Source of the DNA: Armatimonadota bacterium
Lineage (GTDB): Bacteria > Armatimonadota > JAAZEB01
Assembly (NCBI GenBank): GCA_012512505.1
Contig: JAAZEB010000166.1
Location: forward strand, 1-32,738
Direction of reading: 5' to 3'
Length of the DNA stretch: 32,738 bases
In this document: in pieces, positions 1-32,738 of the stretch
Position numbering within the stretch: position 1 is the stretch's first letter
Layout: each line of letters opens with the position of its first letter
Made by a program: the position numbers and the translations under genes
Notes under the pieces: generated by a model
What the model was told of the DNA's origin: nothing
The model's input: the letters and a program-made list of their open reading frames with translations, nothing else
The model's database searches: none

Positions 1-814
1 CCGCGAGCCGCTCTGGCGCCACGCCGCGGACGGCCCGATGCGTCGGCAGCACGGTGATGCCGGGGCTATCCAGGTTGGCGATCGCCATCAGCACCCAGTC
101 CCACGGGCCGGGCTGGTTACCGTTGGCGGCACGCACCTCGTCGCGGTAGCGCAGTGCCGTCTCGTAGCGGTGGTGGCCGTCGGCGATGAACAGCTTCTGG
201 TTGAGAAGGTGGGCGCGCGCGGCGGCGGCGAAGGCGGGATCGCGCACGACCCAGAAGTGGTGGCGGGCGCCGCCGCTGTCAGTCACCGTGTCCAGGGGTG
301 GCTGCGCGCTGGGCTCGGCACAGAGGCGCTCGAACTCCCCGGCCGGGTCGGAGAGCAGCGAGAAGACCGGGCTGAGGTTGGCGTGAACGGCGCGCATCAA
401 CCGCAGGCGGTCCTCCTTGGGCCCGGTGAGGGTGGCCTCGTGGGGGAGGATGGTGCCGGCGTCGAACGGCTGCAGGCGCACGCGGCAAAAGAGGGTGGTG
501 AGGCGGTGGAACTCGCCCCAGGGATCGTCATACTCGATGCGGCAGAGGTAAAGCGCCGGCTCCTTCTCCCGGATCAGGATGCCCTGTGACAGCCACGCCT
601 CCAGGCAGGCCGCGGCGCGCGCGTAGCGGTCGCCCGTGTCGCCTGGCTCCTCGGCACCGAGGATCAGGCGGATCACATTCGCGGGGTGACGCGCGTGCAA
701 GGCCGCTTGCTCTGCCGGACTGATCACGTCGTAGGGCGGGGCAACCACGTCCTGAAGGCGGCCTACCTGCTGCAGGTTATAGCGAATCCCGCGAAATGGG
801 GCGATGTCTGCCAT
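1..814 (-). CDS. DUF1015 family protein (3' end beyond window)
   Basis: Reading the minus strand from an ATG at 814-812 gives an open frame to the window edge, about 271 residues of a protein usually a little over 400 long, so it is partial. The N-terminus (MADIAPFRGIRYN) and the following PPYDVIS and HPANVIRLILG are hallmarks of the DUF1015 family (also called SerC-like hypothetical). FIADGHHRYETALRYRDE near residue 215 is a second family motif. The biochemical role of the family is not established; members often lie near serine-biosynthesis or dehydrogenase genes. It is the last visible gene of the rnhA operon, 57 bases after the oxidoreductase stop. The upstream Shine-Dalgarno is weak, which fits translation within a polycistronic mRNA. 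Family assignment is secure; function unknown. Confidence 0.88.
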   Translation of the reverse strand, partial: MADIAPFRGIRYNLQQVGRLQDVVAPPYDVISPAEQAALHARHPANVIRLILGAEEPGDTGDRYARAAACLEAWLSQGILIREKEPALYLCRIEYDDPWGEFHRLTTLFCRVRLQPFDAGTILPHEATLTGPKEDRLRLMRAVHANLSPVFSLLSDPAGEFERLCAEPSAQPPLDTVTDSGGARHHFWVVRDPAFAAAARAHLLNQKLFIADGHHRYETALRYRDEVRAANGNQPGPWDWVLMAIANLDSPGITVLPTHRAVRGVAPERLA

Positions 815-871
815 AGTTTGGTTCCGATTTGCGAACTGCGATGGGGCCCAGCGGGCCGGCCGCCGGCGGGG

Positions 872-1849
872 CTAGGCCTCGCGGACGGCCTGTTCCAGGA
901 TCTCCACCTGGAGGGCCAGGTTCCGGTATCCTTCCTCGGCGCTGATCAGCGGCGGGCCCTCCCCGCGCACCGCGCGGACGAAGTGCTCGATGCTGGTGTG
1001 CAGCAGGTCGGGATACTCGCGCTCCTCGCCGTTGTGGCTCAGGTAGGTGCGGAAGACGCCCTGGGCGTCGTTGCGTCCTTGATAGTCCACCATGAAGCCG
1101 TTGACGCCGAAGCAGCGCTGCAGCACCCCCTCCGGCACGTTGCCCAGGCGGATGCGGCAGTCGCATACGCTCCCCGTGTCGGCCCGACACTGGAACTCGG
1201 CAACCAGCTCCTTGCGCCGGAGCGTGCAGCGCACGCTCCCCGGCACCAACTGCACGCCCGGGTTCCACTTGACGACCAGGCTCAGCGGGTGCGGGCCGAG
1301 GTCGATCCACACCTCCTCGAACTCCGCCCCACCGCCCCGCCCGCGCGACTGCATCACCGCTTCGTAGCAGGTGGCGCGCTCCAGCGGGCCGCGCTCCGCC
1401 TCATACCATTCCCGGTAGGCTTGCATTCCGGCCACGTACTGGGCGTTCATCGCCAGCAGCACCCCGCGCTCCCGCGCGGCGGCCACCATGCGCTGCCCGT
1501 CTGCCAGGATCTCGGCGTGCGTCTTGCGCTCGTCCCAGGCCAGCGGCTTCTCGCAGAGGGTCGCCAGTCCGGCGTCTACCGCCTGCAGCACGTGCGCGCA
1601 GTGCTGGGCGTGCGGCGAGCAAACGCTGACGGCGTCGGGCCGCGTCTCGGCCACCAGGCGGGCGAAATCGGTGTAGCCGGGCACGTGGATGCCCAGCATC
1701 TGCGCTAGTTCCGCCTCCCGCCGCGCCACGCTCTCCGGGCTGGAGCCCAGGAACCCGACCACTTGGCAGCCCACGGCACGAAACCACTTGGCGTGCTGTT
1801 TGCCGATGCGCCCTGCCCCGATGATCGCTACCCTGACGTCACCGCTCAT
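872..1849 (-). CDS. Gfo/Idh/MocA family NAD(P)-dependent oxidoreductase
   Basis: Predicted 325-aa cytosolic dehydrogenase. The N-terminal Rossmann fold shows VAIIGAGRIGKQH (GxGxxG near residues 11-16). CEKPLAW (Glu-Lys-Pro near 100-102) carries the catalytic/structural Lys of this family. DLGPHPL near 184-190 provides the conserved Asp/His pair of the C-terminal alpha/beta substrate domain. Members oxidise sugars, inositols or related polyols; the substrate cannot be read from sequence. The start is ATG 1849-1847, overlapping the TGA of the upstream kinase (TGATG), so translation is probably coupled. A GTG one codon earlier (1852) is an alternative. Length is typical of the family. Confidence 0.9.
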   Translation of the reverse strand: MSGDVRVAIIGAGRIGKQHAKWFRAVGCQVVGFLGSSPESVARREAELAQMLGIHVPGYTDFARLVAETRPDAVSVCSPHAQHCAHVLQAVDAGLATLCEKPLAWDERKTHAEILADGQRMVAAARERGVLLAMNAQYVAGMQAYREWYEAERGPLERATCYEAVMQSRGRGGGAEFEEVWIDLGPHPLSLVVKWNPGVQLVPGSVRCTLRRKELVAEFQCRADTGSVCDCRIRLGNVPEGVLQRCFGVNGFMVDYQGRNDAQGVFRTYLSHNGEEREYPDLLHTSIEHFVRAVRGEGPPLISAEEGYRNLALQVEILEQAVREA

Positions 1850-2970
1850 CACCCCGCCCCTCTGGCCCGTACGCCCCCGGCGGCCACCGCCAGCGGCGGC
1901 TCTGCCTCCCGCGGCTCAGCGGCCGCCCGCACAAAGGCACAGGTGAACACCGAGCCTTTGCCCAGATCGCTGCGGACGGCGATCCGCCCGTTCATCTGCT
2001 CCATCACCCGCCGCGCCAGGTAAAGGCCCAGGCCAGCCCCGGGAGCGCGCCGAGTGCGGTAGTGCTCCGCCTGATAGAACCGCTCGAAGATGGCCCGCTG
2101 CCGCTCGGCGCTGATCCCGATCCCCTCGTCGCCGACGTGCAGCAGCACTTCACTGCCGGCCACTTCAGTCCACACTGAGACGGTGCTGCCCTCCTGTGAG
2201 AACTTCACCGCGTTGTCCAGGAGGTTGCGGATCACCAGCGCCACGCCCACTTCGTCCGCCAGTACCCAGGGCTCGCCCACCGGCAGGCTCAGCCGGAACG
2301 AGCGCGAGGGCACCCGGCGCCCCATCTCCGCCACCAGGCACTCCACCACCGGCGACAGCGCCATCGCCCGCGGCAGGCACTGCCATCCCGCCTCCTGCTC
2401 CAGCTCCGCGGCCAGCAGCAGGTTGTTCACCGTGGTCGTCAGGCGGTCACACTCATCGGCGGCGGCGCTCAGGAAGAGGTCGCGCTGCGCGGCGTCTACC
2501 GCGGGGCTGCTCCGCAGGAGGTCAACATAGCCTTTGATCGCCGTGAGGGGGGTCCTCAGCTCGTGCGAGATGAGCGCGAGGAACTGCGTCTGCAGTGACT
2601 CCACCCGCCGGATCTCCTGTAGGCGCAGGTTGCCGCGGCGCCCCTCGCCCTCGCTCACCCAGGCGAGGAGTTGGTCGCGCTCGGGGCCCTCCGCGGCCGC
2701 CTCCACGCACCGCAGGTACTTGGCGACCAGGCCATCCTCCGTGTACGCGTAGAGGCTGCCCCCCTCCGCCGTGCCGCGGGTGCTTATCACGCTCGCGGCC
2801 ACCAGCTCCTCCAGCTCCGGTCGCACTGCCGCCTCGGTCCGGCCGATGCGCCGGGCCAGCCCGGCCGCCGTCTCCAGGGCGTAGCGGTTCTGCTGGAAAA
2901 AGAGCGCCACGTCGAGCTTGGTGCGGGAGTCGAGGTGGTCGTGGATGAAGCGGATGGTCTCCTTGTCCAT
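1849..2970 (-). CDS. Soluble sensor histidine kinase with N-terminal winged-helix domain
   Basis: 373-aa protein without membrane segments. Residues about 12-85 resemble a MarR/ArsR-like winged helix (TAAGLARRIGRTEAAV recognition-helix pattern, then LEELVAASVIS and a wing). The HisKA domain has SHELRTPLTAIKG with phospho-acceptor His136. The HATPase domain has the N box IRNLLDNAVKFS (about 247-258), G1 DEGIGIS (281-287), F box IFERFYQ and G2 GAGLGLYLA (311-319), so it should be catalytically competent. The start is ATG 2970 because GAGGAGAGG sits just upstream; an in-frame TTG at 2985 would place that Shine-Dalgarno inside the gene. It lies 11 bases after rnhA and overlaps the oxidoreductase. 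No response regulator is encoded in the window. A DNA-binding-type fold in the sensor position of a kinase is uncommon; it may sense a ligand or bind DNA directly. Confidence 0.87.
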   Translation of the reverse strand: MDKETIRFIHDHLDSRTKLDVALFFQQNRYALETAAGLARRIGRTEAAVRPELEELVAASVISTRGTAEGGSLYAYTEDGLVAKYLRCVEAAAEGPERDQLLAWVSEGEGRRGNLRLQEIRRVESLQTQFLALISHELRTPLTAIKGYVDLLRSSPAVDAAQRDLFLSAAADECDRLTTTVNNLLLAAELEQEAGWQCLPRAMALSPVVECLVAEMGRRVPSRSFRLSLPVGEPWVLADEVGVALVIRNLLDNAVKFSQEGSTVSVWTEVAGSEVLLHVGDEGIGISAERQRAIFERFYQAEHYRTRRAPGAGLGLYLARRVMEQMNGRIAVRSDLGKGSVFTCAFVRAAAEPREAEPPLAVAAGGVRARGAG

Positions 2971-2981
2971 CGCCCCTCTCC

Positions 2982-3398
2982 TCAAGGCGCCTGGCGCGTG
3001 GCGCTAACGGCCAACTCGTTGGCGCGCTCGTTCTTCGGGTCGCCGGTATGGCCGGCCACCTTCACCATGCGGAAGCTATGGCACTCGGCGATCAGCGCCT
3101 GCGTCTCCTGAATCAGCTCCAGGTTTGCCTTCGGCTTCCACGGCTTGGTGAGGCAGCCGATGGCGTAGGCGCTGTCCGAGTAGACGACCACGTCGGCGCT
3201 GCCGCGATCCTTGATGTGGCGCAGCGCCTCGCGCACGGCGATCAGCTCCGCCTGTTGGTTCGTCGCGTCGCCAAGCGGCACCGCCCACTCCTTGCAGTGC
3301 TGGCCGGCGCAGGCCACGATGCCAGCGCCCGCCCGCCGCGGCTTTCCCTGCACGTGGTTGCCACTGCTCGCGCCATCCACCCAGATATCAAAGCGCAA
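2982..3398 (-). CDS. rnhA: Ribonuclease HI family protein
   Basis: 138-aa RNase H-fold protein that would cleave the RNA strand of RNA/DNA hybrids. Three carboxylates of the DEDD site are visible: Asp8 (WVDGASSGN), Glu51 (QQAELIAVREAL) and Asp75 (YSDSAYAIG). The flexible-loop His is His117 (AGHTGDP). The fourth metal ligand, Asp134 in E. coli, is Asn127 here (NERANELA). The equivalent Asn is known to be partly tolerated in the E. coli enzyme, so activity is plausible. There is no handle region beyond a short KPWKPK segment. The start appears to be TTG 3398: a stop codon lies two codons upstream and no ATG precedes the core motif. First gene of a four-gene minus-strand operon. Confidence 0.9.
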   Translation of the reverse strand: MRFDIWVDGASSGNHVQGKPRRAGAGIVACAGQHCKEWAVPLGDATNQQAELIAVREALRHIKDRGSADVVVYSDSAYAIGCLTKPWKPKANLELIQETQALIAECHSFRMVKVAGHTGDPKNERANELAVSATRQAP

Positions 3399-3802
3399 TG
3401 GTCATTCCCCAATTCGTGGGCCGTCGGAGCCGGTGATTGTCCGCTGCCCGTCGGCCCAGGCGGCTCTCTCGCCGGTGGTCGACTCCTACCCCCGCCTCCT
3501 CATTCCATCTCCACCGTCGGAGATCCTTCCGGATCCCGCGCTGTGCCCGCCGCTGCCAGCCGCGCCCCGCTCCGGCTGCCGCCTTCCCTGCGGCTGCCGG
3601 CGCCCCAGGCCCCTGGATTCCGCGCTTGACAAACCCCTGCCTCACTGCTATAATCGGCCTACGAAGTGGGAGCGGGTGGTATCTGGTGGTAAGCGGGCCC
3701 CGACAGGGCGTTCTTCCGCGCTGCCGGGTGGAGCAACTTCCCATGGTTGCCTTTTCCTCCAGGTCCCGTACCCGCTGCGCCACACGAGACGGAGGCTCTT
3801 TC
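3399..3802. other. Intergenic region between divergent operons
   Basis: About 400 bases between rnhA (minus) and the cysteine-pair protein (plus). The part near rnhA (3399-3620) is C-rich and shows no convincing minus-strand promoter by eye. The plus side contains a consensus promoter (listed separately) and a leader of about 140 bases ending in GGAGG at 3791-3795. No conserved riboswitch or attenuator was recognised in the leader. Confidence 0.6.
3626..3654 (+). promoter_or_regulatory. Consensus sigma70 promoter for the 3803 gene
   Basis: TTGACA at 3626-3631 and TATAAT at 3649-3654 are separated by exactly 17 bases, so both hexamers match the housekeeping consensus perfectly. Transcription should begin near 3661, leaving a leader of about 140 bases before the ATG at 3803. 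In a genome this G+C-rich such a match is very unlikely by chance. It predicts strong, largely constitutive expression of the unknown gene that follows. Confidence 0.9.
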
Positions 3803-4435
3803 ATGCCCCAAGCCAAAGAGATTGCCAGTGTCGCTGTCGAAGTCCTGCTGGAGACGCCGCCGAAGGGGACCTGCGCCGTCTACATCGTCGAGGTGCGCAA
3901 CCGCCAGGAGATCCGGGAGGTGAAGGAGCTGTTCGGCAGCCTGGAGGGGGAGCTTGGGGTCCGCCAACTCGCCGAGGGCACCGTCACCGCCTACGCCGTC
4001 CAGGTTCCTGGTCAGGACCTCAGCATCCTCGACGAGATCGAGCTGGCCCTGAAGGAGAACTACCGCTTCTCCATCAGCGAGCGCGCCTTCCAAAAGACGA
4101 TCCACGCCGTCGTTTGCGACCTGTGCGAGGCGAGCGACAGCGTGCTGCGGCTGCTTCCCACCTGCGGCATCTGCGAGGCGCCCGATCCATTCCCCACCAC
4201 GATCAGTTTTCTCGATGCCGCCGGCCTCCGGGTGGCCGAGGCGCACTACTGCGCGCGCTGCGTGGCTAGCCTCGGCTCCATCTCCGAGCGCGAGCTGACC
4301 ATGCGCCTCCTCGCCGCCGACCGCACCGGCCTGGCGCCGCTGGGCCGCCTGCGGCTGAAGGAGCAGCCCAAGCACCGCGATGCCGCGGCCGGCTTCCGCA
4401 ACTTCGCCGTCGAGGGCCTCGCCGCCGCCATCTGA
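3803..4435 (+). CDS. Unrecognised cysteine-pair protein (hypothetical)
   Basis: 210-aa soluble protein that I do not recognise. The start is ATG 3803 with GGAGG at 3791-3795. Residues about 1-95 form an alpha/beta segment without obvious motifs. Three CxxC pairs follow: Cys105/108 (CDLC), Cys121/124 (CGIC) and Cys150/153 (CARC). That spacing is typical of zinc-ribbon or treble-clef zinc binding, with His148 beside the last pair. No signal peptide or membrane segment is visible. It stands alone behind a consensus promoter and is followed by a GC hairpin at its stop codon, so it is probably a monocistronic, highly expressed gene. A metal-binding regulatory or scaffold role is possible; no function is assigned. 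Confidence 0.82.
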   Translation: MPQAKEIASVAVEVLLETPPKGTCAVYIVEVRNRQEIREVKELFGSLEGELGVRQLAEGTVTAYAVQVPGQDLSILDEIELALKENYRFSISERAFQKTIHAVVCDLCEASDSVLRLLPTCGICEAPDPFPTTISFLDAAGLRVAEAHYCARCVASLGSISERELTMRLLAADRTGLAPLGRLRLKEQPKHRDAAAGFRNFAVEGLAAAI

Positions 4436-4451
4436 GCCGCACTAGCGGCTC
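4434..4451 (+). terminator. Hairpin at the stop codon of the 3803 gene
   Basis: GAGCCGC, loop ACTA, GCGGCTC forms a perfect 7-bp stem with a tetraloop, starting inside the TGA stop. No U-tract follows, so it is either a hairpin-only terminator or an mRNA 3'-end stabiliser. Confidence 0.4.
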
Positions 4452-4643
4452 CCGCGCTCTCATCGCCTTTCCGGCAGGCCCTCGCGAACGCGCCGTGATC
4501 CCCCGCGGCGTGCGCCTTGAGCCTGCCTGCGGCCTCGCACGCCGCCCCGCCTCGTCCTCCTCACCCCTTGTCGCGCGTCCCGGACGGCCCAATCGGGTGC
4601 ATCGGCGCTGGCCTGGCGGGGTAAGTGGCCCTGAGGGCCGAGC

Positions 4644-7600
4644 ATGGATCTGCGTGGCGGTGGTGAGGCAGGCAGCGACCCGGCGGAAACGAGGGCGACG
4701 GCGCGCGCCCCGGACCAGGAATCCCCGCCGGGCGGTGGTGACATGCCCCCGCCGAACGCGGTGCTCCTCGATGCCCTGGGCACGCTGGTGGTGGTGACCG
4801 ACCCCCAGGGGCGAATCGTCCGGGTCAACCAGGCGTTCGAGACGGCGACCGGCCACGCCGGCGCGGCGCTGCGGGGCCGCCACGCCTGGGAAGCCCTGGC
4901 ACCCCCGGACGAGGCGGACGCGCTGCAGCAGCACTACGCGCGGTTGCGCGAGACGCGCGCTGCCGCCAACCGGGAGGGGCACTGCATCGCCAGCGATGGG
5001 CGCTGGCTGTGGGTGGTCTGGACCGACAGTCCGCTCCTCGATGCCTCCGGCGCCGTCACCTGGCTGCTTAGCACCGGCGTTGACTGCACCCGGCACCGCA
5101 AAGCCCTCGAATGGCAGGGCTGCCTTGGTCGTGTCTCGGCCGCCCTGGCCGCGGCGCCAAACCTGGAGGACGCGCTGGCCCGGCTGGCCGAACTGGCCGT
5201 GCCCCGCCTGGCCGACTGGGCCGTCGCCTATCTGCTGGATCAAGAGGACGCTCGGATCCGGCGGGCAGCCATCGCCCACCGCGAAGGGGCGCTGGAGCAC
5301 GGCATCGTCGCCAGGCTGCCCGCTGAGGCGCCCCGCCTGGAGCGACTGACCGGCATCGTGTCGCGCCTGCGCGCCGGGGAGTCGGTGCTGCTGGAAGAGG
5401 TGACCGACGAGCTCCGCCAGGCGCTGGCGACTAGCGACGAGCACCTGGAACTGCTGCGGCGCGCGGAAGTGCGGTCGGTGGTGGTCGTGCCGCTGTGCGC
5501 TCGGGGGCAACTGCTGGGGGCGCTCGCCCTGGCGGTGGCTCGGTCCGGGCGCCGCTTCGACGCCGACGACCGGGCGCACGCCACAGAGCTGGCCCAGCAG
5601 GCCAGCCTGGCCGTTGACAACGTCCGCCTCTACCAGGAGACGCACGCCGCCATGCGGCGCTATGAAGAGTCGCTGGCCCAGTTGGACCTGGCGCTGGACT
5701 CGGCGCCGGTCGGCTTTGCGTTCTTCGATTGCGACCTGCGGTTTGTGCGCGTCAACGAGTACCTCTCGCGGCACAACGGGGTGCCGGTGGAAGCGCACGT
5801 TGGCCGCACGCTCCGCGACGTCTCGCCAACGGTGGCGGACCAGGTGGAGCCGATCCTGCACCAGGTGCTGGCCAGCGGCGAGCCACTGCTGGGCACCGAG
5901 AACAGCGCGGAGTGGCCGCCTGGCTCCGGCGAGATGCACTACTGGATCGTGGATGGCTACCCGGTGCGCTCCCGCGAGGGCACGCTGCGCGGCGTGGGAG
6001 TGGTGGTTTCGGAGGTCACCGAGCGGCGGCGCATGGAGGACGCCCTGCGCCAGCGCAACGCCGAGTTGGACGCCATCTTCCACGCCTTGCCGGACCTCTA
6101 CTTCCGTTTGGCCGCCGATGGCACCTACCTGGACGTGCGTGCCGGCCGGCCCTCCGACCTCTACGCCCCCTCGGAGCAGCTCATCGGTCGGCGTGTCACC
6201 GACGCCCTGCCCGGGGCCGCGGGCGAGCGCGTCGAGGCGGCAATCCGCCAGGCGTTGCAGACGCAGACGGTCCTGACGGTGGAGTACCCGCTGCAGATCG
6301 AGGGGGAGGAGCGCCTGTTTGAGGGTCGCATCTCGCCGCTGACGGCCGACCAGGTGGTGGTCGTAGCGCGCAACATCACCGAGCGCAAGCGGCTGGAGGA
6401 GGCGCTGCGCCTGCTCTCGGAGGCCGGCAAGGTGCTGGGCAATGGCCTCGATGTGGCGCAGATGCTCGCCGGGCTAGCCCGCCTGGTGGTGCCAACGCTG
6501 GGCGACTGGTGCTGGGTTTTCCTCGCCGAAACGGAGCAGCAGATGCAGCGCATCGCCGTGCACGCGGCCGATGCCGCGCAGGCGGAGCTGGCACAGCGCC
6601 TCGAGCGGTTTCCGTTGGTCAACCTGCCGCAAGTGCTCCGAGAGCTCGGGACTTCCGGCAAGGTGCGGCGGGTAGTTCACCGGCCGATCACCGATGAGTT
6701 GCTGCGGGTGTTGGCGAGCGGGGAAGAGCACCTGGAAGCCCTGCGCCAGACCGGGGTGAGGGAGGGCATCGCCGCGCCGTTTCGCGCGCGCGGGAGGCTG
6801 CTCGGTCTCCTGCTGCTCGCCAGCACGCAGCCCGGCTGGCACTACGACCGGCAACGGATCGGCCTGGTGGAGGAGTTGGCGCGCCGCGCCGCCGTGGGCC
6901 TGGACAACGCGCGCCTCTACGCGGAGGCGTGCGCGGCCAACGCGGCGAAAGACCAGTTCCTGGCGGTGCTCTCCCACGAGCTGCGCAACCCGCTGGCGCC
7001 GATCCTGGCGGGGGTGGAGATCCTGCGGCGTGCCGCCCCCGACGACCCGCGCGTGCAGCGTACCGTCACTGTGATCGACCGCAATGTGAAGCTACAGGCC
7101 CGCCTGGTGAGCGACCTGCTGGATCTGTCGCGAGTGCGCAGCGGCAAGATCACCCTGCAGCGGGCGCCGGTTGCCCTCGATGTCGTGGTGGAGGCGGCCG
7201 TGCAAACGCTGCAGCCAGACGCCCGGGAAGCGGGCCTGACCCTGAACGTGTCGACGGAGCCGGGCCTATGGGTGAACGGAGACGCGGATCGCCTCCAGCA
7301 GGTGGTGATGAACCTGCTGGCCAATGCCATCAAGTTCACGCCGGTGGGGGGCAGGATTCGGGTGGGCGCCTGGGCGTGCGGCAAGGACGGCCGCTGCCTG
7401 CCTCCCGGGGATGGGTTGCCGGGCCCGGATCAAGCGAAGCGCGCGCCGGCCACCGGCAGGAGGGCCTGTCTGGTGGTGGAGGACAGCGGCATCGGCATTA
7501 GCCCGGAGCTGCTGCCGAAGCTATTCGCCATGTTCCGGCAGGGACAGATTGGCGGGCAGAGGGCGGCCGGCCTGGGAATCGGCCTGGCGCTGGTGAAGTC

Positions 7601-7739
7601 GATCACCGAGATGCACGGGGGGCAGGTGTGGGCGGAGAGCGAGGGGCCGGGCAAGGGGAGCCGGTTCACGGTGGTGCTGCCGCTGATTGAGCCGCCGGAG
7701 AGCGGCCGCCACCCGGCAGCCAACGAGCCACGCCGGTAG
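4644..7739 (+). CDS. Multi-domain PAS/GAF sensor histidine kinase
   Basis: 1031-aa soluble hybrid-less kinase. By sequence the order is: PAS about 40-150; GAF about 158-330; PAS about 343-460 (ends in VVVSEVTERRRMEDALR); PAS about 468-582 (ends in ITERKRLEEAL); GAF about 590-760; HisKA about 765-835 with SHELRNPLAP and acceptor His778; HATPase about 875-1015. In the ATPase the N box is VMNLLANAIKFTP, G1 is DSGIGIS (947-953) and G2 is GLGIGLALV (976-984). The two GAF modules resemble each other (VPxLxDW near the start, LAxxxxLAVDN/VGLDNxRLY at the end), suggesting internal duplication. There are no transmembrane segments and no receiver domain, so signals are sensed in the cytosol. The start is ATG 4644; a later ATG at 4743 would trim a low-complexity leader of 33 residues. 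No response regulator is adjacent. Confidence 0.92.
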   Translation: MDLRGGGEAGSDPAETRATARAPDQESPPGGGDMPPPNAVLLDALGTLVVVTDPQGRIVRVNQAFETATGHAGAALRGRHAWEALAPPDEADALQQHYARLRETRAAANREGHCIASDGRWLWVVWTDSPLLDASGAVTWLLSTGVDCTRHRKALEWQGCLGRVSAALAAAPNLEDALARLAELAVPRLADWAVAYLLDQEDARIRRAAIAHREGALEHGIVARLPAEAPRLERLTGIVSRLRAGESVLLEEVTDELRQALATSDEHLELLRRAEVRSVVVVPLCARGQLLGALALAVARSGRRFDADDRAHATELAQQASLAVDNVRLYQETHAAMRRYEESLAQLDLALDSAPVGFAFFDCDLRFVRVNEYLSRHNGVPVEAHVGRTLRDVSPTVADQVEPILHQVLASGEPLLGTENSAEWPPGSGEMHYWIVDGYPVRSREGTLRGVGVVVSEVTERRRMEDALRQRNAELDAIFHALPDLYFRLAADGTYLDVRAGRPSDLYAPSEQLIGRRVTDALPGAAGERVEAAIRQALQTQTVLTVEYPLQIEGEERLFEGRISPLTADQVVVVARNITERKRLEEALRLLSEAGKVLGNGLDVAQMLAGLARLVVPTLGDWCWVFLAETEQQMQRIAVHAADAAQAELAQRLERFPLVNLPQVLRELGTSGKVRRVVHRPITDELLRVLASGEEHLEALRQTGVREGIAAPFRARGRLLGLLLLASTQPGWHYDRQRIGLVEELARRAAVGLDNARLYAEACAANAAKDQFLAVLSHELRNPLAPILAGVEILRRAAPDDPRVQRTVTVIDRNVKLQARLVSDLLDLSRVRSGKITLQRAPVALDVVVEAAVQTLQPDAREAGLTLNVSTEPGLWVNGDADRLQQVVMNLLANAIKFTPVGGRIRVGAWACGKDGRCLPPGDGLPGPDQAKRAPATGRRACLVVEDSGIGISPELLPKLFAMFRQGQIGGQRAAGLGIGLALVKSITEMHGGQVWAESEGPGKGSRFTVVLPLIEPPESGRHPAANEPRR

Positions 7740-7798
7740 CAACCCGAGCCTGTCTGCCGCGTGCCGCGTGAGGGCTCGCGGCTGCGGCGCTGCCGGGG

Positions 7799-8680
7799 CT
7801 ACCAGCCGGCCTCGGCGCCGAAGCGGCGCACGAAGTCCTGGTCGTAGGCGTCGAGCGGGCCGGCGAACTCGTAGCAGACGTTGGCGGCATCGTTGCGGCC
7901 CAAGCGCAGGTAGATCTCGCCCAGGATGTGCTTGTACGAGCCGTTGTCCGGCCGAATGCGGATCGCGTTGCGGATGGAGCGGACGGCCTTCTCCGCCTGG
8001 CCTAACTGCAGATAGAGCGCGCCCAAGCGCAGGTGGTAATAGTCGTCCTGGTCGGCCAGTTCGGCGGCGATCTCCAGTTGGGCCAGCGCCTGATGTTGTT
8101 CGCCGCGCCGCAGGTGCAGCTCCGCCAGCCAGTAGCGGTAGAAGGCATCGGCCGGCTCGATCTCCACGGCGCGCGTCAGTTCGACGAGGGCGTCGTGCAG
8201 GAAGCCGGTGTGGATCAGGGCATCCGCCAGCCGGTAGCGGTAGTAGGCGTTCGTCTGATCCAGGTAGGCGGCCACCCGGTACTCGCGGATGGCGGCCTTG
8301 ACCCGGCCATAGCGGCGGTAAAGCTCCGCCAGCCCAAAGTGCGGCTCGGCGTCTTTGGGCGCCACGTTGATCGCCTTCTTGTACTGGGCGATGGCGCGGG
8401 CGCTGTTTTCGGTGTAGACGTAAGCATCCGCCAGGCGCGTGTGCGGCCGGGCCTCCTGCCCGCCCAGACGAACCGCCTGCCGGTACGCCTCGATGGCGCC
8501 GGCGATGTCGCCTTCGGCAGCCCGCTCGTCACCCCGGCGCAGGCACGTCTCGGGGGTCTCCTCGGCGGGCGGCGCCGACAACGCCTCAACCTTCCGAACG
8601 GTCTCCGGCTGCACATCCGGGAAGAAGCTCGTCTGGAAGAAGCGCTGCAGAGCCTCGACCGTGTCTCTCTCCGATCTCAT
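7799..8680 (-). CDS. Seven-repeat TPR protein
   Basis: 293-aa soluble protein built almost entirely of tetratricopeptide repeats. Seven 34-residue units start near residues 44, 78, 112, 146, 180, 214 and 248, with canonical A/G/Y/A/P positions (for example AIAQYKKAINVAPKDAEPHF). Such superhelices are scaffolds for protein-protein contacts; the partner is unknown. An N-terminal 40-residue segment is non-repeat. The start is ATG 8680 (MRSERD); an open extension upstream runs through the repeat array and is not coding. AGGAG lies about 13 bases upstream, a loose Shine-Dalgarno. The gene is preceded by the 79-bp repeat array, which would lie in its 5' leader if it is co-transcribed with dtd. Confidence 0.88.
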   Translation of the reverse strand: MRSERDTVEALQRFFQTSFFPDVQPETVRKVEALSAPPAEETPETCLRRGDERAAEGDIAGAIEAYRQAVRLGGQEARPHTRLADAYVYTENSARAIAQYKKAINVAPKDAEPHFGLAELYRRYGRVKAAIREYRVAAYLDQTNAYYRYRLADALIHTGFLHDALVELTRAVEIEPADAFYRYWLAELHLRRGEQHQALAQLEIAAELADQDDYYHLRLGALYLQLGQAEKAVRSIRNAIRIRPDNGSYKHILGEIYLRLGRNDAANVCYEFAGPLDAYDQDFVRRFGAEAGW

Positions 8681-8732
8681 CGAACGTCCAGCTCTCCTCT
8701 TCGTCCGGGTCTCCCGGTGATCAGGCGCTTCT

Positions 8733-9056
8733 GGGGCAATCTCCGTGCCGCGTGAGAGCCCCGAAAGTAGCGGGGTGCCGCTGCCATGCGGCCAGGATGC
8801 CCGATTGCTCGGGCACTTCAATGATCGCCCGAGAGTGTAGCGGAGTGCCACAGCAATGCGGCATCCCACAGTGCGAAGCCCGATAGCTCGGGCACTCCGA
8901 TAATCGCCCAGGTGAGTCACGGAGTGCCGCAGCAATGCGGCATCCCACAGTGCGAAGCCCGATTGCTCGGGCACTCCGGCAACCCCCCGGGAAAGTAGTG
9001 GAGTGCCGCAGCGATGCGGCATCCCAACTGCGGAGGCCCGATTGCTCGGGCACTCC
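8733..9056. repeat. Array of four structured repeats, 79-bp period
   Basis: Four units lie at 8772-8819 (48 bp), 8842-8898, 8921-8977 and 9000-9056 (57 bp each). They are separated by three spacers of exactly 22 bases that are themselves related. Each unit starts GGAGTGCC and ends GGCACTCC, so the ends pair as an outer stem. Inside are two hairpins. On the plus strand these are a TGCCGCA/TGCGGCA stem with loop GCAA (GCGA in unit 4), then GCCCGA/TCGGGC with loop TTGC (TAGC in unit 2). Units 2 and 3 differ at two positions. Unit 1 lacks part of the segment between the hairpins and has GGGGTGCC/GGCACTTC ends, which still pair through G-U. A decayed unit end may be present at 8733-8744. It lies between dtd and the TPR gene. 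It is not CRISPR: spacers are related, and the units are large and palindromic. Confidence 0.88.
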
Positions 9057-9086
9057 GGCTCCTATTCGTGCTTCTCGGATAGGTTC

Positions 9087-9536
9087 TCAGAACAGCCGGC
9101 GGCTATCCAGCAAGATTGTCACCGGGCCATCGTTGGTGATCTCCACCTGCATGTGGGCACCAAACCGGCCGAGTGCCACCGGGATTCCCTGCGCTTCGAG
9201 CCGTTCCACCACGCGCCAGTAGAGGGCCTCGGCCCGGTCGGGGGGCGCCGCCTGGGTGAAGCTGGGGCGGCGGCCCTTGCGGCAGTCGCCAAGGAGGGTG
9301 AACTGCGACACGGCGAGCACTCCGCCCCCGACCTCGCGAACGGAGCGGTTCATCTTCCCGTCGGCGTCCTCGAAGATGCGCAGGCCAGCCAGCTTGTCGG
9401 CGATGTAGCCGGCATCCTCCAGGGTGTCGTCGGTTTCCACGCCGATGAGGACCACCAGGCCCTGCCCAATCTGCCCGGTCGTCTCGCCGCCGACGGTGAC
9501 GCGCGCTCGCGCCGCGCGTTGGACTACCGCGCGCAT
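9087..9536 (-). CDS. dtd: D-aminoacyl-tRNA deacylase
   Basis: 149-aa enzyme that hydrolyses D-amino acids (and glycine) from mischarged tRNAs, protecting translation fidelity. The family signatures are intact: [17 protein letters not shown] (residues 77-93, with the active-site Thr80) and the Gly-cisPro motif NDGPVT (135-140). Length matches the usual 145-150. The start is ATG 9536 (MRAVVQRA) with GGAGGG a few bases upstream; the open frame continues upstream to 9869 only because stops are rare in this G+C content. It has its own promoter (9623-9652 on the minus strand), divergent from the PP2C gene. Confidence 0.96.
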
Positions 9537-9622
9537 AAGGGCCCTCCGCTTGCCTGTGCCGGCGTCGCGCCCGGGCGCCCGAACCCTCGATTCTGCCGCG
9601 CTGGATGCCTCATGACACGGGT

Positions 9623-9652
9623 ATTGTAGCACGATCCCGCGGGCGATGTAAA
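9623..9652 (-). promoter_or_regulatory. Divergent promoter for dtd
   Basis: On the minus strand TTTACA (9652-9647) and TACAAT (9628-9623) are spaced by 18 bases, a good sigma70-type match. The start site should fall near 9616, giving a leader of about 80 bases before dtd. Its -35 element lies in the left arm of the inverted repeat at 9633-9695. Confidence 0.75.
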
Positions 9653-9695
9653 GGAAGGGCCGCCGCGCATCGTCTTTACATCTCGCGGCGGGATC
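9633..9695. promoter_or_regulatory. Inverted repeat spanning divergent promoters
   Basis: The left arm at 9633-9653 starts GATCCCGC and ends GATGTAAAG. The right arm at 9674-9695 starts CTTTACATC and ends GCGGGATC. The arms are near-perfect inverted copies separated by 20 bases. Each arm carries one of the two outward-facing -35 hexamers (TTTACA) plus part of its spacer. The shared spacer bases are not part of any promoter consensus, which suggests a dyad operator that co-regulates dtd and the PP2C-kinase operon. Confidence 0.6.
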
Positions 9696-9704
9696 AGGTA
9701 TGAT
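9675..9704 (+). promoter_or_regulatory. Promoter for the PP2C-kinase operon
   Basis: TTTACA at 9675-9680 and TATGAT at 9699-9704 with an 18-base spacer. Transcription should start near 9711. The -35 lies in the right arm of the inverted repeat shared with the dtd promoter. Because an in-frame ATG at 9700 overlaps the -10 element, the real PP2C start must be downstream. Confidence 0.75.
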
Positions 9705-9768
9705 AGGTGCAGCACGGATGGGGGCGACCAGGGTCAGCGCTCCTCGGTCACCCTTGGGGAGATGCCTC

Positions 9769-10767
9769 GTGGAGAACGCGTCGGCCACCAGCAAAGAGGG
9801 AACCAGCGACGAGCGCGAGATTACCGCGCCGCTCGATGTGCAGTCGCTGCAGGATGCCTGGGACCGCATCGAGGCGCGCCCGCCGGAGACGCACGTCTAC
9901 CTGACGGTGGGCGCCAAGACCGATCTGGGCCGGGTGCGCGAGAACAACGAGGATAAATTCGACTATCTTGAGCCGGAGCAGCCCGCCGTCCTCAGCACGC
10001 GCGGCCGCTTCTACGCCGTGGCCGATGGCATGGGCGGACACGCCGCCGGTCAGATCGCCGCCGAACTGGCGCTGAAGAGCGTCATCCGCAAGTACTACGC
10101 CAACACCAGTGACGACCTGGAGACGGCGCTGGTGGCGGCCATTCAGTATGCCAACGCGCTGGTGCGCGACACGGCGGCGACGATCCCCGGGCGCGCCGGC
10201 ATGGGCACCACCCTCACCGCCGCCGTTGTTCACGAAGGCGACCTGATCGTGGCCCAGGTGGGCGACTCGCGCCTCTACCTGATCCGCGACGGCGCGATCC
10301 GGCAGGTGACCCAGGACCACTCGTGGGTGGCCGAGCAGGTTCGCCTGGGCGCGCTGGACCCGGCCGCCGCCGCGCGCTCACCCTTCCGCAACGTGATCAC
10401 CCGCTCCCTTGGCGCCGAGCCGGAGGTGGAGGTGGATCTCTACCGCGAGGCGCTGCAGCCGGGCGACGTGGTGCTCCTCTGCACCGATGGGCTTTCCGGC
10501 TTGCTGGACGACCCGACGATCGCCGCCATCGCCGCGGAGGCCCCTCCCTCGGTAGCCTGCCTGGAGCTGATCGACGCCGCGAACGAGAACGGCGGGCGCG
10601 ACAACATCACGGTGCTGCTGCTGCGCATCGACGCGATCGTGCCGTTTGCTTCCCGCCCGGAGCCGGCCACTGCCGCCGCGCCGCCGGGCCCAGACCCAGA
10701 CCCGGATCCACCCGCCCGCGAGCCAGCGCCGGCCAGGCGCCGCTCGCCGCTGCGGTGGTGGCGGTAG
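9769..10767 (+). CDS. PP2C-family protein serine/threonine phosphatase
   Basis: 332-aa Mn/Mg-dependent phosphatase that would reverse phosphorylation by the kinase encoded next door. PPM motifs in order: RENNED (57-62), ADGMGGH (85-91, metal-binding Asp86), [27 protein letters not shown] and [11 protein letters not shown] near the domain end. A Pro-rich C-terminal tail ([14 protein letters not shown]) follows, with no membrane segment. The start is GTG 9769, with GGGGAG at 9756-9761 and 7-base spacing. In-frame ATGs at 9700 and 9718 lie in or just after the promoter and are rejected. The kinase starts 9 bases after the stop, so the pair is an operon, as is common for bacterial STK/STP modules. 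Confidence 0.93.
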
Positions 10768-10776
10768 GCGGTCATC

Positions 10777-12411
10777 ATGGCGGCCAACCGGCTGAAGCGC
10801 TATCAAATCATCCGTGAGATCGCGCGCAGCAACGACATCGTCTATGAGGCGCACGATCCGCAAACAGGCCGCCGCATCGCCATCAAGGAGCTTTCCATCC
10901 CGCCGACGCTCACCGGGCAGGCGCGGCACGAGCGCATCGAGCGCTTCCGGCGCGAGGGCCGCGCCGCCGGCACCCTCTCGCCGCACCCCCACATCGTCAC
11001 CATCTTCGACGTGGACCACGAGGGCGACCGCTACTTCATCGCCATGGAGTACCTGGAGGGGAAGCCCCTGCGCGACCTGCTGCAGATGAACGGCGCCCTC
11101 CCGGTGGAGCGCGCGCGGCAGACGGCGCTACAGGTGTGTGACGCCCTGGAGCACGCCCACGCTCGCGGCGTCATTCACCGCGACATCAAGCCGGATAATA
11201 TCCACATCCTGCCCGGCGACGTGGTGAAGCTGACCGACTTCGGCATCGCCCGCATCAGCGCCGACCCGTCGATCACCAGCGACGGGCAGGTGTTCGGCAC
11301 GCCCAGCTACATGTCGCCGGAGCAGATTGCCGGCAAGGCGGTGGACGCGCGCACCGACATCTACTCGCTCGGGGTGACGCTCTACGAGATGCTCACCGGC
11401 CGCAAGCCGTTCACCGGCGACAGCGTGGTGACGATCACCTACAACATTATGAACCAGGAGCCGCCGCCGATGCCCGGCGTGCCGCCCGACCTGCAGCAGG
11501 TGGTGTTCCGGGCCATGGCCAAGGCGCCGGAGGATCGCTACCAGTCCGCCGCCGCGATGCGCCAGGCGCTGCAAGGTGCCCGGACGACGGTCGGCGCTGG
11601 CGCTGCCGCCGCGGCCACGATCCTGCCCGGGAGCGCTCCGCCCCCACTCGCCACCCCCCACACGCCGCCCGCCGGCCCGGAGCCAACGCAGCCGGAGCCG
11701 CCACCTCTCTACCTGCCGCGGCGCCCCTCGACCGCAGCCAAGGTGTTGCGGCGCCACGGGCACTTCCTGTCGGTGCTGATGGTCGCGGTGGTGCTGGCCC
11801 TGGCCAGCGTCCTCTTCATCTGGGCGGCAAGCAAGGCCTATCAGAGCTACCAGACGCGCGCCCGGGAGGCGCAGGCGGCGCTGATCGTGCGGCAGGGCGT
11901 GGAGCTGTTCCACGACAAGCGGTACGCCGAGGCGGTGCGCGAGTTCCGCCGGGCAATCGAGCTTGCGCCAGGGAGCGAAACCGCGCGCATCGCCTCCAGC
12001 AACGCGGCGGCCGCCCTGATCGAGCAGGGAAATGCCCTGCTCAAGCGCCGGCCCACCCAGGCGGTGGAGTTGTACCAGGCCGCGCTGCAGTACGAGCCGC
12101 GCTCGGTGATCGCCTACTACGGCCTGGGGATGGCTTACCACAACCTGAACCGCTTCCGTGAGGCGATCAGCGCCTGGGAGTGGGTGATTCAGAACGCCCC
12201 GGACGACCCGGTGGCGGCCGAGGCACGCCACAGCGTGGCGGTGGTCTACTTCAACCTGGGGATGCAGGCGCTCAGCCGGGGCCGCTACGAGGAAGCCACC
12301 GCCGCCTGGGAGCGGTGCATCAACACCGACCCGCTGAGCGACGTTGCCCGCATGGCCGAGGCCGAGCGCGAGCGACTCCTCGGCCACCGCCTGGGGATCC
12401 CCTTTCCCTGA
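10777..12411 (+). CDS. Membrane-anchored Ser/Thr protein kinase with C-terminal TPRs
   Basis: 544-aa Hanks-type kinase. Catalytic elements present: Lys37 (IAIKEL), alphaC Glu60, HRDIKPDN (134-141, catalytic Asp136), DFG (154-156) and SYMSPEQ (about 177-183). The Gly-rich ATP loop is absent: where GxGxxG is expected the sequence reads IREIARSNDIVYEA. A Pro/Ala-rich juxtamembrane linker (about 268-325) leads to one transmembrane helix near 328-351. About 190 residues of TPR-like repeats follow (for example AVREFRRAIELAPGSE, AVELYQAALQYEPRS), predicted outside the cytoplasm. This suggests a receptor-type kinase whose TPR domain senses an envelope protein or ligand. It lies immediately downstream of the PP2C gene. 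The kinase call is secure; ATP binding with an altered loop is unproven. Confidence 0.93.
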   Translation: MAANRLKRYQIIREIARSNDIVYEAHDPQTGRRIAIKELSIPPTLTGQARHERIERFRREGRAAGTLSPHPHIVTIFDVDHEGDRYFIAMEYLEGKPLRDLLQMNGALPVERARQTALQVCDALEHAHARGVIHRDIKPDNIHILPGDVVKLTDFGIARISADPSITSDGQVFGTPSYMSPEQIAGKAVDARTDIYSLGVTLYEMLTGRKPFTGDSVVTITYNIMNQEPPPMPGVPPDLQQVVFRAMAKAPEDRYQSAAAMRQALQGARTTVGAGAAAAATILPGSAPPPLATPHTPPAGPEPTQPEPPPLYLPRRPSTAAKVLRRHGHFLSVLMVAVVLALASVLFIWAASKAYQSYQTRAREAQAALIVRQGVELFHDKRYAEAVREFRRAIELAPGSETARIASSNAAAALIEQGNALLKRRPTQAVELYQAALQYEPRSVIAYYGLGMAYHNLNRFREAISAWEWVIQNAPDDPVAAEARHSVAVVYFNLGMQALSRGRYEEATAAWERCINTDPLSDVARMAEAERERLLGHRLGIPFP

Positions 12412-12451
12412 GTTCCCCTCGGCGCGGGCGGAAGGGTGAGGGAGCCGCGGT

Positions 12452-12928
12452 ATGCTGAAACGGATCGAGGATCACCTGCTGGATCGCCTGGTCGCCGCGG
12501 CGAAGGCCTCCCCGCGCCGCCGGCGCAACCACGACTTCCACCGTTGGGAAGAGCCGGTCCAGCGTCTCCTGAACGCCCTGGAGCCGGACACCTACATCCG
12601 CCCCCACCGCCACCAGAACCCGGATAAGGTGGAGGTGTTCCTCTGCCTGCGCGGGCGGGTGGCGGTCCTCACCTTCGATGAGGAAGGCCGCCTGGCCGAG
12701 ACGTGCGTCTTATCGCCTGGCGGGCCGGCGCATGGCGCGGAGGTGCCGCCACGCACCTGGCACGCCCTGGTGGCGCTGGAACCAGGCTCGGCGATCTTCG
12801 AGGTGAAAGAAGGCCCTTACGACCCGGCCACCGACAAGGAGTTTGCCTCCTGGGCGCCGGCGGAGGGCACCCCGGAGGCGGCGCTGTACCTGGAGCAACT
12901 GCGCGCGGCGGTGATAGGTGATAGGTGA
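12452..12928 (+). CDS. WbuC-like cupin-fold metalloprotein
   Basis: 158-aa single-domain cupin. Metal-ligand candidates are His52 and His54 (YIRPHRHQNPDK), Glu61 and His104 (PPRTWHAL). The C-terminal FEVKEGPYDPATDKEFASW is characteristic of WbuC-family proteins, often found with polysaccharide-biosynthesis genes; their reaction is uncertain. It starts 40 bases after the kinase stop, probably in the same operon. The last five codons and the TGA stop (12914-12928) are encoded by the heptamer repeat tract, so the C-terminal VIGDR tail is repeat-derived. Confidence 0.85.
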   Translation: MLKRIEDHLLDRLVAAAKASPRRRRNHDFHRWEEPVQRLLNALEPDTYIRPHRHQNPDKVEVFLCLRGRVAVLTFDEEGRLAETCVLSPGGPAHGAEVPPRTWHALVALEPGSAIFEVKEGPYDPATDKEFASWAPAEGTPEAALYLEQLRAAVIGDR

Positions 12929-12994
12929 CAGGTGATAGGTGACAGGTGATAGGTGACAGGTGATAGGTAACAGGTGATAGGTGTTAGGTGTCAG
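12911..12994. repeat. Heptamer tandem repeat, 12 units
   Basis: Twelve tandem 7-bp units of GTGATAG/GTGACAG, with single variants GTAACAG, GTGTTAG and GTGTCAG. They overlap the 3' end of the cupin gene and lead directly into the palindromic element at 13001. Short heptamer tandem repeats of this type are known from cyanobacteria and other large bacterial genomes. Confidence 0.95.
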
Positions 12995-13000
12995 GGTTTG

Positions 13001-13070
13001 TAGGGGCGAAACAACCGGCGTCTCTGACGTTGGTGCATACGCGTCCATATGGCCGCTGGTTGCTTCGCCC
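13001..13070 (+). repeat. Palindromic interspersed element, copy 1
   Basis: 70-bp element. The left arm starts at 13001 with TAGGGGCGAAACAACCGGC and the right arm is GCTGGTTGCTTCGCCC at 13055-13070. The 16-bp arms pair with two mismatches around a 35-base loop that contains TCTGACGT. The same structure, with the same loop length, occurs inverted at 17195-17266. It carries no ORF, so it is a MITE-like or REP-like element. Confidence 0.8.
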
Positions 13071-13090
13071 GTGCGGCCCATCGGTGCCCG

Positions 13091-13125
13091 GTGACAGGTA
13101 GGCATCCCCCGGGTTCGTAGGGGCG
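13091..13125 (+). repeat. Truncated composite repeat fragment
   Basis: One heptamer-like GTGACAG followed by the CCCGGGTTCGTAGGGGCG junction. This matches the heptamer-to-palindrome junction of the 17195-17341 copy (read on the minus strand) but stops after GGGGCG. It is probably the remnant of a second insertion or of a tandem duplication. Confidence 0.55.
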
Positions 13126-13147
13126 CGTTGGCCCGCCGCGATTTTGG

Positions 13148-13176
13148 TTGACGGCGTACCTGCCGATTGTTATAAT
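13148..13176 (+). promoter_or_regulatory. Strong sigma70-type promoter for nfeD-flotillin
   Basis: TTGACG at 13148-13153 and TATAAT at 13171-13176 with a 17-base spacer: eleven of twelve consensus positions match. Initiation near 13183 leaves a leader of about 200 bases, with no recognised structure, before the ATG at 13386. It lies just downstream of the repeat cluster, so the repeats do not separate the promoter from its genes. Confidence 0.85.
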
Positions 13177-13385
13177 GGCGGCGGTAGCGAGCCGGTCGGG
13201 GGCCTGCCCCGTGGCACCGGCTGCACCCGACTCCTTCCTAATCGGCGCAGCCGGCTTCCTCTCGGCCTCTCTTTGACCGTAACGCCCACTGTAACGCCTT
13301 GCCGTATTCGCGGGTGGATGGGGCACACCGAGTAGCCTTATCCATCCGGTTGCCATTCCCGGGCCTGCCGGGGGGAGTGACCAGC

Positions 13386-14006
13386 ATGGATGTCTACATC
13401 TTTGCGGGTATCGGCCTGTTCGGGGTTCTCTTCATCATCCTCTCGTTCGTGATGGGGGAGCTGGGCCACCTCGGGGACGTCGGCGACGCCGGCCACGAGA
13501 TTCACCTCGGCGAGGGGGACGCGGGCCATGAGCTGCACGCCGATGCTGCCGATGATGCTCCGGGGCCGCTGAGCCTGCGCGTCATCTCCATCTTCCTCAG
13601 TTCGTTCGGGCTGGTCGGCGCCGCTTGCCGGCTGAGCGGCCTGCAGACGCGCACCAGCGCGGCGCTGGGCGTCGGCGTCGGCATCCTGCTCGGGTGGGTA
13701 GTGTGGCGGTTCATGCGCCTGCTATGGGCCCAGGGTGGCAGCAGCCATCTGCGGGCCGCCGAGCTGGCTGGAAGCCTGGGGGAGGTGACCGTCGCCATCC
13801 CGGCGTCGGGCCCGGGCCAGGTGGCCTGCGTCGTCGATGACGCGCGCACCTACCAGGTCGCTCGCTCCGCCACCGGCACGGAGATCCCCCTCGGCTCCCA
13901 GGTCCGCGTCACCGCGGTGTCCGCCGACGGCGTCCTGGTGGAGCCGGTGACGCCCGATGCCGCGGCGACGGTCGACGCGCTTCGAAGGAGGTCGCACGAT
14001 GGCTAA
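13386..14006 (+). CDS. NfeD/YuaF-like membrane protein
   Basis: 206 aa. Transmembrane helix 1 spans about residues 4-24. A His/Asp/Glu/Gly-rich loop at 27-51 follows (repeated DAGHE). Helices 2 and 3 lie at about 63-85 and 90-115. A C-terminal beta-rich domain at about 122-188 is consistent with the NfeD OB fold. Short NfeD-type proteins pair with flotillins in bacterial membrane microdomains. The start is ATG 13386 with GGGGGAG at 13371-13377. The stop overlaps the flotillin start by 8 bases, so expression is coupled, as in the B. subtilis yuaF-floT arrangement. The acidic/His-rich loop could bind metal; this is inference. Confidence 0.85.
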   Translation: MDVYIFAGIGLFGVLFIILSFVMGELGHLGDVGDAGHEIHLGEGDAGHELHADAADDAPGPLSLRVISIFLSSFGLVGAACRLSGLQTRTSAALGVGVGILLGWVVWRFMRLLWAQGGSSHLRAAELAGSLGEVTVAIPASGPGQVACVVDDARTYQVARSATGTEIPLGSQVRVTAVSADGVLVEPVTPDAAATVDALRRRSHDG

Positions 14007-15834
14007 CGTTGCTGGAGTTCCTATTTGGATCGCGGTCCCCGTGGTCCTGGTCATCCTGGTGGTGCTGATGATCTGGATGGCCGCCAGTTGGTACATCCGC
14101 GTGCCGCCCAACAAGGTGGCGGTGATCTACGGCCGTGGGCAGGGTAAGCGGCCGGATGGATCGCGGCGTGGCTCGCGCATGCTGCTGGGCGGCGGCGGCA
14201 TCAAACTGCCGGTGGTCGAGCAGGTCTCTTACCTCGAGCTGAACGTGATGACGATCCCGCTGAAGATCGGCCGCGCCTACACCAAGGAGGGCGTGCCGGT
14301 CTCGGTGGACGCGATCGCCAACGTGAAGATCGAAAGCGACGACCTCTCGCTGCGCGCCGCGGCCGAGCGCTTCATGGGGCGTTCGCTGCAAGAGGTGCAG
14401 AACGTCATCTTCCAGACGCTGGAAGGCCACTTGCGTGCCATCCTCGGCACCCTGACGGTGGAAGACATCAACGCCAACCGCCAGGCTTTCGCCAACCGGA
14501 TGATGGAAGAGGCGGCCATCGACCTGAAGAAGATGGGCGTCGGGATCGACGTGCTGACGATCCAGCAGATCTCGGACGACCAGGGCTACCTCGACTCGCT
14601 GGGCCAGAAGCGCACCGCGGAGGTGAAGCGCGATGCCGCCATCGGCCGCGCCGAGGCGGAGCGCGACGCCGAGATCGGCGAGGCGAACGCCCAGCGCGAC
14701 GCCCTGATCCAGGCGTCCAAGGCCCGGCAGTTGGGGGAGAGCGCCAAGGCAGAGGCCGAGGCGAAGGTGGCCCAGGCGCAACGCGATCTGGAGGTGCAGC
14801 GCGCCCAGTTCATGGCCGAGGTGGAAGCCGAGCGGGCCAGGGCGGGCCAGCAGGGGCCCCTGGCGCAAGCGCAGGCGAAACAGGCGGTCGTGGCTGAGGA
14901 GACGCGGATCGAGCAGGTGCGTACCCAGGCGCAGATCGCTGTCCAGGAGCAGGAGGCCATCCGCAAGGAGAAAGAGCTGGTCGCCAGCGTGATCCGGCCG
15001 GCGGAAGCCCAGCGGGAGGCGGCGATCATCAAGGCGGAGGCCGACCGCAAGGCGCAGATCATCACCGCGGAAGGTACCCAGCAGGCGGTGGTGATCAAGG
15101 CGGAAGGCGACCAGAAGGCGCAGATCGCCCTGGCGGAAGGCGAGCGGCAGGCGCGCATCGCACGCGCCCTCGCCCAGCAGAAGGAGCTGGAGGCCAACGC
15201 GGCCGGCCAGGCGGCGCAAGTGGCCCAGGTGGGTCAGGCCGAAGCTACGGTCATCCAGACCAAGGGCTCTGCCGAGGCCGAGCGCATCCGCCAGACGGGT
15301 GAGGCCGAGGCCGCGGTCATCATGGCCAAGGGTAAGGCCGAGGCCGAGGCCGAGCGCCTGAAGCTGCTGGCGGAGGCCGAGGGTCTGCGTCAGAAGGCGG
15401 AGGCGTGGAAGGAGTACGGCGAGGCGGCCATGCTGCAGCTCGTGGTCGACAAGATGCCGGCGATCATTTCGGCGATGGCCGGGCCGCTGCAGGCCGTGGG
15501 CGCGCCGCTGGCCGGGATCGACAAGGTGGTGATGATCGACTCCGGCGGCAGCAACGGCGCGGGCAGCGGCAACCTGCAGAAGTTCGCCAGCAGCGTGCCG
15601 ACGATTGCCTTCAACTTCATGGAGCAGCTCAGCGAGGTGACCGGCCTCAACCTGAACACCGTGCTGCAGCGGGCATTGCAGGTCAAGCCGGTGGAAGGCA
15701 ACGGCCAGGCCGACCCGGCGGAGCCCCCGGCCTCGCCCGCGGCGGCGGAGCCAGCCGCCCAGGAGCCGGCGGAGCTGGCTCCCGTGGCAGCCGCCAAGGA
15801 GCCTGCGGGCATCCAGGATGGCAAGAAGGCCTGA
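13999..15834 (+). CDS. Flotillin family protein (SPFH/band 7)
   Basis: 611-aa scaffold of functional membrane microdomains. A hydrophobic N-terminal anchor (about 8-30) is followed by the SPFH domain (about 31-195; RVPPNKVAVIYGRG, IKLPVVEQVSYLELNVMTI). A very long Ala/Glu/Gln/Arg-rich coiled coil (about 205-480) has repeated KAEADRKAQI, KAEGDQKAQI and EAEAERLK-type segments. A conserved C-terminal assembly region follows (about 485-565, DKMPAIISAMAGPL, FNFMEQLSEVTGLNL). A Pro/Ala/Glu-rich tail ends the protein. The start is ATG 13999 with AAGGAGG at 13985-13991; an upstream in-frame ATG at 13957 lacks this. Translated with the overlapping NfeD-like gene. Confidence 0.95.
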   Translation: MANVAGVPIWIAVPVVLVILVVLMIWMAASWYIRVPPNKVAVIYGRGQGKRPDGSRRGSRMLLGGGGIKLPVVEQVSYLELNVMTIPLKIGRAYTKEGVPVSVDAIANVKIESDDLSLRAAAERFMGRSLQEVQNVIFQTLEGHLRAILGTLTVEDINANRQAFANRMMEEAAIDLKKMGVGIDVLTIQQISDDQGYLDSLGQKRTAEVKRDAAIGRAEAERDAEIGEANAQRDALIQASKARQLGESAKAEAEAKVAQAQRDLEVQRAQFMAEVEAERARAGQQGPLAQAQAKQAVVAEETRIEQVRTQAQIAVQEQEAIRKEKELVASVIRPAEAQREAAIIKAEADRKAQIITAEGTQQAVVIKAEGDQKAQIALAEGERQARIARALAQQKELEANAAGQAAQVAQVGQAEATVIQTKGSAEAERIRQTGEAEAAVIMAKGKAEAEAERLKLLAEAEGLRQKAEAWKEYGEAAMLQLVVDKMPAIISAMAGPLQAVGAPLAGIDKVVMIDSGGSNGAGSGNLQKFASSVPTIAFNFMEQLSEVTGLNLNTVLQRALQVKPVEGNGQADPAEPPASPAAAEPAAQEPAELAPVAAAKEPAGIQDGKKA

Positions 15835-17197
15835 CCAATCCGTAAGTTGGCGGCGGGGGCGCCCCCGGGGGTGCCCCCGCCGCGGTTTGCCATGGGCCGC
15901 GCGCGCTGTTGGCGGTTGGGCCACCGCCCTGGCGCTGCTCTGGTTGCCGGCCGCCCGTGGCGCGGAGGAGATGCCGATGCCGGGTTTGACGACCGTGGAG
16001 ACGGTGTGCGTAGACCGGGAGGCCACCGGCTATGCCACCTTCCAGAGCCACAACCAGAAGGTGGTGAGCAACCGCAACGGCCTCTTCATGGCCTACCTCC
16101 GCTCGCGCAACGAGGCCTACACGGCCCAACAGTGGCGGCTGGTGCGCAGCACCGACGGCGGCAAGCACTGGACTACCCTCTACGAGGCGACCCACGCCAC
16201 CAATCCGCCGGCGCTGGAGACGGACGCGCAGGGGAACCTCTACCTGGTGCGGCCTGACTTCCTCGACGGGCACGCCTACCTCTACCGCTTCCATGCCGCC
16301 AGCGGCTACCGTGAGCCGCTCGTCTCCCGCATCGCCAACGGCGCCGCCGGCAAGTTCGCCCTCTGCCTCGATCCCATCCGCCGGCAGCTCTACTACTTCG
16401 CGCACAACGACACCTTCCACGTCGTTGGCCTGGACGGCTCGGTGCGCCGCTCTTACCGCATCCTCCAGCCCGGCACCCACGCGATCCTGCAGTACCCGCA
16501 CCTGAGCCTCGACCGCGATGGCACGCTGTATGCGGCGTGGACCACCCAGAAGCACGGCGTCTACCTCTATTGGGACATCCACTACATGCGCTCGCGCGAC
16601 GGCGGGCAGTCGTGGCAGAAGCTGGACGGCACGTCACTTTCGCTGCCGGTGGTGGCGGACAACACCGGGCCGGCCGAGGGGATCATCCGCGAGGATGAGT
16701 ACCCAGTCCACACGTGGCTCTCCAGCTTCCTGGTGCGGGCGGGCAAGCTCCACTTCGTCTACCAGGCGTGGACGCAGCCCGCGCGCCAGTACTACCTGCG
16801 CTACGACCTGGCGACAGGGCAGCGCGAGGTGGAGCACTCGCCGGAGTGGGGTGGCGAGACGATCCGCGTGGCCGGCCTCGATGGCTTCCTGGCCTCATCG
16901 GCCGCCGCGCCAAACGCGCCGCTCTACGTGGTCCACAACCAGAACGGGCGGATCGCCTGCCTGGTCAGCCACGACCACGGGGTTACCTGGCGTGACCACG
17001 CCCTCTCGCGGCAGCGTTTTGGGCCCTACGCCATCAGCGGCTGCCGGGAGATCACCGCGGACGGCTACCTGATCGGCGCCTTCACCGACCGGGGAGCCTC
17101 CACCGACGACATCCTGGCCCGATGCCCGGTCTATTTCATCAAGATCCGCACGCACCTTTCGGGCGCAGGCCCGGCGGCCGAGGCGGGCCAACGGTAG
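15818..17197 (+). CDS. Secreted BNR/Asp-box repeat protein (sialidase-like propeller)
   Basis: 459 aa as drawn. Three Asp boxes (SxDxGxxW) sit at residues 111-118 (STDGGKHW), 259-266 (SRDGGQSW) and 384-391 (SHDHGVTW), marking a six-bladed sialidase-type propeller. GYATFQSHNQKVV near 71-83 resembles BNR_4-type proteins. A hydrophobic stretch WATALALLWLPAARGA (34-49) looks like a signal peptide. The ATG at 15818 overlaps flotillin by 17 bases and gives a long Arg-rich n-region crossing an 11-bp GC hairpin. TTG 15887 would instead give a compact signal peptide, but with no clear Shine-Dalgarno. The catalytic Arg triad and Tyr of true sialidases could not be confirmed, so the substrate is unknown. 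The TAG stop lies in the end of a palindromic repeat. Confidence 0.82.
   Translation: MARRPDQSVSWRRGRPRGCPRRGLPWAARAVGGWATALALLWLPAARGAEEMPMPGLTTVETVCVDREATGYATFQSHNQKVVSNRNGLFMAYLRSRNEAYTAQQWRLVRSTDGGKHWTTLYEATHATNPPALETDAQGNLYLVRPDFLDGHAYLYRFHAASGYREPLVSRIANGAAGKFALCLDPIRRQLYYFAHNDTFHVVGLDGSVRRSYRILQPGTHAILQYPHLSLDRDGTLYAAWTTQKHGVYLYWDIHYMRSRDGGQSWQKLDGTSLSLPVVADNTGPAEGIIREDEYPVHTWLSSFLVRAGKLHFVYQAWTQPARQYYLRYDLATGQREVEHSPEWGGETIRVAGLDGFLASSAAAPNAPLYVVHNQNGRIACLVSHDHGVTWRDHALSRQRFGPYAISGCREITADGYLIGAFTDRGASTDDILARCPVYFIKIRTHLSGAGPAAEAGQR
15850..15883 (+). terminator. GC hairpin just after flotillin
   Basis: GCGGCGGGGGC (15850-15860) pairs perfectly with GCCCCCGCCGC (15873-15883), an 11-bp stem around a 12-base loop. 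GGTTTGCC follows, with only three T. It begins 16 bases after the flotillin stop and may attenuate transcription into the BNR gene or protect the upstream mRNA. Confidence 0.45.
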
Positions 17198-17266
17198 GGC
17201 GAAGCAACCGGCGGTGATACGAATGTGCGTACTCCCACGTCAGATATGCCGGTTGCTTCGCCCCTA
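17195..17266 (-). repeat. Palindromic interspersed element, copy 2 (inverted)
   Basis: Arms GGGCGAAGCAACCGGC (from 17197) and GCCGGTTGCTTCGCCC (17248-17263) are perfect 16-bp inverted repeats around a 35-base loop. Read on the minus strand the loop matches copy 1 (13001-13070) at 22 of 35 positions without gaps, including TCTGACGT. The TAG stop of the BNR gene is formed by the first bases of the element. Confidence 0.82.
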
Positions 17267-17279
17267 CGAACCCGGGTGC

Positions 17280-17341
17280 CTGACACCTGACACCTGACAC
17301 CTATCACCTATCACCTATCACCTATCACCTGACACCTGATC
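17280..17341. repeat. Heptamer tandem repeat, 8-9 units (inverted copy)
   Basis: Eight full units CTGACAC/CTATCAC plus a partial ninth, the reverse complement of the 12911-12994 tract. Here too the tract adjoins a palindromic element, through the junction CCCCTACGAACCCGGG, so heptamers and palindrome form one composite repeat. Confidence 0.93.
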
Positions 17342-17361
17342 GCCGGAGAGGAGAGGGAACG

Positions 17362-19107
17362 TTGGGTCGCTCGATTGCCCTGTTGCTGGCTATCTGCGGC
17401 GTGGCGGCCGCGGCGGCGCCGGACACGCTGCGCGTGGTCCGCCGCGAGCGCCTCGATGTCGCGCCCTGGACCGCCGCCGAGCGGCGCTGGATCCGCGAAC
17501 ACGTGGGCCTCATCTTCTACGATGACGGCACCGACCCTCGCTTCACCTTCACCGAGCAGATCGACCTGGCACACGCGCTGGGCCTCTCGCGGGTGAAGAC
17601 CTGGCTGAAGGGGAGCCGGCCGGGAGAAATGGTCGAGCGCCTCTCCCTGCCGCACTACCAGCGCCTGCTCGCCGAGTTCGACACGATCCTCTTCGACGTG
17701 TGCCCCGACTTCATGCTGGTGGGCGCCTACGACGCGGAGAAGGCACGCACGATTCGCCAGGAGTACGAGGCGGTCGCCTACCACCTCGCCGCCACCTACG
17801 CCGGCCAGCCGAAGACGTTCCTGCTCTCCCTTTTCATGGAGACCAACCTCTTTTTCGGCAGCGAGCGCGCCCACCACCCCGACTTCCCAGCCGACCGCTT
17901 CTTTGAGGACGCCACCGAGGGCGTGCAGGCTGGCCTCCGGCGGGCACGCGCGGAGCGAGCCGGCGAGCAGCCGCGCGTCTATACCGTGATCGAGGTGGCC
18001 CACCTGCCGCGCGACTTCATCCGCCGCTACCTGCCACGCACCCGCGCCGACCTTTACGCCCTCTCTTACTACGGGCGTGGTGAGTTGGGCCAGCCGGACT
18101 GCACGCTGGCGGAGTGCATCCGCGAGGTGGCGGCGGCCGTGCCCCACAATGGTCCCTTCGGCCGGCGAAATCTGATCCTGGGAGAGTTGGGGCGCAGCGT
18201 CTTCGCCGGTGGCAACCGGGGCGAGGACCGAGAGCAGCTCCAATACCTGCGGCGCACGTTGGCGACGGCGCGCGCCGCCCAGATGCCCTATGCCTTCATC
18301 TTCTGGCTGACCGACCAGGAGCGGAGCCCGGACGATGGCTGGGGCTTCATCACCAGCAAGAAGGCGGGTGGTCGCCTACGGCGCGCGTGGCACGCGTTCC
18401 AGCAGGCGTTTGGCGGGCGCTTCGCGGCCCCACGGGGCGCCGCCCCGCTGCCGGTGGTCGACGCGATCCGGCCCCTGGATCCAAACCCGCCCGTCGGCCG
18501 CCCGACGCGGGTGGAAGTGGACGTCGCCAACCGCTCCACCTGGGATGCGGATGCTGCCCCGGCGCGCGACGTGGTGGTGCGCCTGACCGCCGGGAACGTG
18601 GAGCGCCGGGCCACGCTCTCCCTGGCGCCGGAAGAACTGGTGACGCTGCGCGCCACGGTGCCTGCCCCGGCCGATGCGCGCGTCACCGTGACGCTCACGG
18701 CGGCCGGCCACTCTTCCGAGCCCAAGGAAGCCTCGCTCGACTGCGCCGATCTGGTGGTCGACCGTGTCTACACCGAGCCGGCGGCCCCCAAACCGGGCGA
18801 CCCGGTGCGCCTCTTCGCCGTGGTGCGCAACCGCGGCAACCAGCCGATCACCGACTTCGCCGTTCACTTCCACGTAGACGATTTCAAGGCGCTGTGGAAC
18901 ACCTGGGGCTGCATCTACGGCGAAACGCGCCTGGCGAAGGACGAGGCGCTGCCCATCGGCGGCGGCTTCCTCTGGACCGCCACACCCGGCAAGCACCGCA
19001 TCCGCGCCTGGGCCAACCCGGACGGCGGCCGCGAGTCCAACTACCGCAACAACCTCGGTTGGACGACGATTCGGGTCTCTGCACCGGCGGCAGCGCCCCG
19101 GCCGTGA
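17362..19107 (+). CDS. Secreted glycosidase-like protein with CARDB-type domains
   Basis: 581 aa. Starts at TTG 17362 behind GGAGAGGAGAGGG; MGRSIALLLAICGVAAAAA is a clear signal peptide. Residues about 40-350 have the rhythm of a TIM barrel. Two Glu in typical strand-end contexts are possible acid/base and nucleophile: Glu160 (LSLFMETN) and Glu275 (LILGELG); TWLKGSRPGE and the Trp-rich AFIFWLTDQE fit a sugar-binding barrel. No named GH family was recognised. Two Ig-like segments follow, about 366-450 and 462-575. The second (DLVVDRVYTEPAAPKPGDPV, VVRNRGNQPI, NYRNNLG) is a good CARDB match. Likely extracellular carbohydrate processing; the exact reaction is unassigned. A repeat cluster lies directly upstream. 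Confidence 0.75.
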   Translation: MGRSIALLLAICGVAAAAAPDTLRVVRRERLDVAPWTAAERRWIREHVGLIFYDDGTDPRFTFTEQIDLAHALGLSRVKTWLKGSRPGEMVERLSLPHYQRLLAEFDTILFDVCPDFMLVGAYDAEKARTIRQEYEAVAYHLAATYAGQPKTFLLSLFMETNLFFGSERAHHPDFPADRFFEDATEGVQAGLRRARAERAGEQPRVYTVIEVAHLPRDFIRRYLPRTRADLYALSYYGRGELGQPDCTLAECIREVAAAVPHNGPFGRRNLILGELGRSVFAGGNRGEDREQLQYLRRTLATARAAQMPYAFIFWLTDQERSPDDGWGFITSKKAGGRLRRAWHAFQQAFGGRFAAPRGAAPLPVVDAIRPLDPNPPVGRPTRVEVDVANRSTWDADAAPARDVVVRLTAGNVERRATLSLAPEELVTLRATVPAPADARVTVTLTAAGHSSEPKEASLDCADLVVDRVYTEPAAPKPGDPVRLFAVVRNRGNQPITDFAVHFHVDDFKALWNTWGCIYGETRLAKDEALPIGGGFLWTATPGKHRIRAWANPDGGRESNYRNNLGWTTIRVSAPAAAPRP

Positions 19108-19168
19108 GCCGCCGACCGGCACCGCGCGGCCCAGGGGGCTGGCACCTCCCTTGCACCGCCGGCCGGGT

Positions 19169-21271
19169 ATGGCCGAACCACAACCGGAACACCACGGCTC
19201 CCATCCAGAGACGCCGGCGCCGCAACCAGGGCCTGCCGCCGGGCACCCCCCGGCGCACCCGGCGCCAACCGGCGGGCGGGTGGAACGGCACGCTGCCGCC
19301 CACGAGCAGCACGACGTGGCGGAGTTTCGGCGCCGCTTCTGGGTGACGCTGCTCCTGATGGTGCCGGTGCTGCTCTATTCGCCAGACATCCAGGGCTGGC
19401 TTGGGTTCGCCCCGCCCGCCTTTGCGGGCTCCAGTTGGGTTCCGCTCCTCTTCGGCAGCGCCATCTACCTCTACGGCGGGATCCTCTTCCTGCGCGGCGC
19501 CCGAAGCGAGCTGGCGGCGCGCACGCCGGGGATGATGACCCTCGTGGCCCTGGCGATCACCATCGCCTACCTCTACAGCGTGGCCACCGAGTTTCTTCCC
19601 CTGGGCATGCCGCTCTACTGGGAGGTCTCCACCCTGGTGGTGGTCATGCTGCTGGGCCACTGGATTGAGCTGCGGGCGATCGGGCGGGCCAGCGGCGCCC
19701 TGGCGGAGTTGGCCGCGCTGCTGCCGGACACGGCGGAGCGCCTCACCAATGGCGAGGTGGAGAAGGTGCCGGTGGCCGCGCTGCGCCCCGGCGACCGCGT
19801 CCTGATCCGCCCTGGTGGGCAGGTTCCAGCCGATGGGAAGGTGACCGAGGGAGAATCGTCGGTCAACGAGGCGCTGGTGACCGGCGAGTCACGCCCGGTG
19901 CCGAAGGCGCCCGGCAGCACGGTGATTGCCGGCACGGTGAATGGATCCGGCTCGCTGCGGGTGCTGGTCCAGCACGCGGGCGAAGAGACGGCGCTGGCCG
20001 GCATCATGCGCTTGGTGGCCGAGGCCCAGGCCTCCCGCTCGCGGGCGCAAGCCCTCGCCGACCGTGCGGCCTACTGGCTGGTGCTCGTCGCGATCGGGGG
20101 CGGCACGCTAACGCTGCTGGCTTGGCTGGCTCTGGGCCAGTCGCCCGCCTTTGCCCTGGAGCGCAGTGTGGCGGTGTTTGTGATCGCCTGCCCGCACGCC
20201 CTCGGGCTGGCCATCCCGCTGGTGACTGCCATCGCCACCACCCTCTCCGCGCGCCGGGGCATCCTGGTGCGCGAGCGCCTTGCCCTCGAACGCGCGCGCG
20301 ACCTGGACGTGGTCGTGTTCGATAAGACCGGCACGCTCACCCGCGGCGAGCACGGCGTCGTCAACCTGGCGACGGATGGCCGGATCTCCGAGGAAGAGGC
20401 GCTGGAGCTAGCTGCCGCCGCCGAAGGCGACTCGGAGCACGTGCTCGCGCGGGCGATCCGCCAGGCCGCCGTGGCCCGGGGCGTGTCGCTCCCCGAGGCG
20501 CGAGAGTTCGCGGCGCTGCCTGGGCGCGGCGTGCGGGCCCGCGTCGGCCGCCGGGAGGTGCAGGTGGGTGGCCCGCGCCTGCTGGAGACGCTGGAGGCTC
20601 CCCTGCCGGCGGCGCTGCGGGAGTGCGCCCGGCGCTGGGGCCAGGAGGGGAAAAGCGTGATCGCCCTGGTGGTGGACGGAACACCGGCGGCGCTCTTCGC
20701 CCTGGCCGACGCAATCCGTCCGGAGTCGCGCGAGGCGGTGCGCCGGCTCCAGGAGATGGGGGTGCGGGTGGCGATGCTCACCGGCGACAGCGAGGACGTG
20801 GCGCGCTGGGTGGCCGCCGAGCTCGGCATCGAAGAGTACTTTGCCCAGGTGCTCCCTGAGCGCAAGGCAGACCAGGTGCGCGCGCTGAAGGAGCGCGGCG
20901 AGCGCGTCGCCATGGTGGGCGATGGGATCAACGATGCCCCGGCCCTCGCCACGGCAGACGTGGGGATCGCCATTGGCGCCGGCACCGACGTGGCGATCCA
21001 GAGCGCCGGCATCATCCTGGTGCGTAACGACCCGCGCGACGTGGTGGGCGTCATCCGCCTCAGCCGCGCCAGCTACCGGAAGATGGTGCAGAACCTGGCG
21101 TGGGCCACCGGCTACAACGTGGTGGCGCTGCCGCTGGCCGCGGGCGTGCTGGCGCCCTATGGAATCGTGCTGCCGCCGGCGGTGGCCGCCCTGCTCATGT
21201 CGGCCAGCACGGTGATCGTCGCTCTCAATGCTCAGTTGCTGCGCGTAAGACAACCAGACCATTGGCGATAG
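19169..21271 (+). CDS. copB: CopB-type P1B-ATPase (copper/silver export)
   Basis: 700-aa heavy-metal pump. The N-terminus is His-rich (HHGSHPE, HPPAHP, HAAAHEQH) and lacks a CxxC metal-binding domain. VIACPHALGLAIPLV carries the CPH motif (Cys341) that marks the P1B-3/CopB subgroup, as against CPC in CopA. Actuator TGES is near residue 238. Phosphorylation Asp385 is in DKTGTLTRGE. A nucleotide-domain HP is not obvious (GDSEHVLARA is nearest), and the hinge is VGDGINDAPALA. Transmembrane helices flank these in the usual order. The start is ATG 19169; TTG 19151 would add six residues. No copper regulator or chaperone is adjacent. The 3' end overlaps the convergent phosphodiester glycosidase gene by 47 bases. 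Confidence 0.92.
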   Translation: MAEPQPEHHGSHPETPAPQPGPAAGHPPAHPAPTGGRVERHAAAHEQHDVAEFRRRFWVTLLLMVPVLLYSPDIQGWLGFAPPAFAGSSWVPLLFGSAIYLYGGILFLRGARSELAARTPGMMTLVALAITIAYLYSVATEFLPLGMPLYWEVSTLVVVMLLGHWIELRAIGRASGALAELAALLPDTAERLTNGEVEKVPVAALRPGDRVLIRPGGQVPADGKVTEGESSVNEALVTGESRPVPKAPGSTVIAGTVNGSGSLRVLVQHAGEETALAGIMRLVAEAQASRSRAQALADRAAYWLVLVAIGGGTLTLLAWLALGQSPAFALERSVAVFVIACPHALGLAIPLVTAIATTLSARRGILVRERLALERARDLDVVVFDKTGTLTRGEHGVVNLATDGRISEEEALELAAAAEGDSEHVLARAIRQAAVARGVSLPEAREFAALPGRGVRARVGRREVQVGGPRLLETLEAPLPAALRECARRWGQEGKSVIALVVDGTPAALFALADAIRPESREAVRRLQEMGVRVAMLTGDSEDVARWVAAELGIEEYFAQVLPERKADQVRALKERGERVAMVGDGINDAPALATADVGIAIGAGTDVAIQSAGIILVRNDPRDVVGVIRLSRASYRKMVQNLAWATGYNVVALPLAAGVLAPYGIVLPPAVAALLMSASTVIVALNAQLLRVRQPDHWR

Positions 21272-22361
21272 CGCGCTCGCGGCCATCGGAGGGAAGGTTT
21301 ACCACCTTGCCGCCCAGCCAGAGAGTGGACGAGCCTCCCCCGTCCAGGTTGATCGCCTCGGTGCAGCCCAGGCGCTGCATCAGCGCCGCCAGCTCCGGGA
21401 AGGTCATCCCCTCCGAGAAGCCCCGGCGCCGGCCGTCCACGACCACCAGCATCAGGTGACGGTCGTTCCAGCCAATCGCCGTGCGCGGGTGGCGCGGCTG
21501 TGGCGGCGCCCACTCGCCCGCCTTCCCCTCGTGGACGAGAATCGGGCCGCCCCCAATCGCCACCTCCACCCCGCTCAAGTCTGGCTCGGTCTCCACCAGG
21601 AGGGAGACCTGGTCGCCGGGGCGGACCTCGGGCAGACTGGCCTGGAGCTTCGGGCCGAGGGAAAGGACCATGCTGCCGGGCTGAAGCGGGGTGTCGCCGG
21701 CCTCGCGGATCTCACGCACGCGGGCGGAGCAGGTCGGCCCCACGCGCAGCGGCAGCCACGGGTGGTCTGGAACGGACTCCAGCACCAGCTCGCGTCCGCC
21801 GGTGGTGCGCGTCGAGGCGCCGAGGGAGGGGGTGTAGAGAACGGCGGCATCCTCCGCGCGTTCCTGGTTCAGCCCCAGAGGCGTCTCGGCGCCGCCGGGC
21901 CAGCGCGCGCGCAGCTTCGTCGTCACCTCGCCCAGACGCGGCTTGCCCTCGCGGTCGATCCAGAAGGAGGGGCCGCCGGCCGCGCTCACCAACTCGCCGT
22001 GCAGGATCTGCAGGCCGCTCGGGTCTCCTTGATATGGGCCAGGGCGGATCCAGAAGAAGTCGGCGTTCACCGCGGCTACCGGCTGGCCCAGCGCCGGCGG
22101 CAGCGCCCGGATCTGCTCCGTGAGGGGGCTTAGCCCCAGGATGGTGCCTCGGGCCAGCGTGGTGGCGAGCCGGAACTCGGGGCGCGAGCGGTCGATCTTC
22201 ACGACGTGGATGGCCCATGGCACGTCACCGATGCGCTCGTGGACGTACTCCAGGCCGGCCACTACCTCCGGGAAGAGCGGCGGGGCCTCTTCGCCCCGAG
22301 CAATGGCGATCGGCAGCAGCAAGCAGGCGGCCAGCAGCCAGCAGCGTGGACGGCAGGGCAT
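21225..22361 (-). CDS. Secreted phosphodiester glycosidase family protein (NAGPA domain)
   Basis: 378 aa. The start is ATG 22361 with GGAGGAGG about 6 bases upstream. MPCRPRCWLLAACLLLPIAIARG is a signal peptide. The NAGPA (formerly DUF2233) domain covers most of the rest. It shows VAAVNADFFW (about 105-115), IGGGPILV, PRTAIGWNDRHLMLVVVDGR, MTFPELAALMQRLGC and the signature INLDGGGSSTLW near the C-terminus. Relatives remove or process sugar-1-phosphodiester groups, for example on cell-wall glycans. Last gene of the 24683-21225 minus-strand operon, 79 bases after the clostripain-like gene. It overlaps the convergent CopB gene. Confidence 0.88.
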   Translation of the reverse strand: MPCRPRCWLLAACLLLPIAIARGEEAPPLFPEVVAGLEYVHERIGDVPWAIHVVKIDRSRPEFRLATTLARGTILGLSPLTEQIRALPPALGQPVAAVNADFFWIRPGPYQGDPSGLQILHGELVSAAGGPSFWIDREGKPRLGEVTTKLRARWPGGAETPLGLNQERAEDAAVLYTPSLGASTRTTGGRELVLESVPDHPWLPLRVGPTCSARVREIREAGDTPLQPGSMVLSLGPKLQASLPEVRPGDQVSLLVETEPDLSGVEVAIGGGPILVHEGKAGEWAPPQPRHPRTAIGWNDRHLMLVVVDGRRRGFSEGMTFPELAALMQRLGCTEAINLDGGGSSTLWLGGKVVNLPSDGRERAIANGLVVLRAATEH

Positions 22362-22440
22362 GGCGATCCTCCTCCAGCGTTGGGAAACAGTGATGCATCG
22401 GTTCGCCACGCGAGGAGGAGGTGCCTGCTTCGACTGGGCG

Positions 22441-23679
22441 CTACTCGCCGTCCAACCACTGGCGAAGGAGGGCGTGCCACTGAGGGAAGTCTTGCGAAAA
22501 CGCCAGGTTGGCGTAGCCGGCGAGGCTCTGTCCGGGCTCCGGCAGGAAGATCGATAGCCCGTGCGAATTCTCAACGCCGACCGGCCCGTGTGCCTCCGCG
22601 ACCACCGGCCCGCCGCTCGCCGCTGGGATGCCGGTCAGCACCGCCGCCGCCGCGGCCTGCACCTCGGGATCGGAGATGGCGGCTTGCACCCGGGCGGTGA
22701 AGTCGAACAGGTCGTGGTAATCCCGCGAGGCATACCCCTGGCTGTCGGCGCGTGCCTGGTCGAGCGCCGCCTGCCGCGCCGGCAAGACATCCTGCAGGGC
22801 GACGGCCAGGGCAGCGACGCGCCCTGCCAACTCCTCCAGGCGGGCGGTGCGCACCAGCGATTGCGTCACCGCCTGGCCCGGATAGGCCGCGACGAACTCC
22901 TCCACGAAGATCCGGCCCAGCTCCTCCGCGCCGATAGTGGGGGCGGCCACCAGGCGCGCCAGGATTCGGTCGTACGGGTAGCCGCGCGCGGGCGGCGACT
23001 CTTCGGAGAAGGCCAGGTAATCGGCCCGGAGGCGCACTTCGTAGGCCACCTCCAGCATTGCCATCAGGCTGGCGTCCATGGCGATGAGGTCGAGGCTCAC
23101 GCTGGGCGCGTCCAGACCTTGGTTGAACGCCGCCATCGTCAGGAAGGAGTCGCTGGTGTCGTCGAAGATGATGCCGCGCGTCCCGGCGGCCGCCCGCGTG
23201 CGCCAGCCGGCGCCGTGGTTCCAGACCACCAGCACCAGGCGCTCGGCGGGGAAACGCGCCGCGGCCCACGCGATGAACTCTCGCAGCGTCTCCGGCTGCC
23301 CCATGTCCACCTCGCCGAGGTTTTCCAGCACGGGCGAGCTGATGTGCTCCGGGTCGTCGTCGCGGGTGATCAGGTAGCGGCGTGCTTCGGTCCAATCGTC
23401 GTTGCTGGGGTCGAAGCCTGGGGTGCGGTCGAACTGGACGACGATGCTCACCTGGTCGGTGGATCCGACGCTCTCCATTTGGTTCATGTTGAGGATGCCG
23501 GCCTCCTCCAGGTCGCCGTCGGCATCCATGTAGACCATGAACGTCCACTGCCGCGTCGGGGAGGGGCCGGCCGCGCCGCGGGCAAACGGCCGCTGAAGGA
23601 TGCTCGGGCCATCGCCGCAGCCGCCGGTGAGGCTGACCAGCAGCAAGGCCACCGCCAGGAGGAGGGCATGCTTTCCCAT
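22441..23679 (-). CDS. Clostripain-like (C11) lipoprotein with Ser at the catalytic Cys position
   Basis: 412 aa. Start ATG 23679 with GGAG 8 bases upstream. The N-terminus MGKHALLLAVALLLVSLTGGC ends in a probable lipobox, so Cys21 would be lipidated. Family C11 motifs: WTFMVYMDADGDLEEAG (45-61), the His motif VVWNHGAGWR (His155), GIIFDDTSD, then LDLIAMDASLMAMLEVAYEVR (197-216). In active relatives the last motif is DACLM, with Cys as nucleophile. Here the codon is AGC, giving Ser204, and the rest of the motif is intact. The protein is therefore either a non-proteolytic binding/adaptor form or an unusual Ser enzyme. Middle gene of a minus-strand operon between the GH130 and NAGPA genes. Confidence 0.85.
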   Translation of the reverse strand: MGKHALLLAVALLLVSLTGGCGDGPSILQRPFARGAAGPSPTRQWTFMVYMDADGDLEEAGILNMNQMESVGSTDQVSIVVQFDRTPGFDPSNDDWTEARRYLITRDDDPEHISSPVLENLGEVDMGQPETLREFIAWAAARFPAERLVLVVWNHGAGWRTRAAAGTRGIIFDDTSDSFLTMAAFNQGLDAPSVSLDLIAMDASLMAMLEVAYEVRLRADYLAFSEESPPARGYPYDRILARLVAAPTIGAEELGRIFVEEFVAAYPGQAVTQSLVRTARLEELAGRVAALAVALQDVLPARQAALDQARADSQGYASRDYHDLFDFTARVQAAISDPEVQAAAAAVLTGIPAASGGPVVAEAHGPVGVENSHGLSIFLPEPGQSLAGYANLAFSQDFPQWHALLRQWLDGE

Positions 23680-23720
23680 GGGCGTACTCCAGGCGCCGCG
23701 AACGGGCGCGGTGCCCCCGC

Positions 23721-24683
23721 TCAGCGGACCATTCCCTTCTCGCGGCCGACGCGGTGCATGTAGTCGTGCTGCTGAACGAACGTCAGCAAGTCACCCACCT
23801 TGGCGATGGCCAGGCCAACCACGGTGTCGGCAGCGCCGTAGTACATCCACACGTCGTCGCCCCGGCACACGGCGCCACAGGTGTAGACGACGTTCGGCAG
23901 CAGCCCCCGGCGCTCGAAGTCGGCCTCGGGGGCGAAAACCCACTCGGAGGCGCGCGCTAGCACCCTGCGGGGGTTGTCGTGGTCGAGCAGAGCCACCCCG
24001 AGGCGGTAGACCGGGTTGCCGCCCATCTCCTTGACGCCGTGGTAGATGAGCAGCCAGCCCTGCTCGGTGTGGATGGGGGGCGCGCCGCCGCCGATGCGCA
24101 GCCCATCCCACCACGGCCCGCCTCGCTCGGGCAGCAGCACGCCCGGCTGACTCCAGTGGTAGAGGTCGTGGTCGGAGCTGGCGTGCCAGATATGCTCTTG
24201 CCCGCCGGTTACCGGGCGATGCAGCATGAGCCACTGACCCTCGAAGGGGTGGGGAAACAGGGAGGCGTCTTTGTTGCTGGGGGGCAGCACGATGCCGAGC
24301 CGGGCGGCGGTCTCAAAATCCTCGGTGGTGGCAAGCGCCACCGAGGGGCCATAGCGGGAGTAGGCAGTGTAGGCGATCACCCACTGCCGGTCGCCCACCT
24401 GGGTCACCCGGGCATCTTCACAGCCCCACTCCTCGTAGGGGTACTCGGGCAAGTCCGGCTCGAGGAGGGGGCGGGTGGCGATGCGCCAGCTATCCACGCC
24501 GTTGTGGCTGCGGGCAACACGGATCTGAGAGATCCCCTGGCGGTCCTCGATGCGCAGGAGCAGCACCACTTCGTCGTCCACCAGGGCGACCCCCGGGTTC
24601 ATCACCGCGTTGGCGGGGCAGGGGAGGTCCGCCGGCGTCAGCAGGGGAGCATATCCCTGCCGCACGAACAGGGCGTGGGCCAT
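23721..24683 (-). CDS. GH130-family glycosidase/phosphorylase
   Basis: 320-aa soluble five-bladed propeller enzyme. Landmarks: NAVMNPGVALVDDEVVLLLR, EEWGCEDARVTQVGD (the Asp in EDAR is the family catalytic residue), NKDASLFPH, LLIYHGVKE and MYYGAADTVVGLA. GH130 members phosphorolyse or hydrolyse beta-mannosides and related oligosaccharides; phosphorylase versus hydrolase cannot be decided by eye. The start is ATG 24683, about 10 bases from AGAGGAGGAG; the ATG at 24692 is too close to that site. No signal peptide, so cytosolic use of imported oligosaccharides is likely. First gene of a minus-strand operon, divergent from the large glycosidase at 24937. Confidence 0.9.
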   Translation of the reverse strand: MAHALFVRQGYAPLLTPADLPCPANAVMNPGVALVDDEVVLLLRIEDRQGISQIRVARSHNGVDSWRIATRPLLEPDLPEYPYEEWGCEDARVTQVGDRQWVIAYTAYSRYGPSVALATTEDFETAARLGIVLPPSNKDASLFPHPFEGQWLMLHRPVTGGQEHIWHASSDHDLYHWSQPGVLLPERGGPWWDGLRIGGGAPPIHTEQGWLLIYHGVKEMGGNPVYRLGVALLDHDNPRRVLARASEWVFAPEADFERRGLLPNVVYTCGAVCRGDDVWMYYGAADTVVGLAIAKVGDLLTFVQQHDYMHRVGREKGMVR

Positions 24684-24728
24684 CGTTGCCATCTCCTCCT
24701 CTGGCAGCCTGTTGGCCGCTGCCTCGGT

Positions 24729-24742
24729 CTACCGTGCGGTAG
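24729..24742. promoter_or_regulatory. Dyad in the divergent intergenic region (possible operator)
   Basis: CTACCG-TG-CGGTAG, a 6-bp inverted repeat between the divergent GH130 and large-glycosidase operons. On the minus strand it directly follows a TATGCT that could be a -10 box, with only a poor -35. It could be an operator controlling one or both operons, but a 6-bp dyad is weak evidence alone. Confidence 0.3.
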
Positions 24743-24936
24743 CATACCCTTCGGGGCAGAAGCGCAAACGGCCCTGCTTCCCAGGCAACCGCCCGGAGGC
24801 CCGGTCGCTGGCCCAGCCGCCATCGGCGCGCGTGGCGAGGGCACCCGCCGCAGGAGCGGCACCTTCCGGCGGCGAACCTCACCCCCGACACGCGGCCGCC
24901 ATTACCGCTGGCCGCGAGAGGGGGAGAACCACCGCC

Positions 24937-27900
24937 GTGAAGCCTCATCTTGCTACCCTCATCGCTATCTTCTGCTGCCTGGGGGGAGCCGCTGCCGGCG
25001 CCCCGGCCCCGATCACGGACGACTTCTCGCGCTACCGGGCGGGATCCGACGCCACTGAGGCCTGGGAGACCGGCTCGTTCGGCTGGGAAGTGCGCGACGG
25101 GCGCTTCGAGAGCGACGGAATCGGGCGGGCTTTCGCCCTGCCGACGGCGGCGCCGCACGGACGCCGCCTCGTGGTGGAAGCCACCGTCATCCCGCGCCGC
25201 TCGGCCAGCAGCAAAGAGTGGAAGATCGCCGGCCTGGCCATCATGCGCGACGAGCGCAACTACTGGCACCTCGCCTTCGTCGAGTCGCCCGAGCCCAACG
25301 GGGCCAGGCACTTCGTTGAGCTGCAAGAGATGCTGGATGGCAACTGGCTGGCAAATACGGGCGGCGACAGCCGCCTGGAGAACACCCTGAACGTCGGTAG
25401 CGACTTTCAGTGGGAGTACGACCGCCCGTATCGGCTGCGCCTGGAGATCACCCAGGAGGGCATCGAGGGCACCGTCAGCGAGCTAGATGGCACCCAGCGC
25501 ACGCGCCTGGGCTTCGCCTTTGGGGCGAGGGCGGTCACCTCCGGGCGCCCGGCGCTGACGACCGGCAACCTGGCCACCGCCTTCGACGACTTCGCGGTCA
25601 CCTACCATGAGGAGGCCCCCCCGCCGCCAAAGCCGGTCCGCCCCGCCTACGTCGGCCCGGGCGCGGGCCCGGTGCGTGGGAAGATGACCGGCTTCTTCCA
25701 CGTGGAGCGGATCGATGGCCGCTGGTGGATGATCGACCCCAATGGCGACGCCTACTACGTGGTCGGCACCGACCACGTCAACTACTACGCGCATTGGTGT
25801 GAGAAGCTGGGGTATGCGCCCTACTCGCGCAACGTGCAGGCGAAGTTCGGCAGTGAGGAGCGGTGGGCGGCCAGCGCCGCCGAGCGCCTGAAGGCCTGGG
25901 GCTTCAACAGCCTGGGGGCTGGCTGCGGCGCCTCGGTGCGCTACCGTGGGCTGGCCTACACCGAGTTCCTCTCCCTCGGCACCGGGTTCGTTGGCGTCAG
26001 CGACATCGCCCCGCGCGAGCACTGGACCGGCTTCCCCGACGTGTTCCATCCCCGGTTCGCGGCCTACTGCGAGTGGACGGCGCGCCGCATGTGCGCCCCG
26101 CTGCGCGATGACCCCTGGTTGCTTGGCTACTTCCTCGACAACGAGCTCGAGTGGTACGGCAAGAACGGCTCTGAGACCGGCCTGGTGGATGAAACGTTCA
26201 AGAAGCCGGCCGACCACCCGGCCAAGCGCGCGCTGGTCCGGTTCCTTCAGCGCCGCTACGGCACCATCACGCGCCTCAACCGTGCCTGGGGCACGCAGTT
26301 GCCCGGCTTCAGCGCCCTGTTGCAGTCGCGGCGACCGATTGTCACCCAGACGGCGGCCGGCCAGCGCGACCGGCGCGACTTCGTGCGCCTGATTGCCGAG
26401 CGCTACTTCGCCATCACTACCGCGGCAATCCGCAAGGCCGACCCCAACCACCTGATCCTTGGCTGTCGCTTTGCCGGTAATGCCCCGGGCATCTGGGACA
26501 TTGCCGGGAAGTACCTGGATATCGTCAGCGTGAACTACTACGGGCGGGTGGACCTGGAGCGCGGCCTCAGCCCCGATATGCCGGCAGCAATGGCCCGCTA
26601 CCACGCCCAGTCGCGGCGCCCGCTGATGATCACCGAGTGGAGCTTCCCGGCGCTGGATGCCGGCCTGCCCTGCCAGCACGGCGCCGGCCAGCGGGTAGCC
26701 ACCCAAACGGAGAAGGCACGCTGCTATGCCATCTACCAGCGAGCGCTCTTCAGTATGCCGTTCATGGTCGGTTCTGACTACTTTATGTGGGTAGACGAGC
26801 CGGCGCTGGGCATCTCCAGCACCTTCCCCGAGGATAGCAACTACGGCCTGGTGGACGTAAACGACGACGCCTGGCCGGAGCTGACCCAAACCGCCACGCG
26901 GGTAAACCGCCTGGCGCTGCAACTGCACGCAGGGCAGACGGCGGAGCTTTCGGGGGAGATCCGCCCGGCGGGCGAGCACGCGGTGCTGCGGGTGCGCAAC
27001 CGCGGCAAAGTGGCCGCCCGCTGCCCGGTTCGCTTCTGGGTGCAGGGCAAAGAGGGCACCGCTTGGGTGTCGGTGGATCCCGGCGGGCACCAGGACGTGC
27101 CCTTGCGTCTGGATGGGCCGTCCTTCGTGGCGGCGGTGATCGACCCGGAAGACAGCATCCTGGAGACCGAGGAGACGGACAACCAGGTGGAGAGGGCGCT
27201 CTTTGGCCGCGCTCGCGGCGGCCCGAGCATGGTGGTCATCAACCCCTCCGCCGAAGCACTGCGCGACGTGCCGCTGGCGCTGCCGCTGGGTAGGCGGGGT
27301 GTCAACTGGCGCGTGGTGGACGCGGCCGGCCACCCGGTGCCCGCGCAGATCGACCTCCTGCCGGGCGGCGCGGAGCTGGCCCTGCGCCTGCCGATGCTGC
27401 CCGCGCGCAGCCTGGTAACCCTCCGCCTCCAGCCAGGCGCCGCGCCCCTCTCGCAGCGGGAAGTGACTGGCGACCGCAGCTTCGTCATCGACGGCCCCCT
27501 GCGCCTGGAGCATGACGCCGGCTCCGGCAACCTGCTGGACCGGGTGCTGCTGGGGGACCTGCTCCTGGGGCGTTACGCGCTGCTGATCCACCAACTGCGA
27601 CAACAGCCGCTGTGGGTGCCGCCTGACCGAGTGGAGCAGGTGGAAACCCACACCGGCCCGGTGCGCACGGTGGTGCTGCTGACGGCCGGCCTGGAAGCGC
27701 CCGAGACCAGCCCCGCCAAAACGGCCGTTGACGCGCAGGGCAGCTACGCCAGCCAGGAGCAGCGGGCCGCCCGCTACCGCGCGCGCGTGCGGCTGAACTG
27801 CTATGCCGGCGAGCGGTGGTTTGGGGCGCGCTTCCTCGGCGTGCAGAACACCGACTCGCGGACGTGGCGCTGTCAGGCTTACTTCCACTACCCTGCCTCC

Positions 27901-28242
27901 GCGATTGGCGGCCGGGCCGAGGATGACCAACCCGCCGGCGGCTCCGACACGCCGTGGTGGCAGGATGAGGGCGTGGGCGCCTGCTATGGCGCCGTGGTGG
28001 ACACCACCCGCCTGACGGTCCACTTCTGGAAAGACACGCCCGACGGCGCTGCCCAGCACCCGGACATCTGGCGCGAGCTGCGTCGCGATCTGCAGCCCGG
28101 CGCCAGGGTGGAGGCCGGCGCCGACGACGCGGAGGTGCTGCTGTTTGGCGCCTACACCACGCCGGAGACGCCCGGTGGCGAGGCCCTGGCCCGGCTGAGG
28201 GCGCTGGCGCGCGTGCGGGCAGAGTGGCACGGCCGGCGGTAG
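24937..28242 (+). CDS. Large secreted clan GH-A glycosidase (agarase/GH50- or GH42-like)
   Basis: 1101 aa. Start GTG 24937 with GGGGAG about 10 bases upstream; a signal peptide follows (MKPHLATLIAIFCCLGGAAAGA). Residues about 26-225 form a jelly-roll/DUF1080-like domain (DDFSRYRAGS ... FDDFAVTYHEE). Residues about 250-665 form a TIM barrel opening with WWMIDPNGDAYYVVGTDHVNYY, the agarase-like signature. GYFLDNELEW gives the acid/base candidate Glu403 and MITEWSF the nucleophile candidate Glu567. A CARDB-like domain lies near 668-755 (RVRNRGKVAA, ILETEETDNQVER). A C-terminal beta-rich region of about 330 residues is unassigned. It probably cleaves an extracellular polysaccharide; the GH family needs a profile search. 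First gene of a three-gene plus operon. Confidence 0.85.
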   Translation: MKPHLATLIAIFCCLGGAAAGAPAPITDDFSRYRAGSDATEAWETGSFGWEVRDGRFESDGIGRAFALPTAAPHGRRLVVEATVIPRRSASSKEWKIAGLAIMRDERNYWHLAFVESPEPNGARHFVELQEMLDGNWLANTGGDSRLENTLNVGSDFQWEYDRPYRLRLEITQEGIEGTVSELDGTQRTRLGFAFGARAVTSGRPALTTGNLATAFDDFAVTYHEEAPPPPKPVRPAYVGPGAGPVRGKMTGFFHVERIDGRWWMIDPNGDAYYVVGTDHVNYYAHWCEKLGYAPYSRNVQAKFGSEERWAASAAERLKAWGFNSLGAGCGASVRYRGLAYTEFLSLGTGFVGVSDIAPREHWTGFPDVFHPRFAAYCEWTARRMCAPLRDDPWLLGYFLDNELEWYGKNGSETGLVDETFKKPADHPAKRALVRFLQRRYGTITRLNRAWGTQLPGFSALLQSRRPIVTQTAAGQRDRRDFVRLIAERYFAITTAAIRKADPNHLILGCRFAGNAPGIWDIAGKYLDIVSVNYYGRVDLERGLSPDMPAAMARYHAQSRRPLMITEWSFPALDAGLPCQHGAGQRVATQTEKARCYAIYQRALFSMPFMVGSDYFMWVDEPALGISSTFPEDSNYGLVDVNDDAWPELTQTATRVNRLALQLHAGQTAELSGEIRPAGEHAVLRVRNRGKVAARCPVRFWVQGKEGTAWVSVDPGGHQDVPLRLDGPSFVAAVIDPEDSILETEETDNQVERALFGRARGGPSMVVINPSAEALRDVPLALPLGRRGVNWRVVDAAGHPVPAQIDLLPGGAELALRLPMLPARSLVTLRLQPGAAPLSQREVTGDRSFVIDGPLRLEHDAGSGNLLDRVLLGDLLLGRYALLIHQLRQQPLWVPPDRVEQVETHTGPVRTVVLLTAGLEAPETSPAKTAVDAQGSYASQEQRAARYRARVRLNCYAGERWFGARFLGVQNTDSRTWRCQAYFHYPASAIGGRAEDDQPAGGSDTPWWQDEGVGACYGAVVDTTRLTVHFWKDTPDGAAQHPDIWRELRRDLQPGARVEAGADDAEVLLFGAYTTPETPGGEALARLRALARVRAEWHGRR

Positions 28243-28282
28243 GGCTGCCGGGTCGCGGCGGCACGGCCGCCCGCCGGCAGCC
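28243..28282 (+). terminator. Hairpin abutting the propeller gene's ribosome site
   Basis: GGCTGCCGG (28243-28251) pairs perfectly with CCGGCAGCC (28274-28282), with an inner GCGGC/GCCGC stem. It starts right after the glycosidase TAG and ends against GGGAGG, the Shine-Dalgarno of the next gene. There is no U-tract, so a translational or mRNA-stability role is as likely as termination. Confidence 0.45.
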
Positions 28283-28293
28283 GGGAGGGTTTC

Positions 28294-30234
28294 ATGCTTC
28301 GTGTCATCGCCGAGCCGTTGGGCGCTATGGGCACCGGGAGCAACATGTTCCGCACGGGCCTGGCCCACTCCTCTGGCCACGTTTTCATCGGCACCTACGG
28401 GCCCCCGCCCGCGATCATCTGGCGCTACGACCCCCATGCCGGCGAGCTGCAGCGCGTTGGCGCACCGGGCGAGTACCAGCTCGACAGCATGGTGGAGGCG
28501 CCCAACGGTAAGGTCTACATCGGCACCGCCTACAACGGGCTGGTCTACGAGTTGGACCCGGCCACCGGCAGCGTGCGCGATCTCGGCTCGCCACCGGTCG
28601 ACTCGACCCCTTGGATCTTCACGATGATCCGTACCCGCGCGGGGGAGATCTACGGGGCGAAGGGCGTCGGCCTCTTTCACCTGGATTGGCGTACCGGCCG
28701 GATGGAAGCGTGCGGCATCGTGCCGGGCGAGCACCGGACGCCCGGCCCCAGCGCCAGCAGCCCGATCATCCGCACCCTGGAGGAGCGGCCGGATGGCATC
28801 CTGTGGGGCGACACCAACCGCTGGATCTTCACCTTCGACCCGCGCACGCGCCAGATCACCCCGGTGGCTGACATTGCCGCCCTCGACGACGCCTGCTACG
28901 GAGTGATCCATGGCCTGGGCGCGTCCCCCGTGCCTGACCTCTACTTCCAGGTGTACTCCCGCTTCGATGGCCGGGTGCCGCGGCACCACTTCGGCGTGTG
29001 TCGGGCCGACACCGGCGCCGTGGAGTGGCTGGACTTCCCGGAGCTGGAGGGGCAGCTCTGGCTGACCGGCTGGTGGGTGTCCTCGGGCGAGCCTCGCCTG
29101 CTGGTGAGCGAGTACGACGAGCGGGAGTCGCGCGCGCGCCTCGCGGTGGTAGATGCCGCGCGACGGCGGGTGGTGGCCCGCTGGGCGGTGGAGGGGAACG
29201 ACGTGCCTCCCCAGCGGCTGGCCGGCGAGGGGCTGTGGTTCATTTCTTCGGCGCGCGGCTCCCTCTTCCGCGCCGACCCGGAGCAGCAGCGGCTGGTGGC
29301 CGTGGCGCGCAACCCGGTGCCGGTGGAGTGCCGCTGCCTGGCTGCCGCGCCGGACGGCCTCCTGGGCACCGACACCTACGACTGCGGCTTCGCCTTCACC
29401 TTCGATCCGCGCTCCGGCCGCCACCAGGACCACGGGCGCGTGTGGTTGGATGACCACCGCTGCAACCACGGGCCTGCCGCCTTTGCCGGGTCTGCCGGCC
29501 GCACCTTGCTGGCCAACCACGGCGAGGCAACCCCCACCCTGTGGGCCACCGACTGCCTGACCAACCGGCACTGGCGCGTCGGCGGGCCGGCCGTCCAGTT
29601 GGTCCGCTTTACCGACGGCACTGTCTGGGGCACCCAGGGCGCCAACCCGCCGTCGATCCACTTTGACCCGGCCACCTGCTGGACGCCCGCCTGGGCCGCT
29701 CGCCCTGGCGCGCTCTTCCGCTACCGCGACGGAGCCGGGGAGGTGGAGGTCTTCCCGGAGGCGGGCCCGACCGGCTGTCTGGCGGAGGCGCCCGGAGAGC
29801 AGGGCCACCTGCTGTTGGCCGCTGGCGACATCCTGCGCCGCTTCGACCCGGAGGCCCGGCGCGTCGTGGCGGAAGCAACGCTGCCCGCGCCGATCATTGC
29901 CCTGGCCGCCGCGGCTAGGGCGGCCTACCTGGTGCTTGCCGATGGCTCTGTTTTCCGCCTGACCGGCGCGGAGATGGCCCCCCGCCGCTGCGCGCGTGGC
30001 TTTGGCCCGGTGGCGCGGGGCTGCTTCGTGCTGCCGCGGAGTGGCCGGCTGGTGGGCCTCGCCGCCGATGGCACGGTGAGCTGCTGCGATCCCGACACCG
30101 GCGCCGTCCAGCGGGTGGATGGCCCGGTGCCGCTCCCCGCCGGCCCGGCGGTCGATCCGGAGGAGGACGCATGGTACTTCGCCGGTCGCGAGGTGGTACG
30201 TTATTGGATTGCGAGGGAGCCGGCCGAGGCGTAA
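28294..30234 (+). CDS. Beta-propeller protein of unknown function
   Basis: 646-aa protein with recurrent blades such as GKVYIGTAYNGLVYELDPATG, GEIYGAKGVGLFHLDWRTG and GILWGDTNRWIFTFDPRT. These resemble virginiamycin-B-lyase/two-component-regulator propellers (NHL/PQQ-like). No signal peptide or catalytic motif is evident, so a cytosolic ligand- or sugar-binding role is as likely as an enzyme. Several Cys in the middle (VECRCLAAAP, DTYDCGF) are unusual for such repeats. The start is ATG 28294, with GGGAGG 6 bases upstream. Second gene of the plus operon, overlapped at its 3' end by the esterase start. Confidence 0.8.
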   Translation: MLRVIAEPLGAMGTGSNMFRTGLAHSSGHVFIGTYGPPPAIIWRYDPHAGELQRVGAPGEYQLDSMVEAPNGKVYIGTAYNGLVYELDPATGSVRDLGSPPVDSTPWIFTMIRTRAGEIYGAKGVGLFHLDWRTGRMEACGIVPGEHRTPGPSASSPIIRTLEERPDGILWGDTNRWIFTFDPRTRQITPVADIAALDDACYGVIHGLGASPVPDLYFQVYSRFDGRVPRHHFGVCRADTGAVEWLDFPELEGQLWLTGWWVSSGEPRLLVSEYDERESRARLAVVDAARRRVVARWAVEGNDVPPQRLAGEGLWFISSARGSLFRADPEQQRLVAVARNPVPVECRCLAAAPDGLLGTDTYDCGFAFTFDPRSGRHQDHGRVWLDDHRCNHGPAAFAGSAGRTLLANHGEATPTLWATDCLTNRHWRVGGPAVQLVRFTDGTVWGTQGANPPSIHFDPATCWTPAWAARPGALFRYRDGAGEVEVFPEAGPTGCLAEAPGEQGHLLLAAGDILRRFDPEARRVVAEATLPAPIIALAAAARAAYLVLADGSVFRLTGAEMAPRRCARGFGPVARGCFVLPRSGRLVGLAADGTVSCCDPDTGAVQRVDGPVPLPAGPAVDPEEDAWYFAGREVVRYWIAREPAEA

Positions 30235-32498
30235 GCAGGCGCCCCTGGGGCCTGGCCGCCATAGTGGCGGCGACCCTGGCCGGCCTGATGGAAGGAGCCC
30301 GAACTATGGAGTCTGTGGAGCCGGCCCCGGCCGCCTCCTGGCGCGTGCTGGATGAGGATGCCCGCGCCGACTTGATGATGGATGACTACCACCGCGAGCG
30401 CGCGGCCGAGCGCGTGGCGGCGCTGCGGGCGCAGTTCCCGCCGGAGCGCCTGGCGCGCTCCGCGGCGTCGGTGCGCCGGGCGCTGGCGGCCACCTACCGG
30501 ATGCCGCCGTCGGCGGGCGCCCCCCAGGCGCGGGTGCTGCGCACCGTCACCGTGGATGGGATCCCGGTGGAGCAGCGTCTGCTGCGGATTCGGGAAGGTG
30601 TTTATTCCACCGCGCTGGTCTTTCTACCGGCGGGCGAGGGGCGCCACCCCGCTTTGCTGATGCTGCCCGGGCATGGCGATCCAAGTTGGTCGCCGGCGGT
30701 CCACAGCCGCTGTCTCGCCTTCGCCCGGCGCGGCTACCTGGTGATGCTGGTGCAGCCGTTCGGCCAGAACGAACGCGGCGAGAACTCCCTCTGGAATGAG
30801 TACCACGGCTCGCTGGCGACCGCCACCCTCCTCACCACCGGGCAGAGCCTCCTGGGCCGGATCATGGCCGACCACCAGGCGGAACTGACCGACCTGTGTG
30901 CCCGTCCGGAGGTGGACCCGCGGCGCGTGGCCGTGACCGGCGTTTCGATGGGGGGCACGCACACCCTGTGGTTTGCCGCCATCGATACGCGGGTGCGTGC
31001 CGCCGCCGGCGTGGCGGTAGCCCCGCTCACCTGCCCCAACACCAGCCTGCGGCACCACTGCCTGTGCGACCTCATGGTCGGCCTCTACCGCGTGGCGGAC
31101 GAAGAGATGATCCAGGCGTTGGCGGCACCGCGGGCGCTCCTGCGGATCTATCCGGGCGGGGAAGTGCCGCTCAGCGATGAGGGCGTGCGCCTGCTGGCCG
31201 AGCGGCGGATCAGCCACGAGGAGGCGCTGCGGCGCTATGGCCTGGACGAGGCCGGCCTGCGCCAGCGCCACCAGTACGCCCATCAGACCTTTCGCGCCGC
31301 TGGCGCCCCCGAGGCGTTCTCTGCCCGGGTGGTGCCCGGCCCGCACGACTACACGCCGGCGATGCGCGAGGTGGCGGCCGAATGGTTCGCCCGTCACCTG
31401 GGAGGCGATCCTGCCTCCGTGCCGGAGCCGCCCCTGACACCGCTTGCTGCTCACGACGAAGGCGTGGCGCTGCTCAACTTCTGGCCCAAGGGCGACCGCC
31501 CGGCGGAGATCCTGGGCCCCACCGCCTACGTGCAGCAGGAGGTAGCCCGCCTGATCGATCGCCTTCCGGCCGCGCCAGACAGCCTGGCGGAGTGGCGGCC
31601 GCTGCGCTCCCGCCTGCGCGACCGGGTGCGCCGTCTCCTCGGCGTGTCGTTGGCCTCACCCGACGCGGCCACGACCGTGGTCGGCGCCGCCCGCGCCGAG
31701 AGCGCCAGCTTCCAGAAGCTGGTGGTGCGCCCCGAGCCGGATATCCTCCTGCCGATGCTCCTCTTCGCGCCGGCCGAGGGCACCCGGCCCGACGGCCGGC
31801 TGGTGGTGCTGCTGAGCCCGCAAGGGAAAGCGGCCACCGCCGACACGGCCCGGCGGCAGCAACTTACCCGTGCCGGCGCCTGGGTCCTCTGCGTGGACCT
31901 GCGCGGCATGGGGGAGACCCGCTTTAGCGGCGAGTCGGGGGCTTATCTTGGCTTCCGCGATGTGGACACCTGCATGGGGGCGCTAAAGCTGGGGCACACC
32001 CTCGCCGGCTACTGGGTGAAAGACCTCCTCGCCGCGATCCAGGCGGCCGTCACCCTGGTGGGGGGCAAGCCGCGCGTGGAGGTGCACGGCGAACTGGAGA
32101 CCGGCCTGGTGGCAATCCTGGCGGCTGGCCAGAGCCGGACCATCGCCGCGGTGGAAACGGAGGGCCTGCTGGCCTCCTATGCCTCGCCCCGGGGCTACGG
32201 CCAGCCGTATGCCTACGCGGATGAGCACGACCGCCCGGTGGGGCCCCGCCCGTCGCTGGGGGGCTACGGGAGCCTCGTTCCCTGCATTCCAGACATGCTG
32301 AAGCATGCCGACATTCCGCAGTTGGCCGCCCTGGTCGCGCCGCGCCCTCTGACGGTGACCGCGCCGCTGTGGGCCAGTGGCGACCCGCTCTCGCCCGCCG
32401 AGGCGGCGGCCGCTTTCGCCTGGACGCGGGCCATCTATCGCCTGAATGAGGCGGAGGCGGCCTTGCGCGTGCAGGGCAAGGATCAGCTGCCCGCGTGA
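30171..32498 (+). CDS. Double alpha/beta-hydrolase (acetyl-xylan-esterase-like)
   Basis: 775 aa as drawn. The first hydrolase half (about 115-415) has HPALLMLPGHGD, the nucleophile elbow GVSMGG (Ser259) and VVPGPHDYTP (His392), typical of AXE1/dienelactone-hydrolase-type esterases that deacetylate sugars. The second half (about 510-765) repeats the fold (GRLVVLLSPQGK, WVLCVDLRGMGET), but the elbow is VHGELETG without Ser, so it is degenerate. From ATG 30171, with a strong GGAGGAGG upstream, the N-terminus contains a signal-like stretch (RRPWGLAAIVAATLAGLMEGA) and overlaps the propeller gene by 64 bases. ATG 30306 with AAGGAG would give a cytosolic 730-aa form. A secreted carbohydrate esterase fits the operon, so 30171 is preferred. 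Confidence 0.82.
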   Translation: MVLRRSRGGTLLDCEGAGRGVSRRPWGLAAIVAATLAGLMEGARTMESVEPAPAASWRVLDEDARADLMMDDYHRERAAERVAALRAQFPPERLARSAASVRRALAATYRMPPSAGAPQARVLRTVTVDGIPVEQRLLRIREGVYSTALVFLPAGEGRHPALLMLPGHGDPSWSPAVHSRCLAFARRGYLVMLVQPFGQNERGENSLWNEYHGSLATATLLTTGQSLLGRIMADHQAELTDLCARPEVDPRRVAVTGVSMGGTHTLWFAAIDTRVRAAAGVAVAPLTCPNTSLRHHCLCDLMVGLYRVADEEMIQALAAPRALLRIYPGGEVPLSDEGVRLLAERRISHEEALRRYGLDEAGLRQRHQYAHQTFRAAGAPEAFSARVVPGPHDYTPAMREVAAEWFARHLGGDPASVPEPPLTPLAAHDEGVALLNFWPKGDRPAEILGPTAYVQQEVARLIDRLPAAPDSLAEWRPLRSRLRDRVRRLLGVSLASPDAATTVVGAARAESASFQKLVVRPEPDILLPMLLFAPAEGTRPDGRLVVLLSPQGKAATADTARRQQLTRAGAWVLCVDLRGMGETRFSGESGAYLGFRDVDTCMGALKLGHTLAGYWVKDLLAAIQAAVTLVGGKPRVEVHGELETGLVAILAAGQSRTIAAVETEGLLASYASPRGYGQPYAYADEHDRPVGPRPSLGGYGSLVPCIPDMLKHADIPQLAALVAPRPLTVTAPLWASGDPLSPAEAAAAFAWTRAIYRLNEAEAALRVQGKDQLPA

Positions 32499-32567
32499 GG
32501 CCCGGTGCTCCCCGGATCCCGCTGGCGCTGCGACCAGGGTGCGGCCCGGAGGCCGGGAAAAGGAGCC

Positions 32568-32599
32568 GCGAGGGGAGGGCCTACTGGCCCTCCCCTCGC
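32568..32599 (+). terminator. Perfect 14-bp hairpin closing the operon
   Basis: GCGAGGGGAGGGCC (32568-32581) and its exact complement GGCCCTCCCCTCGC (32586-32599) enclose the loop TACT. The nearest T-run (six T) is about 30 bases downstream, so it is not a canonical rho-independent terminator. Its stability and position after the last operon gene still make a terminator the best reading. Confidence 0.6.
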
Positions 32600-32617
32600 C
32601 GTGATCTCTGCATGTTC

Positions 32618-32665
32618 CTGCTCAGTGATTTTTTCGTATTTCTGCTCAGTGACTTCTTCCATACA
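32618..32665. repeat. 24-bp tandem duplication
   Basis: CTGCTCAGTGATTTTTTCG at 32618 recurs as CTGCTCAGTGACTTCTTCC at 32642, period 24. The period is a multiple of three. On the minus strand the repeat reads as TEQKYEKI/TEQEHAEI in a short open frame, for which there is no independent support. Base composition is clearly A+T-richer than the rest of the window. Confidence 0.75.
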
Positions 32666-32692
32666 CACAATTTCTTCGTATCGATTGTGTGT
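32663..32692. promoter_or_regulatory. Inverted repeat at the window edge
   Basis: ACACACAAT (32663-32671) and ATTGTGTGT (32684-32692), a perfect 9-bp inverted repeat around a 12-base spacer. It could be an operator, a hairpin or the end of a mobile unit whose remainder lies beyond the window. Confidence 0.45.
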
Positions 32693-32738
32693 TCTAACGT
32701 GCGGCTCAGACGGACGCGAAGAGCCACGCGCGTTGTCG

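Follow-up and report, generated by a model that had tools for sequence, protein, structure and literature searches.

A tandem array of inverted, GGAG-footed REP hairpins behind the dtd gene of an Armatimonadota bacterium, and its relation to BIMEs and REPINs

The array considered here lies between two genes read from the minus strand of the window, by which is meant the whole 32,738-nucleotide stretch of Armatimonadota DNA that was analysed. The upstream gene is dtd, the downstream gene encodes a TPR protein, and the space between them is occupied by alternating hairpins of two types, A and B, bounded on each side by a short inward-pointing motif. The features are as follows.

7799-8680, minus strand: TPR protein gene, downstream of the array, directly adjoining dtd in sister genera
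8753-8771, plus strand: left boundary motif TGAGAGCCCCGAAAGTAGC, a degenerate form of T[AG]AGAGCCTATCCG[AG]AAAG, the motif that other arrays have at their ends
8772-8792, plus strand: REP type A, copy 1, degenerate, with foot GGGG
8799-8819, minus strand: REP type B, copy 1; closes unit 1 (8772-8819, 48 bp)
8820-8841, no strand: inter-unit spacer, 22 nt
8842-8862, plus strand: REP type A, copy 2, with one stem mismatch
8878-8898, minus strand: REP type B, copy 2; closes unit 2 (8842-8898, 57 bp)
8899-8920, no strand: inter-unit spacer, 22 nt
8921-8941, plus strand: REP type A, copy 3
8957-8977, minus strand: REP type B, copy 3; closes unit 3 (8921-8977, 57 bp)
8978-8999, no strand: inter-unit spacer, 22 nt
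9000-9020, plus strand: REP type A, copy 4, with loop GCGA
9036-9056, minus strand: REP type B, copy 4; closes unit 4 (9000-9056, 57 bp)
9071-9089, minus strand: right boundary motif TGAGAACCTATCCGAGAAG, the TGA of which is the dtd stop codon
9087-9536, minus strand: dtd, D-aminoacyl-tRNA deacylase (PF02580), the upstream gene, with the array directly behind it

The array thus consists of four units, three of 57 bp and a shorter one of 48 bp, with a 22-bp spacer between each unit and the next. The original prediction had four 57-bp units starting at position 8733, but no part of the array begins there; the first unit starts at 8772 and is the short one, its two hairpins being separated by a 6-nt linker, and the predicted length holds for the other three. 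Each unit is composed of a type A REP (repetitive extragenic palindrome; GGAGYGCCGCRGCNAYGCGGC) followed by an inverted type B REP (GGAGTGCCCGAGCNATCGGGC). Read on their own strands the two hairpins are GGAGTGCCGCAGCAATGCGGC for type A and, on the minus strand, GGAGTGCCCGAGCAATCGGGC for type B, and both types start with GGAG[TC]GCC. The fine detail that had been predicted was found as described: the loops GCAA and TTGC are present in unit 3, the loop of unit 4 is GCGA, the second hairpin of unit 2 has a changed loop (TAGC), and the single stem mismatch in the first hairpin of unit 2 is the pair A9/C18. On the minus strand long open frames of 110 and 407 aa cross the array (at 8721-9053), probably because the repeat is free of stop codons, and such frames may surface in databases as spurious hypothetical proteins.

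The two arms of a unit look complementary because the tag and lower stem are common to types A and B, and it is this shared GGAG[TC]GCC start, together with the inversion of B relative to A, that gives the unit ends the appearance of an 8-bp “outer stem” and the loops that of being complementary. The original prediction had taken both appearances as structural, but neither survives the comparison of copies across the genome. The loops vary independently, 42 of 67 units being non-complementary at the variable loop base. Nor are GNRA loops the rule: GCCA, which is not GNRA, occupies 99 of 168 type B copies and GCAA 62, while type A loops are GCAA (81), GCGA (55) and GCCA (17), so that the consensus is GCNA. 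In an alignment of 67 distinct 57-bp units the two-hairpin structure is paired in 94.2% of cells, and both its covariation score and its count of double-change cells exceed those of all 500 shuffles. The covariation is small in amount (2 pairs, 5 cells), the clearest pair passing from A-U to G-C by way of G-U. The long outer-stem structure of the 57-bp units shows no excess over shuffles on any measure, and it was rejected as a selected structure. Taken with the independent loops, these results indicate that what is conserved is two separate short hairpins, each with a fixed GGAG foot.

The units are neither confined to this locus nor without covariation, the combination that the original prediction had named as counting against it. 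When the 324-bp array is compared with its own genome, matches are found at 47 places, and searches with the single hairpins recover 353 copies of type B within 3 mismatches (1 for the reversed control) and 294 of type A within 2 mismatches (7 for the control), giving approximately 650 REPs of the two types in more than 100 dispersed clusters. Many contigs (among them C352, C326, C5, C306, C259, C30, C41, C54, C106 and C110) end inside or beside arrays; the repeats therefore fragment the assembly, and the copy numbers are probably underestimates. The finer statistics of the arrays were taken from 99 stretches that together cover 1.02 Mb of the 5.66-Mb genome, 38 of them picked for strong arrays and some others for type B hits. 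Among the 68 arrays of this sample the order A+ B- A+ B- is nearly without exception. The hairpins are 21-25 nt long, and a typical array has three to six of them, lone type B hairpins being rare. Linkers within units are mostly 12-17 nt in the sample, and units genome-wide are mostly 48, 57 or 58 bp. The spacers between units, predicted to be exactly 22 bp, have that length throughout the window array and vary beyond it, with 22, 23 and 24 nt in 45, 54 and 9 sampled cases.

Among copies within 2 mismatches, 153 of type B and 140 of type A have a GGAG foot, and the next commonest foot occurs 7 times, a comparison that is biased towards GGAG because the search pattern contains it. Within the genomes sampled, this exact family is restricted to the present lineage: the strict type B pattern, a GGAGYGCCCG hairpin, has 276 copies here as against 0-3 in each of 290 other Armatimonadota genomes, and similar DNA was not found in the plasmid collection. 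The regular alternation of repeat and spacer might be taken for a CRISPR-like or protein-binding array specific to this locus, but the spacers are similar between units and between loci, it is the repeats that vary, and there are more than 100 loci, so that the chance of such an array being at work is practically negligible. CRISPR was rejected on the grounds that the spacers are conserved and the array dispersed.

The placement of the arrays relative to genes bears on two further explanations. In the 1.02-Mb sample 67 of 68 arrays are extragenic, and the one genic array is probably a false gene call. With gene calls from a home-made codon-usage finder and background gaps drawn from the same stretches as the arrays, divergent gaps are avoided, holding 3 of 54 arrays where they make up 90 of the 337 background gaps that reach 100 nt (P 2.5e-4), and the median distance from an array to a facing gene 3' end is 42 nt, compared to 150 nt to a facing 5' end (P 1.5e-5). 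Next to codirectional genes the two array orientations are about equally frequent (21 and 15).

One of the functions proposed in the original prediction was that of a leader-RNA element of the TPR gene; the array would then be a structured leader or attenuator RNA which regulates that gene and is kept by selection on its folding. The array does lie between dtd and the TPR gene, ahead of the start of the latter, and the predicted folding of its 57-bp units is strong (z about -3.5 to -5). A role tied to this gene is nevertheless difficult to reconcile with some 650 REPs in more than 100 other clusters beside unrelated genes, with the near equality of the two orientations beside codirectional genes, with an Rfam scan of the window in which nothing matched over the gathering score, and with an outer stem that shows no covariation. 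The TPR orthologues in two sister genera, G001 and G002, follow gaps of 37 and 18 nt that hold no array. A leader RNA is accordingly very improbable.

The bias to 3' ends and convergent gaps, together with the avoidance of divergent ones, is also what would be expected if the hairpins were bidirectional terminators or mRNA-end stabilisers which the host has amplified behind its genes, their mobility being secondary or over; roles of this sort have been described for the REPs and BIMEs of E. coli, in work cited by PMC8266576 and PMC6006769. This explanation fits less well with several properties of the arrays: they are built of whole A/B pairs, their spacers are conserved even between units, their length is variable, and a RAYT gene is flanked by them. 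Copy number also tracks the presence of RAYT across the three genomes of the family, as set out below, and inspection by eye detects no T-run of the intrinsic-terminator type after the hairpins. Such an origin is unlikely, but part of the 3'-end bias could come from a useful function, as a terminator or at the mRNA end, and not just from selection against insertions elsewhere.

Evidence for a different origin, as mobile REPs, comes from the RAYT gene. A RAYT gene came to light when the DNA that separates two arrays of these REPs in inverted orientation was read (contig C120, locus L036), an arrangement known as a “REPtron”, and was then identified with the NCBIfam profile NF047646 (REP-associated tyrosine transposase); a search of the genome with Pfam PF01797 had missed it. 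It encodes HYH, VWYQHWDR and YIHRNP and matches the profile in two pieces, with E values of 2.7e-16 and 8e-7. It is the one RAYT gene found in this genome, and it is broken: its frame is shifted (L036:3699-3805) by 71 inserted nt that contain an exact direct repeat of 36 nt, and the copy scores 59.7 bits on NF047646, below the cut-off of 80. The insert holds a GGCCCGATGG stretch which resembles a REP fragment. The frameshift means that the copy is probably dead, unless there is an assembly error at that point, and it makes present mobility doubtful.

Sister genus G002 has an intact RAYT (locus L066), 52% identical to the broken one and scoring 84.5 bits on NF047646, over the curated cut-off of 80. 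It is flanked on both sides by a GGAG-tagged REP of its own, GGAGCGCCCGGGAACCGGGC, which is dispersed through that genome in at least 90 copies within 3 mismatches and the stem variants of which change on both sides (CCCGG/CCGGG and CCGGG/CCCGG). In the other sister genus, G001, no RAYT match was obtained, type B hits are at chance level, and none of these REPs is present. RAYT and GGAG REPs therefore co-occur across the three genomes of the family, which have an intact RAYT, a broken RAYT and neither.

The same two relatives supply an empty site. In each of the six further Armatimonadota genomes that were examined the TPR gene is next to dtd, so that the neighbourhood is a conserved one, and the gap between them, which measures 406 nt with the array here, is the 37 nt of G001 and the 18 nt of G002, with no REP in either. 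The extra sequence starts right at the dtd stop codon. Neither sister has the array at this junction, so its presence here most likely results from an insertion, which is most simply read as the gain of a cluster of roughly 340 bp. The suggestion in the original prediction of a REP-like mobile sequence is thus borne out by units which are dispersed, extragenic, linked to RAYT and not present at the corresponding junction of the two sister genera.

It is therefore very likely that the array is a tandem BIME or REPIN made of non-autonomous mobile REPs that were dispersed by a RAYT, and an IS200-like transposase probably spread the REP clusters through the genome. Dispersal by RAYT is the best-supported mechanism; we infer that RAYT moved the elements, that the chemistry at work here was a single-strand one, and that the present RAYT copy is dead. 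RAYT is an HUH/Y1 tyrosine transposase related to IS200/IS605. The window has four units in a row, and in each of them two short REP hairpins, one of type A and one of type B, lie inverted to one another, both with GGAG as their 5' foot. In the proposed mechanism RAYT would recognise the hairpin and its GGAG guide where the DNA is single-stranded, as it is on the lagging-strand template, and cutting and rejoining beside the hairpin would disperse the inverted pairs, after which recombination between units could make arrays grow or shrink. One such cluster would have landed directly behind the dtd stop codon and split dtd from the TPR gene, and selection would exclude clusters from genes and promoters, leaving them to accumulate behind 3' ends.

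The sequences that border the arrays must also be considered, since the REPs could be passengers in larger transposons with terminal inverted repeats of the T[AG]AGAGCCTATCCG type and not themselves the mobile unit. Some arrays (in the window and at five other loci, L119, L034, L037, L161 and L029) have the motif T[AG]AGAGCCTATCCG[AG]AAAG at their ends, pointing inward; 9 of its 10 matches within 2 mismatches sit at most 60 nt from a REP, and in five cases it overlaps the stop codon of an adjacent gene, as if insertion preferred or restored stop codons. About another quarter of the arrays (16 left flanks and 18 right flanks among 68) are held in a second, longer composite repeat which has approximately 100 conserved nt on the left and 85 nt on the right (at L048, L113, L129, L140, L148, L161 and others) and includes palindromes of the GTAGGAGGCGTC..GACGCC kind. 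The motif, which resembles a terminal inverted repeat, is found at a subset of array ends, and no clear target-site duplication was seen. Most arrays, however, have neither flank, the same core REPs are found in at least two different flank types, and it is the REPs themselves that stand on either side of the RAYT gene. Passenger status is consequently quite improbable, and dispersal of the REPs by RAYT remains the preferred reading.

The architecture for which the original prediction knew of no named family, tandem alternating inverted REP pairs, is that of the textbook BIME or REPIN. The term BIME (bacterial interspersed mosaic element) denotes REPs paired in inverted orientation, the pairs frequently standing in tandem; a REPIN is an inverted doublet of REPs, and REPINs also form ordered tandem clusters that include flanking sequence and lie beside RAYTs; and a RAYT with its REPs on either side is called a REPtron (PMC3116915, PMC6006769, PMC8266576). 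The features by which these systems are generally recognised were all found here: a high-copy short palindrome, an extragenic location, inverted tandem pairs, a foot tetranucleotide, and a RAYT flanked by the same REPs. The RAYT likewise has the marks of a TnpA-REP, namely the HUH motif (as HYH), the tyrosine in YIHRNP (YIxxNP), and the match to the family profile.

The foot is where the system departs from those described. Known feet are most often GTAG, with variants GTGG, CGTC and CnGA (PMC3116915, PMC6006769, PMC8266576). By the feet of the sampled copies the present REPs fall neither in the GTAG superfamily (GTAG or GTGG; one GTAG foot was seen) nor in the CGTC-tagged one. No GGAG tag associated with a RAYT or REPIN, and no RAYT in Armatimonadota, was found in text searches of an open-access collection of papers, which is not proof of novelty. 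The TnpA-REP of E. coli accepts no change in GTAG and other RAYTs do, and the last two letters, AG, which are retained in GGAG, have been linked to CT cleavage sites (PMC8266576); given the tolerance of those other RAYTs, a RAYT that reads GGAG is plausible.

GGAG- or TGGA-footed hairpins flank RAYT genes in at least four Armatimonadota families (G000/G002, and G004, G050 and G081 at L071, L072 and L086) and perhaps in G098. In G081 the hairpins form a regular array in which the orientation alternates and which is found almost only at the RAYT, where 13 of the 20 pattern matches lie, and in G050 some lie away from the RAYT too. Three other Armatimonadota RAYTs (L069, L075, L081) are flanked by GTAG feet, and the association between foot type and the residues after the conserved RAYT tryptophan is not clean. 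A third REP superfamily may exist in Armatimonadota, one with the tag GGAG[TC]GC and with RAYTs that have adapted to a GGAG guide in place of GT[AG]G, a proposal to which slightly less than an even chance is given. The presence of GTAG-footed RAYTs in the same phylum means that the change of guide could be traced within one phylum, and, if GGAG-foot RAYTs cut their cognate hairpins, the guide rule could be tested against these relatives.

The value of the system is that it adds, from a phylum that has been little studied, a REP/RAYT pairing with another guide tetranucleotide, and the three-genome comparison and the clean empty site fit the view of REPs as repeats moved by RAYTs. What appears to be new here is the GGAG tag and the host phylum; otherwise the array functions like, and belongs with, BIMEs and REPINs. 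It resembles the BIMEs of E. coli, in which REP types y and z alternate, in having two inverted alternating types in tandem, an extragenic location and a single REP-flanked RAYT gene, but differs in its GGAG foot, its unrelated stem sequences, its 6-7 bp stems and GCNA loops, and its lack of the AA-GC bulge. With the REPINs of Pseudomonas fluorescens SBW25 (PMC3116915) it shares the inverted doublet unit with feet at the outer ends, clusters by the RAYT, and ordered tandem clusters that include flanking sequence; here, unlike in SBW25, isolated doublets and type B singlets are few, arrays of 4-6 REPs are the norm, each doublet has two REP types, and the foot is GGAG. The GTAG- and CGTC-tagged superfamilies (PMC3733652) are likewise short palindromes with a tetranucleotide at one end, linked to RAYTs and specific to species, but they have other tags, and Armatimonadota are absent from that work. 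Among transposases the closest likeness, assigned by motif only, is to TnpA-REP subclass 2.8 (PMC6006769), with which the RAYTs of this family share HYH in the HUH motif, tyrosine or histidine after a conserved tryptophan (VWY, VWH) and YIHxNP, whereas the sampled members of that subclass are from Cyanobacteria and are flanked by GT[AG]G REPs.
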